A DNA stretch of 64,000 bases, from NCBI GenBank assembly GCA_022791055.1, contig JAAVYI010000016.1:1-64000 (forward strand). The letters are read 5' to 3'. The notes beneath the pieces are model-generated. The model saw nothing but the letters and a program-made list of their open reading frames with translations, was not told the DNA's origin and ran no database searches. The first letter of the stretch is position 1, and every line of letters begins with the position of its first letter. Source of the DNA: Clostridia bacterium. Lineage in GTDB: Bacteria > Bacillota > Clostridia > Christensenellales > Pumilibacteraceae. Shown here one piece after another: positions 1-64,000 of this stretch. A program made the position numbers and the translations under genes.

Positions 1-1
1 C

Positions 2-382
2 GGAGTAACGAATAAAACTATATCGCGCTGGGAAACCGGCAGCTATCTACCGCCCGTCGAAATGCTGCAAACTCTTGGCGACACTTTCGGCGTAAGCATA
101 AACGAAATATTGAACGGCGAAAGGATAAGCGACGGAAACTATAAAGATATTTCGGAACAAAATATCAAATCCGCACTGACAATAAGCGAATCGGTAATAG
201 CTAAACACAAAAAAATTATGAACTGGGTTATCGCTGTCGTTGTTGCCGCTTTATATATTACCGTAAGCCTAATTACGCTGAAATGGCAATATACCTGGAT
301 TATATGGGCGGTTTATTGCGCGTATCGAACAGTTGAGAGTATAATAATTTATCGTCTGAACGTTCACGTCAAATCCAAATAG
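2..382 (+). CDS. XRE-family transcriptional regulator with C-terminal membrane segments (5' truncated)
   Basis: The open frame enters from the left window edge and ends at 382. The first visible residues (GVTNKTISRWETGSYLP) match the end of an XRE/Cro helix-turn-helix, where a TISRWE-type recognition helix is followed by a P-x-x-x-x-L stretch. After it comes FGVSINEILNGER, typical of this family. From about residue 70 of the visible part there are two hydrophobic stretches (NWVIAVVVAALYITVSL and WQYTWIIWAVYCAY), so this is a membrane-attached form of the regulator. Its target is unknown. The start codon lies outside the window, and the AUG at 62 is internal to the domain. The stretch is more A+T-rich than most of the window. 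Confidence 0.75.
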   Translation, partial: GVTNKTISRWETGSYLPPVEMLQTLGDTFGVSINEILNGERISDGNYKDISEQNIKSALTISESVIAKHKKIMNWVIAVVVAALYITVSLITLKWQYTWIIWAVYCAYRTVESIIIYRLNVHVKSK

Positions 383-405
383 ACGGTATCAATCGGCGTG
401 AAGAT

Positions 406-434
406 TTGCTTTTTATTATCTTTAGTGCTATAAT
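406..434 (+). promoter_or_regulatory. Promoter of the Sel1-repeat gene
   Basis: TTGCTT at 406-411 and a perfect TATAAT at 429-434 are separated by 17 bases. They lie 31 bases upstream of the AUG at 465, which has a good ribosome binding site (GAAAGGAG at 451-458). Confidence 0.65.
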
Positions 435-464
435 TTAGAATATATGATTAGAAAGGAGTCAAAA

Positions 465-1649
465 ATGGATATCGAAAAATTAAAAATCGACGCCGAAAAC
501 AGCAACGCGGAAGCGCAGTGTGCGTTAGGTAAAATCTTATTGCGTATCGATTACGACGGTACGGAGATAGACGAAAACGCAGACGAAGGCGTCAGTCTGC
601 TTAAAAGCGCGGCAAAGCAAGGCTATGCGGAAGCCGAGTTTACTTTGGGCTTGTGCTATCTTTACGGGCGCGGCGTTGACGAAGATAAAGCGGAAGCCTT
701 CAAGCATACCCTTTCCGCCGCAAAAAAGAATTATACACCCGCGCAAAACAATATGGGCGCTTTTTACGAAAACGGGATAGGCGTTGAAAAAGACGAAAAT
801 GCCGCCTTCGAGTGGTATAAAAAATCGGCAGACCAAGGCAATGCTATCGGGCAACTGAACGTGGGTAATTGCTATAAGGACGGAATTGCCGTCAAGCGAG
901 ATTTCTCGGAAGCGCTCAAATGGATGAAGCTGTCCGCCGAGCAAGGAAATGCCGACGCTTTGTTTGAGATCGGTATTTTTTACGAAAACGGTTACGGCGT
1001 CAGATGCGACGCGAAAGAATCGTTCAACTGGTATAAAAAAGCCGCCGAAAAAAAACACGGCAAAGCAATGTGTTACGTCGGCTATTGCTATCAGTACGGC
1101 GACGGTGTAGAGCGCAATCTTCAAGAAGCCGTTAAGTGGTATCAGGCTTCTATGGAACAAAAATATTTTCAGGCTTTCACCAACATGGGCTATTGCTATC
1201 AATACGGAGAAGGCGTAGAAAAGAATATGCAAGCGGCGATCATAATGTATCGTGCCGGCGCCGAACTCGGCAGTACGGACGCGCTTTATAACCTCGGTAT
1301 CTGCTATTCTTACGGCTACGGCGTTGAGCAAAATGACGAAGAAGCCGCGAAATATTTTCTCGCCGGAGCAAACGCAGGCAGCAATAAATGCCAATTCAAA
1401 ATAGGCGTTTGTTACGGTTGCGGCGACGGCGTTGAAGAAGATCCCGACAAGGCTATCGAATATCTGACTCTTGCCGCAGAACATGGAAACGACGACGCTC
1501 TGTATGCGCTCGGCGAACTTTACGAAAACGGTATGGGCGTCGAAGAAGATCTTGACGAAGCCGTGAAATACTATAAAGCCGCCGCCACGGAGGGCAATGA
1601 CGCCGCGATAAAGAAATTGAAAAAAAGAAAATTCAAAAGATATATGTAA
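465..1649 (+). CDS. Sel1-like (SLR) tetratricopeptide-type repeat protein
   Basis: The product has 394 residues and consists almost entirely of about ten 36-residue Sel1-like repeats of the form A-x-x-G-x-A-x-A-x-x-x-L-G-x-x-Y-x-x-G-x-G-V-x-x-D (e.g. LGLCYLYGRGVDEDKAEA, VGYCYQYGDGVERNLQEA). Such solenoids act as protein-protein interaction scaffolds. No signal peptide or membrane segment is visible, so it is probably cytoplasmic. The start at 465 is preferred over an upstream AUG at 444, because GAAAGGAG sits 6 bases before it and the earlier AUG would bury that site. The gene has its own promoter and a strong terminator at 1736-1764. Partner and process cannot be told from the sequence. The large opposite-strand frame at 537-1484 is a shadow of the repeats. 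Confidence 0.9.
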   Translation: MDIEKLKIDAENSNAEAQCALGKILLRIDYDGTEIDENADEGVSLLKSAAKQGYAEAEFTLGLCYLYGRGVDEDKAEAFKHTLSAAKKNYTPAQNNMGAFYENGIGVEKDENAAFEWYKKSADQGNAIGQLNVGNCYKDGIAVKRDFSEALKWMKLSAEQGNADALFEIGIFYENGYGVRCDAKESFNWYKKAAEKKHGKAMCYVGYCYQYGDGVERNLQEAVKWYQASMEQKYFQAFTNMGYCYQYGEGVEKNMQAAIIMYRAGAELGSTDALYNLGICYSYGYGVEQNDEEAAKYFLAGANAGSNKCQFKIGVCYGCGDGVEEDPDKAIEYLTLAAEHGNDDALYALGELYENGMGVEEDLDEAVKYYKAAATEGNDAAIKKLKKRKFKRYM

Positions 1650-1735
1650 GCCGAATGAAAGGAATATAGCGCATACTCCCCCCCCTGTTCCTTTTTATAT
1701 TTCGGACACTACTAATCGAATCGCAATTATCAAAT

Positions 1736-1764
1736 AAAGCCACGAATGTGTCGTGGCTTTTTTT
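1736..1764 (+). terminator. Intrinsic terminator after the Sel1-repeat gene
   Basis: AAAGCCACGA and TCGTGGCTTT form a 10-bp stem followed by a run of eight T. It ends the 465-1649 transcript. Confidence 0.9.
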
Positions 1765-1810
1765 TGCATTGTTAAACTATTCACATAATCTATAGCATAG
1801 CCGTACTTAA

Positions 1811-1845
1811 AAAGCAAGGACTATCTTATCGCCCTTGCTTTAATC
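1811..1845 (-). terminator. Intrinsic terminator after ribokinase
   Basis: On the minus strand, AAAGCAAGG and CCTTGCTTT pair and are followed by TTTAAG. It lies about 55 bases past the ribokinase stop codon. Confidence 0.75.
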
Positions 1846-1897
1846 CCTATGCAACACACCCTTACGCCGCGTTTTTTCTTACTTTCGAGCTTTGCCT

Positions 1898-2791
1898 TTA
1901 TTCCGAAATTTCCTTGCGCCACGGGATCGACTGTTGCGCGCCGCGGCGGGTGACTGTGATCGCCGACGCTTTGCCGGCAAACCGCATGGCCGTTTCTATG
2001 TCCGCACCCTCGCTCAACCGCACGGCCAGCGCGCCGACGTAGGTATCGCCCGCCGCCGTCGTATCGACCGCTTTTGCCTTCTCGCACGGAACGCGCACCG
2101 TTTTGCCGTCCTCCGTCACGCACACCGAGCCGCGCGTCCCCAACGTAATCAACACGTTGCGGCAGCCGCGGCTTTTGAGCATAGCGGCACATTCGGCGAT
2201 ATGCTCCTCGCTGTCGGGGCGCAACCCGGTATAAAATTCGGTTTCCGACTGGTTGGGGATAAAGTAGTCGCAATATCCGTACACCGCGCCTTGTAAGGTC
2301 GCTGCCGGCGCGGGATTCAAAAACGTCGTCATGCCCTTCTCTTTGGCGCGTTTAAGCGCATAGGCCACGCAGTCCATACCGATCTCCAGTTGCGCGATCA
2401 GGTAGTCACCGGGCGCAGCCTGCTCGAGAGCCGCGTCGATTGCCGCCGCATCGACTTTGCCGTTGGCGCCCGCGTCGAGGAAAATGCGGTTATCGCCGTC
2501 GACCACGACGATGACGGCAATGCCGCTAGAGCCTTCGACCTTTTGCACCGTGTCGATGTGGACGCGGTAGCTTTCGAGCGCGTCGGTCAAGTCTTTGCCG
2601 AACGTCTCGCCCACACAACCGACCATATAGGCGTTGCCGCCCAGTTTACCGACGGCCGCCGCCTGGTTGGCGCCCTTGCCGCCCGGGTTGGTCATAAAGC
2701 CGCTGCCCGTAAGCGTGACGCCGTTTTCCGGCATGTACGGCGCGTGGATCACAAGATCCATATTCAGACTGCCGACGATAAAGATTTTCAT
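1898..2791 (-). CDS. rbsK: Ribokinase (PfkB family)
   Basis: Phosphorylates D-ribose at O5 with ATP, or a closely related sugar. The 297-residue product is full length. Visible PfkB features are the N-terminal VGSLNMDLV, the substrate/glycine loop NPGGKGANQAAAVGKLGG (about residues 36-53), NPAPA, and the second signature DTTAAGDTYVGAL, which carries the catalytic Asp and anion hole. The gene starts with ATG after GGGAGG. Transcription comes from a divergent promoter region that contains a perfect palindrome (2836-2853). No ribose transporter or rbsR is adjacent, so the real substrate could be another furanose, though the family signature favours ribokinase. Confidence 0.88.
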   Translation of the reverse strand: MKIFIVGSLNMDLVIHAPYMPENGVTLTGSGFMTNPGGKGANQAAAVGKLGGNAYMVGCVGETFGKDLTDALESYRVHIDTVQKVEGSSGIAVIVVVDGDNRIFLDAGANGKVDAAAIDAALEQAAPGDYLIAQLEIGMDCVAYALKRAKEKGMTTFLNPAPAATLQGAVYGYCDYFIPNQSETEFYTGLRPDSEEHIAECAAMLKSRGCRNVLITLGTRGSVCVTEDGKTVRVPCEKAKAVDTTAAGDTYVGALAVRLSEGADIETAMRFAGKASAITVTRRGAQQSIPWRKEISE

Positions 2792-2823
2792 ATTTTGCCT
2801 CCCTCGTTTCGCGTTTTGCGGTT

Positions 2824-2863
2824 AGTATACCATTGTTGACAGACTTCTGTCAATTCTTATACG
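2824..2863. promoter_or_regulatory. Overlapping divergent promoters built on an 18-bp palindrome
   Basis: TTGACAGACTTCTGTCAA at 2836-2853 has two perfect 8-base arms. Its left arm is a -35 box for rightward transcription, with TATACG at 2858-2863 (16-base spacer). Its right arm, read on the other strand, is a -35 box for leftward transcription, with TATACT at 2829-2824 (18-base spacer). A protein bound to the palindrome would cover both -35 boxes, so it is a likely operator for ribokinase and the PRC-barrel gene. The regulator is not identified. Confidence 0.7.
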
Positions 2864-2968
2864 CTTACATACGGTAATTTCGAGGATAACGGCATAAACC
2901 GACCGTTTGTCCAATATAGTAAAGGTGTACCCGATGTCCGGGTAATCGATATTCGGAGGTAGTTTATT

Positions 2969-3712
2969 TTGTACCGAGTCAGCGACCTGCTTTCCAAGCC
3001 GCTCATTACGCTTGCGGACGCACATTACCAAGGAACCGTCGGCAATATCTATTTCGACGCAAAACTTCGGCGCGGCAAATACATAGAACTTTTCGACGAG
3101 GAAGAGACCGAACAGGCCTTTGTCGGTTTGAACCAAGTCAATTTCGGCGTCGATGCGGCGGTCGTCAAGCACGACGGCGTACTGACTTACAGTTGGAATA
3201 CCGCGCTCGACGGCCTGGCGCAAAACCCGATCAACTCGTTGGCGTTTAACCCCGAAGGCAAAAGCCTGGGGCGCGTCACCGACGTTTTGATGGAAGGGAC
3301 AACCGTCACCGGCTTTGAGGTCGACGGCGTAGTCATGCCGACCGAAACGCTGTTGTCCTATTCCAAAAATATGCTGATCTTCAACGACACCGGCAAACCG
3401 ATCAAACTGGCCAAACCCAAAAAGCGCGTTCCCCCGCCGTCTGCGGGTACGGCGACGGTCGCCGTCACGACACCCGAACCGCCCAAAGCCGCGCCGCAGA
3501 TCCCCCTGCCCGAAAAGCTGCGCGCACCCGTCAGCACCCCGCCGCCGCAGGCTACCCCATACAGCTTTCTCGTCGGCAAGTCGGTCACGGCGGACATTCT
3601 CGACGCAAACGGGCAAACCGCCGTCCCTATGGGTACGATCGTCACGCCCGAAGTCATCGACCGCGCCCGCGCCGTCGGCCGCCTGGTGCAACTGGCCTTA
3701 CACACGCGCTGA
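2969..3712 (+). CDS. PRC-barrel domain protein
   Basis: The product has 247 residues with two PRC-barrel-like segments: about residues 1-80 (starting YRVSDLLSKPLITLADAHYQG) and about 85-150 (NPEGKSLGRVTDVLMEGTTV). A proline/alanine-rich linker follows, then a conserved-looking C-terminal block (VGKSVTADILDANGQ to the end). PRC barrels are small beta-barrels found in RNA-processing and photosynthetic proteins and in YlmC/YmxH-like sporulation-era proteins of Bacillota. Its job here is not known. The start codon is TTG at 2969, supported by CGGAGGT at 2954-2960. It is divergent from ribokinase and ends at a bidirectional terminator. Confidence 0.75.
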   Translation: MYRVSDLLSKPLITLADAHYQGTVGNIYFDAKLRRGKYIELFDEEETEQAFVGLNQVNFGVDAAVVKHDGVLTYSWNTALDGLAQNPINSLAFNPEGKSLGRVTDVLMEGTTVTGFEVDGVVMPTETLLSYSKNMLIFNDTGKPIKLAKPKKRVPPPSAGTATVAVTTPEPPKAAPQIPLPEKLRAPVSTPPPQATPYSFLVGKSVTADILDANGQTAVPMGTIVTPEVIDRARAVGRLVQLALHTR

Positions 3713-3743
3713 ACCGTAAGCAAAAAAACAATCGGCAATTCGA

Positions 3744-3776
3744 AAACCGCAGCGAGACGGCTGCGGTTTTTCGGTA
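3744..3776. terminator. Bidirectional terminator between convergent genes
   Basis: AAAACCGCAGC and GCTGCGGTTTTT pair around a short GAGACG loop. There are T runs on both strands, so it can end both the PRC-barrel gene (+) and the membrane protein gene (-). Confidence 0.85.
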
Positions 3777-3779
3777 TCG

Positions 3780-4988
3780 TTATTCTTCTTTCCCGAAACG
3801 GACGAACTCGACCAAGCGGGTCATTGCGAACACGAACACATAGCCGCCCAGACAGCTAAAGAACGTCATACCTACGGGGAACGCGTCGGCATGGGTCAGA
3901 ATGCCGAAGAGCGTCAAAGCGTTTTGCGCCAGTTCGGTCTCGTACCAAATAAAGATCCAGGGCGGCACGACGAGCAGCACCAGCGAGAACGCCAGCGGGA
4001 TCATCACATACGATACGCCCGGTCGGTGCGAAAAGGTATTGCCGAACGCGAGCATCGACATCATTGCAAAAAACACGCCCAAGAACGGCGGAATCCCCGG
4101 CACCCACAGGTAGTGCGTAACCACCAGCATGACGCCCGCGCCCAGTATGACGCAACTCATCACCGCGCCGCCGACCACGCTTGCGAGCGTGTCGCCGCCG
4201 TACAGGCGTTTGCCGTTCTCGTCGCGCTCGACCGCCGTCGCCGTAGCGCGCACCGTCGTCAGGTTTTTCCCGAACGCTTTTTTCAGGCGATAATAGTCCT
4301 CGAGCGGGACAAGTTCGGGAAAGGCGATCGTGCGTCCATCTATGCGGAACGTCAACCGCAACGCGCCGTTTTCCCGCACGCAGCGCACCGTCGTTTTGTC
4401 TCTACTCACGGTCACGCCGCGGCCGTACAGTTTGACCGTCGTTTGCCGCTCGGTGACGGTGATCGCGTTCTCGCGGCGGGCGTTTCGGTCGGCGACCTCG
4501 AACGCGCGGCGCATTTGCTCGATACGGATTCGGTCGACCCCGTGTGCGCTGTGTAAATTGTGCCGGATCGCAAACCGCGCCACCGTTCCCCACAGCCCGC
4601 GCACCGACAGCACGACGATCGCCGTTGCCGCGGCGGTGAAAATCAGCGAAGGGATCATCGACAGCCACACCCGCCCGCCGTTCGATTCGGTCATTAGGCG
4701 GTAAATAAGACTTGTCAGCACCCAGGCGATCAGCAAGCTCGCCACGATCAGCAAGTAGATCGACGAGGCGGCTTTTCCCGCCCGCTTTTTGGTTGCGTCG
4801 GACAGGTCGTACATCGTGCGCGCCGAGCTGAACTCGTACAAGATCTTGCTTTCATCCGGCTCGACCGATTCGATTCCGTCCAAAAGCAGCCGCGCGGCCT
4901 CTTCCTCGGGGTCGGGCGGCAACGGTGTCGGCGCAGACGCGTGTTTCGTCTTTTTTCCGGTGGTGAATTTGTGTCTGACCTTTGCCAT
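3780..4988 (-). CDS. Multi-pass membrane protein of unknown function
   Basis: With the start at 4988 (MAKVRHKFTTGKKTK) the product has 402 residues. A basic/proline-rich cytoplasmic N-terminus of about 80 residues is followed by two transmembrane helices (IYLLIVASLLIAWVLTSLIY and WLSMIPSLIFTAAATAIVVL). Next is a soluble domain of about 130 residues with a PH-like beta pattern (TTVRCVRENGALRLTFRIDG), then about four more helices. I do not recognise a named family. A longer reading from 5276 is rejected because it runs through the SRP RNA gene. There is no Shine-Dalgarno before 4988; instead the -10 box TATACT ends 8 bases upstream, so the mRNA may be leaderless. Confidence 0.7.
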   Translation of the reverse strand: MAKVRHKFTTGKKTKHASAPTPLPPDPEEEAARLLLDGIESVEPDESKILYEFSSARTMYDLSDATKKRAGKAASSIYLLIVASLLIAWVLTSLIYRLMTESNGGRVWLSMIPSLIFTAAATAIVVLSVRGLWGTVARFAIRHNLHSAHGVDRIRIEQMRRAFEVADRNARRENAITVTERQTTVKLYGRGVTVSRDKTTVRCVRENGALRLTFRIDGRTIAFPELVPLEDYYRLKKAFGKNLTTVRATATAVERDENGKRLYGGDTLASVVGGAVMSCVILGAGVMLVVTHYLWVPGIPPFLGVFFAMMSMLAFGNTFSHRPGVSYVMIPLAFSLVLLVVPPWIFIWYETELAQNALTLFGILTHADAFPVGMTFFSCLGGYVFVFAMTRLVEFVRFGKEE

Positions 4989-4996
4989 ATGGATAC

Positions 4997-5026
4997 AGTA
5001 TAGCATATTCGACACAGGCCGCGCAA
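4997..5026 (-). promoter_or_regulatory. Promoter for the membrane-protein gene, predicting a leaderless mRNA
   Basis: On the minus strand TTGCGC (5026-5021), an 18-base spacer and TATACT (5002-4997) lie only 8 bases before the ATG at 4988. The expected start of transcription falls on or next to the start codon. Confidence 0.6.
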
Positions 5027-5045
5027 CAATATGTCGGCAAAACGC

Positions 5046-5074
5046 TTGCTTTTTTTTTGCATTTGCGCTATAAT
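5046..5074 (+). promoter_or_regulatory. Promoter of the SRP RNA gene
   Basis: TTGCTT (5046-5051), a 17-base spacer and TATAAT (5069-5074) place the transcript start at about 5081. Confidence 0.75.
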
Positions 5075-5080
5075 GATAAA

Positions 5081-5352
5081 GCTGTGCTAGGCGGGGAGCC
5101 AGCGGTGCCCTGTACCCACAATCCGCTACAGTGGGGCTGAACGCCGCTCGAGGCGCGCCGTATGGAAAGCTGTTACCGATAAGTGGTGTCGATCGTAAGG
5201 TCTTGTGCAACGATATACTGTGAACCGTGTCAGGGCCTGACCGCAGCAGCACTAAGCAGACCATAGCGTGTGCCACAAGGTAGCTTTACGGGAGCTAACT
5301 GTCGGGAGAACGTTTCGGTATGACGTGTCGAAAGCGGATGCACAGTTTTTTT
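5081..5352 (+). ncRNA. ffs: Signal recognition particle RNA, large (Alu-containing) bacterial type
   Basis: This is the RNA scaffold of the signal recognition particle, which binds Ffh and brings nascent membrane proteins to the Sec translocon. Visible are the Alu-domain start GTGCTAGGCGGGGAGCCAGC and GGTGCCCTGTACCC, as in Bacillus scRNA. The Ffh-binding helix 8 core GTCAGGGCCTGACCGCAGCAGC lies near 5228-5250, with GTGCCACAAGGTAGC and GAGCTAAC after it, and a 3' end that pairs back (GCACAG) before seven T. The length of about 270 nt fits the Gram-positive large form. It has its own promoter and reads toward ilvB. Confidence 0.93.
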
Positions 5353-5416
5353 GTACATGAAGGCCGACTATAACATTTTTAAGTCGGCTTTTTCTTTTGC
5401 ACCGCCCTTTTTTGGC

Positions 5417-5445
5417 TTGACAGCGCGGCGAAAATACGGTATACT
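5417..5445 (+). promoter_or_regulatory. Promoter of the ilvB T-box leader
   Basis: A perfect TTGACA (5417-5422), a 17-base spacer and TATACT (5440-5445) predict a transcript start near 5452. Confidence 0.85.
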
Positions 5446-5451
5446 ATTGCA

Positions 5452-5718
5452 AATCATTCTAAAGACGATGACCGGGACAGGAAAATCGCGTGAAACTTCG
5501 TTTGGCAGAGAGTCGCCCCTTACGGCTGCGAGGGCGGTAGCGAACGCGCGGTATATAGCTCCCCCGAACAGTCGTCGGCGCGAACGAATTCTACTAGCGT
5601 CGATCGGTGGCGTCCGCCGTTATCGGACAAGACAAGCGGCATGGCCGAACACGTCATGCAATTTGAGTGGTACCGCGGAATTTTCCGTCTCAAAGGGATT
5701 ACTTTGAGACGGTTTTTT
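5452..5718 (+). promoter_or_regulatory. T-box riboswitch leader of the ilv/leu block
   Basis: This tRNA-sensing leader lets transcription go on into ilvB when the matching tRNA is uncharged. Seen directly: a stem I base pairing GACGA (5464-5468) with TCGTC (5572-5576); the conserved AGAGAG near 5505; the T-box sequence ATTTGAGTGGTACCGCGG at 5661-5678, whose TGG can pair with a free tRNA CCA end; and a terminator CCGTCTCAAAG/CTTTGAGACGG with six T (5685-5716). From the operon, Leu, Ile or Val is the expected ligand. I could not fix the specifier codon: the 3' side of the specifier loop reads GAACAGTC just before the basal helix, which does not follow the usual pattern cleanly. Confidence 0.9.
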
Positions 5719-5847
5719 GTTGCCCGTACATTCATCGGCGTATACGGGCTACGTGCGGCAAGGTTGCCTCGGTCATGTACGAACAGGTACACTCCCGTCG
5801 GCAACTCGCCGCCTGTTGCCCGTCTACACCGCGACTGTACGGGCAAC
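5719..5847 (+). repeat. Structured repeat family A, copy 1 (between T-box terminator and ilvB)
   Basis: A 129-bp imperfect palindrome with perfect 12-base ends (GTTGCCCGTACA at 5719-5730 and TGTACGGGCAAC at 5836-5847). Inside are the family marks CTACG, an inner stem (TGCGGCAAGGTTGCC against GGCAACTCGCCGCC), the apical strand CTCGGTCATGTAC followed by GTACACTCC, and CTGTTGCCCGTCT. It starts right after the T run of the T-box terminator, so it is part of the ilvB 5' leader. Confidence 0.75.
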
Positions 5848-5882
5848 GGATTTTAGCCGGATTTTAAGGAGGTCTAACCATT

Positions 5883-7538
5883 ATGAAAGGCGCAGACATC
5901 ATCGTGCAATGCTTACTCGAACAGAACGTCGACTGCGTGTTCGCCTACCCCGGCGGGCAGATCATCGACACCTTCGACGCGCTCTATCGCGTCGGCGGCT
6001 CGATCCGCCAGGTGTTGACCGCGCACGAGCAGGGCGCGGCGCACGCAGCCGACGGCTATGCGCGCGCTACCGGCAAGGTCGGCGTGGTGATCGCCACATC
6101 CGGTCCGGGCGCGACCAACCTGGTGACCGGCATTGCCAACGCCTACATGGACAGCGTTCCGATGGTCGCCATCACCGGCAACGTGCCTGTCTCGCTACTC
6201 GGGCGCGACAGCTTTCAAGAGGTCGATATTGCCGGCGTGACCATGCCGATCACCAAACATAATTATATCGTCAAGAACGTTTCCGAGCTGGCCGACACCT
6301 TGCGCGAGGCGTTCAAGATCGCAAAGTCGGGTCGCCCCGGGCCGGTGCTTGTCGACGTTCCCAAAAACGTACAGCAAGCCGAATACGACTACGCGCCGCA
6401 AGCCCCTTACCAATATAAACCGACCTGGCGCGAGCAGGACACCCGCAAGGCGCTCGAAATCCTCAACAACGCCAAGCGCCCCTATCTGTACGTCGGCGGC
6501 GGCGTAATCGCCGCAGGCGCAAGCGCGGAAGTCGTGCGCTTTGCCGAACGGTTAAACGCGCCCGTCGCCTCGTCCGCCATGGGACTGGGCGCGATCCCCG
6601 CGTCCGACCCGCATTACATGGGCATGATCGGTATGCACGGACACGCCGGCGTGGCCAAGTCGCTGCACGACGCCGACGTACTGATCGCCGTCGGCGCGCG
6701 TTTTTCCGACCGTGTGGCGAGCAACCGCAATACGTTCATGCGCCGCGCCAAAATCGTACACATCGACGTAGACGCGGCCGAGATCGACAAGAATATCCCG
6801 TCACATGCAAATATCGTCGGCGACGTCAAAGTCGTTTTAGACCGCATTCTGCCCCTCTTGCGGCCGACCGTCGAGGCCGACTGGCTCGATAAGGTGCGCG
6901 CGGTCGTCGATTCCAAGCCGCTTTCCGACAGCGGTCTGCCGCTGTGTCCGCGGGCGATCTTGCGCGGTATGGACAAGCTGCGCCCCGCCGACTCGATCGT
7001 TGCGACCGACGTCGGACAGCACCAAATGTGGACGGCGCAAACGGTGCATATCGAGCGGCCGCGCACCTGGCTGACGAGCGGCGGCCTCGGCACCATGGGC
7101 TTCGGTATGGGCGCGGCGATCGGCGCGGCGTGCGGCACCGGGAAACGCGTCGTACTCGTCACCGGCGACGGCTCGTTCCACATGAACATGAACGAACTGA
7201 TGACCGCGGCGCGTCTACGCTTACCGATCACCGTGCTGCTGTTCAACAACCACACGCTCGGCATGGTGCGCCAGTGGCAAACGCTGTTCTACGGCAAACG
7301 CTATTCTTCGACGACGCTCGACCTGCCGACCGATTACGTCAAGTTGGCCGAAGCGTTGGGCGCCGAAAGCATGGTACTCGACAAAAACGCCGACATCGAC
7401 GCCGTTTTGAAAAAAGCCCTCTCCCGTCCCAACCCCGTGCTGGTCGACTGCCGTCTCGCCCGCGACGAAATGGTATTGCCGATGATCCCCCCGGGCAAAG
7501 GCATGGACGACATGATCACCGATTTAAACGAATTGTAA
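5883..7538 (+). CDS. ilvB: Acetolactate synthase large (catalytic) subunit
   Basis: A thiamine-diphosphate enzyme that joins two pyruvates, or pyruvate and 2-oxobutyrate, in the first shared step of valine/leucine/isoleucine synthesis. The 551 residues are full length. Visible are the N-terminal TPP domain with the catalytic Glu in LTAHEQGAAHAADGYARATG, GPGATNLVTGIANAY, the central FAD/CoA-like domain, and the C-terminal TPP-Mg motif beginning GDGSFHMNMNEL and ending LLFNN. The ribosome binding site is AAGGAGGT at 5866-5873. It is followed by ilvN after 105 bases. Expression should be set by the T-box leader. Confidence 0.96.
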   Translation: MKGADIIVQCLLEQNVDCVFAYPGGQIIDTFDALYRVGGSIRQVLTAHEQGAAHAADGYARATGKVGVVIATSGPGATNLVTGIANAYMDSVPMVAITGNVPVSLLGRDSFQEVDIAGVTMPITKHNYIVKNVSELADTLREAFKIAKSGRPGPVLVDVPKNVQQAEYDYAPQAPYQYKPTWREQDTRKALEILNNAKRPYLYVGGGVIAAGASAEVVRFAERLNAPVASSAMGLGAIPASDPHYMGMIGMHGHAGVAKSLHDADVLIAVGARFSDRVASNRNTFMRRAKIVHIDVDAAEIDKNIPSHANIVGDVKVVLDRILPLLRPTVEADWLDKVRAVVDSKPLSDSGLPLCPRAILRGMDKLRPADSIVATDVGQHQMWTAQTVHIERPRTWLTSGGLGTMGFGMGAAIGAACGTGKRVVLVTGDGSFHMNMNELMTAARLRLPITVLLFNNHTLGMVRQWQTLFYGKRYSSTTLDLPTDYVKLAEALGAESMVLDKNADIDAVLKKALSRPNPVLVDCRLARDEMVLPMIPPGKGMDDMITDLNEL

Positions 7539-7643
7539 AGGTAAGCGTTCGCCCCCTTGTTTGCCCGTCAAAAGCGAGCGACAGCGAAGCAATCTTCCCG
7601 TCCTCGCCCCGACTTTCTATCCTCTGTCAAAAGGAGTTTCCGC

Positions 7644-8144
7644 ATGAAAGATTTGCACATTATTTCCGTACTCGTTTCCAACAAAAGCGGCGCGCTGACG
7701 CGCATATCGGGTCTGTTCGCCCGCCGCGGGTTCAACATCGAAAGCCTGTCGGTTTGCACGACCGAAGATCCGGCCGTCTCGCGCATGACGATCACGTCGA
7801 GCGACGACGAGGCCGTTTTACAGCAGATCGTCAAGCAACTCGACAAGCTGTACGACGTCATCAAGGTGAGCGAGCTGTCGCGCGAAAGTTCGGTCGCCCG
7901 CGAGCTGTTGCTCGTAAAAATTTACGCACTGCCCGCCCAGCGTCCCGAACTGGAATCGACGTGCAACCTGTATAAGGCGAAAATCGTCGACGTGTCGCCC
8001 GAATCGATGATCGTCGAACTGACGGGCGAGCCGAACAAACTCGACGGCTTTTTGTCGGTGCTTTCTCCCTATGGGATCGTCGAGATGACGCGCACCGGTC
8101 AAAGCGCGCTGTTGCGCGGCAAGACGGCGATCACCGATCTATAA
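7644..8144 (+). CDS. ilvN: Acetolactate synthase small (regulatory) subunit
   Basis: The ACT-domain subunit that activates IlvB and gives valine feedback inhibition. The product has 166 residues. The N-terminal ACT domain (VSNKSGALTRISGLFARRGFNIESLSV, then the TEDPAVSRMTI strand) is followed by the conserved C-terminal half ending GKTAITDL. The start at 7644 is chosen because AAGGAG at 7631-7636 fits it; the frame is open back to 7557 but the added residues do not resemble the family. The 105-base gap after ilvB contains a decayed copy of the GCGAGC..AGCGAAGCAATCT repeat (about 7574-7600). A terminator follows. Confidence 0.95.
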   Translation: MKDLHIISVLVSNKSGALTRISGLFARRGFNIESLSVCTTEDPAVSRMTITSSDDEAVLQQIVKQLDKLYDVIKVSELSRESSVARELLLVKIYALPAQRPELESTCNLYKAKIVDVSPESMIVELTGEPNKLDGFLSVLSPYGIVEMTRTGQSALLRGKTAITDL

Positions 8145-8199
8145 CGGCTGTACGACAGCATACGGCGGCGCGAGCGGCTTCAAAGCCGTCGGCCGACAA

Positions 8200-8233
8200 A
8201 AGGGGCGTTTGGGGTATCCGCGCCCCTTTTTTA
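8200..8233 (+). terminator. Intrinsic terminator after ilvN
   Basis: GGGGCG (8202-8207) and CGCCCC (8221-8226) pair, followed by six T. It separates ilvBN from ilvD-leuCDB. Confidence 0.8.
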
Positions 8234-8276
8234 GCGGAAAAATGCGCGTTTTAAACGAAATTACGCCCTTGAACGA

Positions 8277-8305
8277 TAGACAAAAAAGCCGAAAAGTTGT
8301 ATACT
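8277..8305 (+). promoter_or_regulatory. Promoter of ilvD-leuCDB
   Basis: TAGACA (8277-8282), a 17-base spacer and TATACT (8300-8305). No T-box or other leader structure is visible in the ~45 bases between the predicted start site and ilvD, so this unit seems to lack the leader control of ilvBN. Confidence 0.7.
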
Positions 8306-8352
8306 AAGTGCAATACATTTTATATTTATAAAGATAGGAGAACGTACGTAAC

Positions 8353-10017
8353 ATGTCTAAGGAACTGGCCGCAGGAATGGAAAAAGCGCCGCAGCGCTCG
8401 CTGTATAAGGCGCTGGGACTTTCCGACGAGGAAATCGCCAAGCCGATCATCGCGATCGTCAGCGCAAAAAGCGAGATCGTCCCCGGCCATATACACCTCG
8501 ACCGCATTACCGACGCCGTCAAGGCGGGGATCTACGCAGCCGGCGGCACGCCCGTCGTCGTGCCTTCGATCGGCGTCTGCGACGGCATTGCCATGGGACA
8601 CGCGGGCATGAAATATTCGCTCCCTTCGCGCGAGCTGATCGCCGACAGCGTGGAAATCATGTTGATCGGCCACGCGTTCGACGGCGCAGTCCTCGTCCCC
8701 AACTGCGACAAGATCATACCCGGCATGTTGATGGGCGCGGCGCGCGTCAATATCCCGACCGTCATGGTTTCGGGCGGGCCTATGGAAAGCGGCGTACACA
8801 AGGGGCATAAAGTGTCGCTTTCGACGATGTTCGAGGCGGTCGGCAGCGTGCAGGCCGGCAAAATGGACATGGACGAACTGTGCGAACTGGAAAACTGCGC
8901 TTGCCCCGGTTGCGGCAGCTGCTGCGGCATGTACACCGCCAATTCGCTCAACTGTTTGGCCGAAGCGCTCGGTATCGCCCTGCCCGGCAACGGCACGGTC
9001 TTAGCGACGTCGGCCGAGCGTATCCGTTTGGCCAAGCGCGCGGGCGAGGCGATCATGAATTTGGTCGACAAGCAAGTTATGCCGCGCATGATCCTCAAAA
9101 AAGAATCGTTTATTAACGCGCTGACGCTCGACATGGCGATCGGCGCCTCGACCAACACCGTTTTGCACCTGTTCGCGCTCGCCGACGAATGCGGCGTTAC
9201 GCTCAATCTCGACACGGTGCAGCAGATCAGCGACCGCACGCCCAACCTGTGCAAGCTCTCCCCCGCCACCGAATACGATATGGACGACTTAGGCCGCGCG
9301 GGCGGCATTATGGCCGTTTTGAAAGAGTTGGACGGATTGGGCCTGATCGACGGCAAGCAACTGACCGTCACCAATAAGCCGCTGTCGCGCTCGTATGCGA
9401 AAGCGGAAATTCGCAACCCGGTCGTCATTCACCCGGCGTCGAACCCGATCAGCCCGATCGGCGGCATTGCGGTATTAAAGGGCAACATTGCCGAAAACGG
9501 CGCCGTCGTCAAGCGCAGCGCGGTCGCGCCCGAAATGATGAACGGCGTGACACTCAAAGCCAAAGTTTTCAACTGCGAAGAGGACGCTGTCAGCGCGATC
9601 ATGGGCGGCCGTATTCACAAGGGCGACGTCGTCGTCATTCGCTACGAGGGACCGCAAGGCGGGCCGGGAATGCGCGAAATGCTCTCCCCGACGTCGGCGC
9701 TCGTCGGCATGGGGCTTGACAAGGACGTTGCGCTCATCACCGACGGACGTTTTTCGGGCGCTACGCGCGGCGCGGCGATCGGCCACGTCAGCCCGGAAGC
9801 GGCTTGCGGCGGCAAGATCGGCATTATCAAGGACGGCGACAAGATCGAGATCGATATTTCCAAAGGCCGCCTAAACCTCGACATTAACGCAAAAGAAGTG
9901 CAGTCGCGCGTCAAGAAGTGGAAACCGAAAGACAGCAACCCGACCGGCTATTTATTGCGCTACGCCAACCTGGTAACGGGTGCGGATAAGGGCGCTGTGT
10001 TTAAAAAGAAATTCTAG
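8353..10017 (+). CDS. ilvD: Dihydroxy-acid dehydratase
   Basis: Dehydrates 2,3-dihydroxy-isovalerate or -methylvalerate to the 2-oxo acids, the third step of branched-chain amino acid synthesis. The product has 554 residues and the normal length. Family marks are [40 protein letters not shown], the iron-sulphur cysteine cluster [15 protein letters not shown], and the late block [13 protein letters not shown] with [21 protein letters not shown]. The ilvC step is not encoded in this window. It heads a cluster with leuC starting 16 bases past its stop. Confidence 0.96.
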
Positions 10018-10033
10018 GAGTAATTTAGCGATC

Positions 10034-11278
10034 ATGGCGATGACAATGTCACAAAAAATACTGGCCGCCCACGCCGGACTCGATTCGGTGCGTGCCGGGC
10101 AGTTGATCACAGCCGATCTCGACGTCGTTCTCGGCAACGACATCACCTCCCCCGTCGCCATACGCGAATATAAAAAGGCAGGCGCGGGCAAGGTGTTCGA
10201 TCCAAACAAGATCTGCCTTGTCATGGATCACTTCGTCCCCAACAAGGACATCAAGAGCGCGCAGCAGTGCAAGTGCTGCCGCGACTTTGCCGCCGCAGAA
10301 GGCGTGCGCTTTTTCGACGTCGGCGAAATGGGTATCGAACACGCATTGCTGCCCGAAAAGGGCATCGTCACCGCCGGCGATCTGGTCATCGGCGCCGACT
10401 CGCACACATGCACCTACGGCGCGCTGGGCGCGTTCTCGACCGGCGTCGGCTCGACCGATATGGCCTACGGCATGGCCAAAGGCAAAGCCTGGTTTAAAGT
10501 TCCCGCCGCGATCAAGGTCGAACTGAAAGGCAGCTTTCGGCCGCACGTATCGGGCAAAGACCTCATTTTACACCTGATCGGCCTGATCGGCGTCGACGGC
10601 GCGCTGTATCGCTCGTTGGAGTTTTGCGGCAATGTGGCGGCGCTTTCTATCGACGACCGTTTCACCGTGTGCAACATGGCGATCGAGGCGGGCGCCAAAA
10701 ACGGCATCTTCCCCGTCGACGATATTACGCGCGACTATCTGAAAGGCAGATCGCAACGCGCGCCCAAAGCGTACGAGGCCGACCCGGACGCCGAATACGA
10801 ACGCACGGTCGAAATCGATTTGTCCGCACTCAAGCCGACGGTCGCCAAACCGCACCTACCGGAAAACACCGTCACCGTCGACGAAATCGGCGACATAAAA
10901 ATCGATCAGGTTGTCATCGGCTCGTGCACCAACGGCCACATCAGCGACCTGCGCGCGGCGGCCGAAGTGCTAAAAGGCCGCAAGGTGCATAAAGGCGTGC
11001 GCGCCATCGTCATTCCCGCCACCAACGAGATCTATCTCGAGGCTCTGCGCCTGGGCTATGTCGAAACGTTTATCGAGGCCGGCGCCGTCGTCAGCACGCC
11101 CACCTGCGGCCCGTGTCTAGGCGGCTACATGGGCATTTTGGCCGAAGGCGAACGCTGCGTCGCCACCACCAACCGCAATTTCGTCGGCCGCATGGGACAC
11201 GTATCCAGCGAAATCTACTTAGCATCCCCGTATGTCGCGGCGTGTAGCGCGGTCTTAGGCAAAATCGGAACACTGTAA
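10034..11278 (+). CDS. leuC: 3-isopropylmalate dehydratase large subunit
   Basis: The iron-sulphur subunit of isopropylmalate isomerase, acting with LeuD. At 414 residues it is the shorter, HACN/archaeal-like LeuC type rather than the ~465-residue enterobacterial type. The aconitase-family cluster cysteines are visible in [13 protein letters not shown] and in PTCGPCLGG, with MDHFVPNKD near residue 60. The start at 10034 is taken as the first of three nearby AUG codons (10034, 10040, 10046) after TAGGAG; the 18 residues of open frame before it overlap ilvD and do not look like the family. Confidence 0.94.
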
Positions 11279-11422
11279 ACAAAACAATGCCGCACGAAAC
11301 CGTAGTCGCGCGGCAGACAAGGCAGGCAAGCATTTTCGACGCGACTTTACTTCGCGTAAACGAGCGAAGAAAATGCGAAGCCTAACGCCGTATCCCGCGA
11401 TGAATACGGTTTCGGAGGATTT

Positions 11423-11899
11423 ATGAAACTACAAGGCAAGGTACACACGTTCGGCGACAACGTCGATACCGACGTCATTATCCCCGCGCGCTACCTCAAT
11501 ATCGCGTCGGCCGAAGAACTCTCCACCCATTGCATGGAGGACATTGACGCGCAGTTCACCAAAAAGGTCAAAGCGGGCGACATCATCTGCGCCGGCGAAA
11601 ACTTCGGCTGCGGCTCCAGCCGCGAACACGCCCCGCTTTCGATCAAAACGTGCGGCGTGACTTGCGTGGTCGCCAAAAGTTTTGCGCGCATCTTTTATCG
11701 CAACGCGATCAATATCGGCCTGCCCATTCTCGAATGCCCGGCAGCCGTCGACGAGGCACAAGCAGGCGACGTCTTGCAAGTCGATCTCGACACCGGCTCG
11801 ATCGAGAATGTGACGCGCGGCAAACGCTATAGTACCGCCCCCTTCCCGCCGGAGATCCAAAAGATCATCGCCGCGGGCGGGCTACTGAAAACACTGTAA
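11423..11899 (+). CDS. leuD: 3-isopropylmalate dehydratase small subunit
   Basis: The partner of LeuC. The 158-residue length matches the short LeuD type that pairs with 414-420-residue LeuC proteins. Family marks are GDNVDTDVIIPARYLN, the ENFGCGSSREHAPLSIK loop and FARIFYRNAINIGLPILE. GGAGG sits before the ATG. The 144-base gap from leuC holds no gene that I can see. Confidence 0.95.
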   Translation: MKLQGKVHTFGDNVDTDVIIPARYLNIASAEELSTHCMEDIDAQFTKKVKAGDIICAGENFGCGSSREHAPLSIKTCGVTCVVAKSFARIFYRNAINIGLPILECPAAVDEAQAGDVLQVDLDTGSIENVTRGKRYSTAPFPPEIQKIIAAGGLLKTL

Positions 11900-11922
11900 A
11901 AACGTAAGGAGGAAATAACACT

Positions 11923-13002
11923 ATGGAATTTAAAATCGCCGTTTTGCAAGGAGACGGGATCGGTCCCGAGATCACCAACGCCGCGATCAGCGTATTAGAC
12001 GCGGTGGCGATCAAGTTCGGCCACAAGTTTAACTATCGGTTTCCGCTGATCGGCGGCGCCGCCATCGACCGCGACGGCGTTCCCCTGCCGCAGTCGACCA
12101 TCGACGAATGCAAATCTTCGCAAGCCGTGCTGTTGGGCGCGGTCGGCGGTCCCAAGTGGGACAACCTGCCCGGTCATCTCCGCCCCGAAAAAGGCTTGCT
12201 CGGTATTCGCAACGCGCTCGGCTTGTACGCCAACATTCGCCCCGCCCTACTGCATAGCGAATTGAAAGGCGCCAGCCCCTTAAAGAACGAGATCACCAAA
12301 AACGGGATCGATCTGGTCGTCGTGCGCGAACTGATCGGCGGCATCTACTTCGGCGAACGCGGCTTGCGCAATTCGCCTAACGGGAAACAAGCCTACGATA
12401 CCGAGGCGTACTCGGTCAAAGAGGTCGAGCGGATCGCGCGCATTGCGTTCGATCTGGCCAAAAACCGCCGCAGAAAGGTGACGAGCGTCGACAAAGCCAA
12501 CGTACTCGATTCGTCCAAGCTGTGGCGCACAACCGTTGCCAAGGTCGCCGAAAGTTTCCCCGACGTGCAACTGGAAAATATGTTCGTCGACAACGCGGCC
12601 ATGCAACTGGTGCGCGACCCGTCGCAGTTCGATGTCATTTTGACGTCCAATATGTTCGGCGACATTTTGAGCGACGAGGCGGCGATGATCACCGGATCGA
12701 TCGGCCTGTTGCCCTCTTCGTCGTTAGGCGACAGCAAATGCGGTCTGTTCGAGCCGATCCACGGTTCGGCTCCCGACATTGCCGGCAAGGACGCGGCCAA
12801 CCCGATTGCCACCATTCTGTCGGCGGCGATGTTGCTCGTCACCTCGCTCGACCTGCCCGCCGAGGCGACCGCCGTCGAAAACGCCGTCAAGCGCGTGCTG
12901 TCCAAAGGCTGGCGCACCCCCGACATCTATTCGACGGGTAGCAAAAAAGCCACCTGCTCCAAAATGGGCGAGCTGATCGCCCTCGAAGTGCTGAACGCGT
13001 AA
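11923..13002 (+). CDS. leuB: 3-isopropylmalate dehydrogenase
   Basis: Oxidises and decarboxylates 3-isopropylmalate with NAD to give the leucine precursor. The product has 359 residues and is full length. Marks are [27 protein letters not shown], the catalytic [15 protein letters not shown], the metal-binding [19 protein letters not shown] and the NAD-loop [20 protein letters not shown]. The ribosome binding site AAGGAGG lies 24 bases after leuD. It is the last gene of the block, before a strong terminator. Confidence 0.96.
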
Positions 13003-13039
13003 CCGATTCACACTATATCCAAACAAAATTACACCATTG

Positions 13040-13074
13040 AAAAAGGACGATCCCGAACGGTTTCGTCCTTTTTG
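13040..13074 (+). terminator. Intrinsic terminator after leuB
   Basis: AAAAGGACGA pairs with TCGTCCTTTT and runs into T residues, about 40 bases after the leuB stop. Confidence 0.88.
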
Positions 13075-13103
13075 GATTGCTGCCATAATGGTAGTTTTCG
13101 TTC

Positions 13104-13292
13104 CTCATGTCGGAGATTGCTTCGTCGCTGACGCCTCATGGCCAGGTCGCAATCACAGATTGCTCCCCGCTTTGGCTACAAAATGTCCCCCGGACATTTT
13201 GCTTAACGCGTCGCGCCTCGCAATGACGGTAGAGAAAGGTCACACGCGAACGCCTCTTTTATTGTCATTGCGAGCGCAGCGAAGCAATCTCT
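13104..13292. repeat. Repeat family C: inverted GATTGCTTCG / CATTGCGAGCGCAGCGAAGCAATC units
   Basis: A left arm GAGATTGCTTCG near 13104, an internal pair AAAATGTCC/GGACATTTT near 13180-13200, CTCGCAATGACG near 13215 and a complete unit CATTGCGAGCGCAGCGAAGCAATCTC at 13267-13292. Related units occur near 7574, 20598, 31344 and 33883. No coding potential is seen in 13075-13321. Confidence 0.7.
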
Positions 13293-13321
13293 GACGTGCG
13301 GAACGAATCTCCGCAAACACC

Positions 13322-14032
13322 TTATATATCCATAAAATGAAACGGGTCGAGAACCTCCGTCGCAAATGTTTTCAACGCCATGCGATACATCGCTTTCGCG
13401 TGGATTCGGTCATGCCAAATAAACCGCCGTAACACTTTTTTTAACGACCACTGTTCCCCGCAACTGCCTGTAAACGTAGCATTGGCTAAAAAATTCGGCT
13501 GTGTTTCCAACTTTGCGAAACCGTATTCGCGGCAACGTACAATCGTATTGTCATTGTCGCAGTCGACGCCGATTTCACCGAAATAATAGCTGTTTACATT
13601 CTTCGTGTGCTCGTACATTTCTTTCGCCGTTCGCGGGCGGTTACCGTAAAAGGTTTCCCGCGGCGGCAGACAGCTGCGTTCGCAATCGGGAATCGCTCGG
13701 TAAAGTCTAAGAAAGTCGGCGGCGGAACGCAGACAAAGCGCCTTCAGCCGTTGATATTCTTGTTCATTCATCGACAGCATTTCCGCGCTGAAAATAGCGT
13801 CGCTGTCCGCGTCGCAAACCGCTAAGTCCGACGTCTTTTCTTCCGCAATTTCCAAGTCGATTGCTTTTGCGCTACAGGGTTGCCCGCTCCACAACGCAAA
13901 CGACCGAATTTCGGCGGGCATCTTTTGTTTTGCGATGCCTAAGTTCTCGCCTCTCGTGTGCGCGCCCGGATAATCGATTGCGTATAAAAGTGTGTTGTCG
14001 CCGTTGTGTTCCCAAAAACACTTGATTTTCAT
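13322..14032 (-). CDS. DinB-like family protein (hypothetical)
   Basis: With the start at 14032 (MKIKCFWEHNGD) the product has 236 residues. The C-terminal part carries WSLKKVLRRFIWHDRIHAKAMYRM, which matches the conserved helix with the metal-binding His pair of DinB-like four-helix proteins. TAKEMYEHTKNVNSYYFGEI also fits this superfamily. DinB-like proteins often act as thiol transferases or have unknown roles. The N-terminal 90 residues are not recognised. The gene begins 24 bases after the GNAT stop codon and likely shares its transcript. A longer frame to 14410 is rejected because it overlaps GNAT. Confidence 0.65.
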   Translation of the reverse strand: MKIKCFWEHNGDNTLLYAIDYPGAHTRGENLGIAKQKMPAEIRSFALWSGQPCSAKAIDLEIAEEKTSDLAVCDADSDAIFSAEMLSMNEQEYQRLKALCLRSAADFLRLYRAIPDCERSCLPPRETFYGNRPRTAKEMYEHTKNVNSYYFGEIGVDCDNDNTIVRCREYGFAKLETQPNFLANATFTGSCGEQWSLKKVLRRFIWHDRIHAKAMYRMALKTFATEVLDPFHFMDI

Positions 14033-14055
14033 TGGTTTCACCCCAAAGCCACTTC

Positions 14056-14808
14056 TCAGCGGTCGAATGTCAGTTTGAGTACGTCGGCGGCGACGGTAAA
14101 GCCGGCTTTTTCGAGTACGGCAAATGCCGCCGGGTCGTCGCCGATACAGGCCGAAGGCAGCTTGTGATAGTCGACGGCGGTTTCGGCCAAGATCCGCAAA
14201 ACGGTCGCGCCCAACCCCTGCCGCCGATACGGCGCGGCCACCGAAACGGACACGTCCCACTGCCCTTCGGCAAACGGAACGTCGGACAAGATCCCTTCGA
14301 CCTTGTCCCCCAGTCGAAACACCCGACGCGCGTCGCCGTCCGACACGCAGCGCAATTCGTGCCGCCGAAAAGGCAACTGCTGCCCTTGGCTGTGCGCCTC
14401 TTCCCAACACATATACGCCGGACTCAGCGGCGGGTGCGGGTTTGCGCCCAATTCCGTCGGGCTATGGCGAAACTCGAAGATATGCGCGAGCGGCTCGATC
14501 CGCGGACGGTACGCCGCAGAAAGCCGCAGCAGCAGCCAGTCGTTCGGATAGACGACCGCATTTTTTACGCCGCTTTCGATCGCGGCGACAAACAGCGATT
14601 CGGCCGATTCCGGGCATTCCGGTAAAACGGCGCTCAGCGTATCGCCGTCGATATGCACGCACCCCAAAAGCGCGCCGTCCGTTTCGACGCGGTAAAAAGC
14701 GCCGCCAGTAAGTCCGGCCGCAGCGTAAACCGCGCCCACGCCGCGCAGCGTACGCAAATAGCGGTCGCAGCAAAGCGACGCCTCGGAAGAATCGAGCGGC
14801 CGTAGCAA
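14056..14808 (-). CDS. GNAT-family N-acetyltransferase
   Basis: The product has 250 residues. The C-terminal half has the acetyl-CoA loop pattern in VSVAAPYRRQGLGATVLRIL (R-x-x-G-x-A/G type) followed by FAVLEKAGF, as in GNAT enzymes. The N-terminal half looks like a second, degenerate GNAT fold with VETDGALLGCVHIDGDTLSAV. The substrate is unknown. The reading starts with TTG at 14808, just past the acpP stop, and no clear Shine-Dalgarno is seen, so coupling to acpP is likely. The cluster acpP-GNAT-DinB-like runs on one strand. Confidence 0.75.
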   Translation of the reverse strand: MLRPLDSSEASLCCDRYLRTLRGVGAVYAAAGLTGGAFYRVETDGALLGCVHIDGDTLSAVLPECPESAESLFVAAIESGVKNAVVYPNDWLLLRLSAAYRPRIEPLAHIFEFRHSPTELGANPHPPLSPAYMCWEEAHSQGQQLPFRRHELRCVSDGDARRVFRLGDKVEGILSDVPFAEGQWDVSVSVAAPYRRQGLGATVLRILAETAVDYHKLPSACIGDDPAAFAVLEKAGFTVAADVLKLTFDR

Positions 14809-14811
14809 AGC

Positions 14812-15039
14812 CTACTGCGCCGCTTTTTCGAGGTATTCGACCAGCGTCCCGACGCGCGTCAACTTTTCGACCATGTCGTCGGGAATGGTGATGTTCATTT
14901 CGTCCTCTAGGGCGAACAGCATTTCGACGACCAACAGGCTGTCTGCTTTCAAGTCGTTTTTGATGTCGGTGTCGGCGGTGATGGTCGCGGGATCCGCTTT
15001 GAGATACTTCGCCAGCATTTCGGTCACTTTTTCAAACAT
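14812..15039 (-). CDS. acpP: Acyl carrier protein
   Basis: A small acidic four-helix carrier for acyl chains in fatty-acid synthesis, 75 residues. The 4'-phosphopantetheine site is Ser34 in LKADSLLVVEM, followed by ALEDEMNITIPDD and the typical end TLVEYLEK. A strong AGGAGG precedes the ATG. It stands apart from any fab genes here, so it may be a second ACP or the main one in a scattered gene order. Confidence 0.92.
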   Translation of the reverse strand: MFEKVTEMLAKYLKADPATITADTDIKNDLKADSLLVVEMLFALEDEMNITIPDDMVEKLTRVGTLVEYLEKAAQ

Positions 15040-15085
15040 AGTTCTATCCTCCTGTTTTTTAAACGCGCGGCTTGTGCCGACACGG

Positions 15086-16174
15086 TTATTTATAGATCAA
15101 AAATACGAATACGCCGTTCGGGTAGCGCAAATACGGCAAATATCCGCGCTCCGGGTCGTATACGAAATCGCTTTTGACAGATTTATACGCCTCTTCGATC
15201 ATGCTCGCAAACGCCGAACTGCTGTCTGCGTTGACGCCGGCGATCGACAGCCGCAGTTCCAGTTTGCCGACCGCTCGCTTCGACGCTTTGACGGCCGCGA
15301 AAATGTCGAGCAGTTGCCGCTTGGACGTCACCAGGCTGCCATACGAAACGCCGTCGATGTCGGTGTGCGCGGTCGCATAATAGTCGTAATCTTCGTTCGC
15401 CTCTTCATCGGACGGATTGTCGCGGCCGAACGTATGCCGCCCGAACAGCCCGGCCGTCATACTGCGGTCGCTGCGCAAAAAATAGCCGTGGTGCAATACA
15501 AACGTTGTACCTTTTCGGATCGAATAGTAGCCCTTGTCCATCGTCACGTCGACGTTGTACCAACGATTCTCCAAGCGCACTTTATTCCAGGCGTGCGCCT
15601 GCGCGTCGAACGCACCGGTGATGCGCACGCAAGCGATCCCCTCGAGGTTGCATAAGAACATGAATGCCTTGCTGAATCCGTCGCATACGGCGTTACCCTC
15701 GAGCAGCGCGCCTTCGAGGTGGAACGACGGATGCTCGTCGGTCACGTCCTCATGCGCGAGATACTTTTCGTAGAGCGCAATGTCATAGGCCACCGTCGAC
15801 GCCAAATAGTCGTGTATGGCGTGGACGCGCTCGTACTCGCTAAAGTCGTTCAACATATAGCGGTCGAGTATGGCGATCGCCTTGTCGTACACCTGTTGCG
15901 CCGTCGCCATTGCCTCGTCGAACGTCGGGCGGTAGCCTTCGGCGACGATCTCCAGCATGGCGTCGATCTGCTCGCGCTTCCCTTCGCCCGTCACCGCTTT
16001 CGGCTCGCGCGCCGAAACCGCGCGGATCGGCTGCGCCTCGACTTCCGATTCCGCAATCAAGTGCGCCGGCAAGTCGGGCGTCGGCTTACTAAACAGCGAA
16101 CAACCGGTAAGCAACGCGCAACCGAAAATCGCCGCCGCGCACAGACACGCCTTTATACGACGTACCGCTTGCAT
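15086..16174 (-). CDS. Transglutaminase-like lipoprotein
   Basis: An exported protein of 362 residues. A signal peptide ends in the lipobox LLTGC, giving lipid Cys25. The transglutaminase/protease-like core has Cys164 in EGNAVCDGFSKAF, His194 in AQAHAWNKV and Asp209 in WYNVDVTMD, the normal catalytic triad. YERVHAIHDYLASTVAYD upstream is typical of these bacterial surface proteins, which may process or crosslink cell-wall proteins. The gene overlaps the end of the upstream protease gene by 22 bases and has its own GAGAAAGG site inside that gene. The two are surely co-expressed. Confidence 0.88.
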   Translation of the reverse strand: MQAVRRIKACLCAAAIFGCALLTGCSLFSKPTPDLPAHLIAESEVEAQPIRAVSAREPKAVTGEGKREQIDAMLEIVAEGYRPTFDEAMATAQQVYDKAIAILDRYMLNDFSEYERVHAIHDYLASTVAYDIALYEKYLAHEDVTDEHPSFHLEGALLEGNAVCDGFSKAFMFLCNLEGIACVRITGAFDAQAHAWNKVRLENRWYNVDVTMDKGYYSIRKGTTFVLHHGYFLRSDRSMTAGLFGRHTFGRDNPSDEEANEDYDYYATAHTDIDGVSYGSLVTSKRQLLDIFAAVKASKRAVGKLELRLSIAGVNADSSSAFASMIEEAYKSVKSDFVYDPERGYLPYLRYPNGVFVFLIYK

Positions 16175-17241
16175 GTATATCCTTTCTCCGTCACGGGCGT
16201 ATGCTCACCGCCGCGCAAGACCCCGAACGAAAGCGCCTCGCCCGTGCCTGTCTCGCCGTATCGCAGCATTTCGATGACAAGCTGCCCGTATCCCGATACG
16301 ACGACACCGCCGACCGACTCGATATAGTCGTCCGCTTGCAACGCGCTCATACTCGCAGCGCTTTTGCTCGTCACGCGCAGCCCGGTATCGTCCTTTCTGA
16401 CATATACGTTGCCGTACTTTAAGAACGCCGAAAATTCTTTGGCCGCGCTCTTTTCGGTCAACAAAACCGTATCGGTATAGGGGATCGCGCCGCCCGGATT
16501 GTTGACCGCCGCCGCGAACAACGCGTCGACCAAGCCGATCGGCAACGAATAGCTGACCCCGTCGACAAACCGATCGGAACCGGCCAGCGACGTCGTTTGC
16601 GCAAAGTTCAACCCGATCAGTTCGCCCTTCATATTGAACAGCGGACTGCCCGAATTGCCGGCGTTGATCGGCGCCGAGATCTGCACGGCCGGGACGACCG
16701 AGTCTCCCACGGTGACGATCTTATCGGGTTGGGCGATGATGCCCTCGGCGGCCGCCAAGCCAGTGCCCATGCCGTTGCCGATCGCCAGCACCCGCTGTCC
16801 CATGCGCAGGTCGCTTGACTGTTTCGCGCGCAGATCGATCGCGTTTTGCGGTCGCGTTTTGCTGCGCAGGAAAACGACGTCGTAATAGCGGGCATGGCCG
16901 AGTACGGTCATCTCCTCCTTGCGGAACGAGGTCTCGCCGAAAAAACGCGCGTCGACAAACCCGGCCTCGAACGTGTCGCCGCCGCCGATGTGAAAGTTGG
17001 TGACGTATATCGCGTCGCCGTCATAATCGGTGTACAAAAAGCCGGTCGCAAAACTCGAACCGTAGCGCAGTTCGACAACGTTCGGCAGCAGCAGTTCACA
17101 CAGGCCGATCAGGTGGTCGTCCTCGAACGAGTAGTCGATATGCACGTCGCCCGACGGCACAATCGGTTTGCAACCGCACAGCGCCGCGCCGAGAACGACG
17201 GCCAATAACAGGCAAACAGCCTTTTTACAAAATCGTTTCAT
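16153..17241 (-). CDS. Trypsin-like serine protease lipoprotein with PDZ domain (HtrA/DegP-like)
   Basis: The product has 362 residues. A signal peptide ends with the lipobox-like ALCGC (Cys24). The S1 protease domain shows His84 in YVTNFHIGGGD, Asp121 in RYYDVVFLRSK and Ser197 in INAGNSGSPLFNMKGELIGLN. A C-terminal PDZ-like domain follows (ADDYIESVGGVVVSGYGQL). HtrA-type proteases degrade or refold damaged exported proteins; here the protein would be tethered outside the membrane. The TATACT box ends only 10 bases before the ATG and there is no Shine-Dalgarno, so the 5' leader is almost absent. Confidence 0.88.
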   Translation of the reverse strand: MKRFCKKAVCLLLAVVLGAALCGCKPIVPSGDVHIDYSFEDDHLIGLCELLLPNVVELRYGSSFATGFLYTDYDGDAIYVTNFHIGGGDTFEAGFVDARFFGETSFRKEEMTVLGHARYYDVVFLRSKTRPQNAIDLRAKQSSDLRMGQRVLAIGNGMGTGLAAAEGIIAQPDKIVTVGDSVVPAVQISAPINAGNSGSPLFNMKGELIGLNFAQTTSLAGSDRFVDGVSYSLPIGLVDALFAAAVNNPGGAIPYTDTVLLTEKSAAKEFSAFLKYGNVYVRKDDTGLRVTSKSAASMSALQADDYIESVGGVVVSGYGQLVIEMLRYGETGTGEALSFGVLRGGEHTPVTEKGYTCKRYVV

Positions 17242-17251
17242 TCTGCTTTAA

Positions 17252-17280
17252 AGTATACCACATTCGCCGCCGTATGTAAA
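17252..17280 (-). promoter_or_regulatory. Promoter of the protease-transglutaminase pair
   Basis: TTTACA (17280-17275), a 17-base spacer and TATACT (17257-17252). The start codon at 17241 is 10 bases past the -10 box. Confidence 0.65.
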
Positions 17281-17347
17281 ATATTTTGACCGCATTTTGT
17301 GCGCGATGTGCGACGACGGTCTCGACACGATTCGCTTGCCTATAACG

Positions 17348-18064
17348 CTACACCCGCAAAATGCGGCCGCTGTGCGCGTAATACGAGGCGTATTCATGCC
17401 CTTCGGTGTCCGTCCAGTCGATCGGCGTTTCGCCTATCGACTGTAAAAAGGCGTTGACTTTGCTGAACGGACGCGAGCCGAAAAAGCCGCGCGACGCCGA
17501 CAGCGGACTGGGGTGCGGCGAGGAAACGACAAAATGTCGCCCGTCGATCAACTGCTTTTTGGCGATCGCATTCGCGCCCCACAAAATGTACGCGACCGGC
17601 TGCTTACGCGCGTTGAGGGTGGCGATCACCGCGTCGGTAAACGTCTGCCACCCCAGTCCCGCGTGCGACTGCGGCTGCCCTGCGCGCACGCTCAACACGG
17701 TGTTTAACAGCAGCACGCCCTGCTTGGCCCAACCGACCAGCGTGCCGCACTGCGGCGGCGGGCAGCCCAGGTCGTTCGCCAGTTCTTTGAAGATATTAAC
17801 GAGCGACGGCGGTAACGCCACGCCGTCCGACACCGCAAACGCCATGCCGTTGGCTTGTCCCGGCCCGTGGTACGGGTCCTGCCCCAAAATGACGACTTTG
17901 ACTTGCTCGTAGTCGACCGCCTCGAGCGCTGCGTACATGCGCTCATGCGGCGGATAAACCGTCGTACGCTCGTACTCGCGCATAACGTCCGTTTCCAGCT
18001 TGATAAAATACGGTTTGTCGATTTCCGCCGCCAATACCTTGTCCCATGCGTTGTTTAGTTTCAT
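17348..18064 (-). CDS. ung: Uracil-DNA glycosylase (family 1)
   Basis: Removes uracil from DNA to start base-excision repair. The product has 238 residues from MKLNNAWDK at 18064. Family-1 marks are the water-activating motif VVILGQDPYHGPGQANGMAF, LLLNTVLSVRAGQPQSHAGLGW, and the DNA-intercalation loop SSPHPSPLSASRGFFGSRPF. The frame is open to 18100 but those residues are not family-like. The start codon lies 7 bases after a TATGAT -10 box, with no Shine-Dalgarno, so this is another candidate leaderless gene. Confidence 0.94.
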   Translation of the reverse strand: MKLNNAWDKVLAAEIDKPYFIKLETDVMREYERTTVYPPHERMYAALEAVDYEQVKVVILGQDPYHGPGQANGMAFAVSDGVALPPSLVNIFKELANDLGCPPPQCGTLVGWAKQGVLLLNTVLSVRAGQPQSHAGLGWQTFTDAVIATLNARKQPVAYILWGANAIAKKQLIDGRHFVVSSPHPSPLSASRGFFGSRPFSKVNAFLQSIGETPIDWTDTEGHEYASYYAHSGRILRV

Positions 18065-18071
18065 ACATAGT

Positions 18072-18100
18072 ATCATACACCAAACGCGCGCAAATTGCAA
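18072..18100 (-). promoter_or_regulatory. Promoter of ung, predicting a leaderless mRNA
   Basis: TTGCAA (18100-18095), a 17-base spacer and TATGAT (18077-18072), then 7 bases to the ATG. Confidence 0.6.
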
Positions 18101-18109
18101 CCGTTTCGG

Positions 18110-18283
18110 CTAGAACGTCGTCATCGTATCGGTTGTATCGGTCGTTGTGCCGTTGCCCAACTGTAGCAATAGGCCGATGATTAAAATGTTATTGAGCCGC
18201 CCGAACGTCGTACAGTCGTCGCTGTCTTGATTGCCCATCAGCAGTACCAACAGCAACAGGCGGAAAATTTCCTCTTGCTCCAT
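18110..18283 (-). CDS. Small hydrophobic protein, 57 residues, unknown
   Basis: This ORF is too short for usual gene calling. It starts with ATG at 18283 after GGGAGGTG (13 bases upstream) and encodes MEQEEIFRLLLLVLLMGNQ, then an acidic segment with one Cys, then a second hydrophobic run NNILIIGLLLQLGNG, and a tail rich in Thr and Asp. The two leucine-rich stretches could be short amphipathic or membrane helices. The stop is just upstream of the ung promoter. Support is the strong ribosome binding site and the clear two-segment design; no homologue is recognised. Confidence 0.5.
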   Translation of the reverse strand: MEQEEIFRLLLLVLLMGNQDSDDCTTFGRLNNILIIGLLLQLGNGTTTDTTDTMTTF

Positions 18284-18423
18284 AGATTACAACAAACACC
18301 TCCCGAACGAAAAGTAAGCCCTGCCGCGTGCGCGTTCTTCGTAAGGCGCGGCCGCGGTCAGTCGCGCACCCCTCCTATCGACTATATGCGTCGAGCGCGG
18401 CCAATATTCCTGTTTTTTCGCTA

Positions 18424-18452
18424 TTGACTTTCGTTTTTATGTCGGTTATACT
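18424..18452 (+). promoter_or_regulatory. Promoter of the ArsR-family gene, predicting a leaderless mRNA
   Basis: TTGACT (18424-18429), a 17-base spacer and TATACT (18447-18452). The ATG at 18459 begins exactly 7 bases after the last base of the -10 box, where transcription normally starts. Confidence 0.75.
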
Positions 18453-18458
18453 GTATAT

Positions 18459-18785
18459 ATGGAACTTTTGATAGACAGACGAACGCAAGCCCTCATCGGG
18501 CAATACATACCCGCCGCCGAAACGTTGGAGACGCTGGCCGACTTCTTTTCGGCGCTCGCCGACGGCACGCGTATCAAGATCATCTCCGCGCTGTCGATCT
18601 CGTGCATGTGCGTCGGAGACTTGGCCGCCATGCTCGACCTCAACCAAACCACCGTGTCGCACCAGTTGCAAAACCTGCGGCGGCTGGGCGTCGTCTCCTT
18701 CCGCCGCCAGGGCAAAGTCGCCTTTTACTATCTCAAAAACAAAGCCGTACTCGACATCATGCTGACCGCCACCGAGGCCATGTAA
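18459..18785 (+). CDS. ArsR/SmtB-family metal-responsive repressor
   Basis: A winged-helix repressor of 108 residues. The core ADFFSALADGTRIKIISALS is followed by the Cys pair in SCMCVGDLAAML, which matches the position of the alpha-3 metal or arsenite site (ELCVCDL) of ArsR/CadC proteins. Then come the recognition helix LNQTTVSHQLQNLRRLGVV and the wing FRRQGKVAFYYL. The expected role is release from DNA on binding a thiophilic metal. No metal exporter lies next to it, so the target is elsewhere or is the gene itself. The start codon sits at the predicted transcription start, so no ribosome binding site is present. Confidence 0.85.
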   Translation: MELLIDRRTQALIGQYIPAAETLETLADFFSALADGTRIKIISALSISCMCVGDLAAMLDLNQTTVSHQLQNLRRLGVVSFRRQGKVAFYYLKNKAVLDIMLTATEAM

Positions 18786-18789
18786 AGAC

Positions 18790-18832
18790 CGAAAAACGCC
18801 GCCACGGACGTGACGGCGTTTATGCTTTTTAG
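18790..18832. terminator. Bidirectional terminator between arsR-like gene and argS
   Basis: ACGCCG and CGGCGT form the stem, with TTTATGCTTTTT on the plus side and TTTTTC on the minus side. It serves both convergent genes. Confidence 0.75.
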
Positions 18833-18854
18833 ATGATCCGAACAGAAACTACTT

Positions 18855-20525
18855 TTACATTGCTTGCGGCGCGCGCAAGAGAATCAGGTGCATACCGTTC
18901 TTTAAAACACGGCGCACCATGTCGGTCAGCTTGAGCCGCGCCTTGCTCTCCTCGCCGTCGCCCAATATGCGGTGATCGATATAAAATCGGTTGAACGCTT
19001 GCGCCACGTCGACGAGATAACGCGAGATAATGCTCGGCTCGTATCGGGCTGCCGCATCGCGTACAACGTCGTCAAAGCGGCCGACAAGCCGCAAAACGGC
19101 AGCCGATGCGTCGTCGGTCAAATGCGAAAGCTCGACCTTATCGGGCGCGCCGCCGCCTTTATGCAACACGCTACAGGTGCGCGCGTGCGTGTACTGTAAG
19201 TACGGCCCTGTTTCGCCGTCGAAGTTGAGCGCTTTGTCGAACGAAAATACCATATCTTTGATACGCGCCGTAGAGAGCGCCATAAAGACGACCGCGCCCA
19301 CGCCGACCGCCTCGGCCGTCGCGCGCTTGTTTTCGAGCGCCGGATTTTTCTCCTCGATGATCCGTTCGGCTTTGTCGACCGCCGTATTTAAAACGTCCTC
19401 TAAGAACACCACGTTGCCGCTTCTTGTACTCAACGCGCCCGCGCCCTCGAGCGACACCATGCCGAACGGGATATGCACGCAGTCGCCCGCCCAGGGTTTC
19501 CCCATCAGCTCGAGTACCTTGAAGATCTGCTTGAAATGCAAGTTCTGCTGATACGCCACCACATACAGATTTTTATCGAAATGGTAGTTGTCCTGCCGAT
19601 AGCACGCCGCCGCCAAGTCGCGCGTCGCGTACAGCGTCGCCCCGTCCGATTTCAAAATGAGACACGGCGGCATACCGTATTCGTCGAGCGCGACCACCTT
19701 CGCGCCCTCGCTGTCGACCAACAAGCCTTTTTCGGTCAGCTCGTCGATGACCGGCTGCATTTTGTCGTTGTAAAAGCTCTCGCCTGCATAGCTGTCGAAC
19801 GCGATCCCCAACCGCTCGTACACCTTTTGCACGTCGCGCAAAGTGACCGTTTTGAAACGCTCGAAGATCGAAAGCGCCTGCTTGTCCCCGTCCTCGATCG
19901 CCTTGAACCACTTGCGCCCCTCGGCCTCGAGCGCCGGATCGGTCTCCGCCTCTTTATGAAAACGCACGTACAGTTCGAGCAGCGCGTGAATGCCGCGCGC
20001 CTCGATGTCGGCGTCGTCGCCCCACTGTAAGTAGGCGGCGATCAGTTTGCCGAACTGCGTGCCCCAGTCGCCCAAATGGTTGATGCCGATCGCGTTGTAG
20101 CCCAAATATTTGAAAATGCGGTACAGACTGCCGCCGATCGCCGTGGTCAGCAAATGCCCGATGTGAAAGGGCTTGGCGATATTGATCGACGAATAGTCGA
20201 GCGTGACCGTCTTGCCGTTGGGTGCAAGCGGCTGAAAATCCTCGCCTTTACCATCCATATCGGCGATGACGTCGGCGGCAAACCGCACGCGGTCGATGCG
20301 GAAATTGAGATACCCGCCCGCAACCTCGGCGGTAATGCCGTCGGCGTGAAAGCGGCTTTGTAAGTCTGCGGCGATCGCTTGCGGCGCCTTGCGCATGACT
20401 TTCGACAACTTAAAACACGGCAACGCATAATCGCCCAAACTGCTGTCGCTCGGAATATCCAAATTACCGTATACGTCGAAATCGTCGATCTCCAGCCCGT
20501 CGGCAATCAATTTTTTATAGTCCAT
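18855..20525 (-). CDS. argS: Arginine-tRNA ligase
   Basis: Charges tRNA-Arg. The product has 556 residues and is full length. Class I marks are the HIGH variant in INIAKPFHIGHLLTTAIGG and the preceding VTLDYSSINIAKP. The insertion domain and the ALSTRSGNVVFLEDVL segment lie where the KMSKS loop is degenerate in ArgRS. The C-terminal anticodon domain ends LILLRAPQAM, close to the usual L-L-G-I/L-x-x-P-x-x-M ending. GGGAGGTCACGGGAC precedes the ATG. The 500 bases upstream hold only repeats. Confidence 0.95.
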   Translation of the reverse strand: MDYKKLIADGLEIDDFDVYGNLDIPSDSSLGDYALPCFKLSKVMRKAPQAIAADLQSRFHADGITAEVAGGYLNFRIDRVRFAADVIADMDGKGEDFQPLAPNGKTVTLDYSSINIAKPFHIGHLLTTAIGGSLYRIFKYLGYNAIGINHLGDWGTQFGKLIAAYLQWGDDADIEARGIHALLELYVRFHKEAETDPALEAEGRKWFKAIEDGDKQALSIFERFKTVTLRDVQKVYERLGIAFDSYAGESFYNDKMQPVIDELTEKGLLVDSEGAKVVALDEYGMPPCLILKSDGATLYATRDLAAACYRQDNYHFDKNLYVVAYQQNLHFKQIFKVLELMGKPWAGDCVHIPFGMVSLEGAGALSTRSGNVVFLEDVLNTAVDKAERIIEEKNPALENKRATAEAVGVGAVVFMALSTARIKDMVFSFDKALNFDGETGPYLQYTHARTCSVLHKGGGAPDKVELSHLTDDASAAVLRLVGRFDDVVRDAAARYEPSIISRYLVDVAQAFNRFYIDHRILGDGEESKARLKLTDMVRRVLKNGMHLILLRAPQAM

Positions 20526-20591
20526 GTCCCGTGACCTCCCGTCACAACTATGTAGTGCCTAAATATGTTTTATCATTTGCAGCCTCGCTGC

Positions 20592-20632
20592 CTCCGTCAT
20601 TGCGAGGGCGGAGTCCGCGGCAATCTCTTGCT
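20592..20632. repeat. Repeat family C unit
   Basis: CGTCATTGCGAGGGCGGAGTC..GCGGCAATCTC is a variant of the CATTGCGAGCG..GCAATCTC unit. It lies directly before the MITE at 20645. Confidence 0.55.
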
Positions 20633-20644
20633 GCCTCCGTCAAT

Positions 20645-20821
20645 AGAGCCAGAGACAAAAGGTCGGAGAGTACGCACACACTTTGTCACCCTCGGAGCGA
20701 AAGCCGAGGGGTCTAGCGAAGCGAAAAATACTTTATTTTATGCGCCTGACGTCCATTCTTGCGTACCGCTCGGAATGACAAAAGGTCTTTATCCTTTTTT
20801 ACATAGCTTTTGATACACTCT
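20645..20821 (+). repeat. MITE-like repeat family B, copy 1
   Basis: It begins AGAGCCAGAGACAAAAGGTC and ends with a decayed inverted copy (AGCTTTTGATACACTC). The core is shared with 31136-31319 and 36501-36677: GTACGCACACACTTTGTCAC, CTCGGAGCGAAAGCCGAGGG, TCTAGCGAAGCGAA and CCGCTCGGAATGACAAA. No ORF in it looks real. Confidence 0.75.
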
Positions 20822-20842
20822 TAATGATGGTATATTGACGCC

Positions 20843-20878
20843 TTTGACGGCGTAGACGGGCGCACAGCCGCAGCGCCC
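20843..20878 (+). repeat. Partial end of structured repeat family A
   Basis: TTTGACGGCGTAGACGGG at 20843-20860 repeats the end of the full copy that starts at 20906, then diverges into CGCACAGCCGCAGCGCCC. It is a truncated or nested copy. Confidence 0.6.
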
Positions 20879-20905
20879 AAAAACGAATCTAAAGACCGCC
20901 CTATC

Positions 20906-21033
20906 TTTGACGGCGTAGACGGGGGTAGAGACGGGCAACAGTTGGCAAGTCGGCGACGGGCGCGTAGTTCTTTCTACGTAACCGAGCCGACTTGCCAAGC
21001 GTAGCCCGTATATACCCCGTATACGCCGTCAAA
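20906..21033 (-). repeat. Structured repeat family A, copy 2 (overlaps the ychF stop codon)
   Basis: A 128-bp imperfect palindrome with ends TTTGACGGCGTAGACGGGG and CCCCGTATACGCCGTCAAA. The inner stem pairs TTGGCAAGTCGGC with GCCGACTTGCCAAG. Read with ychF, the apical part is CTCGGTTACGTAG-AAAGAA-CTACGCGCCC. Bases 3-5 of the first TTTGACGG (ychF direction) are the TGA stop of ychF. Confidence 0.8.
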
Positions 21034-22117
21034 CGTTGAAGCGGAACAAAACGACATCCCCATCCTGCACCACGTATTCCTTGCCCTCGCTGCGTACCTT
21101 GCCTTTCTCTTTGGCGCCGACCATGCCGCCGCAAGCGATCAGGTCGGAGTAGGAAACGACTTCGGCGCGAATGAACCCTTTTTCAAAATCGCTGTGGATC
21201 TTGCCGGCCGCTTGCGGGGCTTTGGTGCCGCGCTCGATCGTCCAGGCGCGTACCTCTTTTTCCCCGGCGGTCAGATACGAGATCAAACCGAGCAACTCGT
21301 AGCCGGCGGCAATAATGCGGTTGAGGCCGCTCTCTTTCAGTCCCAGCTCTTCGAGGAACAGGCCGCGCTCGTCTTTCGGCAGCTGCGAAATTTCTTCCTC
21401 GACCTTAGCGCATACGGTAATACAGCCGCTGTGTTCGGCCGCCGCGATCGCCTCTAACTGCTTGACATACCCGTTGCCCGCGCCGATCGACTTCTCGTCG
21501 ATGTTGGCGCAGTAAATGACCGGCTTTGCCGTCAGCAGGAAAAACCCGTCGAGGATCGCCCGCTCGTCGTCGGTCAGCGACATGGTGCGCACGCATTTGC
21601 CCGCGTTTAAGTGATCGCTGATCTTTTTGAGCAGCGCGCTTTCTTCGGCGTACTTCTTGTCGCCCGTCTTGACGTAATGCTCGGCCTTGTCGAGCCGCTT
21701 TTTGACCGTCTCCATGTCGGCCAAGATCAGCTCGAGGTTGATCGTCTCGACGTCGCGTTTGGGGTCGACGCCGCCCTCGACATGAATGACGTTGGCGTCG
21801 TCGAAACAGCGCACCACGTGCACCACCGCATCGACCTCGCGGATATGCGACAAAAATTTGTTGCCCAGCCCCTCGCCCGCGCTCGCGCCCTTGACAAGGC
21901 CTGCGATGTCGACGAACTCGAGGACGGCCGGCGTCACCTTCTTGGTCTTGTACATATCGGCGAGAACGTCCAGCCGCGCGTCGGGTACGGCGACCACGCC
22001 GACGTTCGGCTCGATGGTACAGAACGGATAGTTGGCGCATTCGGCGCCCGCCTCTGTGATTGCGTTAAACAGCGTGGACTTGCCGACGTTCGGCAGCCCG
22101 ACCACTCCCAGTTTCAT
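21029..22117 (-). CDS. ychF: Redox-regulated ATPase YchF (Obg-like)
   Basis: An OLA1/YchF P-loop protein that binds ribosomes and prefers ATP over GTP. The 362-residue product is full length. The P-loop is [15 protein letters not shown], followed by [33 protein letters not shown], the altered specificity motif YCANIDE (in place of NKxD) and the C-terminal TGS-like domain ending DVVLFRFNV. The stop codon is formed by the terminal sequence of a family A repeat, so the repeat begins right at the end of the gene without changing the protein end. Confidence 0.95.
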
Positions 22118-22315
22118 GTGTGCGGATTCTCCTTGTCCTACGGTGATAAGCGCGATATGTACGCTTTTCGATAAAGGTTACCTCTATATTATACCCGACA
22201 GCGGCCACTTTGGCAAGCAAAATTATAGTGTCCCGACACTTTCGCCCTTTATGCATAGCCGACGCGCGGCAAACGAACACTAAGCATATACTCATTTTTC
22301 GGAGGTGTTCTAAGT

Positions 22316-22636
22316 ATGAACGTATTACCTTTATTGATGATCCCGTTTGCCGTCGGCGTCGGTACCAAAGACGTACCCAAACAGCCGATCGAACTACCCG
22401 ACATCACCGTAGGCGGCGAAAACTACGAAATCGAAAACAGCGCCGACAGCCGTTACGAGGAACTCAAAGCCGCGCTCGACGCCCGTTTTGAAAAAATGTT
22501 CGCTTTAAAAGCCGAACTGGACAAGATGAGCGCCGAAAACGAAGCCAAATGGCAAGAGTACTGGACGATGCACGAGGCCTATCAGCGCCAGCTCAAGCGT
22601 CTGATCGCCGTCTGGGTGATGGACAGCTGCCGCTAA
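22316..22636 (+). CDS. Small coiled-coil protein of unknown function, 106 residues
   Basis: A hydrophobic start (MNVLPLLMIPFAVGVG) is followed by a short proline-rich segment. From about residue 45 comes a charged helix with coiled-coil heptads (RYEELKAALDARFEKMFALK, AELDKMSAENEAKWQEY), ending in an aromatic/hydrophobic tail LIAVWVMDSCR. The start is supported by CGGAGGT about 12 bases upstream. No family is recognised. It stands alone on the plus strand between ychF and a bidirectional terminator. Confidence 0.65.
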   Translation: MNVLPLLMIPFAVGVGTKDVPKQPIELPDITVGGENYEIENSADSRYEELKAALDARFEKMFALKAELDKMSAENEAKWQEYWTMHEAYQRQLKRLIAVWVMDSCR

Positions 22637-22654
22637 AAACGCTATACAAAACAA

Positions 22655-22683
22655 AAAACGACGGCATTCGCCGTCGCTTTTTG
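22655..22683. terminator. Bidirectional terminator
   Basis: AAACGACGGC/GCCGTCGCTTTTT forms a tight hairpin with T runs on both strands. It ends the 22316 gene (+) and the secA operon (-). Confidence 0.85.
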
Positions 22684-22694
22684 CTACATAGGAA

Positions 22695-22922
22695 TTAAGT
22701 CATACTTTTGAGTTGCTCTGTCAACGCGATCAGTTTGTCCCGCTTGCCGTCGATCTCCTCCGTATATCGGCGAAAGTATTGCATCTCGATCTCGTCCGGC
22801 GCGCGCTTACTGATCAAGCATTCCATCAACGCGGACATAGAGCGCGTCCGCTTTACCTCCAATTCCCGAATCTCACTCTCCAGAAGTTGCATTTCCTTTT
22901 CTACGTTCTTTCTCAACTCCAT
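22695..22922 (-). CDS. Small coiled-coil protein downstream of secA, 75 residues
   Basis: Almost wholly charged helix (MELRKNVEKEMQLLESEIRE to TEEIDGKRDKLIALTEQLKS) with a central CLISKRAPDEIEMQYFRRY segment, so a helical hairpin or coiled coil is expected. AAGGAG precedes the ATG and it starts 31 bases after the secA stop, so it is the last gene of the secA transcript. No family is recognised. Confidence 0.65.
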   Translation of the reverse strand: MELRKNVEKEMQLLESEIRELEVKRTRSMSALMECLISKRAPDEIEMQYFRRYTEEIDGKRDKLIALTEQLKSMT

Positions 22923-22953
22923 GTTTTGTTACTCCTTGTACCGGCTTTACTGT

Positions 22954-25665
<2,712 letters not shown>

Positions 25666-25669
25666 GCTT

Positions 25670-26461
25670 TTAATTTGCCTCCGTGGCCGCCTCGTAACGG
25701 CCTAAAAATTTTAAATATCCGGTCTGCCGGCTCAACACGTCGAGCACGTGCAACAGTTCCTCTTTGTCCCCGCCGAACAGAAAATCGACGAAAAATATAT
25801 ACCGTCCCATCGCCCCTTTTTTGGGTCGGGATTCGATGTGTACCATGTTCAGCCCGAAATCGGCGATGACCGTCAGCGCCTTTAACAGCGCGCCCGGCGC
25901 GTTGACCGTTTCAAACATCACGCTGACCTTACCGCCGACAGTCGACGGCGTATTTTTCAAAAGCACGAAACGCGTCGCGTTGTTGGCGTAGTCCTCGATG
26001 TGTTCGGCCAACACCTTTTGCCCCGGCCGCGCACAACGCGCGATCGCGCCTGTTGTCGAGTCGGTCACGCGCTGCAAGCCCTCGCTCGTCGAGGCGACCG
26101 CCACGCTTTCCAGCCCCGCACGCTCGAGATAGGCGCGGCACTGGCTCAAGGCCTGCGGGTGCGAATATACCGTTTTGACCGTCTCCGGCCGCGCGTCCGC
26201 CGTCCCGATCAAGCAATGTTCGATCGGCAGCACCGTTTCGGCCGCCATGTAGACCGGCAGAGCCGTCAGCGCGTCCAAGCACTCGCGCACCGAACCTTCG
26301 ATGCTGTTTTCGATCGGCACGGCCGCCGCTTGCGTCTCGCCGTTTGCGACCGCCTCGACCGCCGCGGTAATGCTCTTGTACGGTTTTAAGTCGACGCCGC
26401 CGAACCGCTGCGCCGCCAAAAACGAATGCGAATACTCGTCGCCCAAATATGCAATGTCCAT
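25670..26461 (-). CDS. pheA: Prephenate dehydratase
   Basis: Converts prephenate to phenylpyruvate in phenylalanine synthesis. The product has 263 residues: a catalytic domain (MDIAYLGDEYSHSFLAAQRF, ENSIEGSVRECLDAL, and the YANNATRFVLL motif with the essential Thr-Arg-Phe), then a regulatory ACT domain with VNAPGALLKAL and the Phe-binding ESRPKKG. It is monofunctional, with no chorismate mutase domain. The ATG shares one base with the TGA of the Rho-like gene (TGATG), and secA starts 4 bases later. Confidence 0.95.
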   Translation of the reverse strand: MDIAYLGDEYSHSFLAAQRFGGVDLKPYKSITAAVEAVANGETQAAAVPIENSIEGSVRECLDALTALPVYMAAETVLPIEHCLIGTADARPETVKTVYSHPQALSQCRAYLERAGLESVAVASTSEGLQRVTDSTTGAIARCARPGQKVLAEHIEDYANNATRFVLLKNTPSTVGGKVSVMFETVNAPGALLKALTVIADFGLNMVHIESRPKKGAMGRYIFFVDFLFGGDKEELLHVLDVLSRQTGYLKFLGRYEAATEAN

Positions 26462-27684
26462 CAGAGGCGCGTCACCTGCTCGAACAGACTGCGGTTTCCC
26501 TCTTGCGCGGCCTTAGCGCGCAGCGCAGCGATTTCGGCCGACTCGTGCACCGAGCCGGTCAGCGAAAAGTCGGGGATCCATTCGCCGCCGTCGGCAGTAA
26601 GCGCCAACTCGCAATCGGCGAAACCGCGCAACAGCCCCAGCTTGTCCGTCGGCAACGCCTCAGCGTTGATCGTCGCGGCCACCGTCAGCGCGCCGCCGTT
26701 GGTGTAGGCCGCCGGCACGCTCAAAAGCCGCACTGCGTCCTGCATGTCGCCGGTCTGGGTGGCGTACTGCAAATTGTACACACACAGCAACACTTTTTTG
26801 CCCATGGTCGCCAGCAGTTCGGCGCGCGCGCAAGCCGTTTCCATGGCTTCGAACGCAAAGTCCGCCGGTACGTTCCCCTCGACGACCTCCGCGCCCGCCT
26901 CCCGGATCGCGGCGCGGGCGTCTGCCGGCGGCGTCAGGTACAGGCCGATCACTTCGGTCTCCGGCGAAAGCTGTTTCCACTTGTTCGCCAGGTTTAACAG
27001 CAGCGCGGGCGAACGGTATTTCGCCGGGTGCGAGATCAATAGACTGTCGCCCTCGCGCGGCGCGCACAGCGCGTCGACGGCGCGCAGCATGGCGTCGTTA
27101 TCGTCCCAAACGCTGACAGGCGGCTGCGGCTCGGCCACTTCCGGCACAGCCGCGCGCGGCGCGCCCGGTTTCTGCCCGTTGACCGAAATGATGTCGATCA
27201 GCGCCAGCAAATCGAGTTTATCGTAATACATATACCGCCCGACGATGTAATCGCCTTCGAGCAGCCCGTATTTTTTGATCACCGAATCGATGACGAGGAC
27301 GTCCTCCGAACACGGCACATACGACGCGCCGATATAGCCGTCGCGCCCGCAGACGTGGAAAACGCCTTTGGTCGCAAGCCCCCCGGTCACCGCGCCCTTT
27401 CCCTCATAGGAAAAAATTTCGTAGCGGTGGTCGGGCATGATCAGCTTCTCGCACACCCGCACGTACTGTTTATTGCGCTGGGGGATCTTCTCGTTGATCT
27501 TCAACCCGTTGACGATCGGATATAAATCGGCAACGATACGGTCACGGTTGTTGTATTTTGTCACGTGCAACCCTAGCAGCTTGCCGACGTTCTTCAGTTC
27601 GACCAACGACAATTCTTCCAATCGCGGCAAAACGTATTCTTCTTCTTCAAACTTGTACTTCGCAGCTTTCGCGTGTCTGCCCAT
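26461..27684 (-). CDS. Rho-like protein lacking ATPase motifs (pseudo-Rho)
   Basis: The 407-residue product follows the domain order of transcription terminator Rho. A Rho_N-like helix bundle (about 20-56, LEELSLVELKNVGKLLGLHV) is followed by an RNA-binding cold-shock-like domain (about 97-172; GAVTGGLATKGVFHV, GYIGASYV, YGLLEGDYIVGRYM, DIISVNGQKP) and a RecA-like domain (about 195-385). The RecA-like part aligns by pattern, but Walker A (APPKAGKTTLL in Rho) is SHPAKYRSPALL at 218-229, Walker B (ILLDSITRL) is LLCVYNLQY, and the Q-loop region is shortened to about 20 residues. ATP hydrolysis and translocation are therefore unlikely. The start at 27684 has GGAGG upstream. It leads the pheA-secA operon. 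Confidence 0.78.
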   Translation of the reverse strand: MGRHAKAAKYKFEEEEYVLPRLEELSLVELKNVGKLLGLHVTKYNNRDRIVADLYPIVNGLKINEKIPQRNKQYVRVCEKLIMPDHRYEIFSYEGKGAVTGGLATKGVFHVCGRDGYIGASYVPCSEDVLVIDSVIKKYGLLEGDYIVGRYMYYDKLDLLALIDIISVNGQKPGAPRAAVPEVAEPQPPVSVWDDNDAMLRAVDALCAPREGDSLLISHPAKYRSPALLLNLANKWKQLSPETEVIGLYLTPPADARAAIREAGAEVVEGNVPADFAFEAMETACARAELLATMGKKVLLCVYNLQYATQTGDMQDAVRLLSVPAAYTNGGALTVAATINAEALPTDKLGLLRGFADCELALTADGGEWIPDFSLTGSVHESAEIAALRAKAAQEGNRSLFEQVTRL

Positions 27685-27761
27685 ACTTCCTCCGTCTCGA
27701 CTGTAAACAATTTCTATAATAGCCATTATACTACAAAAATCAAGATAATGCAAGCGTATGA

Positions 27762-27801
27762 AAGAAAAACCTGCCTGAAAATGTCCGTAACCTCAGGCAG
27801 G
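27762..27801 (-). terminator. Intrinsic terminator after the ABC-F gene
   Basis: CCTGCCTGA and TCAGGCAGG pair. On the minus strand the stem runs into TTTTTCTTT. Confidence 0.85.
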
Positions 27802-27819
27802 ATTCGCGCAAATTTCCGC

Positions 27820-29277
27820 TCAATCCAAACGTATCGATCCCGTCGCCACGCGTTCGACAAACGCCGCGTCGTGTTCGACAAAGACAAGCGTCGGACGGAA
27901 CGTAACGATCAGCCGCTCGATCTGCCTGCGGCTCGGCATATCGACGTAGTTGAGCGGCTCGTCCCAAACGTATACATGCGCGCGCGTCGAGAGCGACAGC
28001 GCCAACGCCGCCTTTTTCCGCTCGCCCAAACTCATGTGACAAAAGTCGGTCGCGCGCAGTTCGGGGCGCATACCCAGTTGCACCAAAAGCGCGGTGACGA
28101 CGGACGGATCGGCGCCGACCGCCTCGCACTGTCGTTGCAGCGGACGGTCGAACATCGGCTCCTGCGGCACATAGGATACGACCAAATCGGACGGCCGCCG
28201 CAAACTGCCTGTCACCGTCGCGTCGCCCACGCCGACCAAACTTTTTAACAGCGTCGATTTGCCGCAACCGTTGCCGCCGACGACGGCCAGCCGCGCGCCG
28301 CGCTCGATCCTGACCGCAATATCGTCTAAAACTGTATGCGCCCCGTAAGCCGCCGTAATGCGCCCGTTGACGAGCGTTTGGCTGCGGAACGAAAGCGGGT
28401 ACAACCGAATGTCGATCTCGGTTTCGGCGTCGCGCAAAAGCGCCCGTTTTTCTTCCGCCGCCCGCTCGATCCGCTTTTCCAGCACCGTTGCCGCCTTCAT
28501 CATCTTGGCCGCCTTGTGTCCGACGGCGCCGCGATCGGCTTTTAAGCCGCTGGCTTGCACGCCGAATTTGCTGCGTTCGGCCTTGATCGCATGTTCGTGC
28601 CGCGCGTCCGCCGCACGGTCGAGGCGGTCGATCTCGCGGCGCAAACGTTCGTTTTCGATGCGCTCGTTACGTTCGCGCGCGTCGACGTCGTTTAAGTACG
28701 ACGAGCAAGTCCCCGCCGTAAGCGTTACCCCGCTGCGCGTAACGGCCAGCACATGGTCGATGCAAGCGTCCAAAAACGCGCGGTCGTGCGATGCCAAAAT
28801 AAACCCGCGCTTACCCGCCAAATATCGCGCCACCGCCGCGCGGCCGCGCAAGTCGAGCGAATCGGTCGGCTCGTCGATCAGCCGAAACGCATCGACGGCG
28901 AACATGCCGGCAAGCTGTACGCGCGTTTTTTGTCCGCCCGACAGCGACTTAAGCGGCCGGTATAGAAGATCCGCCACGCCCAAAAGATCGGCCTCACGCA
29001 CGATCTCCCACTCCTCGCCGCCGTAGCGCGCCGCCGCCTCGAACGCCGTTTTGCCGTTCGCCTCGTCGACCGAAAAGCGCACCGTCGGGATCGGCACGGC
29101 AATGCTGCCCTTGTATCCGTCCAACGCGCCGTCAAGCAACTTCAACAGCGTCGTTTTGCCCCGACCGTTGCGCCCGATCAAGCCCGTTTTCCAACGCTCG
29201 TCGAGCGCAACCGTCACATGGTCGAAAATATTGTCCTGCCCGGCATACCCGAACGTCAATCCATTGATTTGTATCAT
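27820..29277 (-). CDS. ABC-F ribosome-protection ATPase (antibiotic-resistance type)
   Basis: A soluble protein of 485 residues with two ABC domains and no membrane helices. Domain 1: Walker A GRNGRGKTTLL (35-45), signature LSGGQKTRVQLAGMF, Walker B LIDEPTDSLDL. A charged linker of about 80 residues (from DRAADARHEHAIKAERSKFG) follows. Domain 2: GGNGCGKSTLL, signature MSLGERKKAALALSL, VWDEPLNYVD and VEHDAAF. ABC-F proteins bind the ribosomal E site and displace antibiotics such as lincosamides, pleuromutilins or streptogramins A. The resistance class is supported by the upstream four-codon ORF and attenuator hairpin. The exact drug range cannot be read from the sequence. Confidence 0.88.
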   Translation of the reverse strand: MIQINGLTFGYAGQDNIFDHVTVALDERWKTGLIGRNGRGKTTLLKLLDGALDGYKGSIAVPIPTVRFSVDEANGKTAFEAAARYGGEEWEIVREADLLGVADLLYRPLKSLSGGQKTRVQLAGMFAVDAFRLIDEPTDSLDLRGRAAVARYLAGKRGFILASHDRAFLDACIDHVLAVTRSGVTLTAGTCSSYLNDVDARERNERIENERLRREIDRLDRAADARHEHAIKAERSKFGVQASGLKADRGAVGHKAAKMMKAATVLEKRIERAAEEKRALLRDAETEIDIRLYPLSFRSQTLVNGRITAAYGAHTVLDDIAVRIERGARLAVVGGNGCGKSTLLKSLVGVGDATVTGSLRRPSDLVVSYVPQEPMFDRPLQRQCEAVGADPSVVTALLVQLGMRPELRATDFCHMSLGERKKAALALSLSTRAHVYVWDEPLNYVDMPSRRQIERLIVTFRPTLVFVEHDAAFVERVATGSIRLD

Positions 29278-29303
29278 ATCGTTCTCCTTTTTTCACGCCA
29301 TAC

Positions 29304-29339
29304 AAAAAGTCGCCAAGCATCTTGCCGCTTGACGACTTT
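29304..29339 (-). terminator. Attenuator hairpin in the ABC-F leader
   Basis: On the minus strand AAAGTCGTCAAGC pairs with GCTTGGCGACTTTTTG just before the GGAGA site of the ABC-F gene. It is a terminator placed inside the leader. Stalled ribosomes on the short upstream ORF would be expected to prevent its formation. An alternative pairing of ATGTCG/CGACAT lies at 29378-29408. Confidence 0.75.
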
Positions 29340-29424
29340 ATAAAGACACCTGTTTGCAAAAGGACGCCCGCGCGAAAACATGTCGGTATTGCCCCGACCG
29401 CACGACATCCCGATTCAACTGTAT

Positions 29425-29439
29425 CTATTCGATCTTCAT
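29425..29439 (-). CDS. Leader peptide MKIE of the ABC-F gene
   Basis: ATG AAG ATC GAA TAG, preceded by GAGGGA 13 bases upstream. A tiny ORF followed by a terminator hairpin and an ABC-F gene is the known layout of antibiotic-sensing ribosome-mediated attenuation in Bacillota. That this ORF is translated is an inference. Confidence 0.5.
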   Translation of the reverse strand: MKIE

Positions 29440-29459
29440 TTCGTTCCAATACTCCCTCT

Positions 29460-29648
29460 TTACCAATCCTGCTTTTTCAAGGACGGCGATTTGACGTCGT
29501 TGTAGAAATCGAAATATTTTCGTTTCACTGCGTCCTTATCCTGTTCGACGTTGAGCGCCGCCTCCAATTCGGCCGGCGTAAAGTCGCTCATCGACACTTC
29601 GCCGTCGTAGGCGGAAAACAGTTTCATCAACTCCAACTGCGATTTCAT
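29460..29648 (-). CDS. Small acidic protein, 62 residues, unknown
   Basis: The ORF runs from MKSQLELMKLFSAYDGEVS to KSPSLKKQDW. It is helical and charged, with no Cys and no membrane segment. The start at 29648 is chosen because a perfect promoter (TTGACA-17-TATACT) ends 6 bases before this ATG, so the mRNA should be leaderless; the longer frame to 29720 lies in the promoter. It precedes the ABC-F leader on the same strand with no terminator between, so it may supply the transcript for the ABC-F gene. Confidence 0.6.
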   Translation of the reverse strand: MKSQLELMKLFSAYDGEVSMSDFTPAELEAALNVEQDKDAVKRKYFDFYNDVKSPSLKKQDW

Positions 29649-29654
29649 GCACAC

Positions 29655-29683
29655 AGTATACCACGCCCGCCGCCGAATGTCAA
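29655..29683 (-). promoter_or_regulatory. Strong promoter with predicted leaderless start
   Basis: TTGACA (29683-29678), a 17-base spacer and TATACT (29660-29655), then 6 bases and ATG at 29648. Confidence 0.78.
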
Positions 29684-29734
29684 CCGAATGCGCCGCAATC
29701 CCCCGGCAACCGCGGCGCAAAAGGCTGTCCCGAC

Positions 29735-30526
29735 TTAGGCAAAGAACATGCCGGCCGTCATGTCAAGATAGTTGTCGCCGCCGTAGTCGGGAAAGCGCTT
29801 TTTGATTTCGGTCTTGAACGCCGCGGCCGAACGGCACTGCGCCGCTATACGTTTGAGTTCTTGCAAATAGTCGATCTTGGTTTGCGCGTCTTTCAAATCC
29901 TCGGGCGTGTAGTGCGACGAGAGAATGAGCGAATACCCCTTGTCGAGATAGCCGCGCAGTTCGTCGATCATCGCGTCGGCATGATTTGCGCCGGCGACGA
30001 TCGAATGGCAGTCGTGTCCGAGCATGTGCGTGTACACCGCATTGATCGCGGGAACGGCAATGTTGTAGGCGTCGTGCGTTGCGGTCAGCTCGAACGTAAT
30101 GCCGCCGACTGTCAGCTTGCCCACTTCAACGACGTCGGTAATCGTGTGCAGCGTGCTGTCAAACGCCGCGCCGAACACGCTCGCAAAGTTGTCGATCAGC
30201 GCCTTGCCGCCGCCCTGCTCGCCGTAGGATTTTGCGGTTGCCGTCGCGTATTTGCGGACGTGCGGCAAAAAGCGTCCGCCCGCGTCGTGGTACGCGATCA
30301 GCATTCCGACGACGTGCAGCCCCGCAACGTATTTTTCAAGCGCCGCGATATTGTCGACAAAGCACGGCGATTCGATGACGACCGCCTGCCCGTCCTGTTC
30401 GACGATAAACACCTCGTCGCCGATCGGGTCGTCCGTCCTGTATGCGTGCAGCTTGACCTGCCCAAAATCATAGACGTGCATTTCACCCTTGTCAAGCGTC
30501 ACCGACCGAAAATTGTTCTTGTTCAT
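29735..30526 (-). CDS. Metallo-beta-lactamase-fold-like protein with altered metal site
   Basis: The product has 263 residues from MNKNNFRSVTLDKGEMHVYDFG at 30526, with GGAGGGATC upstream. The layout resembles MBL-fold hydrolases: a paired-strand start (GDEVFIVEQDGQAVVIESP), a strand-loop MLIAYHDAGGRF where the HxHxDH motif would stand, THMLGHDCHSIVAG and LILSSHYTPEDL. The usual HxHxDH is reduced to H-D, so metal binding and activity are uncertain. It is divergent from an HxlR regulator, with both promoters in the 200-base gap, which suggests it is the regulator's target. Assignment is by pattern only. Confidence 0.6.
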   Translation of the reverse strand: MNKNNFRSVTLDKGEMHVYDFGQVKLHAYRTDDPIGDEVFIVEQDGQAVVIESPCFVDNIAALEKYVAGLHVVGMLIAYHDAGGRFLPHVRKYATATAKSYGEQGGGKALIDNFASVFGAAFDSTLHTITDVVEVGKLTVGGITFELTATHDAYNIAVPAINAVYTHMLGHDCHSIVAGANHADAMIDELRGYLDKGYSLILSSHYTPEDLKDAQTKIDYLQELKRIAAQCRSAAAFKTEIKKRFPDYGGDNYLDMTAGMFFA

Positions 30527-30589
30527 GTGAGATCCCTCCGAAAAATTTTTCGCAATCGAATCAGCGTGTCCTCGCCCGATTGCATACAC

Positions 30590-30618
30590 AGTATAGCAGA
30601 CGAAACGACACAATACAA
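30590..30618 (-). promoter_or_regulatory. Promoter of the MBL-like gene
   Basis: TTGTAT (30618-30613), a 17-base spacer and TATACT (30595-30590). The leader is about 55 bases. Confidence 0.65.
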
Positions 30619-30677
30619 GAACGTTACTTTTTTATTACCCGATAATACTTTTGTTACTAAGTTTCTTTTTTGAACCA

Positions 30678-30706
30678 TTGACTTTTTCGGCCGCGTTTGC
30701 TATACT
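30678..30706 (+). promoter_or_regulatory. Promoter of the HxlR gene
   Basis: TTGACT (30678-30683), a 17-base spacer and TATACT (30701-30706). The leader is about 14 bases and holds AAGGAG. Confidence 0.78.
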
Positions 30707-30726
30707 GTTTCCATAAGGAGATGCCC

Positions 30727-31050
30727 ATGCTGACCAAAGACGAACTGCCCGAATGCCCGGTCGCTACGACGGTGCAACTGATCGGGAACAAATGGAAGCT
30801 GTTGATCATTCGCAACCTGCTCGGAAAGACGCAACGCTTTACCGACTTTGTCAAAACGATCCCCGGGATCAGCAAAAAAGTGCTGACCGACAATCTGCGC
30901 GCACTTGAATCCGACGGCCTAATCGAGCGCGAAGTATTCGCCGAAGTGCCGCCGCGCGTCGAGTATTCGCTCTCCGCTTTGGGCAAAACGCTCAAGCCCA
31001 TTCTCGACGCCATGTGGGACTGGGGTACCGGCTACAAAGCCGCGCTTTGA
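30727..31050 (+). CDS. HxlR-family transcriptional regulator
   Basis: A winged-helix protein of 107 residues. The family start CPVATTVQLIGNKWKLLIIRNL includes the conserved N-terminal Cys used by some HxlR proteins to sense electrophiles or oxidants. It is followed by RFTDFVKTIPGISKKVLTDNLRAL and the wing EVPPRVEYSLSALGKTL. The start at 30727 has AAGGAG 6 bases upstream; the ATG at 30721 is too close to it. It is divergent from the MBL-like gene, its likely target. Confidence 0.88.
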   Translation: MLTKDELPECPVATTVQLIGNKWKLLIIRNLLGKTQRFTDFVKTIPGISKKVLTDNLRALESDGLIEREVFAEVPPRVEYSLSALGKTLKPILDAMWDWGTGYKAAL

Positions 31051-31135
31051 CCGCAACGCGATAGCGATTCGGCGTCCGCAAGCGCGCCGCGTAAAGTCTC
31101 CCCCTCATTGCAAGTATCCCGTTTCACCTGTCATT

Positions 31136-31319
31136 AGAGCCAAAGTCAAAATGTCCGAAAGGAAACGAGTACGCACACACTTTGTCACCCTCGGAGCGAA
31201 AGCCGAGGGGTCTAGCGAAGCGAATCCCTTATTTTATACGCCTATGGCTAGATTCTTGCGTACCGCTCGGAATGACAAATGGTCTTTTCTGCTTTCCATG
31301 ACTTTTTGACTTTAGCTCT
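31136..31319 (+). repeat. MITE-like repeat family B, copy 2 (best preserved ends)
   Basis: 184 bp with terminal inverted repeats AGAGCCAAAGTCAAAATGTC and GACTTTTTGACTTTAGCTCT, nearly perfect over 20 bases. The core is shared with 20645-20821 and, inverted, 36501-36677. It is flanked on both sides by about 29 bases of nearly identical sequence starting ATTGCAAGTATCCCGTTTC (31108 and 31319). It has no coding capacity and so would need a transposase in trans. Confidence 0.85.
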
Positions 31320-31339
31320 ATTGCAAGTATCCCGTTTCG

Positions 31340-31371
31340 CCCGTCATTTCGAACGCAGTGAAGCAATCTCG
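31340..31371. repeat. Repeat family C unit
   Basis: CGTCATTTCGAACGCAGTGAAGCAATCTCG is a variant of the CATTGCGAGCGCAGCGAAGCAATC unit. It lies right beside the family B element. Confidence 0.55.
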
Positions 31372-31389
31372 ATCATTCTCGCCCAATAC

Positions 31390-31427
31390 AAAAGGGACTG
31401 CCGTACTAAATACGGCAGTCCCTTTTT
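31390..31427 (-). terminator. Terminator of the ribosomal protein operon
   Basis: A 16-base stem (AAAAGGGACTGCCGTA with TACGGCAGTCCCTTTT) and T residues on the minus strand, 24 bases after the rplL stop. The operon ends here instead of running into rpoB. Confidence 0.92.
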
Positions 31428-31450
31428 CGGAATAGCAGTGAAGTAAAGAC

Positions 31451-31825
31451 TTACTTCATTTCGGCAGTAGCGCCGGCTTCCTTGAACTTCGCCACCAACT
31501 CGGTCGCGGTCTCCTTGGAGAGACCTTCCTTGACGGTCGAAGGAGCGCCGTCGACGAGCGCCTTGGCTTCGGCAAGACCCAAACCGGTCGCCTCGCGGGC
31601 AGCCTTGATGACAGCGATCTTGTTGGGACCGACTTCCTTCAAGATGACGGTGAACTCGGTCTGCTCTTCGGCAGCCGGAGCAGCCGCGCCGCCGGCAGCG
31701 GGCGCTGCGACAGCCATCGCCGCGGCCGAAACGCCGAATTCCTCTTCGAGCATCTTAACGAAATCGTTAAGCTCCATAACGCTCATGCCTTTGACTTCTT
31801 CCAAAAGTTTCTTTAAATCAGCCAT
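31451..31825 (-). CDS. rplL: 50S ribosomal protein L7/L12
   Basis: The stalk protein that recruits translational GTPases, 124 residues. An N-terminal dimer domain ([20 protein letters not shown]), an Ala-rich hinge, and the conserved C-terminal domain with [20 protein letters not shown] and [18 protein letters not shown]. It is the last gene of the rplJL pair, 70 bases after rplJ. A strong terminator follows, so rpoB is not downstream. Confidence 0.97.
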
Positions 31826-31895
31826 TGTGATAAAACCTCCGTTTGATTTTCGACAATTTTTAAATTGATTTTTTGTTTTCGCTTACAACTTACAG

Positions 31896-32387
31896 TTACG
31901 CGTTTTTCTTGGCGATCTCGCTCATCGCGACAGCCAGACTGCGCATCGGCGAGGTCAACAGACCCAACATCTGCGCAACGAGAACAGGCTTCGCGGGAAT
32001 GTTCGCCAGCTGTTCGATGCCCTTGACGTCGGCGGCTTTGCCCTCGATCACGCCGCCCTTAAAGGCGAGCTTGTTGACCTTTTTCCCGGTCTCGGAAATG
32101 ATTTTCGCGGGCGCTACGGGATCGTCGTAGGAAATGGCGACGGCCGTCGTACCCTCAAGCACAGGCGCGAACTCGTTGAAACCGGCTTTCTCGAAGGCGC
32201 GCAGCATGATGCGGTTTTTGATGACCGCGTATTCCACGTTTGCCTTACGAAGTTCGGCGCGCATGGCCGTATCCTCGGCAACCGATATGCCGCGGTAATC
32301 GACCAGAACGACCGACTTCGCTTTCCCGATCTTCTCCGCGATCTCGGCAACCTGTTCGGCTTTCAGCTTTATCGTTTCGGTTGACAA
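31896..32387 (-). CDS. rplJ: 50S ribosomal protein L10
   Basis: The stalk base that holds the L7/L12 dimers, 163 residues. Marks are AEIAEKIGKAKSVVLVDYRG, LRKANVEYAVIKNRIMLRAF and FKGGVIEGKAADVKGIEQLA, with a C-terminal helix for L12. The start codon is TTG at 32387 (MSTETIKLKAEQV), backed by GAAAGGAGG 9 bases upstream. The gap to rplA is 253 bases and should hold the autoregulatory leader. Confidence 0.96.
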   Translation of the reverse strand: MSTETIKLKAEQVAEIAEKIGKAKSVVLVDYRGISVAEDTAMRAELRKANVEYAVIKNRIMLRAFEKAGFNEFAPVLEGTTAVAISYDDPVAPAKIISETGKKVNKLAFKGGVIEGKAADVKGIEQLANIPAKPVLVAQMLGLLTSPMRSLAVAMSEIAKKNA

Positions 32388-32640
32388 TGTGTATATCCTC
32401 CTTTCTAAAATTTAAATCGACCGCGCGCAGAGCGAGGCCGACTTAAAAAAACATTATATGCGGGAAACCCGCCATTCGTTTTCTAATGTCCACCTCGACA
32501 AGCGAGCTTACAGCTCATTATACCGAAACAGGCGGCCCGACAAAATCGGTTGCACATACCCGCGCGGCACTTGTTTTCTGCGGTGATAAATTTTGTGGTT
32601 GGTGCTTACGGACTTTTCCGTCCGCAAGGTTTCTGCGTTT
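32388..32640 (-). promoter_or_regulatory. rplJ leader region (probable L10 autoregulatory leader)
   Basis: There is no gene in this gap. On the minus strand it holds CCGCAGAAACCTTGCGG and GGACGGAAAAGTCC hairpins, a TATAAT near 32522 that could be an internal promoter, and GGCGGGTTTCCCGC followed by TTTTTTT near 32445-32475. Bacillota usually carry an L10-binding leader RNA here. I infer that role from position and hairpins; I did not match the full consensus. Confidence 0.4.
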
Positions 32641-33327
32641 TTACACGCGGTAGTTGACCTTGACGCCCGGGCCCATGGTCGACGCCAAGTATACGCTCTT
32701 GACATACGTACCTTTGGCCGCGGCCGGTTTGGCTTTGACGATCGCTTCCATCAGAACGTCGTAGTTCTCTTTCAGCTTGTCCGTGCCGAACGACTTTTTG
32801 CCGATCGGGCAGTGAATGATCGCCGTCTTGTCGGTGCGGTACTCGACCTTACCGGCTTTGGTATCGGCGATCGCCTTGGCGATGTCGGTGGTGACGGTGC
32901 CGGCCTTGGGCGAAGGCATCAAGCCTTTCGGGCCGAGGATCTTGGCAACGCGTCCCATTTGTCCCATCATGTCGGGGCTGGTGATACATACGTCGAAGTC
33001 GAGGAAGTTTTCGCTCAGGATCTTGGCAATGATCTCTTCGGCGCCCACGATGTCCGCGCCCGCCTTTTCGGCGATGTCGGCTTTCTCGCCCTTGGCGATA
33101 ACCAACACTTTGACCGTTTTACCGGTACCGTTGGGAAGAACGACGGTGCCGCGCACTTGCTGGTCGGCCTTTCTGGGGTCGACGCCCAAACGCACGTGCA
33201 ATTCGATCGATTCGTCGAACTTGGCTTTGGCCGTATCCAAAACGGTCTTGAACGCCTCGTCGGTTTCGTATGCTTTGCTCGTGTCAAACGCTTTGACGCT
33301 GTCGATATATTTCTTTCCGTGTTTCAT
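32641..33327 (-). CDS. rplA: 50S ribosomal protein L1
   Basis: The product has 228 residues from [15 protein letters not shown] at 33327. Marks are [29 protein letters not shown] and the L1 signature stretch around [21 protein letters not shown], with the end [11 protein letters not shown]. The longer frame to 33522 overlaps rplK and is not family-like. It starts 14 bases after rplK with AGGAGGGCG upstream. Confidence 0.97.
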
Positions 33328-33341
33328 CTTCGGCGCCCTCC

Positions 33342-33767
33342 TTAGTCGACCACCGTCACGCCCATGCTGCGTGCGGTTCCCTCGATCATACGCATCGCCG
33401 CATCCAAATCGGCGGCGTTGAGGTCGGGCATCTTGGTTTCGGCGATCTCTTTGACCTGCGCCTTGGTGATCTTCGCCACCTTGTCGCGGTTGGGCTTGGC
33501 CGAGCCGCTTTCGATCTTGCAAGCCTTCTTAATGAGAACGGCCGCAGGCGGCGTCTTTAAGACGAACGTGAACGAACGGTCGGCATAGATCGAGATGACG
33601 CAAGGAATGATCAAACCTTCCTGTGCGCGCGTCTTTTCGTTAAACTCCTTGGTAAAGCCCGGAATGTTGATTCCGTGGGGGCCGAGGGACGAACCGACAG
33701 GCGGTCCCGGGGTGGCTTTACCGGCCGGCAGTTGCAGCTTGACAACTGCCATCAGCTTTTTTGCCAT
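33342..33767 (-). CDS. rplK: 50S ribosomal protein L11
   Basis: The GTPase-centre protein, 141 residues from [18 protein letters not shown]. Marks are [41 protein letters not shown] and the typical end [14 protein letters not shown] precedes the ATG at 33767. It is followed by rplA. Between it and nusG lies a stretch of about 350 bases with repeats only. Confidence 0.97.
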
Positions 33768-33882
33768 TTTCTTCAATCTCCTTGTACAAAATTTTATACA
33801 ATCGCGGTACAATCGAACAAGGTCGCCCCTATTCTCCCGAAAGTATACTGTGTGTGTGTTGCGTCTTACGTTTGCCCGTAAG

Positions 33883-33912
33883 AGATTGCTTCGCTTGCGC
33901 TCGCAATGACAT
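33883..33912. repeat. Repeat family C unit
   Basis: AGATTGCTTCGCTTGCGCTCGCAATGAC at 33884-33911 is the inverse of the 13267 unit. Confidence 0.6.
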
Positions 33913-33929
33913 CATTCCGCTGAACCGCG

Positions 33930-34000
33930 CAAGACGGCAGAGAGTGGTACAGCCGACAACTGGCGGCATTCCCACTACGCGATGGCGTAGACGGGAACTA
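33930..34000 (-). repeat. Partial duplicate of family A copy 3
   Basis: CAAGACGGCAGAGAGTGGTA and the following AGCCGACAACTGGCGGC are repeated exactly at 34001-34038. After that this copy changes to another end (GATGGCGTAGACGGG) that resembles the other family A ends. Confidence 0.7.
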
Positions 34001-34125
34001 CAAGACGGCAGAGAGTGGTACAGCCGACAACTGGCGGCGTGACGGCATGGGAGCGTACTTCCCTGTACGTGACCATGTCGTCACGCCGCACGTAGTCCCA
34101 AGATGTGCCGCTATATGCCGTCTTG
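34001..34125 (-). repeat. Structured repeat family A, copy 3 (starts next to the nusG stop codon)
   Basis: 125 bp with ends CAAGACGGCA and TGCCGTCTTG. The inner stem pairs GGCGGCGTGACGGCATGG with CCATGTCGTCACGCCGC. Read with nusG, the apical part is GGTCACGTAC-AGGGAA-GTACGCTCC. The ends and stem differ from copies 2 and 4 while the apical strand is kept. Its first base is the base right after the nusG TAA. Confidence 0.78.
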
Positions 34126-34650
34126 TTATTCGGCGCGTTCGATTTGGTATAGCTCCAACTCCACCGGCGTGATGCGCCCGAACATACTGACGCTTAACTT
34201 GCACTTGGAATTGGCGAGGTCGATGGACTCGATGGTACCGACGAACCCCTCGAGTGCGCCGTCGGTGACTTTGACCTTGTCGCCCTCTTTGAAATCGGTA
34301 TCGGAAACGACCTTTTCGATGCGCATACGCTTGACTTCTTCATCGGTCAGCGGCAAGGGTCTGCCTTGCGGTCCGACAAAACCGGTCACGCCGCGCGTGT
34401 TGGTGATGATGTGCCACATGCTGTTGTCGTAGTCCATTTTGATCAGCACGTAACAGGGGAATTTCTTTCTTTGAACAATCTTGCGTTTGCCGTTTTTTTC
34501 TTCGACCACATCCTCCATGGGGATATTGATCTCGACCAAACGGTCCATCAGATTGTTTTTCATGAAAACCATTTCGAGGTTGACCTTGACCATATTCTCG
34601 TAACCGGAATAGGTGTGCAGGACATACCACTTTACGTTATCGGGATTCAT
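34126..34650 (-). CDS. nusG: Transcription termination/antitermination factor NusG
   Basis: The NGN-KOW elongation factor that links RNA polymerase to Rho or to the ribosome. The product has 174 residues. NGN domain: WYVLHTYSGYENMVKVNLE, FPCYVLIKMDYDNSMWHIITNTRGVTGFVG. KOW domain: GDKVKVTDGALEGFVGTIES. Its ATG overlaps the secE stop (ATGA). A family A element begins right after its stop codon and separates it from rplK. Confidence 0.96.
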   Translation of the reverse strand: MNPDNVKWYVLHTYSGYENMVKVNLEMVFMKNNLMDRLVEINIPMEDVVEEKNGKRKIVQRKKFPCYVLIKMDYDNSMWHIITNTRGVTGFVGPQGRPLPLTDEEVKRMRIEKVVSDTDFKEGDKVKVTDGALEGFVGTIESIDLANSKCKLSVSMFGRITPVELELYQIERAE

Positions 34651-34943
34651 AGTAAACTAAACGCTCCCAAAAATGTCGACAACGGCTGCGCGCCGCTCAA
34701 AAGCGACATGGCGATCAGCGACTCTTTATTGAGGCCGGTGATCAATAGCTTGTACAAATAGCCGAGAAGCGCGTCCATGCCCATGAGGACAAGCAGGAAT
34801 AAAAGCGTCACGAACAAGACGATCCCCGTCTGTTTGACCACTTGCGGGAACGTCGGCCACGTGACTTTTTTCAATTCGCTGAACAGCTCCTTAAACCATT
34901 TGGCGGGGCTGCGGCGCTTTTTTTTCTTATCGGTATCAGCCAT
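34647..34943 (-). CDS. secE: Preprotein translocase subunit SecE
   Basis: A small channel subunit of 98 residues. A basic N-terminus (DTDKKKKRRSPAKWFKELFS) is followed by the conserved amphipathic helix ELKKVTWPTFPQVVKQTG, one membrane helix (VLFVTLLFLLVLMGMDALLGYLY) and a somewhat longer C-terminal tail than usual. Its ATG shares a base with the rpmG stop and its stop overlaps the nusG start. Confidence 0.94.
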   Translation of the reverse strand: MADTDKKKKRRSPAKWFKELFSELKKVTWPTFPQVVKQTGIVLFVTLLFLLVLMGMDALLGYLYKLLITGLNKESLIAMSLLSGAQPLSTFLGAFSLL

Positions 34944-35092
34944 TACTTGGTTTCCTTATGCACCGTGTGCTTCTTGCAGAAACGGCAGTATTTTTTCAAC
35001 TCGATACGATCGGGATCGTTTTTCTTGTTCTTCATATTGTCGTAGTTTCTCTGTTTGCACTCGGTGCAAGCAAGTGTGATTCTGGTACGCAT
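34943..35092 (-). CDS. rpmG: 50S ribosomal protein L33
   Basis: 49 residues from [17 protein letters not shown] at 35092. The four zinc-binding cysteines are present as CTEC and CRFC (the C+ form). The rpmG-secE-nusG order is typical of Bacillota. The longer frame to 35128 is not family-like. It begins the operon. Confidence 0.95.
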
Positions 35093-35200
35093 TTGTCTAC
35101 TTCTCCTTACGGCTTTTACAACACTCAAAAAGCACCACTTTACGGTGGCGCTTTATAAGGATACCACACTAACGGCGGACAAGTCAAGCGTTTGAGCCTT

Positions 35201-35806
35201 TTATTTCAATAATTTATCGACCGGCTTTTCCACTTGCGTAAACAGATAGTCGACGCTGACCGACAGCGGCACCAACAGTAGCGCGATCACCCAGTAGCCG
35301 CCGACCGTTTCGGCAAGCGCGGTCAAATTCAACCCGCCGCCCAGCACGACGTATTGCAAAATGTAATACACCGCCAAAAACGCCAGGTTGACGAACACCG
35401 CGACTGCCCCGCCCCGTAAGAGCGCCTGACGCCACTTGGCATAGGTCAATTTTTTCAACAGCCACGCGAGCGGCGCATACGGCACGAACACGACCGCCAA
35501 AATGACGAACGTCGCGCTGAGCGCCACGCCGCCGACAAAGAACGTCATCAGTAACACGGCCGCCTCGGTGACAAACCCGAACATCGCGCCGCAGCGGTCG
35601 AATATGACGAAAAAGCAGAACGCCGTCGCCACCAAAGGCATCACCTTGATCGGCAGATATACGGCGATCACCGAACACAGCGTGCCGATCGCCGTCGCCA
35701 CCGCGGCATACGTCACCTTACGGGTGCCGGTCAGCTTGCGCCGCTTTTTCGGCGGCGTAGGCTCAGGCGCGACTTCGGGCGTCGATTCTTCTTCAAACGG
35801 ATCCAT
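35201..35806 (-). CDS. Integral membrane protein, unknown (ECF S-component-like layout)
   Basis: 201 residues. A cytoplasmic N-terminus rich in Pro and Glu ends in KKRRKLTGTRKV, followed by five or six membrane helices (AVATAIGTLCSVIAVYLPI, VATAFCFFVIFDRCGAMFGF, LLMTFFVGGVALSATFVILA and others). The helix spacing and the TYAAVATAIGT start recall S-components of energy-coupling factor vitamin transporters, but no substrate motif is clear. It starts 6 bases after the J-domain-like gene stop, so the two are co-transcribed. Confidence 0.6.
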   Translation of the reverse strand: MDPFEEESTPEVAPEPTPPKKRRKLTGTRKVTYAAVATAIGTLCSVIAVYLPIKVMPLVATAFCFFVIFDRCGAMFGFVTEAAVLLMTFFVGGVALSATFVILAVVFVPYAPLAWLLKKLTYAKWRQALLRGGAVAVFVNLAFLAVYYILQYVVLGGGLNLTALAETVGGYWVIALLLVPLSVSVDYLFTQVEKPVDKLLK

Positions 35807-35812
35807 ACCGAT

Positions 35813-36424
35813 TTAACCGCAGCACTGCATCAAGTTGCAACAGCAGTCGGTCAAGCAGTACGCACAGCAACAGTTTGCCAAACAGTTGCCGCCCATCATG
35901 CCGGGATCCTGCTGCGGCATAGCCTGCCCGTTCGGTTGTCCGCCCAGCGTCTGCGGGTTGACGTCGGCCGACCCCATAACCATTTTGAGTTTGTCGAGCG
36001 CCGTCTTGTACTTGTCGTTCCTCGGGTCGAGTTCGACCGCCTGCTCGAGCTGCTTGCGGCTCTCCGTCAGCCAGTCGCGCTTGTAAAACACGATCGACTG
36101 GAAGTAGTGCCATTCGGCGTTACGGTCGGTGATCTCGTCGAGCGCGGCCTGCGCCTCGTCGTACTTGCCCGACTTGATCAGATTGTCAATCTGCCCGAAG
36201 TCGCCGCCGAACTTCTCTTTGGCCTCGAGACGGTCGAGATCGGACTTGATCATCGACCAAGCCTCTTCGAGTTCCATCAGCTTGCGCGCGCCCTCGTTGC
36301 CTTCCTCGCCCGCCAAAAACCGCTGCTCGCCGTAAATGGCTTTCAACTCGTTATACTTGGCCTCCAACTGTTCGGCCGGCGCGTCCTTGTCCAGTCCCAG
36401 TACCTTGTACGGTTCTTTAACCAT
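35813..36424 (-). CDS. J-domain-like protein without HPD, with a cysteine-rich tail
   Basis: 203 residues. The first 65 look like a DnaJ J-domain (PYKVLGLDKDAPAEQLEAKYNELK), but the HPD tripeptide needed to stimulate Hsp70 ATPase is replaced by IYGEQRF. A TPR-like helical part follows (AQAALDEITDRNAEWHYFQS, RKQLEQAVELDPRNDKYKTAL). The last 25 residues carry ten cysteines (NCLANCCCAYCLTDCCCNLMQCCG), a pattern suited to metal binding or palmitoyl-like clustering. The role is unknown. AGGAGAGC precedes the ATG. Confidence 0.75.
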   Translation of the reverse strand: MVKEPYKVLGLDKDAPAEQLEAKYNELKAIYGEQRFLAGEEGNEGARKLMELEEAWSMIKSDLDRLEAKEKFGGDFGQIDNLIKSGKYDEAQAALDEITDRNAEWHYFQSIVFYKRDWLTESRKQLEQAVELDPRNDKYKTALDKLKMVMGSADVNPQTLGGQPNGQAMPQQDPGMMGGNCLANCCCAYCLTDCCCNLMQCCG

Positions 36425-36500
36425 GCTCTCTCCTAATCGGGCGACTTTAAACGCCCCTTTCTATATTTCCTCGTTTCCGTTCCTTAATACACGTTATTGC

Positions 36501-36677
36501 GAGCCAAAGTCAAAACCACTTGGGAAGCAGTAAAGACCATTTGTCATTCCGAGCGAAGCCGAGGAATGTACGAAGGCGTATAGAATCATTGATTCGCTAC
36601 GCTAGACCCCTCGGCTATCGCTCGGGGTGACAAAGTGTGTGCGTTCTCGTTTCCTCTCGGACTTTTTGTCTTTGTCT
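36501..36677 (-). repeat. MITE-like repeat family B, copy 3 (inverted)
   Basis: It begins GAGCCAAAGTCAAAA and ends GACTTTTTGTCTTTGTC. The core CTCGGGGTGACAAAGTGTGTGCG is the inverse of the core at 20660 and 31170. TTATTGC stands on both sides (36494-36500 and 36678-36684), a possible 7-base target duplication. No coding sequence is seen between 36425 and 36726. Confidence 0.78.
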
Positions 36678-36726
36678 TTATTGCCACTGCCCAAGCGAAA
36701 CGATCTCTTGCACGTGTCCGTTTGCC

Positions 36727-37599
36727 TCACACCTTCGGCGGCGGCAACTTCTTCTCGCTCGTCAGCAGTTCTTTCGCCTTCTCGCGCAGCCCGTTGTACA
36801 CAACGTTGCGCATCAGGTCGTAGCTTTGGGTAAACGCGCAGCGGTTGAAACTCTCGATCGCGCGGTTGATCGTCGCATGTAGCACGAACGCCAGTTCTTC
36901 GCGGTGCGCCTCGATAAACTGCGCGCGCGTCCCCGCATAGCCGTATTCGGCGACAAACGGATTGTACCGTTTCTTTCTATAATCCTCGGCCGCGTCGTCG
37001 AGCGCGTCGGCAATGTACACGAATTTACCGACATTGTAGCACAGCGCGAGCTTGTTTTCGTCGGCCGTCTCGCCCAACAGCAGCGCGCCCAACTCTTTCA
37101 TCATCTGCGCGAACGGGTGCGCCACGCGGTCGATGCCGACGGCGTTTTCGCGTTCGAGTTTTCGTAGCGTCTCGTACCCGCGGCTGACGATCTCGGCCGC
37201 CTGCGGGCAAACCGCCATCGCGCGTTTGAACGGTCGCTTGAGCGCCCGCCGCACCGCCCGCGCGCCGATCCCTTCCTTGTCGATAACCGCGTCGACCGCC
37301 TTATAATAACTCAAAACAATGTTGACGGCGGCCAGTCGGTCCAATAGCGGATTGCGCATGACGCACAGCTTTTTCTTGAACGGGTTGCACACGCAGCGTT
37401 CTTCTTTGAACGTCACGTCTTGCGTCAGGCAGTCGTGCAAAAGCACCGACAAAAACGTCATATCGTAGTTGGTCGTAAAGCGCGGCAACTGGCCGTACAC
37501 CTTGCCGGTCGCCTTGCAAAGCCCACAATAGAACGCGCGGTACAGCACGTAATCCTGCATTTTCAGTTGCGCCTTATACGGCACGACGTACCCGTACAT
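36727..37599 (-). CDS. DUF5685-family protein
   Basis: 290 residues. It starts MYGYVVPYKAQLKMQDYVLY followed by RAFYCGLCKATGKVYGQLPR, the hallmark of the DUF5685 family, with a C-x-x-C, and C-V-C plus a later Cys as further possible metal ligands. Later helical parts include YIADALDDAAEDYRKKRYNPF. The function of the family is unknown; its metal-ligand layout and a DDAxxD-like stretch recall helical isoprenoid-type folds, but this is weak. It begins 19 bases after trpS and probably ends the thrC-trpS transcript. Confidence 0.8.
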   Translation of the reverse strand: MYGYVVPYKAQLKMQDYVLYRAFYCGLCKATGKVYGQLPRFTTNYDMTFLSVLLHDCLTQDVTFKEERCVCNPFKKKLCVMRNPLLDRLAAVNIVLSYYKAVDAVIDKEGIGARAVRRALKRPFKRAMAVCPQAAEIVSRGYETLRKLERENAVGIDRVAHPFAQMMKELGALLLGETADENKLALCYNVGKFVYIADALDDAAEDYRKKRYNPFVAEYGYAGTRAQFIEAHREELAFVLHATINRAIESFNRCAFTQSYDLMRNVVYNGLREKAKELLTSEKKLPPPKV

Positions 37600-37617
37600 A
37601 TCCCTCCCGTCAACCGT

Positions 37618-38622
37618 TTATAAACGTATAAATCCCATTTTGCGGTACACTTTCTCCAGCGTCTTACGCGCCGCGTGCGCAGCGGCCTCTGCCCCGCGTT
37701 GCATCTGTTCGGTCAAATAGTCTTTGTTGCGCATGTAGTCGGCAAACCGCGCCTGAATCGGCTCGAGTCCCGCGATGACCGCGTCGGCCACCCGCAGTTT
37801 GAAATCGCCGTAGCCTAAGCCCGCGCATTCTTTTTCGGCCGCCTCGACCGTGCGCCCGGTGAACGCCGCGTAAATGCTCAGCAGATTGCCGATCCCCGGC
37901 TTGTCGGCGCGCGCGGCGATCTCGTCGCCCGAATCGGTGACGGCGCGCTTGAACTTGCGCCGAATCGTGTCGGCGTCGTCGAGCATCAGCACGTAGCCGT
38001 TGGGATTGTCGTCCGACTTGGACATCTTGACCGTCGGATCGGCCAGCGATTGCACTTTCGCGCCGAATTTGGGCAACACCCCTTCCGGCACGGTAAACGT
38101 CGGCGAATACTTGTTGTTGAACCGTTCGGCAATGTTGCGCGCCAGTTCGACGTGCTGCATTTGGTCGATGCCGACCGGCACGTAGTCGGCCCGGTACAAC
38201 AGAATATCGGCCGCCATTAAGACGGGATAGTCGAACAGCCCGACGTTGACGTTTTCGGGGTGCTTTTTCGACTTGTCCTTAAACTGCGTCATGCGCTTGG
38301 CCTCGCCGAACATGGTGTTGCAATTTAACAGCCAAGTCAGTTCGGCGTGCGCCGAAACGTGCGACTGCACAAAGAACGTGCTTTTTTCGGGGTCGATCCC
38401 GCAGGCTAACAGCAACGCGACCATTTCGGTGACGTTCTTGCGGAACTCTGCCGGCACGCGGTCGACGGTGATGCTGTGAAGATCGGCCGCCGCATAAAAG
38501 CAAGTATAGTCGTCCTGCATGGCGACCATATTGCGAATCGCGCCGACAAAGTTGCCGATCGTCGGCGTCCCCGTCGGCTGTATGGCGCTGAATACGATTT
38601 TTTTTCGTTCGGTAGTTTCCAC
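37618..38622 (-). CDS. trpS: Tryptophan-tRNA ligase
   Basis: Charges tRNA-Trp. It has 334 residues from a GTG start at 38622 (VETTERKKIVFSAIQPTG), chosen because AAGGA lies before it and the upstream part overlaps thrC. Class Ic marks are PTIGNFVGAIRN (HIGH-like), MAADILLYRADYVPVGIDQMQHVE and KMSKSDDNP. It starts 4 bases after the thrC stop. Confidence 0.95.
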   Translation of the reverse strand: METTERKKIVFSAIQPTGTPTIGNFVGAIRNMVAMQDDYTCFYAAADLHSITVDRVPAEFRKNVTEMVALLLACGIDPEKSTFFVQSHVSAHAELTWLLNCNTMFGEAKRMTQFKDKSKKHPENVNVGLFDYPVLMAADILLYRADYVPVGIDQMQHVELARNIAERFNNKYSPTFTVPEGVLPKFGAKVQSLADPTVKMSKSDDNPNGYVLMLDDADTIRRKFKRAVTDSGDEIAARADKPGIGNLLSIYAAFTGRTVEAAEKECAGLGYGDFKLRVADAVIAGLEPIQARFADYMRNKDYLTEQMQRGAEAAAHAARKTLEKVYRKMGFIRL

Positions 38623-38626
38623 GCTG

Positions 38627-40108
38627 TCAGTCCTTCTTTCCGTATAATGTCCGGACATAATCGCCGATATCCTGTTTGTCGATTATGTCCGCAAAACGCT
38701 TTTCCATACGCTCTAAGGCGACGATGCTTTCGGGCGCAGGCATGGCCGAAACGTCCTCCAAGCGATAGACCGCCTTGAAATCGTCGTCCGGCACGCGCTC
38801 GCCTAAAGCCGTCAAAACCGACTTCGGGAACTTGAACGGCGAGGCCGTCGACACGATGACGGTCGGCGTTTCGTCGCCCGTCTCTTCCTTATATTGCTCG
38901 TACACCGCTGCCGCTACCGCCGTGTGCGGGTCGACGACGTACTCGTATTCGTCGAACACGTCGGCAATCGCCGCCGCCGTCGCGTCCTCGTCGGCATAGC
39001 CCGCCCAGAACAACTCGTTTAAAGCCGCGCGTTCACTGTCGGTAATTGTGTACGCGCCGTTTCCCTTCAGTTCGGCCATGCGTTTCGCCGTCAAACCGTC
39101 GTCGCGTCCGGCGATCTCGAACAGCAACCGCTCGAGGTTGCTCGAAACCAAAATGTCCATCGACGGGCTTTGCGTCTTGAAAAATTCGCGCCGCGCATCA
39201 TACTGCCCCTCGCGGAAAAACTCGGTCAGCACGTTGTTGCGGTTGGACGCGCAAATCAGCTTGCCTACGGGCAGCCCCATGCGCATAGCGTAGTAACCGG
39301 CCAAAATGTTGCCGAAGTTGCCCGTCGGCACAACGAAATTGACCTTGCCGCCCTCTTGCACCCGCCCGGCGTCGAGAATATCGAGATAGGCCGAAAAGTA
39401 GTAGACGATCTGCGGCACCAGCCGACCGAAGTTGATCGAGTTGGCCGAAGAAAACGCCTTGCCGCTCTTTTGCAACGCGTCGATCAGCGTCTTGTCGGTA
39501 AAGGCCGCCTTGACCGCCGTCTGCGCATCGTCGAAGTTGCCGCGAATGGCCGCGACGTGTACGTTGCCGCCCTCTTGCGTCATCATTTGCAACTTTTGCA
39601 TCGGGCTTACGCCGTCGGACGGATAGAACACCGTCACGCCCGTGCCGTCCACGTCCTTAAAGCCCTCGAGCGCCGCTTTGCCGGTGTCGCCGCTGGTCGC
39701 AACCAATACGACTGTTTCGCTGTCGTCGCCGACCGCTTTTTTGCTCGCCGACAAGAGATACGGCAAAAGCGTCAGCGCAATGTCCTTGAACGCATGTGTC
39801 GGCCCGTGCCACAGCTCGAGATAATAATAGCCGTCGTCGATTTGCAAAACCGGCGCGGGATCGCCGTCGAATCGAGCGTAAGCCTTTTCGGTCATCTCGC
39901 CCAAACTTTTCAGTTCGGGCAAAAACTTGCCGATGATAAACGCCGCGCGTTCCGGGTAGTCCATGTCGAGCATCGACGCCAAGTCGGCCGCCGAAATCCG
40001 AGGGAACGTCTCCGGCACGTACAGACCGCCGTCGGGCGCAATGCCGCGCACGATCGCCTCCGCCCCCGAAACCGCATTTCTCTTGTTGACTGTAGAAATA
40101 AATTTCAT
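38627..40108 (-). CDS. thrC: Threonine synthase
   Basis: A PLP enzyme making threonine from phosphohomoserine. The product has 493 residues, the longer type. Marks are GLYVPETFP near the start, the PLP lysine in ELWHGPTHAFKDIALTLLP, VATSGDTGKAALEGFKDVDG, NSINFGRLVPQIVYYF and the PLP-phosphate loop VPTGNFGNILAGYYA. It heads a thrC-trpS-DUF5685 cluster. Confidence 0.96.
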   Translation of the reverse strand: MKFISTVNKRNAVSGAEAIVRGIAPDGGLYVPETFPRISAADLASMLDMDYPERAAFIIGKFLPELKSLGEMTEKAYARFDGDPAPVLQIDDGYYYLELWHGPTHAFKDIALTLLPYLLSASKKAVGDDSETVVLVATSGDTGKAALEGFKDVDGTGVTVFYPSDGVSPMQKLQMMTQEGGNVHVAAIRGNFDDAQTAVKAAFTDKTLIDALQKSGKAFSSANSINFGRLVPQIVYYFSAYLDILDAGRVQEGGKVNFVVPTGNFGNILAGYYAMRMGLPVGKLICASNRNNVLTEFFREGQYDARREFFKTQSPSMDILVSSNLERLLFEIAGRDDGLTAKRMAELKGNGAYTITDSERAALNELFWAGYADEDATAAAIADVFDEYEYVVDPHTAVAAAVYEQYKEETGDETPTVIVSTASPFKFPKSVLTALGERVPDDDFKAVYRLEDVSAMPAPESIVALERMEKRFADIIDKQDIGDYVRTLYGKKD

Positions 40109-40202
40109 GTGCTTAAAACCTTATTTTGACTACGCAAAATCTTCATTTAATCCCATTTTAAAAACGAGATTCGCAAAGACTGTTTGTCTGCATCTTGCGC
40201 AC

Positions 40203-40330
40203 TTGTCAAACGCTACTATTCGATGTCTATCGTACTTTTCGTGCGCCGAAAAGTACCAAAAGGCGTCGGGGACACTTTCGACTGTGTCCCCGAACCCCCG
40301 CAACGACTTCCCTTACGGGAAGCGATTCGG
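40203..40330. repeat. Hairpin-rich intergenic stretch
   Basis: GTACTTTTCGTGCGCCGAAAAGTAC is a nearly perfect palindrome at about 40229-40253. GGGGACACTTTCGACTGTGTCCCC forms a hairpin at about 40269-40292, and GACTTCCCTTACGGGAAGCG follows. No coding sequence is seen between 40109 and 40490, and only the family A element lies to the right. Confidence 0.5.
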
Positions 40331-40366
40331 CGTTTGTTCGGGAAACACACGGTTCGAAAGAACACG

Positions 40367-40495
40367 TTTGACGGCGGAGACGGGGGTAAAGACGGGCAAC
40401 AGTTGGCAAGTCGGCGAGCGGAGTGTACACCCCCGTACATGACCGAGCCGACTTGACAAGCGTAGCCCGTATATGCCCCCGTATACGCCGTCAAA
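40367..40495 (-). repeat. Structured repeat family A, copy 4 (overlaps the stop codon of the P-loop gene)
   Basis: 129 bp with ends TTTGACGGCG and CGCCGTCAAA. The inner stem pairs TTGGCAAGTCGGC with GCCGACTTGACAAG. Read with the gene, the apical part is CTCGGTCATGTAC-GGGG-GTGTACACTCC. The gene's TGA stop is bases 3-5 of the first TTTGACGG, as at ychF. Confidence 0.8.
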
Positions 40496-40889
40496 TATAT
40501 TTCTTCATGAATTTGGGCACCTCCGCCGCCGAAATCGTCAGCGTGAAGTCGGCGCCGTACTGCTCGGAGATCGCCTCGATCTTCTCGAACATTTCGCCCA
40601 GTTCTTGCGGTTCTTTGCCCAAAATGCGGCCGAGTCCGTCGATAAAGAACTTGTTGTTGTCCGAATTGGCTGCGATCATGCCCTTGATGAATCCGGTCAG
40701 GCAGCCTTTGCAATGGACGTCATAGTCGTTGACGTTGATGAACCGAATGCGCACGTCGATGTCCTTCGACTTGTCGTTGTCGGTGATGTACACGACGTCG
40801 CCCTTTGCCGTGCTCAGCGCCTCGTTGGCTGCGTCGATGATCTTCTTGGTCTTGCCGCTGCCCTTAGCCCCGTAAATTAAATTGATCAT
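40491..40889 (-). CDS. Small P-loop ATPase-like protein
   Basis: 132 residues with Walker A in MINLIYGAKGSGKTKKIIDA at the very N-terminus. A CKGCLTGF segment and NNKFFIDGLGRIL follow, a likely Walker B-type strand. The C-terminus ends AAEVPKFMKKYI. Short P-loop proteins of this kind are widespread in Clostridia, often labelled PilT-like, with no shown function. AGGAGGATAAGGAAC precedes the ATG. It starts 23 bases after the citrate-synthase-like gene, probably in the same transcript. A family A repeat supplies its stop codon. Confidence 0.75.
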   Translation of the reverse strand: MINLIYGAKGSGKTKKIIDAANEALSTAKGDVVYITDNDKSKDIDVRIRFINVNDYDVHCKGCLTGFIKGMIAANSDNNKFFIDGLGRILGKEPQELGEMFEKIEAISEQYGADFTLTISAAEVPKFMKKYI

Positions 40890-40911
40890 GTTCCTTATCC
40901 TCCTGAAAAAC

Positions 40912-42321
40912 TTATTTTATATCCTCGCCGACCACCAGCAGCTTATGCCGCCGCCGATCCGCAAAGCGTACAATGTTGTCCAACTCGTCGTCGCCCATCA
41001 CCGTCGTGCGACCGCCGCTGTATTCGGCGTCGACCGCCGTCTTGACGGCCGTGACCAACGGGTCGCTCTTATCGATCTTGTTGTCGCCCTCGAGTTCGTA
41101 AAAGGCGTTCAGCCAGTACGCGATCCCGGCCAGACCCGACGCATTGTTGATCGACACGGTTGGCTTGCGTTTCAACAGCTTTTCGGTGTCGAAAATATTG
41201 TAAATCTCCGGGTCTTTCAGCATACCGTCGGCGTGAATGCCGGCGCGCGTCGCGTTGAAATTGCGGCCGACGAACGGCGTGCGCGGCGGAATGGCGTAGC
41301 CGCACTCGTGTTCGAAATATTCGGCGATCTCGGTGATGACCGGGAACTTCATGCCCCCGTCGTCGCCCATCAACTGCGCGTACTCGATACACATCGCCTC
41401 GGTCGGACAGTTGCCGGTACGCTCGCCGATGCCGAGTAGCGAACAGTTGACGCCGCCGCAACCGTACAGCCAGGCCGTCGAAGCGTTGTTGACCGCCCTG
41501 TAAAAATCGTTGTGGCCGTGCCACTCGAGCTGCTCGCTCGGTACGCCGGCAAAATAATTGAGACCGTAGATAATGCCCGGCACGCTTCTGGGCAAAGCCG
41601 CGCCAGGGAACGCCACGCCCAGCCCCAACGTGTCGCAAGCGCGGATCTTGATCGGCAAGCCGCTTTCTTCGGCCAATCGCATCAGCTCGATCGCGAACGG
41701 CACGACAAAGCCGTAAAAGTCGGCGCGCGTAATGTCCTCGAAGTGACAGCGCGGCACAATGCCGTAGCTTAAGGCCGTTTTGACGATGCCCAGATATTTG
41801 TCCATCGCCTTTTGCCGATCCAGCCCCATTTTCTTATATATATGATAGTCGCTGCAACTGACCAATATGCCGGTCTCACGGATCCCCATCGATTTGACAA
41901 GCGCAAAGTCCTTTTCGTTGGCGCGGATCCAGCTGGTCACTTCGGGGAACTTCAGCCCCAGCGCGCGGCACTCCTCGACGGCCTTACGATCGATGTCGCT
42001 GTATAAGAAAAATTCGGTCTGCCGAATGATGCCGTTCTTGCCGGAAAGTTTGCTCATCAGCTTGAACAGGTCGACCGTCTGCTTGACGGTAAAGGGCGCG
42101 ACCGACTGCTGCCCGTCGCGGAACGTCGTATCGGTGATGAACAGCTTTTCGGGCGTATTGTGCGGCACGATCCGATCGTTGAAAACGATCTTCGGCACCG
42201 AATGATAGTCGAAAATGCCGCGGAACAATTCCGGCTCCGCCAGGTTCTCCAGCGTGTAGTCATGCTCCCGCACTTCCAGTAAGCCCGTGCGCTTGTTCTT
42301 TCTGTAGTTTTTATCCGCCAT
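40912..42321 (-). CDS. HMGL-like acyltransferase: Re-citrate synthase or 2-isopropylmalate/homocitrate synthase family
   Basis: 469 residues from MADKNYRKNKRTGLLEVREH at 42321. The DRE-TIM core starts with ITDTTFRDGQQS. The metal-binding H-x-H is in LEWHGHNDFYRAVNNAS, and ERTGNCPTEAM completes the site. The stretches IIRQTEFFLYSDIDRKAVEE and PRCHFEDITRADFYGFVVPF, plus the long N-terminus, resemble what I recall of the Clostridium Re-citrate synthase branch more than classic LeuA. It joins acetyl-CoA to a 2-oxo acid; oxaloacetate is the likely one. Since leuA is missing from the leu block, a 2-isopropylmalate synthase role cannot be excluded. It follows the aminotransferase by 8 bases. Confidence 0.75.
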   Translation of the reverse strand: MADKNYRKNKRTGLLEVREHDYTLENLAEPELFRGIFDYHSVPKIVFNDRIVPHNTPEKLFITDTTFRDGQQSVAPFTVKQTVDLFKLMSKLSGKNGIIRQTEFFLYSDIDRKAVEECRALGLKFPEVTSWIRANEKDFALVKSMGIRETGILVSCSDYHIYKKMGLDRQKAMDKYLGIVKTALSYGIVPRCHFEDITRADFYGFVVPFAIELMRLAEESGLPIKIRACDTLGLGVAFPGAALPRSVPGIIYGLNYFAGVPSEQLEWHGHNDFYRAVNNASTAWLYGCGGVNCSLLGIGERTGNCPTEAMCIEYAQLMGDDGGMKFPVITEIAEYFEHECGYAIPPRTPFVGRNFNATRAGIHADGMLKDPEIYNIFDTEKLLKRKPTVSINNASGLAGIAYWLNAFYELEGDNKIDKSDPLVTAVKTAVDAEYSGGRTTVMGDDELDNIVRFADRRRHKLLVVGEDIK

Positions 42322-42329
42322 AACCCTCT

Positions 42330-43520
42330 CTACCCTGCAATAAAACGCTTGATCCCGTCCAGCCCGTGCGCGATGTCGCTTTCCGAAATCGCGTAGCTCA
42401 AGCGAATGTAGCCGTCCGCGCCGAACGATTCGCACGGAATGACCGCAACCTTTTCTTTCTCCAACAGCGCGTTGGCAAAGTCGAGCGCCGTGTCGATCTT
42501 ACAGCCCGACAGCGTTTTGCCGAGCAGCCCTTCGATGCCGACCATGACATAGAACGCGCCCAAAGGCTCGATATACGTCACTTGCGGCATACCGTCGAGC
42601 AAGCGGATCATCAGCTGCCGACGTCGGTCGAACGTCTCGCGCATCAGCTTCAAAAACTTCTCGCCCTCGTCGTGTACAAGCGCCGCCTCGGAAGCATACT
42701 GCGCTATGGTGTTGGCGTTCGACGCCATATGACTTTGCATACTGCCGATCGCTTTCGCAAGCGGCGTCGCGCTCGCCGTGTAGCCGATCCGCCAGCCGGT
42801 CATCGCATACGTTTTGGAAACGCCGTTGACGATCACCGTGCGCTCGCGCATACCCTCGCAAGCCGCGATCGAGTACGGCTCGACGCCGTAGCACAGCTTT
42901 TCGTAGATTTCGTCGCTGATGATATAAATGTCCGGATACTTGCGCAGTACCGCCGCCAACGCCTCGATCTCCTCGCGCGTGTACACCGCGCCCGTCGGGT
43001 TGTTGGGGTTGTTGATCAGTACGGCGCGCGTCTTGTCGGTGATCGCCTTTTCCAGTTCGGTCGGCGTGATCTTAAAACTGTTTTTCGCCGACGTATGTAC
43101 GTAGACCGGCACGCCCTCGGCCAACTTGACAAGCTCCGGATAGGTCAGCCAGTACGGCGCGGGAATAATCACTTCCTCGCCTGCCTCGACCGTCGCCAAA
43201 AAGGCGTTGGCGAGCGCGTGTTTTGCGCCGTTCGATACCACGATGTCGCCCGCGGCATAGTCTAGACCGTTGTCGCGCTTTAACTTGTCGCATATCGCCT
43301 GCCGCAAGGTCAGCGTACCTGCTGCCGGCGTGTATTTGGTCAGCCCGCGGTCGAGCGCATCCTTGGCCGCCTCGATGATGTAGTCGGGCGTATTGAAATC
43401 CGGCTCGCCCGCGCCGAACGAAACGACGCCCACGCCCTCCGCTTTCAACTTCTTTGCTTTGGCGGTGATCTCCAGTGTCAGGGACGGCGCAATCCTGCTC
43501 GCGCGCTCGGTAATCTTCAT
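42330..43520 (-). CDS. Class I/II aminotransferase (aspartate aminotransferase type)
   Basis: A PLP enzyme of 396 residues. Marks are SFGAGEPDFNTPDYIIEAA, GAKHALANAFLATVEAGEEVI, NNPNNPTGAVYTREEI, YIISDEIYEKLCYG and the PLP lysine in VNGVSKTYAMTGWRIGYTAS. It belongs to the I-gamma (Bacillus/Thermus AspC-like) group. Being co-transcribed with a citrate/isopropylmalate synthase-like gene suggests a role in linking oxaloacetate/aspartate or 2-oxoglutarate/glutamate. It has its own promoter and GAGGTTT upstream. Confidence 0.9.
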   Translation of the reverse strand: MKITERASRIAPSLTLEITAKAKKLKAEGVGVVSFGAGEPDFNTPDYIIEAAKDALDRGLTKYTPAAGTLTLRQAICDKLKRDNGLDYAAGDIVVSNGAKHALANAFLATVEAGEEVIIPAPYWLTYPELVKLAEGVPVYVHTSAKNSFKITPTELEKAITDKTRAVLINNPNNPTGAVYTREEIEALAAVLRKYPDIYIISDEIYEKLCYGVEPYSIAACEGMRERTVIVNGVSKTYAMTGWRIGYTASATPLAKAIGSMQSHMASNANTIAQYASEAALVHDEGEKFLKLMRETFDRRRQLMIRLLDGMPQVTYIEPLGAFYVMVGIEGLLGKTLSGCKIDTALDFANALLEKEKVAVIPCESFGADGYIRLSYAISESDIAHGLDGIKRFIAG

Positions 43521-43555
43521 GTGCGCAAAAACCTCGTGTAAAAATATATGGAATC

Positions 43556-43584
43556 AGTATAGCACATTCCGCCCCAAAAAGCAA
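43556..43584 (-). promoter_or_regulatory. Promoter of the aminotransferase operon
   Basis: TTGCTT (43584-43579), a 17-base spacer and TATACT (43561-43556). The leader is about 30 bases and holds a Shine-Dalgarno. Confidence 0.7.
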
Positions 43585-43669
43585 TTATTTCATATGATAT
43601 TTCGGTGAACTTTGCAATTTCGGATTGCACACACGCCCGCCTCTGTTCCCATAGTCCACGAAGGTAAAC

Positions 43670-43710
43670 CAAAGCCGAGACCCCTTACGAAATCTCGGCT
43701 TTACCTTTTC
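43670..43710. terminator. Terminator after the InlB-repeat/Hint gene
   Basis: AAAGCCGAGA and TCTCGGCTTT pair around a 12-base loop. The T runs are modest on both strands (TTTGGTTTACC on minus). Confidence 0.6.
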
Positions 43711-43730
43711 TTTCGTCTTGCATTCTGCGT

Positions 43731-46190
43731 TTATGCGTCGCCGCCTATGCCCAACAACGGCGCATACCGCTCCGCCAAGCGATTTAAAATAGCATAGTCC
43801 AACAGACCTTTGCCGATCGCTACCTTGAAATACTGCGCGTCAAACGCCTCGAAAACCTCGACGGGAACGGGAACATGATCCGCAAATTCTTCATAGGTGA
43901 ACAGCCCGTACTTCGAAATGTCCGCCGCCATTGCCGCGCTGTCATATTGCATGGTGTCACCGTCTACTTCGAAAATGTTGAACAAGCCCCCGATACCGCC
44001 GGGCATGGACAGCATACCGTTGACGTAATAGCACAAATGTTGATACGTGACGGGACTGTATGCCGTCGTGTATTCGTCCCGCACAACGACATTTTCGAGC
44101 CGTACTTTCACCCGGGTCATTTGGCCGTTGCCGTCGGCTACCGCCTTGTTAAACCAATGCCCGATATACTGCGCAGCGTTTTCATCGAGATACACGTATC
44201 GATTGAGATCGCAGTCCCAGAATCCGTGTTCGGAAATGACCTTGACCGTCGTTCCGTCAGAAAAATACAGATTGATAACGCGGTAAATCCGTGCCGGATC
44301 TTTATCGATAAACAGGATCGGCGCGGTGTCGAATCGCCCCGTCTTGAGATTCCAAACAAGCAACAACTCGTTCCCTGTCAAGGTCTCTACCGGCACTTGC
44401 CGCCCGTCGGACAGCGTGATCAACGTGCCTTCGGCAACGCAACTGTCCTTGTCGTACATGGCGTAGATACTGCCCGGCGTGTCGTAAGGATATGACGCTA
44501 TCATCGTTCCCTGTACCACGTAACTGTAAATCAAACTGGCTTTGTACGTTCTTGTCGTATCCGTATACGTCGCGCCGTTTATGTTCCATTGCTTGAACAC
44601 ATACCCCTTGACCTCTTTAGCGCCCAACGTGATTGTCTGCTCGTTTACCAGTCGCACCGTTTCGGTATAAATGATGCTCGCGTCCTCGGTGCTGTAATAA
44701 TGAATGTCGTAATTCATCGAACAAACAGCCCATTTCGCATAAATGACCCCGTCGGATTCTTTATACCATCTGACGTTTCGACTGACCAACATATACGATG
44801 TACTGCCGTAATACGTCTGCCATTCGGCCGTAAAGTACTCCGTTCCCGTTCCGTTGGAGTTGGCATAATAACCGATAAACTGATACCCCCACCGCCCGGG
44901 CGCAAAATCTTCTACCGTCACAACATCGCCGTATTTGACTTGGATCTCGCTTGTATTGTTCCCGTATTGTTGCAAGGTAATCGTATAGGTGTTTTGCTCC
45001 CAGTACGCATATAAGGTACAGCCCGACGTTTTATCCCAAACATGCACGCTAACGAGATTCGGGCCGTCGTAATATTTTGCGCCGTTGCCGTTTCGCTGGT
45101 CGTAATACCCTTTAAAGGTGTAGCCCGTTCGTCTCGGTGCGACTATGCCGGCTGTCGGCATCGGCGACCCAAAAGTCGCATTCACTTCGCCGGAACCGCC
45201 GTACCCGCCGCTGTCTAGCTTGACCGTATATTGATTGCCGGTCCAATATGCGTAAATCTCTTTGTTGTCCGCAACGTCCCAATTGTTTGCGCTTGCCATA
45301 TTCGCATGGTAATACTTTGTCCCCGCACCGTCGGGCTTTTCGTAATAGCCCTGGAACGTATAACCCGCCCTTATCGGCGCCGTTGCGGTCGGCATGGCCG
45401 CATAATAGGTCGCTTGTACACTGGCAGAGCCGCCGCTGCCGCTCTGTCTGTTCAAAGTAACCGTATATACCTTCGCCGTCCAATACGCATAAAGCGTTCT
45501 ATCCTCGGAAATATTCCACGGGTTGGCGCTCGTCATATCCGCATGATAATATTGTGTTCCTTTGCCGTTTAGATCGGCATAATAACCGCGGAACACGTAT
45601 CCCGTTTTAGTCGGCGCGGTAATATCCGCCCCCGTAGGCATAGCCGATCCGTAAGTTGCCTGCACACTGCCGCAGCCGCCTGTTCCGCCTTGTCGGTGCA
45701 AAGATACGTTATATGTATTCCCCACCCAATACGCGTAAATCGTGTCGTCGCGCGCAATGTCCCAAACGGCATTGCCGGTCATATTGCGGTCATAATAGCA
45801 TGTCCCTTCACCGTTCGGCTGCGCATAATACCCTTGAAACGCATATCCCGGTCTTGTCGGCGCCGTCAGTCCTGTCGGCATGGCGGCCTGATAGTCAACG
45901 TTCACGCCGTCACTGCCGCCGCTGCCGTTTTGTTTGTTAAACGTCACCGTATATTGATTTTGAGAATATTGTGCATACAGCGTCAGATCATCGTCACTGT
46001 CATATGTATACGGCGCACGGACGGTCTTGCCCGTTCCGTCGGCTGCGGTATTCCATTCCAGAAAGGTAAATCCTTCTTTGGTAGCAACGGCCAAAGAATC
46101 GATAACGCATTGATAGGTTGCCTTTTGTGCGCTTTCGCTTACCGTTCCGCCGTTTCCGTCATAGCGGATCGTATATTCGTTATGCGCCAC
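43731..46190 (-). CDS. InlB B-repeat (Listeria-Bacteroides repeat) protein with C-terminal Hint domain
   Basis: 819 residues. About six repeats of ~80 residues fill residues 1-490 (forms like YTVTLNRQSGSGG, GYTFQGYYEKPDGAGTKYY, LYAYW), typical surface-protein beta-grasp units. From Cys584 there is a Hedgehog/intein (Hint) fold: SCVAEGTLITLSDGRQVPVE, VKVISEHGFWDCD with His655, and YSPVTYQHLCYYVNGM near 712-726. Hint domains self-cleave peptide bonds after the Cys. A C-terminal 90-residue part is unknown. The apparent start is GTG at 46190, right after an in-frame TAA, with no Shine-Dalgarno and no signal peptide, so the true N-terminus may be broken or lie in the upstream gene. Confidence 0.78.
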   Translation of the reverse strand: MAHNEYTIRYDGNGGTVSESAQKATYQCVIDSLAVATKEGFTFLEWNTAADGTGKTVRAPYTYDSDDDLTLYAQYSQNQYTVTFNKQNGSGGSDGVNVDYQAAMPTGLTAPTRPGYAFQGYYAQPNGEGTCYYDRNMTGNAVWDIARDDTIYAYWVGNTYNVSLHRQGGTGGCGSVQATYGSAMPTGADITAPTKTGYVFRGYYADLNGKGTQYYHADMTSANPWNISEDRTLYAYWTAKVYTVTLNRQSGSGGSASVQATYYAAMPTATAPIRAGYTFQGYYEKPDGAGTKYYHANMASANNWDVADNKEIYAYWTGNQYTVKLDSGGYGGSGEVNATFGSPMPTAGIVAPRRTGYTFKGYYDQRNGNGAKYYDGPNLVSVHVWDKTSGCTLYAYWEQNTYTITLQQYGNNTSEIQVKYGDVVTVEDFAPGRWGYQFIGYYANSNGTGTEYFTAEWQTYYGSTSYMLVSRNVRWYKESDGVIYAKWAVCSMNYDIHYYSTEDASIIYTETVRLVNEQTITLGAKEVKGYVFKQWNINGATYTDTTRTYKASLIYSYVVQGTMIASYPYDTPGSIYAMYDKDSCVAEGTLITLSDGRQVPVETLTGNELLLVWNLKTGRFDTAPILFIDKDPARIYRVINLYFSDGTTVKVISEHGFWDCDLNRYVYLDENAAQYIGHWFNKAVADGNGQMTRVKVRLENVVVRDEYTTAYSPVTYQHLCYYVNGMLSMPGGIGGLFNIFEVDGDTMQYDSAAMAADISKYGLFTYEEFADHVPVPVEVFEAFDAQYFKVAIGKGLLDYAILNRLAERYAPLLGIGGDA

Positions 46191-46212
46191 TTAGACGAAA
46201 CCGAGATATTGC

Positions 46213-47334
46213 TCAACTTTTTCCAGTCGTCCGTTTCCGCATGCGGTCGGCAATCGAAGTTACATTTACTTTCGGTTGCGGGACATGAGGAATAGGACGC
46301 ACACGCAAATCATCAATTGTTTCTGGCCATTCCACAGTAGTCGTGCCTTCCGCTACACCCGTAATAGAGACGCCCGAATCGGTATATTGCCAGTTGAACG
46401 TAGCTTCACCGGGAATTGTCAGATTGATATGCGTATAAAACGGCGTTACGATACCAAGTTCTTGCGCACGAGCCAAAACATCGATCAATACATTCCCCAC
46501 ACCGTATTTATCACTATACTCCCAATCATAGCGGTCGATTATGTATATGTTCACGTTCCCATTTCCGGCATCTTTCTTTTGAAAATAAAACTCACCCAAT
46601 GCGTTATAGGTATCGCCTTCGATAGTGCTTTCAAAAATGCCATGAAGAAAACCGGGAGAGCTTTGTTCAAAACCCGCCGCCAAGTCGTTATTTTCTTTCG
46701 CCAATGTAACGGCTATCTGCGGAGCCTCGGCAATGCGGCTGCCGAGAGTAGGCCAATAATCCATGTCCAGTTCCCGATTCGCCAAGTTCATCCAAAGCAA
46801 ATCATTAGCCAACACCCAACCCCGCATATAAAATCCTGCCGCGATTCCAATGACCTCTAACCTTGTAAGAAAATGTACCGCACATTCAATACATGTTTTT
46901 CCGGCGGTCAGATTGCAAGTACAATAGGGCGAAACGTGCGACGGAAATGCTGCATATGCGTTGTCGTTTAGTGCGCGGCTTCTGCTGCGCTGTACGCCGT
47001 AATAGATGTCTGCAAAATCCGAAATCGATTTCTCGACGGCGTCCAGCTTTGCAACCGTGAAAGTTTTCTCTTCGTCCGAATCGGTGTTGACTTTTTCCGA
47101 ATAAACTAGTTTTTGCTCGTTCAACACTTCGAGTATACTTGTCCCTTGCTCTTGCAATTCGGCCTCGATTGCGTCGATCCGCTCGATACAGTCGCTTGGC
47201 GTCCTTCCTGTTTCCGATTGCGCATAAACGGCTGTCGGATTTCGCATTTGCGCCGTAGAGATTACAAGTGTACCCAATAGCACACAACAAGCCATCAGTA
47301 CAAGTACGCCGACATTTCTTTTGATCGTTTTCAT
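46213..47334 (-). CDS. Secreted protein of unknown function
   Basis: 373 residues with a clear signal peptide (MKTIKRNVGVLVLMACCVLL, cleavage probably near AQSETGR). A helical, acidic segment follows (IDAIEAELQEQGTSILEVLN), then a Cys cluster YCTCNLTAGKTCIECAVHFL and a mixed alpha/beta domain (GEFYFQKKDAGNGNVNIYII). No known family is recognised. AGGAGGAAG precedes the ATG. It ends 22 bases before the InlB-repeat/Hint frame and may once have been its N-terminal part. The base composition is A+T-richer than the central window. Confidence 0.7.
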   Translation of the reverse strand: MKTIKRNVGVLVLMACCVLLGTLVISTAQMRNPTAVYAQSETGRTPSDCIERIDAIEAELQEQGTSILEVLNEQKLVYSEKVNTDSDEEKTFTVAKLDAVEKSISDFADIYYGVQRSRSRALNDNAYAAFPSHVSPYCTCNLTAGKTCIECAVHFLTRLEVIGIAAGFYMRGWVLANDLLWMNLANRELDMDYWPTLGSRIAEAPQIAVTLAKENNDLAAGFEQSSPGFLHGIFESTIEGDTYNALGEFYFQKKDAGNGNVNIYIIDRYDWEYSDKYGVGNVLIDVLARAQELGIVTPFYTHINLTIPGEATFNWQYTDSGVSITGVAEGTTTVEWPETIDDLRVRPIPHVPQPKVNVTSIADRMRKRTTGKS

Positions 47335-47353
47335 AATCTTCCTCCTAATTGAT

Positions 47354-47803
47354 TTAATAACCTTGAATATGAACGATAAGCATCTGTTTTTCTACACTAT
47401 AAAAGAAATAAACTCCGCTTGTATACAACCAAAGATAAGCATCATTTTCAAAATCTTTTGCCAAATATTCATCCGGAATCTCAAGACTCGACAAAAAGGC
47501 TATAGGGGGCGTAAAATGTTTTTCTATCTCTTCATTGCGCCCTTCTGTAAATTCTTTTTCTAATAACCATTCCGTAGGATCATTTTCAAACACAAACACT
47601 GTATACTGACTTTCACGCCCCGGGGCAAAACCAAGATCTTTACGATAATGATATTCCATCTTTGCGTCAGTGGGAATCTCAATCTCCGTAAGGCGATTTA
47701 TCCTTTTCCTAGCGGATGCTTCCTCATTCACGCACCCCGCCAACCCCATCGCACCGAACAGGATCGCCACCACACTCAACAAACAAACCAATTTCTTCCA
47801 CAT
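47354..47803 (-). CDS. Small lipoprotein, paralogue of the next upstream gene
   Basis: 149 residues from MWKKLVCLLSVVAILFGAMG at 47803, with lipobox GLAGC. The mature part holds EIPTDAKMEYHYRKDLG, VFVFENDPTEWL and a C-terminal aromatic strand VYFFYSVEKQMLIVH. The upstream paralogue (47904-48362) has the same order of motifs with about half the residues changed, while the signal-peptide DNA is nearly identical. The function is unknown. GGAGGTGAG precedes the ATG. Confidence 0.75.
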   Translation of the reverse strand: MWKKLVCLLSVVAILFGAMGLAGCVNEEASARKRINRLTEIEIPTDAKMEYHYRKDLGFAPGRESQYTVFVFENDPTEWLLEKEFTEGRNEEIEKHFTPPIAFLSSLEIPDEYLAKDFENDAYLWLYTSGVYFFYSVEKQMLIVHIQGY

Positions 47804-47903
47804 TCGTCTCACCTCCATGTGATTCGCTACAAAGATTCCACCCATTGATTGTATTTTTGTGAATTTATATTATAGCGCACGAAACTATATAGTCATATCG
47901 GTT

Positions 47904-48362
47904 TTAACTTGGAGTACTGTAAACCATAAGCATTGACTGTTCGGGGAAATAAGCAAAATATACACCATTTGCCTGCAACCACAGATAAATATTTTGAAAA
48001 TTCGGTATTTGCTCGTCCGGAACTTTTTCCCCTAATACTTTCACTAGTCCCCAAGCGCTATCCAAAAAGCCATGTTCAAAATCCGTATCCTTTGCTTCGG
48101 AAAAATTATTTTCTTCCAACCAATCGACTGGATCGTTCTCAAAAGTGAATACAGCATAATGCGCTTTTCTTCCATGCACCGGAATGACGCCCGACTCTTC
48201 GGCATAGCGATATTCCAGTTTTGCGTCGTCGGGGATTTCAATTCCGGCATTGTTTTTAATATTCTTCCTAGCGGATGCTTCCTCATTCACGCACCCCACC
48301 AATCCCATCGCACCGAACAGGATCGCGACCACGCTCAATAAACAAACCAATTTCTTCCACAT
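47904..48362 (-). CDS. Small lipoprotein, paralogue of the downstream gene
   Basis: 152 residues from MWKKLVCLLSVVAILFGAMG at 48362, with lipobox GLVGC followed by VNEEASARK. The mature part has EIPDDAKLEYRY, YAVFTFENDPVDWLEENNF and VYFAYFPEQSMLMVY. GGAGGG precedes the ATG, and the ATG at 48380 is less likely. A strong promoter lies upstream (48449-48477). With the 47354 gene it forms a tandem pair of surface lipoproteins next to the secreted InlB/Hint proteins. Confidence 0.75.
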   Translation of the reverse strand: MWKKLVCLLSVVAILFGAMGLVGCVNEEASARKNIKNNAGIEIPDDAKLEYRYAEESGVIPVHGRKAHYAVFTFENDPVDWLEENNFSEAKDTDFEHGFLDSAWGLVKVLGEKVPDEQIPNFQNIYLWLQANGVYFAYFPEQSMLMVYSTPS

Positions 48363-48448
48363 ATGCTTTTCACCCTCCATATGTCAAATGCCTAAAACCT
48401 TCACCCCATTTGATATATTTTCTGTTACGCAAAATCAATTATAGTTAA

Positions 48449-48477
48449 ATTATAGCATACTAAACTATTTTTGTCAA
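48449..48477 (-). promoter_or_regulatory. Promoter P1 of the lipoprotein pair
   Basis: TTGACA (48477-48472), a 17-base spacer and TATAAT (48454-48449), followed by TTAACTATAA. Confidence 0.8.
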
Positions 48478-48504
48478 TACTAATATAAAAATTTCTTGAA
48501 AATT

Positions 48505-48660
48505 CAAAATCACGGTATCGACGCTTTTTCCGGTGAAAGATGTACCGATCTAACAATCATTTCTTACTTCCCACCCCTCTATGTTCGATTTCTTTACAAA
48601 CGAAAAAAATGTTTATAGTTAGATTATACTATAAGCATTTTTGTTTGTCAATTGATTTGC
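48505..48660 (-). promoter_or_regulatory. Second, duplicated promoter (P2) in an A+T-rich gap
   Basis: TTGACA (48651-48646), a 17-base spacer and TATAAT (48628-48623), followed by CTAACTATAA as in P1, so the promoter block looks duplicated. Downstream a 16-codon ORF (MIVRSVHLSPEKASIP) follows GGGGTGGGAAG. Otherwise nothing is seen in 48381-48737. Confidence 0.6.
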
Positions 48661-48737
48661 ATTTTAAGTACTGAAAACTGCACTGTTTCCTTGTCCTGTA
48701 TTTTTACTCGGAAATCGAAATTCCCCCGCTTTTTCCT

Positions 48738-48766
48738 TTGACAAATGCGCCGCAATATGCTATACT
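48738..48766 (+). promoter_or_regulatory. Promoter of tRNA-Val
   Basis: TTGACA (48738-48743), a 17-base spacer and TATACT (48761-48766), 12 bases before the tRNA. Confidence 0.85.
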
Positions 48767-48778
48767 ACCAATCGTCGT

Positions 48779-48854
48779 GGAAGTTTAGCTCAGTTGGGAG
48801 AGCATCTGCCTTACAAGCAGGGGGTCACAGGTTCGAGCCCTGTAACTTCCACCA
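48779..48854 (+). tRNA. tRNA-Val (anticodon UAC)
   Basis: 76 bases with a complete cloverleaf. The acceptor is GGAAGTT/AACTTCC, the D arm is AGCTCAGTTGGGAGAGC, the anticodon stem CTGCC..AGCAG has loop CTTACAA giving TAC, and the T arm is ACAGGTTCGAGCCCTGT. The CCA end is encoded. It has its own promoter and terminator. Confidence 0.97.
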
Positions 48855-48856
48855 AG

Positions 48857-48896
48857 AACAGCACGCAATTTGCACCGCAAGATTGCGTGCTGTTTC
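48857..48896 (+). terminator. Terminator of tRNA-Val
   Basis: AACAGCACGCAAT and ATTGCGTGCTGTT form a 13-base stem starting 3 bases after the tRNA, with a short T stretch. Confidence 0.75.
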
Positions 48897-48905
48897 TATT
48901 TGCGA

Positions 48906-49088
48906 GCAGAGGACATTTTGATCGCCGACGTGCAAAGCGCCGTTGACTTGATGATGAGCATGCAAGTACGAGACGGGGATCAAAAATATCGCCTTTCCAA
49001 AAATCGGATTGCGGATCGATTTTTCATATTGCGCAACGTCCGCGACATATTTTTTACCGGCACATTGGAAAAAGCGGTCGCCAAACCG
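48906..49088 (+). pseudogene. Remnant of a DUF4180-type gene
   Basis: The frame encodes EDILIADVQSAVDLMMSMQV, then NRIADRFFILR, then directly NVRDIFFTGTLEKAVAK. The first and last blocks match what I recall of the start and end of the DUF4180 family (..IIKDVQDALDLM..DFFDL..INFVSSLEEALEKL), while the middle ~40 residues and the N-terminus are missing. There is no ribosome binding site or plausible start. I read it as a decayed gene with an internal deletion; the family match is from memory and not searched. Confidence 0.45.
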
Positions 49089-49102
49089 GCAACCGCTTTT
49101 TC
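49068..49102. terminator. Bidirectional terminator downstream of fructokinase
   Basis: GAAAAAGCGG and CCGCTTTTTC pair with T-rich arms on both strands. It ends the fructokinase-GH32 transcript on the minus strand. Confidence 0.85.
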
Positions 49103-49139
49103 GGCAGTAGCGTTCACGCAGACGCGAACTACAAATAAC

Positions 49140-50057
49140 TTATAGCAAGCGTTCTATTTCCGCTTGGGTGGGCAAGCTGTTGAGCGCGCCGCGGGCGGTG
49201 GTCGCAAGCGCGCCGGCAACGTTGGCAAAACGGAAGATCTCATATAGCGCCGCGTCGGAAAGCGCGGTAAAATCTTTGCCGTCTAACCGACTTAGCAGCG
49301 CGCCGTAAAACGCGTCACCCGCCCCCGTCGTATCGACCGGCTTAACCGCAATACTCGGCACCGTGCAAACGCGGTTGCCGATACAGTACGCGCTGCCCTT
49401 GCCGCCTAACGTCACACACACCAGTTTGTCGGGGCGCGACACTTTTTTGATGCCGTCCAGCCCGCGCATACCGGTGAACATCTCCAGTTCGTCCTCCGAA
49501 TATTTGACGATGTCGGAGGCGTCTGCGATCTTTGCGTAAATCTTTTTCGCGGCAACAGCGTCGGGGAAAATGTCGTCGCGGTAGTTGATGTCGAAGCTGA
49601 GCTTTTTGCCCGCCTTCTTGACCGCGTCGACCGCTTGCTCGGCGAACGCCACGCCCTCGCGCTCGCTCAGCATCAGCGACCCGATATGCACGATGTCGGC
49701 GCTTTGGACCCGTTTGAGCGTCTCTTTCGCCAATCGATAATCGGCCGTGCGCTTGCGGTAAAAGCAAAAACTGCGCTCCCCGTCCGCGGCCAGCTCGACA
49801 AAAGCCAGCGTGGTGTTGGCGTCCGGCAAGACCGCTATATCGGTAAAGGCAAGCCCCTGCCGCGCCGCAAACGCCGTCAAATAGCGGCCGATGATGTCGT
49901 CGCCCACGCACCCGACAAAGCCGCTGACCCCGCCGGCGCGACTGCAAGCGCACGCCACGTTAAACGGCGCGCCGCCGGCATACCGCTCGTAAGAAATCAG
50001 CTCGCCCTGCCGCGACCCGATCAGATCCGCCAAAATTTCGCCGTAACAAACTACCAT
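49140..50057 (-). CDS. scrK: Fructokinase (PfkB family)
   Basis: Phosphorylates fructose released by the GH32 enzymes of this locus. It has 305 residues. PfkB marks are LISYERYAGGAPFNVACACSRAGG near residue 20, VHIGSLMLSEREG, KYSEDELEMFTG, and the ATP/anion-hole motif KPVDTTGAGDAFYGALLSRL. Among PfkB sugar kinases, the GGAPFNVA form and the GH32 neighbours favour fructokinase. It starts 6 bases after the stop of the membrane-anchored GH32 gene and is the last gene of that transcript. Confidence 0.88.
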   Translation of the reverse strand: MVVCYGEILADLIGSRQGELISYERYAGGAPFNVACACSRAGGVSGFVGCVGDDIIGRYLTAFAARQGLAFTDIAVLPDANTTLAFVELAADGERSFCFYRKRTADYRLAKETLKRVQSADIVHIGSLMLSEREGVAFAEQAVDAVKKAGKKLSFDINYRDDIFPDAVAAKKIYAKIADASDIVKYSEDELEMFTGMRGLDGIKKVSRPDKLVCVTLGGKGSAYCIGNRVCTVPSIAVKPVDTTGAGDAFYGALLSRLDGKDFTALSDAALYEIFRFANVAGALATTARGALNSLPTQAEIERLL

Positions 50058-50063
50058 AACTTT

Positions 50064-53000
50064 TTACTCCCGTCCTTTGCGTTTCATCGCCGCGATCCAG
50101 TATACCGCAAATGCCGCCGCCGCGCAACCGATTAGTACCGCCGCCACAATGCTGATGATCATGCCCGTCCTGTCGACCGGCGCCGGCGGTACGACGGTAA
50201 ACCCGAACACGTATTCGAGCGCGCCTTGATCCGTCCGTATCCGCAGCGTGTGATCGCCCGTCTTTAGCGCCGCCACAACGTCGCCGCTTAACGTCAGCGA
50301 CGAGTTTTCCAGCGCATATTCGACCGGCTTGCCGTCCAACAGCACCGCCTCGACGGTCGCCGTGCCGAGCGCCATCGCCAGCGTCAGGCTGTCGCCGCTA
50401 CCGAGCGTGCGGTAGCTGTCGAAGATCTGTACGGCGGTATAGGTGTCGAGCGTAAAGGCCGCCGTGTTGCCGCTTGCAAACAGCACGGTGAACGCGTACT
50501 GCTTGCCGCCCAACAGCGAGGCGACATAGGTTTGTTTCAGCGACAGCACGCCGTCCTCGACCGCGTAGTCGTCGGCCGTCAAGTACGTCTTGTCCGTCTC
50601 GTTGCGCACTAAAAACGCCGCATCGCCCACCGGCAAGCGCACCGATTCGCCCGCGCCGTAGATCGGCGCAATGCGAATATCGTCAAACGCGAATGCCCCG
50701 TTAAACACATTCAACCCCAAATGCCCGCCTTCGTACAGCCCGTGTTCGGTCGCAATCACCGTCTGCCCGTTGACCGCCACCGTGATCGCGCCCTGCTTGA
50801 CGGTGACGGCATAGCGCACCGGCGCGCCGCGGCGCAAGGCCAGCGGATATGTTTCGATCGACTCGCCGCCGCTCATCCACAGTTTGACTTGCTGCGCCGC
50901 ATAGTCGTAGTTGGCGCAGTAGTACGTGTGGTACCGATCGCCCGCGGCAAACATAAACCCGAACGCAACGGCGTTGTCGCTGCGCGCCGTCACCGTCGCC
51001 GACAGCGAAAAATCGGTAAACACGTCGTCGGTGTAAACAAACCCGTCGCCGCTCGCGCTGCCCACATAGCCGTCATCGCGCACCCACTTGCCGGCATACG
51101 TCGTCGTAAACGCCAAGTCGGACGCAGCGCGCCCCGAAAGCACGGTAACGGCAAACTGCTTTTCATGCCCGTTGTAGCGTGCCGTGACCACCGCACGGCC
51201 GACCTTGTTTGCCGCAACCGCCAAACTGCCGTCGCCGCGCTTTTCGACCGTAACGACATCGCCGTCGGCCGCATACGTCACGGCCGCCGCATCGAACGCG
51301 CGGTTGGGCGATCCGGCCAGCACGGTAAGCGTGTCGCCGACATACAGCGTCTCGTCGCGCGCGCTCAAGTAAAACGAACCGAACGCCGCACAATCGTCGC
51401 CGTTGTCCCAAATGCCGTCGAGCGCGTACACGGCGACGTCGGCGGCAATCTTTCCGTCGCTCGTCAGCGACATGCCGTTACTGAATAGCGACGGAAATAT
51501 CGCCACGTTGGCGCTCGCCTCGCCCTTGCCGCCCGACACAAACAAATCGCCCCAATCGAGATACGCATGAATCCGCACTTTGCCGTCCTGCGGCAGAAGC
51601 TGCGTCGTGTACGGGATACGGTAGCGCGCCGTGTCTTTTGCCGACAGCGACGAGCGACTGCGATCGACCGTCAGCGTCATACTCTCTATATCATAATCAA
51701 TATCGGTGTGTTCGTATTCGGATACGGCCAGTTGCAAGTTGACCCGTTTGGCCGTCGTGTCGGTCACGTCCAGCGTCACGTCGATCTCGGCGACCGACGC
51801 CCGCACCCCGTCCAAAACGTTGCTTGCGCCGACCGTCACGCCCGTCTGCTTATATAAAGGCACCTCTTGCCGCAGCGTCTCGAACGCGCGCACGGGATTG
51901 CGCGCCAGCATAAGCGCACCGCCCACGTCCTCGAGCGTCAACTCGTATGCCATCGTCATGCCGCCGTTCCAGTTGTCGCGCAAACCGCCGCTGCCCTTTT
52001 CGGCGTAGTCGTCGACCGTTTTCCAGTTGGCCGCCCAACTGACGCCGATCCGCCGCCCGTCGGGCGCGTTGTTGAACGTCTGTACGGCGTAGCTGTCGAA
52101 CCCGAACGAAAACGCGCGCAGCGTCTCGCCCTCGTATGCGGTGAATAAGCCGTTCTCGTCGCACGTGCCCAGCACATAATATTCGTTGGGGTATTCGTGC
52201 GTTTCCCGGCTCGTGCCGTTATATTCGTGCGACTGCGGTTTGTCCTCGGGCGACAGTAGCAAAACCCAGGTCTGCGCGCCGAACGCCTCCGACAGACTGT
52301 CGGGGGTGTTGAGCGGGAACAGGTCGGGACACTCGCCCCAAAAGCCGGTGCTGCCGACGTAGTCCCAGTCGAGCAGATCGTCCGACACAAACTGTACCAC
52401 CTCGCCGCCGCCCACGACCATCATCCACTTGCCGAGCGCGTCGCTCCAAAACACTTTGGGGTCGCGGAAATCGCCGGGATATTGTAAACCGATACTTTCC
52501 GCCGCGTCCCCATCGCCGACCGTCAAATTGTTCGCCGTCTTAAGCACCTCACGAAATTCGGTATGCGCGAATGTCTCGCCGTCGGGCGAATAGGCCACCG
52601 TCTGCCGCTGGTCGGTCGTCCCCTCGACCGCCGCCTCCGCATCGCGTTCTTCGGCCGTCTTGGGCTGTGTGAAAATCGCATAGAACCCGGCCTCGTTCTT
52701 GTATCCGCGCGCCTTATGCTCCTCCGAAACGTACACCGCGCTCCCCGAAAAGATCGGCCCGGTCGGAACGGTGTCGTCGGCCAGATACGCCGGGTCGCCC
52801 GCCCACAGCGGCTCGATCGCCACGTTATGCTCCTGCCAATGCACCAAATCGGTGCTGGTGGCGTGTCCCCAGTGCATGGCGTCCCAACGGTTGCCGGTGA
52901 CGGCGTATTGATAGTACATGTGATACGTCCCGCCGTCGCCGCTTGCGTTCGGTATGTACAACAGCCCGTTCGGGTCGTTGTTCCAATGCTCGTTCGGAGT

Positions 53001-53144
53001 ATAGCCGAGTTGCGGACGGTATTGCTCGATATGCGCCGCCGTCGGCACGACCGCAGCCGATGCAGCCGTAGGCAAAGCGAGCGCGCCGCACATGGCGACG
53101 GCCGCAATCAGCAACAGTGCGATCAAACGTTTTTTGGATTTCAT
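50064..53144 (-). CDS. Membrane-anchored extracellular GH32 fructan hydrolase with levan-binding-like module
   Basis: 1026 residues with a signal peptide (cleavage near AASA). The GH32 five-bladed propeller has the nucleophile in GYTPNEHWNNDPNGLLY, the stabiliser in FRDPKVFW and the acid/base in WGECPDLFPL; a C-terminal beta-sandwich follows to about 560. Next are a Big-like domain (LYVGDTLTVLAGSPNRAFDA), a CBM66-like sandwich (about 700-860; VAFGFMFAAGDRYHTYYCANY), Ig-like parts and a C-terminal membrane helix (MIISIVAAVLIGCAAAAFAV) with a basic tail that anchors it. It would cleave levan or inulin at the cell surface. GAAAGGAG precedes the ATG, and a divergent LacI gene lies upstream. Confidence 0.92.
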   Translation of the reverse strand: MKSKKRLIALLLIAAVAMCGALALPTAASAAVVPTAAHIEQYRPQLGYTPNEHWNNDPNGLLYIPNASGDGGTYHMYYQYAVTGNRWDAMHWGHATSTDLVHWQEHNVAIEPLWAGDPAYLADDTVPTGPIFSGSAVYVSEEHKARGYKNEAGFYAIFTQPKTAEERDAEAAVEGTTDQRQTVAYSPDGETFAHTEFREVLKTANNLTVGDGDAAESIGLQYPGDFRDPKVFWSDALGKWMMVVGGGEVVQFVSDDLLDWDYVGSTGFWGECPDLFPLNTPDSLSEAFGAQTWVLLLSPEDKPQSHEYNGTSRETHEYPNEYYVLGTCDENGLFTAYEGETLRAFSFGFDSYAVQTFNNAPDGRRIGVSWAANWKTVDDYAEKGSGGLRDNWNGGMTMAYELTLEDVGGALMLARNPVRAFETLRQEVPLYKQTGVTVGASNVLDGVRASVAEIDVTLDVTDTTAKRVNLQLAVSEYEHTDIDYDIESMTLTVDRSRSSLSAKDTARYRIPYTTQLLPQDGKVRIHAYLDWGDLFVSGGKGEASANVAIFPSLFSNGMSLTSDGKIAADVAVYALDGIWDNGDDCAAFGSFYLSARDETLYVGDTLTVLAGSPNRAFDAAAVTYAADGDVVTVEKRGDGSLAVAANKVGRAVVTARYNGHEKQFAVTVLSGRAASDLAFTTTYAGKWVRDDGYVGSASGDGFVYTDDVFTDFSLSATVTARSDNAVAFGFMFAAGDRYHTYYCANYDYAAQQVKLWMSGGESIETYPLALRRGAPVRYAVTVKQGAITVAVNGQTVIATEHGLYEGGHLGLNVFNGAFAFDDIRIAPIYGAGESVRLPVGDAAFLVRNETDKTYLTADDYAVEDGVLSLKQTYVASLLGGKQYAFTVLFASGNTAAFTLDTYTAVQIFDSYRTLGSGDSLTLAMALGTATVEAVLLDGKPVEYALENSSLTLSGDVVAALKTGDHTLRIRTDQGALEYVFGFTVVPPAPVDRTGMIISIVAAVLIGCAAAAFAVYWIAAMKRKGRE

Positions 53145-53164
53145 ACAAAGCTCCTTTCGTTAAA

Positions 53165-53229
53165 TGGACAAACGGTTCGAAATGTGTTATACTGGTATCG
53201 AAACTGTCAAACGATTGTCACAAAGTTTC
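53165..53229. promoter_or_regulatory. Divergent control region of the GH32 and LacI genes
   Basis: On the plus strand TGGACA (53165-53170), a 17-base spacer and TATACT (53188-53193) drive the LacI gene. Around it lie TTCGAA (53177-53182), TGTCAAACGATTGTCA and an inverted pair GAAACT/AGTTTC (53200-53205 and 53224-53229), candidate LacI operators. No clean minus-strand promoter is seen; TATAAC near 53186-53191 is the best -10 candidate. Confidence 0.5.
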
Positions 53230-53253
53230 AAATCGTAAGAAAGGGTAACGAAT

Positions 53254-54225
53254 ATGGCAAGTATCAAGGATGTGGCGCGTATCGCGGGCGTAACGCCGAC
53301 GACGGTATCGCGCGTACTGAATAACCGCGGCTATATCAGCGAAAACACGCGCAAGCAAGTCTATGACGCCATGCAACAGCTTAACTATCAGCCCAACCGC
53401 ATCGCGCGTTCGTTGCAAAGCAGTAAGTCGGACATCATCGCGATCTTAGTCCCCGACTCCGGGTCGATGTTTTACAGCGGGCTGATCAGCCAAGTCGAAT
53501 GGCAGTGCCGCAAACGCGACAAACGTCTGCTGCTTTGCAACAGCTACACCGACCCCAAGCTCGAGCACGAATACATTCGCATCCTCAACGGCCAAGGCAT
53601 CGACGGCCTGATCGTCTGCTCGCATACGCTCGACATCGAACACTACGAACGCGTGCCGTTCAAACTGGTCACGTTCGATCGCGTGCTGCCCAATATCCCG
53701 ATGGTCGCGTCCGACAACTTCGCCGGCGGACAGATGGCGGCCAAACGCCTGATCGACAAGGGCTGTACGCGCCTACTGCATATCTCCGGCCCGATGACCA
53801 ACGCGCGCCTGGCCGGTCACGACCGCTATCGCGGCTTTGCCGACTATTGCAACGCGCACGGCGTCAGCTACGAACTGTTCCAGACCGAGGATAAATTCGG
53901 CTACAACTACTACGCGTCGTTCGTCGCCGACCGCTTGCAAAATAAACTGACACAGTTCGACGGCGCGTTTTGCTCGAACGATATGTTGGCCTATGCGCTT
54001 TATCGCCATGCCGTGTCGCAGGGCCTATGCGTGCCGCAGGACTTGAAGATCGTCGGCTTCGACAACTCGCAGTTCGTGCGGATCTTAGCCGATCCCAAGA
54101 TCACCGTCGTCGCGCAGGACGAAACCGCAATCGCCGAGGCCCTTGTGCGCAACCTGCTGTCTTCCGAAACCGCCGCGCCGATTACCACCGTGCCGGTGCG
54201 CCTCGTCGAGGGGACGACGGCCTGA
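53254..54225 (+). CDS. LacI-family regulator of the fructan locus
   Basis: 323 residues. The N-terminal helix-turn-helix and hinge MASIKDVARIAGVTPTTVSR, VLNNRGYISENTRK and LNYQPNRIARSL are canonical. The periplasmic-binding-protein-like sensor domain has IAILVPDSGSMFYSGLISQVE, DGLIVCSHTLD, VASDNFAGGQMAAKRLIDKG and KIVGFDNSQFV. It sits between fructan genes read in the other direction, so it most likely represses the GH32/fructokinase and transporter units and is released by a fructose-derived sugar. AGAAAGGG precedes the ATG. Confidence 0.9.
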   Translation: MASIKDVARIAGVTPTTVSRVLNNRGYISENTRKQVYDAMQQLNYQPNRIARSLQSSKSDIIAILVPDSGSMFYSGLISQVEWQCRKRDKRLLLCNSYTDPKLEHEYIRILNGQGIDGLIVCSHTLDIEHYERVPFKLVTFDRVLPNIPMVASDNFAGGQMAAKRLIDKGCTRLLHISGPMTNARLAGHDRYRGFADYCNAHGVSYELFQTEDKFGYNYYASFVADRLQNKLTQFDGAFCSNDMLAYALYRHAVSQGLCVPQDLKIVGFDNSQFVRILADPKITVVAQDETAIAEALVRNLLSSETAAPITTVPVRLVEGTTA

Positions 54226-54252
54226 TACTTGCTTGTCAAGGTGCGCTTTTTC

Positions 54253-54290
54253 GCCGCGACCGACCTATTCGGCCGCGGCTTTTATCTTGC
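54253..54290. terminator. Terminator between LacI gene and the 1628-residue gene
   Basis: GCCGCGACCGA and TCGGCCGCGGC form an imperfect stem followed by TTTTATCTT on the plus strand. Confidence 0.5.
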
Positions 54291-54293
54291 GCT

Positions 54294-57200
54294 TTATGCC
54301 GCCGGTTGCAAGGCAAGCGTAAACGAAAGTACTGCGCTTGCCAGTCCGTGCCCGCCCGAAAAATTCTCGAAATGGATCGCGATATACTCGCCCGCGCGCA
54401 ACTCGATCGTATCGTCAAACGATTCGGCCGTCCCGATCCACTTCCGTTCGGACAGTTCGTTGCCCGCCCCCACAAATACGCGGCCGTTGGTTTTGCTGTC
54501 TCCCGTATAGTTTGCCGTCAATCGATATTTCCCGGCGGTCTGGGTTTGGAACACCAATGCAATGCCGCTGTTGTCCGACGATAAAACCAGCGCACCGTCG
54601 GCGCCTGTCACCGACTCGCCGTCGCCCAACTTCAGATTGCCGTTATCGTCGTTGTACGCAAGCATGGTATCGAACAGCAACCGTGTCGGCTCCCAGGTAA
54701 TGCCGCTACGGTAGACCGTCCACAAGCCGCTACCGTTCAGCACGTCGGCCTGGGTGGTGCTTGTAACGGCGTTCTGCGGCTCCAGGCGTTCGATCGCGCG
54801 CCGCAACGCGCTTTCGGCGCGGTACACTTCGCCCGCCGTAGGCTCCGCTTTGTCCAGTACGCTTTGCGCAACCGTTTTGGCCGCGGTGAGTGCGGCAAAA
54901 CTTTCGGCCGTGTAGTCGTCCGCATTCTTTTCGCCCGCCTCGTCCGCCAAGGCCTGTAGCCGACTTTTGTCTACGGTGAGCGCGTCGTTACAGCCGATTT
55001 GCAACGTCAGTTTGGAATCGGTGGCCGCGCCGCCCACGTCGCGCAGCACCAGCAACACGGCGTCGCCGGCTTGCAAGGTAAATTCTTTGTCGATCGTGTG
55101 CGCCGCTCCGACACGGTATGTATTCCAGTTTGCAATATGCTCGTAACGGCCGTCGGCGCGCAAGATCACGTAGGCCACGCACGCCTCCGCGCCGTCGCCG
55201 ATATACTCGATCTGCCCGCGCAATGCGTATGTGTGCTCGGCCGCGCTGTAGTTGCGGTACGCCACCGTCGCGCCGCTCGTTTTCCACAGTTCGACGCCGA
55301 CGGTCGTTTCGCCGTCTTTGTACGCGCCGTCGCTATACTTAAGCTCGACGCGCGCACCGCCCGCGTTGTAGTCGTCCCAGTTGGTCGGCGCAATCCGATA
55401 GAACGCCCAGCCGCTATTACCTTGCCCGTCCGAAAAGTCTGCCGCAAAATCGGCGACCTTGACCGTCACGCCGCGCATCGCCGCGACCAGCGCAGCCGTC
55501 GCCGCGGTCAGCGTTTCGCTCGTCGCATTCGCTTGCGCCGCCACGTCTTTCGCCTGCTTAAGCGCCGCCGCAAACGCCGCCGCATCGCCCAGCAAAGGCT
55601 TGCCCTCGATCGCCTCCGCCGACGCAATCGCCGCGTCCAGTTCGGCGCGCGCCGCCGACGTGTCGAGCTGTAAGCCGCTTACGGCGTCTTTGAGCGCCCG
55701 AACGGCCGCCGCCACTTCCGAATACGTCTTGCGCGTGTCCGCCATGTCTCGCACGAAGTTTTCGGCGTCGGTGATCGCCGTAGTCAGCCGATTAAAGCTG
55801 TCGGGCGTATAGCGTCCGTCGTCGTTGCCGATCGCTTTGGCTTTTTCCAGCTCGGCCACCAAAGCCGTGCCCCGAATCTCGATCTCGTCGGTCGAACGCA
55901 CTTGCATCGAAAGCGTACAGCCCGCGCCGTTGTTGTCGAAGAACATGACGGCAATGCGGTCGTTCGGCTGTAAAACGAACCCTTTGTTCGGTAACGCGAA
56001 CGTCCCGTTCACTTTGCCGTCGGTCACTTTTTCGTAACTGCCGTCGGCGCGCAGCACCCACATGCGGATATAGGCGTTGCCCGTCACCGCACCGCTGACA
56101 CCGACTGCCAGCGTGCCGCCGCTTAAGTTACACCAAGCAACGGTAGCCTCGCCGTGTATCGTGCCGCTTGCGTCGATGCCCTTGCCGCTGTTGCCCCAAC
56201 CGTATGCGCTTTTCTCCAGTTCGGCCGCATCGCCGGGGTGCTCGTTGTCGCCCCACACGTAACCTACGTCAAGATATTGCCAGCCGTAATCGCCCTGCCG
56301 ATCGACGTTATAATCGGCGGCGTGATCGGCGATCGGCGGCGCGGTCGGGTCGAACGGCACGGTCGAATTGCCCTTGCCGATCTTGACATGATAATTGCCG
56401 TCGCTCTCGCCCATGGCTCTGCCCGCCGCGCGCACCGCCAGCGCGACCGCATCGCCGCCCTTGACTTCGATCCCGGTCAGCGTGATTTCCGTCCGCCCGG
56501 CCTCCTTTAAAAATACGTCGCGTAACAGCGTGCGGTTTCGTAAAACTTGTACTTGCACGTTTTCCGAATGGCTCTCGTAATCGGCGACAAAATCGATAAA
56601 CCCGTCGGCCGGCGCGACCCACACGACCGCCGTCACGTAGCCGCCGCCCTGCTTCATGTAGTCGGCCTTGATCTCGAGCGCGTCGCTCGCTTCGGGCGCT
56701 TTGTGCTTGTATTCCCACACTTCGCCGTTGGTGTTGTATTCGGTCATCGGTTTCAGCTCGTCGCCCGCCTTGCCGTATGCGTAGACAAAACCGTTTTTAC
56801 CCTGCTCGCCGAACACATGGCCGTTCATTTCCACCGACATTTCCCGCTCGCCCGTAAACTCAACCCCGGCAAACGTCGGCACGGTTTCGGCCGTGATATT
56901 GCACGGCGTCGGCGCCGGCGCGGTATACGTCCCCACGCCTGCGGCAAACGTATCAGTACTCCCCCCCCCGCAGATTTGCAGCGCAATGCTGTGCGCGCCG
57001 ATCGACGCGGGGAATTTGCCGTAACCGAGCGCGGCCGACAGCGTTTCGCCTGCTTGCAACCGCACCGCGCCGCGCAGCGTAACCAGTCGCGCGGCCTCGC
57101 TGATCGGTGCGCGCGCCCCGTCGCCCACCTCGAACATCGGGTCGCCGTCGATCGCTCCGCCGTAGTACATGGTCGCCACATACTCGTATACACCGCTCGC

Positions 57201-59180
57201 CCCGGCCGTGTAACCGACGGTGCCGTTGTCGGCCGCCTCCGCCTTAACCGCGGCCGCAAACGGCCGTTTGTCGGTTTCGAAAGATACGTTCGTCCAAACG
57301 TCGACCGCCGTATCGGCCGTCAGTTCGACGGTGAGCGCGTCGCCCTTATACGCCAACGTATCGGCACGCACCTGTAAAACGGTGTTCGCTTCCGCAACGT
57401 ATTCGCCGAGCGTGTTGCCGCCCAGCTTGATCGCCGCGCGCACCGCCGTCTGCGCGTACACCGCCGCGGTACAGCGCACGAAGTTGTCCGCGTCGAGCGT
57501 ATAGCGCAGGGTCGCCGGCGCGTCGGGCGCAACGGCGAGCATGTTGACGTTGCCTTTTTGTTCCGCCCCGCGTTCGGTGACGGTCAGATTGCCGTAGCCG
57601 GCGGCCAGCGTGTCTGCGTAGCCCGACGGCGTGTACAAATGAAAATCTTGCATCGTCACACTGCCGCCGAGCGCGTACACCGCCAGCTTTTTATTGCCGA
57701 TGTTGCGAATGCGCGACGTGAACGCCACGCTGTTGTTGACGTACACCGTCACCGTCGAGCCTTCGACCAACAGCGTAATGTCGTATGTCTCGCCGGGCGT
57801 CAAGCGGATATTTTTGGCGCAAAGCTCTTGCTGCCCCGCCATCGCGCTGCGCATTTTGTCGGCGTGCGGCACAAACGCCACCTCGATAATGTTGGCGGTG
57901 TTGGAGCTGACCCCCAGCGCGAACCCGAACTCGCTTACGTCACTATCAAAGGTCGCCGTCGTATGCAACAGATACGACGAGTATTCGCCGCCGATGATGT
58001 GATAATCCTTGCTTTCGGCGATCATGTCGAACCCGTTGTACGCCTCGAGCGCGCTGTCGAGCTTGCGTTCGACCGAATAATGATTGCGTACCGACTGCGG
58101 CAACGCGACCGAAAGCGAACCGTCGGGGTTTTGCAACAGCTGATGCACCAGTAAGTTGCCGCCCCACAAATACTGCCAACCGATGTTGGAATTTTTCTGT
58201 CGGATCCAGCCGGCCAAATAGGTGTTCGTGCCGTCTTGAATCGACTTCGCCGCATAAAAAGCGTGGCTGTCGAGCGACGCGTCGGCGTATTGCACGAACG
58301 GCCCGTCCAACCGATCCGCCACGGCGTAAAAGACTTTGCCGCGACTGCCGACGGCTGCCTCGACCGCGTTCTCGCCGTCGTTGCCGCCGTTCGACGTGTC
58401 TTGCACCGAATAGGTCAAATACCATTTGTCCCCCATCGGAAACACGTCGCAGCATTCGAGAACGTTGGCGCCGAACTGCGTATCGGTGTACACCACGCCG
58501 CCGTACGTCACGCTCGATAAGTCGAGCGAAACGCGGAACTCGGCGATCACCGGCTCGCCGCCTTTACGCGCCGACAGGAACAGCACGAACTGCCCGTTCT
58601 CGCGGTCGTACACAGCCTCGGGGTCGCGGAAGTCCCAACCGTCGAGGTCGCAGCCGTCGACCGACGCCGCCGTAAACATAAAGTCCGACACCTTTTCGAA
58701 ACGGTCGATATTGCCGACCGATCTTGCGACCATCACCGCCTCCGGATTGTCCTTTTTGAAACCGGTATAGAAAAAATAATAGTCGCCGCCGGCCTCGACA
58801 ATACTGCCCGTGCCGATCATCGCGTCCTGCGCGTTCGACGCGCCGGGAGAAAGCGCCTCGCCCTTGTCCTCGTAATGCACGAAATCGGTCGTGTCCACGC
58901 GGTACACGGGGTGATTGCTCGTCTCCGCCAAATAGAAAAAGCTGTATATCCCGTCGTGGTAATACGGCATCACGTCGCCGATATTGACGTCCCCGTTTTT
59001 AAACCGCGTGCGGTACTGCGCCATCGACTCCAACCCCGCCGCCGTCTCCGACGACAGATCGATGTCGCCGTACTCCAGCTCGGTCGGCGTCGGCGTCTTT
59101 TGGGAACACGCCGCCAAGATCGAACATAGCGCCACCAGCGCCAAAAGCGCCGTCATCCATTTTCTGCCCTTCTTCATCAA
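54294..59180 (-). CDS. Very large GH32-like lipoprotein with multiple binding modules
   Basis: 1628 residues. The signal peptide ends with lipobox ILAAC (Cys25). Residues ~55-350 form a GH32/GH43-type propeller, with GDVNIGDVMPYYHDGIYSFF in place of WMNDPNG (Asp69), WDFRDPEAVYD (RDP motif) and NVLECCDVFPMGDKWYLTYS (EC motif), so the three acidic positions are kept. A concanavalin-like sandwich follows (about 370-530), then several beta-sandwich units with repeated wording (GYVWGDNEHPGD, AFYRIAPTNWDDYN). Two FIVAR-like helical repeats (VAAAVRALKDAVSGL, VYRAESALRRAIERL) lie in the last 500 residues. It probably binds and cuts fructan at the surface. The first GH32 motif is unusual. Confidence 0.85.
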   Translation of the reverse strand: MMKKGRKWMTALLALVALCSILAACSQKTPTPTELEYGDIDLSSETAAGLESMAQYRTRFKNGDVNIGDVMPYYHDGIYSFFYLAETSNHPVYRVDTTDFVHYEDKGEALSPGASNAQDAMIGTGSIVEAGGDYYFFYTGFKKDNPEAVMVARSVGNIDRFEKVSDFMFTAASVDGCDLDGWDFRDPEAVYDRENGQFVLFLSARKGGEPVIAEFRVSLDLSSVTYGGVVYTDTQFGANVLECCDVFPMGDKWYLTYSVQDTSNGGNDGENAVEAAVGSRGKVFYAVADRLDGPFVQYADASLDSHAFYAAKSIQDGTNTYLAGWIRQKNSNIGWQYLWGGNLLVHQLLQNPDGSLSVALPQSVRNHYSVERKLDSALEAYNGFDMIAESKDYHIIGGEYSSYLLHTTATFDSDVSEFGFALGVSSNTANIIEVAFVPHADKMRSAMAGQQELCAKNIRLTPGETYDITLLVEGSTVTVYVNNSVAFTSRIRNIGNKKLAVYALGGSVTMQDFHLYTPSGYADTLAAGYGNLTVTERGAEQKGNVNMLAVAPDAPATLRYTLDADNFVRCTAAVYAQTAVRAAIKLGGNTLGEYVAEANTVLQVRADTLAYKGDALTVELTADTAVDVWTNVSFETDKRPFAAAVKAEAADNGTVGYTAGASGVYEYVATMYYGGAIDGDPMFEVGDGARAPISEAARLVTLRGAVRLQAGETLSAALGYGKFPASIGAHSIALQICGGGSTDTFAAGVGTYTAPAPTPCNITAETVPTFAGVEFTGEREMSVEMNGHVFGEQGKNGFVYAYGKAGDELKPMTEYNTNGEVWEYKHKAPEASDALEIKADYMKQGGGYVTAVVWVAPADGFIDFVADYESHSENVQVQVLRNRTLLRDVFLKEAGRTEITLTGIEVKGGDAVALAVRAAGRAMGESDGNYHVKIGKGNSTVPFDPTAPPIADHAADYNVDRQGDYGWQYLDVGYVWGDNEHPGDAAELEKSAYGWGNSGKGIDASGTIHGEATVAWCNLSGGTLAVGVSGAVTGNAYIRMWVLRADGSYEKVTDGKVNGTFALPNKGFVLQPNDRIAVMFFDNNGAGCTLSMQVRSTDEIEIRGTALVAELEKAKAIGNDDGRYTPDSFNRLTTAITDAENFVRDMADTRKTYSEVAAAVRALKDAVSGLQLDTSAARAELDAAIASAEAIEGKPLLGDAAAFAAALKQAKDVAAQANATSETLTAATAALVAAMRGVTVKVADFAADFSDGQGNSGWAFYRIAPTNWDDYNAGGARVELKYSDGAYKDGETTVGVELWKTSGATVAYRNYSAAEHTYALRGQIEYIGDGAEACVAYVILRADGRYEHIANWNTYRVGAAHTIDKEFTLQAGDAVLLVLRDVGGAATDSKLTLQIGCNDALTVDKSRLQALADEAGEKNADDYTAESFAALTAAKTVAQSVLDKAEPTAGEVYRAESALRRAIERLEPQNAVTSTTQADVLNGSGLWTVYRSGITWEPTRLLFDTMLAYNDDNGNLKLGDGESVTGADGALVLSSDNSGIALVFQTQTAGKYRLTANYTGDSKTNGRVFVGAGNELSERKWIGTAESFDDTIELRAGEYIAIHFENFSGGHGLASAVLSFTLALQPAA

Positions 59181-59237
59181 AAACGACCTCCTTGCCGTAA
59201 AATCGACTGCACGCGCCTCACGCGCGCATTGTCCCCA

Positions 59238-60569
59238 CTACTCGCCTACGATTTGCGCCGCTTTCATCGTGTAAGCGCGCACGTCCGTAACGCGGCCTTC
59301 TTTGAGCGAAAACAGCTTTTCGGGCTTCTCGCTGCGGTACATGCGCACGCTGACCGCGGCCACGCCGTCGACGAAAATTTCCGTCGCCGAACCGTCTACC
59401 AAAATATCGAACTTGTGCTTGTTGCCGCCCAAGCGAATGCGCTCTTCGGTTTCGTCCGCGTCCGGAAACCGCGACACACGGTCGACGACGATCTCGCCCC
59501 CGCGCACCCGCAAGGTCAGATATTCGCGCTCGCCTTCGGTCAACCGCACGCGGCAATCGCCTTCGCTGACAAACGAAAGGCGCGCGCGCACGCTGTCGGA
59601 CACGATCTCGTCTCCGCTGACCGGCAGCGCACGGTCCTGTAAATGCTTGACGGCGTCGATCGGCGCGATATGCAGCCGATACTGCTCGTCGATATGTACG
59701 TTGCGAGGGATCGACAGGCAGCCGCTGTACGTGCCGTCCGGCGCGTCGCCCCGCTCGAGATTTTCTTGCAACCACCCGTACAGTACGGCCGCGCCCGTCT
59801 CCGACGCGGAAAGGTTGGTCGCGTAATAACAGTGCTCCGACCAGTCCACCACGCCGCGGCTGCGCTCCCAAAGCCGCATACCGTCGAAGTCGCCGGCGAT
59901 GTACTTGACTTTTCGGTCGGTCATCGTCGAGTAAATGAGCGCGGCTTTGCCGTTTTCGATCAGCATGTTCGGGCATTCGATCACGTGATCCTTTTCGGTG
60001 GCCAGCACCGTTTTAAATTCCCATTCGGTACAGTCCGCGTTTTTGGCGCGGTACAGCAGCACGCTGTTCTCGCTCTTGCCGTCTTGCCAGCAAATGCCGC
60101 TCAGCAGCAGATACACGCCGTCCTGATACGAAAATATAAACGGATCGCGCCACTCATGCACCGGAAACGGCTGGCTGCGTTGATCGAGATCTTTTTCGTA
60201 CAGCCGCTCGATGACGCTGAAATCGGCGTTGGCGCGGGCAAATCGCTGCCGCGCGTGCTGTTGGATCGCCCACGGCTCGTAGCCGATCGACGTGTACGCC
60301 AGCAAATAGCCGTCGCTTTGCGGATACGCGCAACCCGAAAAACAGTACTGTTCGCCCTTGTGCGTTTCGGGCGCCAGCTTGATCCCTTTGCGCTTCCAGT
60401 GAATCAAATCGGTACTGGTCGCATACGCCCACTGAATATTGCCCCATGTGCTGCCTTCGGGGTTGTACTGATAAAACAGATGATACACGCCGTCGCGGTA
60501 CACGGTGCCGTTCGGGTCGTTCATCCAGTTCTTGACCGGTGCGAAATGATAATTCGGTTTGTTTAACAT
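59238..60569 (-). CDS. Cytoplasmic GH32 beta-fructosidase (sucrose/fructo-oligosaccharide hydrolase)
   Basis: 443 residues and no signal peptide, so it acts in the cytoplasm on imported oligosaccharides. GH32 motifs are complete: NYHFAPVKNWMNDPNGTVYR (nucleophile Asp), HEWRDPFIFSYQD (stabiliser) and VIECPNMLIENGKAALIYS (acid/base Glu). The C-terminal sandwich ends with the usual EIFVDGVAAVSVRMY. It lies between the surface GH32 lipoprotein and the permease genes. ScrB/SacA-like enzymes act on sucrose-6-phosphate in PTS systems; here, with an ABC importer, a non-phosphorylated substrate is more likely. Confidence 0.92.
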   Translation of the reverse strand: MLNKPNYHFAPVKNWMNDPNGTVYRDGVYHLFYQYNPEGSTWGNIQWAYATSTDLIHWKRKGIKLAPETHKGEQYCFSGCAYPQSDGYLLAYTSIGYEPWAIQQHARQRFARANADFSVIERLYEKDLDQRSQPFPVHEWRDPFIFSYQDGVYLLLSGICWQDGKSENSVLLYRAKNADCTEWEFKTVLATEKDHVIECPNMLIENGKAALIYSTMTDRKVKYIAGDFDGMRLWERSRGVVDWSEHCYYATNLSASETGAAVLYGWLQENLERGDAPDGTYSGCLSIPRNVHIDEQYRLHIAPIDAVKHLQDRALPVSGDEIVSDSVRARLSFVSEGDCRVRLTEGEREYLTLRVRGGEIVVDRVSRFPDADETEERIRLGGNKHKFDILVDGSATEIFVDGVAAVSVRMYRSEKPEKLFSLKEGRVTDVRAYTMKAAQIVGE

Positions 60570-60617
60570 GTTGCAACTCCTTGTCGCATCGCATATCGTT
60601 TATTGTACGGTGTAGAA

Positions 60618-61493
60618 TCACATATCCTTCATGCCTTGCGTCGCTATACCCTGAATGTAGTATTTCTGTAAGAACAGGAACAAAATGACGATGGGCAGCG
60701 TGCAGACGGTCAAGGCGGCCATGAACTGCCCGTAGTGTTCGGCACGCGAATTGAAGTCGGCTATGGCAATCTGAATGTTCCACAGGTTCGAATTGGTCAG
60801 CGTCAGCATCGGCCAGTAATAGTCGCTCCACTTGCCGAAAAACTCCAAGATAAACACGGTGACGAATACCGGCGTCGCCATCGGCAGCACGATGCGGAAA
60901 AATACCGTAAGCGGCTTGCAGCCGTCGATTTCGGCCGCCTCGATGACGGCGTTCGGAACGCCGGTGAAAAACTGCCGAAACATAAAGATATAAAAGCAGC
61001 TCATCGCGCTCGGCAAGATAACGGCAAACGGCGTGTTGAGCAGTTGCAGTTTGGCGACCACCATATACAGCGAAAGCGTGATCCCCTCGAACGGGATCGT
61101 CAGCATGATGACGATGAACATGATGAGCGCGTTGCGGCCTCGAAACGGGATCTTGGCCAGCGCATACCCGGCAAGCGAATTGACGATCAGCACAAGCACG
61201 ACCGTGCCGAGCGCGTACAAAAGCGTGTTGAGTAAATAGCGCACCATGGGTATGCGCGTGAACACCGCTTGAAAGTTGCCGAACGAAAGCGTTTTGGGCA
61301 GAAATTCGGTGATCGAAGTGATCTGACTGCCGAGCGCCTGAATGGGGTTGAACGCCGTGACAAACATCCACAACAGCGGCGAGATGAACAGCACGCCGAG
61401 AACGATATTGACGACGTACTGCGCGACAAGCGCCGCCGTCTTGCGCGCTTTTGCGCCGCGTTGTCCGGCATAAACAAGTTCGGTTGTCGCCAT
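60618..61493 (-). CDS. ABC sugar transporter permease, MalG-like
   Basis: 291 residues from MATTELVYAGQRGAKARKTA at 61493, whose ATG shares a base with the previous stop (TAATG). Six membrane helices are visible and the EAA loop that contacts the ATPase is IEAAEIDGCKPLTVFFRIVL. The C-terminal QGIATQGMKDM is typical of MalG-type subunits. The longer frame to 62153 overlaps the other permease and is not real. No ATPase gene is nearby, so a shared MsmX-like ATPase elsewhere is expected. Confidence 0.93.
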   Translation of the reverse strand: MATTELVYAGQRGAKARKTAALVAQYVVNIVLGVLFISPLLWMFVTAFNPIQALGSQITSITEFLPKTLSFGNFQAVFTRIPMVRYLLNTLLYALGTVVLVLIVNSLAGYALAKIPFRGRNALIMFIVIMLTIPFEGITLSLYMVVAKLQLLNTPFAVILPSAMSCFYIFMFRQFFTGVPNAVIEAAEIDGCKPLTVFFRIVLPMATPVFVTVFILEFFGKWSDYYWPMLTLTNSNLWNIQIAIADFNSRAEHYGQFMAALTVCTLPIVILFLFLQKYYIQGIATQGMKDM

Positions 61494-62428
61494 TATATTC
61501 TCTCCTCTATATAGCGGTCGCGTCGGACGCGGTAGAACGAAACCAGTCTGCCGCCGCCCTTGCCGACCGCGCTCGCCACGATAAACGCAAATGTGAACAG
61601 CATGGCGATCGCGCTGCCGTAGCCGATCAGCTTGTCGGTCATGCCGCGCTCGTAGATGTACAGCACGACCGTCATCGTCGAGTTGTCCGGGCCGCCCTGC
61701 GTCATGATGTACGGCTGCGTAAACAGCTTGAACGCGCCGATAACGGTGATCAGCAACACGAAACTGCCCACGCTCAAGATACCGGGCAGTGTCACGTTGC
61801 GAAACTTCTGCCACCCGTTCGCGCCGTCCAGGCTCGCCGCCTCGTACAGTTCGGGCTGAACGTTCTGTAGCGCCGCCAAAAGAATGATCATCTGATAGCC
61901 CGCGCCCTGCCAAACCGACATAAAGATGATGCTGTACATCGCTTGATTCGGGTCGTGTAAAAAGCCCTGCGGCTCGATCCCGACAAGCCCGAGCAAAAGA
62001 TTGAAAAGCCCCGACGTGTCGTAAAAATTCATAAACAGCAGCGCGACCACCGTCATCGACGTGATGACGGGCGCAAAGTACGCCAGCTTGAAAATGCCGA
62101 ATCCCTTTGCCGTGCGGTTGACAAGCAGCGCCAGCACGAGCGCCAAGCCGCATTGCAGCGGCACCACGAACACCGCGAACTTAAAAGTATTCGCGATCGC
62201 TTTGCCGAATACGGCGTCGTGCAATAACTCGACGTAATGCTTAAAGCCGACAAAGGCATGTAACCCGCGCAGCATGTGATAATCGGTAAAGCTGAATACA
62301 AAGCTCAGTACGATCGGCGTCACCAAAAACACCAATCCGAACAGCACGGCCGGCAGGCAGAACAGCCACCCGGTGACGTCGTACCGCCGCTGTCTTGCCG
62401 TCGTTCTTTTTTCGGTTCTCTCGAGCAT
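61493..62428 (-). CDS. ABC sugar transporter permease, MalF-like
   Basis: 311 residues. A short cytoplasmic start is followed by six helices (WLFCLPAVLFGLVFLVTPIV, NTFKFAVFVVPLQCGLALVL and others). The EAA loop is YEAASLDGANGWQKFRNVTLPG, and MTQGGPDNSTMTVVLYIYE is conserved in this CUT1 group. It starts 12 bases after the binding-protein gene and overlaps the MalG-like gene by one base. Confidence 0.93.
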   Translation of the reverse strand: MLERTEKRTTARQRRYDVTGWLFCLPAVLFGLVFLVTPIVLSFVFSFTDYHMLRGLHAFVGFKHYVELLHDAVFGKAIANTFKFAVFVVPLQCGLALVLALLVNRTAKGFGIFKLAYFAPVITSMTVVALLFMNFYDTSGLFNLLLGLVGIEPQGFLHDPNQAMYSIIFMSVWQGAGYQMIILLAALQNVQPELYEAASLDGANGWQKFRNVTLPGILSVGSFVLLITVIGAFKLFTQPYIMTQGGPDNSTMTVVLYIYERGMTDKLIGYGSAIAMLFTFAFIVASAVGKGGGRLVSFYRVRRDRYIEERI

Positions 62429-62440
62429 CGCCGCTTCTCC

Positions 62441-63865
62441 TTATTTATAGCTTGCCTGTTTGATCTTGTTGTCGATCGTCGTCGCCGCCGTGTTCAGTTT
62501 GTCCTGGATATTCGGGTTGGCGTCCGATACGATTTCGTTGAGCGCCTTAGCGAGCAGCGGGCTGAATTCGGCATACGCGATCGTTTTGGTACGCGGCGCG
62601 GCAGCCGCGAAAATCTGCTGCTTGATGCGCACATACGCGCCGTTTTGCACGGTCGAACCGTCCTTGTATTCGTCCATGCTTTCGTACAGCGACTTGCGCG
62701 ACGGCGGCGACGCCGTTTGCGAGGCGAAACTCTCGCATGAGGAAACGCTCGTCAAGTACTTGATAAACTCGACGGCCGCTACACGCTTGTTGGCGGCGCA
62801 GTCCTTGCTTAATGCCAGCGTCCAGCCGCCGCACGGCACCGAATAGCTGCCGTCGTTGTTGCGCGGATAATAGGTCGCGTCCCAGTCCTCGGCAATGTTT
62901 TGGAACTCGTTGAATTTGGTAATGTTCTGCGTGCCGGTGAAATACATCGCCGCCTTGCAGTCGGAACCGGTCGTCCCCTCTTTGACGCCGTCGTCGTAAA
63001 AATCGGTGCCGCTCGCCGACGGGTTGATCGCGTTCGTTTTACGCAGGTTGCGCAAATAGTTGCCGACCTCCATGCCCTTGGCCGAATTGAGGTTGCCGGT
63101 CGCCGTCAGCGCGTCCGCGCCCAAAATGTTGCCGCCCCACATCGGCGAGAAAGCGTAGCTCATCCATTCGGTTTTGTCGCCCGTAATGCTCAGCCCGTAC
63201 CGCTTTTTGTTGCCGGCAAGACTTTTGGTCATCTTGGTGGCGATCTCCGCCAACTGGTTGAACGTCCAGGCGTTTTCGGGCGATGTGGGCAGCGTGATCG
63301 CGCTGCCGTCGGCGAACTTCGGCTTGGTCGCCAAAAACTCGTTCATGAACGACTTGCGGTAAAACACCATGATCGTGCTGTCGACAATGCTGAGCGCATA
63401 CAGCCGATCGTTGTACGTGCCTTGATCGAGTACGTAGTCCATAAAATCGGTGCGGTACGTTTCGGTAATGTAATTGTCGATCGGAATGATCATGCCGTTA
63501 TACGCCCAGTTGCTGACATACGGCCCGTCCATATACATGACGTCGGGCAACCCTTCCGCCACGCGCAAACCGATCTGCTGCTCGTATGAGCTGTTGTCGC
63601 CGCGTACAAGCACCTCGCTCGAAACCTTGATGCGCCCGGCGTATGCGGTGTTGAACGCCGCAACGGTCTCGTCCCACCAGGCCTCTTGCGCGTCGTTGCC
63701 GCGCGGCCGAATGAAACTGACGGCAACTTCTTGGTCGGTGGTGAACTCTTCCCCGTCCTGTAACCCCAAAAAATCGCCTTTGCCGGCCACTTCGTCACCC
63801 GCGCCGCAGCCGCATAAGCCTAGCGCCAACACGATTGCCAAAATCGCTGCCAATACCTTTTTCAT
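62441..63865 (-). CDS. ABC sugar transporter substrate-binding lipoprotein
   Basis: 474 residues. The signal peptide ends with lipobox ALGLCGC. The mature protein has the CUT1 binding-protein layout: EVAVSFIRPRGNDAQEAWWD, VAEGLPDVMYMDGPYVSNWA, YALSIVDSTIMVFYRKSFM and ENAWTFNQLAEIATKM, with a late KRVAAVEFIKYLTSV. It should deliver fructo-oligosaccharides or sucrose to the permeases. GGAGG precedes the ATG. It heads the visible part of the transporter operon, but another gene lies 41 bases upstream on the same strand. Confidence 0.93.
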   Translation of the reverse strand: MKKVLAAILAIVLALGLCGCGAGDEVAGKGDFLGLQDGEEFTTDQEVAVSFIRPRGNDAQEAWWDETVAAFNTAYAGRIKVSSEVLVRGDNSSYEQQIGLRVAEGLPDVMYMDGPYVSNWAYNGMIIPIDNYITETYRTDFMDYVLDQGTYNDRLYALSIVDSTIMVFYRKSFMNEFLATKPKFADGSAITLPTSPENAWTFNQLAEIATKMTKSLAGNKKRYGLSITGDKTEWMSYAFSPMWGGNILGADALTATGNLNSAKGMEVGNYLRNLRKTNAINPSASGTDFYDDGVKEGTTGSDCKAAMYFTGTQNITKFNEFQNIAEDWDATYYPRNNDGSYSVPCGGWTLALSKDCAANKRVAAVEFIKYLTSVSSCESFASQTASPPSRKSLYESMDEYKDGSTVQNGAYVRIKQQIFAAAAPRTKTIAYAEFSPLLAKALNEIVSDANPNIQDKLNTAATTIDNKIKQASYK

Positions 63866-63906
63866 CTCGAATCCTCCTATTTTTCCGGGCTGCCCCGGCG
63901 CTTAAA

Positions 63907-64000
63907 TTATTTTTTATTCGTGTCTCCGTCGTCGCTCATCGCAACGGCCTTTCCCGCCGCCGCAAATACAAACTGCGTATCAGCCGCCACATACCGCACA
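63907..64000 (-). CDS. C-terminal end of an upstream gene (partial)
   Basis: An open frame enters from the right edge and ends at a TAA (63909-63907). Its last residues read VRYVAADTQFVFAAAGKAVA, then MSDDGDTNKK. The codon use fits the neighbours and it ends 41 bases before the binding-protein gene, so it is likely part of the same operon. Nothing in this fragment identifies a family. Confidence 0.55.
   Translation of the reverse strand, partial: VRYVAADTQFVFAAAGKAVAMSDDGDTNKK

What the first reader, a model, noticed from the sequence alone, without database searches (positions are those of the whole stretch)
26461..27684. A Rho paralogue that has lost its ATPase motifs, leading a pheA-secA operon
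Seen: a 407-residue protein with Rho domain order (Rho_N-like bundle, cold-shock-like RNA-binding domain, RecA-like domain). The Walker A lysine/threonine are gone (SHPAKYRSPALL), the Walker B aspartate is gone (LLCVYNLQY), and the Q-loop stretch is shortened. The frame is intact over 1.2 kb, with a ribosome binding site, and its stop overlaps the pheA start, so it is kept by selection rather than decaying. Known: Rho needs ATP hydrolysis to move on RNA. Inferred: this protein may bind RNA or the Rho/NusG complex as a decoy, antiterminator or regulator of its own operon. I do not know of a described function for such a pseudo-Rho.
Basis: partly seen in the sequence, partly recalled or inferred. 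Interest (0 to 1): 0.8.

Follow-up and report, generated by a model that had tools for sequence, protein, structure and literature searches.

The report
Motorless Rho, the genome's only Rho
In a family of uncultured gut Clostridia the only copy of the transcription-termination motor protein Rho has lost every part of its ATP-driven motor, yet the gene is kept intact by selection in front of secA, which suggests that Rho has a second, motor-independent job.

Summary
The gene is on the minus strand (27684 to 26461). It encodes an intact 407-residue protein whose only significant matches are to Rho, and P-loop, Walker B, Q-loop, R-loop and arginine finger are gone. The interpretation needs revising. 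It is not a paralogue: the 97%-complete genome has no other Rho, and none of 61 genomes of its family has a Rho over the curated cut-off. So it cannot be a decoy for a working Rho. A motorless Rho was detected in 34 of the 61 genomes and in 12 of 18 genera. It lies next to secA (often Rho-pheA-secA-prfB) even where the proteins share only 15-30% identity. dN/dS in one genus is 0.08-0.22, like the neighbouring pheA, and lowest in the N-terminal plus OB half. A relative folds confidently (pLDDT 85) and its best PDB match is Rho. Motor erosion also occurs in other families of the order, nested among canonical Rhos; elsewhere in the class, sampled Rhos were full-scoring or absent. Most likely it is an ATP-independent nucleic-acid or RNAP-binding factor that can no longer translocate. 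That role is inferred. Canonical primary-site aromatics are also eroded, and a purine-bias test was uninformative.

The parts
26461..27684 (-). motorless Rho (407 aa): sole Rho homologue of the genome
27499..27627 (-). N-terminal helix-extended-helix (Rho_N/SAP-like) region, residues about 20-62; holds near-invariant R31, G38, K47 and L50 of the family
   Evidence: alignment A1; Rho_N matched weakly in 3 of 21 members
27175..27375 (-). OB (Rho RNA-binding) fold, residues about 104-170; fold core kept, most primary-site aromatics lost
26590..27102 (-). RecA-like domain, residues about 195-365, with motor elements lost
   Evidence: relative modelled
26998..27033 (-). position of the lost Walker A (SHPAKYRSPALL, residues 218-229)
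26776..26793 (-). position of the lost Walker B (VLLCVY, residues 298-303), followed by the Q-loop deletion
27725..27730 (-). TATAAT, candidate -10 element of the operon
   Evidence: read; the consensus scan listed other, overlapping candidates, so not firm
27689..27693 (-). GGAGG ribosome binding site
   Evidence: read
27770..27801 (-). hairpin followed by a T tract; probable intrinsic terminator of the upstream ABC-F gene, separating it from this operon
   Evidence: -18.1 kcal/mol, z -3.0
25670..26461 (-). pheA (prephenate dehydratase); start overlaps the Rho stop
22954..25665 (-). secA

Best explanation
SHOWN: this is the lineage's own and only Rho, inherited with its N-terminal, OB and RecA-like layout but without the ATPase and RNA-translocation machinery, and kept by purifying selection in an operon with secA. 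INFERRED: it works as a static, ATP-independent nucleic-acid and/or RNA-polymerase-binding factor. The basic N-terminal helix-extended-helix region plus the OB fold would contact nucleic acid (and perhaps NusG/RNAP), with the RecA fold reduced to a scaffold. It would modulate elongation or RNA fate without translocating along RNA. Rho-dependent termination by translocation is absent in this family.
For: Only Rho in the genome, and no Rho over the cut-off in 61 family genomes. A motorless homologue was found in 34 of 61 genomes and 12 of 18 genera. None of 21 aligned members keeps a P-loop, all lack the Q-loop and R353 columns, and no consistent replacement active site is seen. dN/dS is 0.08-0.22 overall, similar to PheA (0.07-0.20); N-terminal plus OB half 0.05-0.15, RecA half 0.10-0.31. 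Adjacency to secA is conserved across f1 genera, while canonical rho loci are not beside secA. A model of a genus g8 homologue has pLDDT 85 and its best PDB hits are Rho. The N-terminal region is on average basic (+2.6) against acidic (-6.1) in canonical Rho. NusG is present. Published background: E. coli Rho contacts RNAP and NusA in an open ring without RNA engagement before any translocation (summarised in PMC9908020).
Against: Primary-site residues equivalent to E. coli F62 and F64 are lost in almost all members, and P0001 also lacks the Y80 and R66 equivalents, so canonical pyrimidine recognition is doubtful. OB and RecA regions are slightly acidic. No direct evidence for RNA, RNAP or NusG binding, or for oligomerisation. 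Several family genera (g2, g4, g5, g16, g18) have no detectable copy and g10/g13/g17 have shortened ones, so the function is dispensable. The window protein itself gave only a low-confidence single-sequence model (pLDDT 41).
Confidence: 0.5

Rival explanations
1. Operon-specific regulator: the protein binds its own pheA-secA(-prfB) transcript and sets secA expression, as an autoregulatory RNA-binding protein.
For: Position next to secA, often with a translationally coupled pheA between, is conserved across f1 genera while the protein diverges to 15-30% identity.
Against: pheA-secA persists in genera without the protein (G001, G004, G019, G021). Shared operons are common for unrelated genes. 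No conserved leader RNA was found (Rfam found none here), and in genus g8 the transcript looks leaderless.
Confidence: 0.15
2. Slowly dying relic: a Rho that became dispensable and is on the way out (intact, motorless, shortened, lost), with residual constraint only from operon structure or solubility.
For: A graded series exists in the order. Shortened copies occur in g10/g13/g17 and absence in g2/g4/g5/g16/g18. Very long branches.
Against: Intact frames in many genomes, dN/dS 0.08-0.22 similar to PheA, and stronger constraint on the N-terminal/OB half. The fold is kept. A pure relic would not be expected to hold over a dozen genera.
Confidence: 0.2
3. Still a terminator: it binds ATP at a non-canonical site, or inactivates RNAP allosterically without translocation, so Rho-like termination persists.
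For: Fold kept. Published models include an allosteric, pre-translocation stage of Rho action (PMC9908020).
Against: No conserved replacement for the ATP site, Q-loop or R-loop in 21 members. Genomic purine bias, a published signature of Rho pressure, does not separate groups here, so it gives no support either way.
Confidence: 0.08
4. Sequencing or assembly artefact, or a decayed second copy of a normal rho.
For: The named relatives are metagenome-assembled genomes.
Against: Same motor loss in 21 aligned members from independent genomes, no canonical rho in 61 family genomes, and selection on the frame.
Confidence: 0.02

Closest known systems
Transcription termination factor Rho (TIGR00767, PF07497/PF07498; E. 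coli and Thermus structures)
   Same: Domain order, OB fold above the Pfam cut-off, RecA-like fold (best PDB match of a modelled homologue), descent.
   Different: No P-loop, Walker B Asp, Q-loop, R-loop or arginine finger; primary-site aromatics mostly lost; scores 25 bits against a cut-off of 509.
NCBIfam paralog_Rho2 (short-form Rho, NF041509)
   Same: A non-standard Rho that NCBI names separately.
   Different: P0001 scores 24.8 bits against a cut-off of 628, and it is the only Rho here, not a second copy. Whether Rho2 keeps its motor was not tested.
Complete loss of rho in some Bacilli (PMC13323073)
   Same: A Gram-positive lineage without translocating Rho.
   Different: There the gene is described as lost; here the protein is kept without its motor.

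Membership tests
Rho termination factor | Score over curated equivalog cut-off (TIGR00767, 509 bits) | tested here: not met
   25.3 bits
Rho termination factor | Rho RNA-binding (OB) domain PF07497 | tested here: met
   28.9 bits, cut-off 27; 20 of 21 homologues
Rho termination factor | RecA-like ATPase fold | tested here: met
   Homologue model pLDDT 85, best PDB hits Rho at E 1e-15; window protein itself only low-confidence, best hit Rho at E 8e-7
Rho termination factor | P-loop GxxxxGK[ST] | tested here: not met
   SHPAKYRSPALL; 0 of 21 f1 members keep it
Rho termination factor | Walker B Asp and catalytic Glu | tested here: not met
   Y303 at the Asp column, P at the Glu column
Rho termination factor | Q-loop and R-loop (secondary RNA site), arginine finger | tested here: not met
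   Q-loop columns deleted in 21 of 21; R353 column absent; no Arg at the finger column
Rho termination factor | Primary RNA site residues (F62, F64, R66, Y80 equivalents) | tested here: not met
   P0001 has gap, Y, G, L
Rho termination factor | Hexamer, RNA-stimulated ATPase, termination | not testable with these tools
   needs biochemistry
Second Rho copy (paralogue) | A canonical rho elsewhere in the genome | tested here: not met

The most novel reading that the evidence does not exclude
Rho has a selected, motor-independent function. In this order the motor was discarded, probably several times, while the rest of the protein was kept as an ATP-independent transcription or RNA factor: the first pseudoenzyme form of Rho.
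Probability: 0.5. Interest if true: 0.85.

Novelty: new variant of a known kind. Interest (0 to 1): 0.72.

Why it matters
Rho is described as an RNA-dependent ATPase motor. A lineage that keeps its sole Rho under selection after losing the motor separates the motor from whatever else Rho does, and offers a natural test of ATP-independent steps of Rho action on RNA polymerase. The order also holds intermediate stages. In family f14 some members keep P-loop and Walker B but lose the Q- and R-loops; in f8 the P-loop lysine is lost first. The path of erosion can therefore be followed.

Tried and rejected
Paralogue or decoy: rejected, no other Rho. Artefact: rejected. Purine-bias readout of Rho activity (method idea from PMC13323073): purine fraction at four-codon-family third positions was 0.503 in 19 canonical-Rho genomes, 0.484 in 21 motorless and 0.510 in 18 other f1 genomes, with wide overlap (p 0.57 and 0.40). 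Canonical members of this order show no strong bias, so the test is uninformative; the lower values of f14/f4 degenerate genomes (0.44-0.47) are few and related. AU tests for a single origin of motor loss did not reject one clade (p 0.17 and 0.24), although f4g21 sits inside f4 with 100% support. Independent losses are therefore likely but not proven; long branches. The first genome-contig scan with P0001 found nothing; the full family alignment was too divergent to use. Alignment A3 of P0001 with g8 proteins was visibly misaligned and was not used for the model.

Full report
Observation. The gene lies on the minus strand at 27684-26461 and encodes 407 residues without interruption. It starts with ATG after GGAGG, its stop overlaps the pheA start by one base (TGATG), and secA follows. 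Upstream, a strong hairpin with a T tract (27801-27770) probably ends the ABC-F gene. An exact TATAAT lies about 40 bases before the start codon, though a consensus scan listed other overlapping candidates instead. The gene therefore probably heads its own operon.

Relatedness to Rho. Sequence searches find Rho and little else: Pfam Rho_RNA_bind above its cut-off, three NCBIfam Rho models far below theirs, and Rho as the only PDB relative. Of 21 homologues, 20 match Rho_RNA_bind. A genus g8 homologue modelled on 12 sequences reached pLDDT 85, and its 50 best PDB matches are all Rho (best E 1.3e-15, TM 0.63). The window protein folded alone gave a poor model (pLDDT 41), but its best matches were also Rho (E 8e-7).

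Not a paralogue. The genome (2.17 Mb, 97% complete) has no other Rho by TIGR00767 or Rho_RNA_bind; the other weak TIGR00767 hits cover only its ATPase part. None of 61 genomes of the family has a Rho over the cut-off. A profile of the motorless proteins finds them in 34 of 61 genomes and 12 of 18 genera. Named relatives include 'Candidatus Protoclostridium' and other uncultured Clostridia, among them MAGs labelled as chicken, 'Lapin' and roe-deer-caecum samples.

Motor loss. In 19 canonical Rhos of the order, P-loop K184/T185, Walker B D265, R269, R353 and the arginine finger are invariant. In 21 family members none keeps a P-loop, the Q-loop and R353 columns are deleted in all, and the Asp column holds Asp in 3. 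What is kept is structural: GD in the OB fold, the glycine before the P-loop strand, the GSxT strand, and the N-terminal helix-extended-helix. Primary-site aromatics are also mostly lost, so RNA binding in the canonical manner is not assured.

Selection and neighbourhood. Among genus g8 species dN/dS of the motorless Rho is 0.08-0.22, like PheA (0.07-0.20); its N-terminal plus OB half is the more constrained (0.05-0.15 against 0.10-0.31 for the RecA half). dS is near or above 1 in all pairs, so ratios are approximate. The order Rho-pheA-secA or Rho-secA, often followed by prfB, recurs across the family. Canonical rho genes of other families are not beside secA. Genera without a detectable copy may keep pheA-secA.

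Spread of the phenomenon. In 198 genomes of the order, 163 have a Rho match and 117 are over the cut-off. Graded erosion occurs in f14 genus g31 (G073 intact; G201, G220 and G190 with P-loop but no Q-loop; G179 with neither), in f4 genus g21, f26, f27 and f28, and partly in f8. On a tree, f4g21 nests inside f4 with full support and f1 forms one side of a branch; AU tests did not exclude one origin. In a sample of the class, Rho was either full-scoring or not found at E 1e-14 outside this order, apart from one contig-end fragment (G350); the other sub-threshold hits cover only the ATPase part. Strongly eroded copies could be missed at that threshold.

Mechanism. Without nucleotide-binding, hydrolysis or translocation elements, translocating Rho-dependent termination is excluded on established knowledge of the enzyme. 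The best remaining reading is a static nucleic-acid or RNAP-binding factor; the target is unknown. NusG, the usual partner, is present in the same window. Published structures show Rho touching RNAP and NusA before RNA engagement (PMC9908020), so a motor-free contact is plausible but not shown here.

Novelty. Searches of the held open-access library found no described motorless Rho; that library misses most subscription papers. The published contrast is outright loss of rho in Bacilli (PMC13323073).

Noticed in passing
L042:8190-8230 and the other genus g8 loci (L031, L035, L037-L041, L043), just upstream of the Rho-like start: TATAAT or a near match (TATACT) lies a few bases before the start codon (GTG in nearly all) with no clear ribosome binding site in most genus g8 loci, so the motorless Rho mRNA there looks leaderless.
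   Followed up: partly
L081, L084, L085 (f14 g31): Rhos that keep a P-loop and Walker B Asp but lack Q-loop and R-loop: possible ATP binders without translocation.
   Followed up: partly
L076 (f8, G067): Rho with near-complete RNA loops but P-loop PPKTDPTT and Gln in place of the catalytic Glu: the opposite order of loss.
   Followed up: no
L249, L252, L246, L257: Shortened motorless Rhos (about 240-340 aa) beside secA in genera g17, g10 and g13.
   Followed up: partly
L090 (f27), L032 and L033 (f1): Degenerate Rho next to a P-type (E1-E2) ATPase gene in f27 and in two f1 genera, hinting at a shared ancestral locus.
   Followed up: no
window 27820-29277 (-): ABC-F protein nearest to the Lsa family, below the curated cut-off (452 against 750 bits).
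   Followed up: no
window 5082-5345 (+): Bacterial large SRP RNA, 182.7 bits.
   Followed up: no
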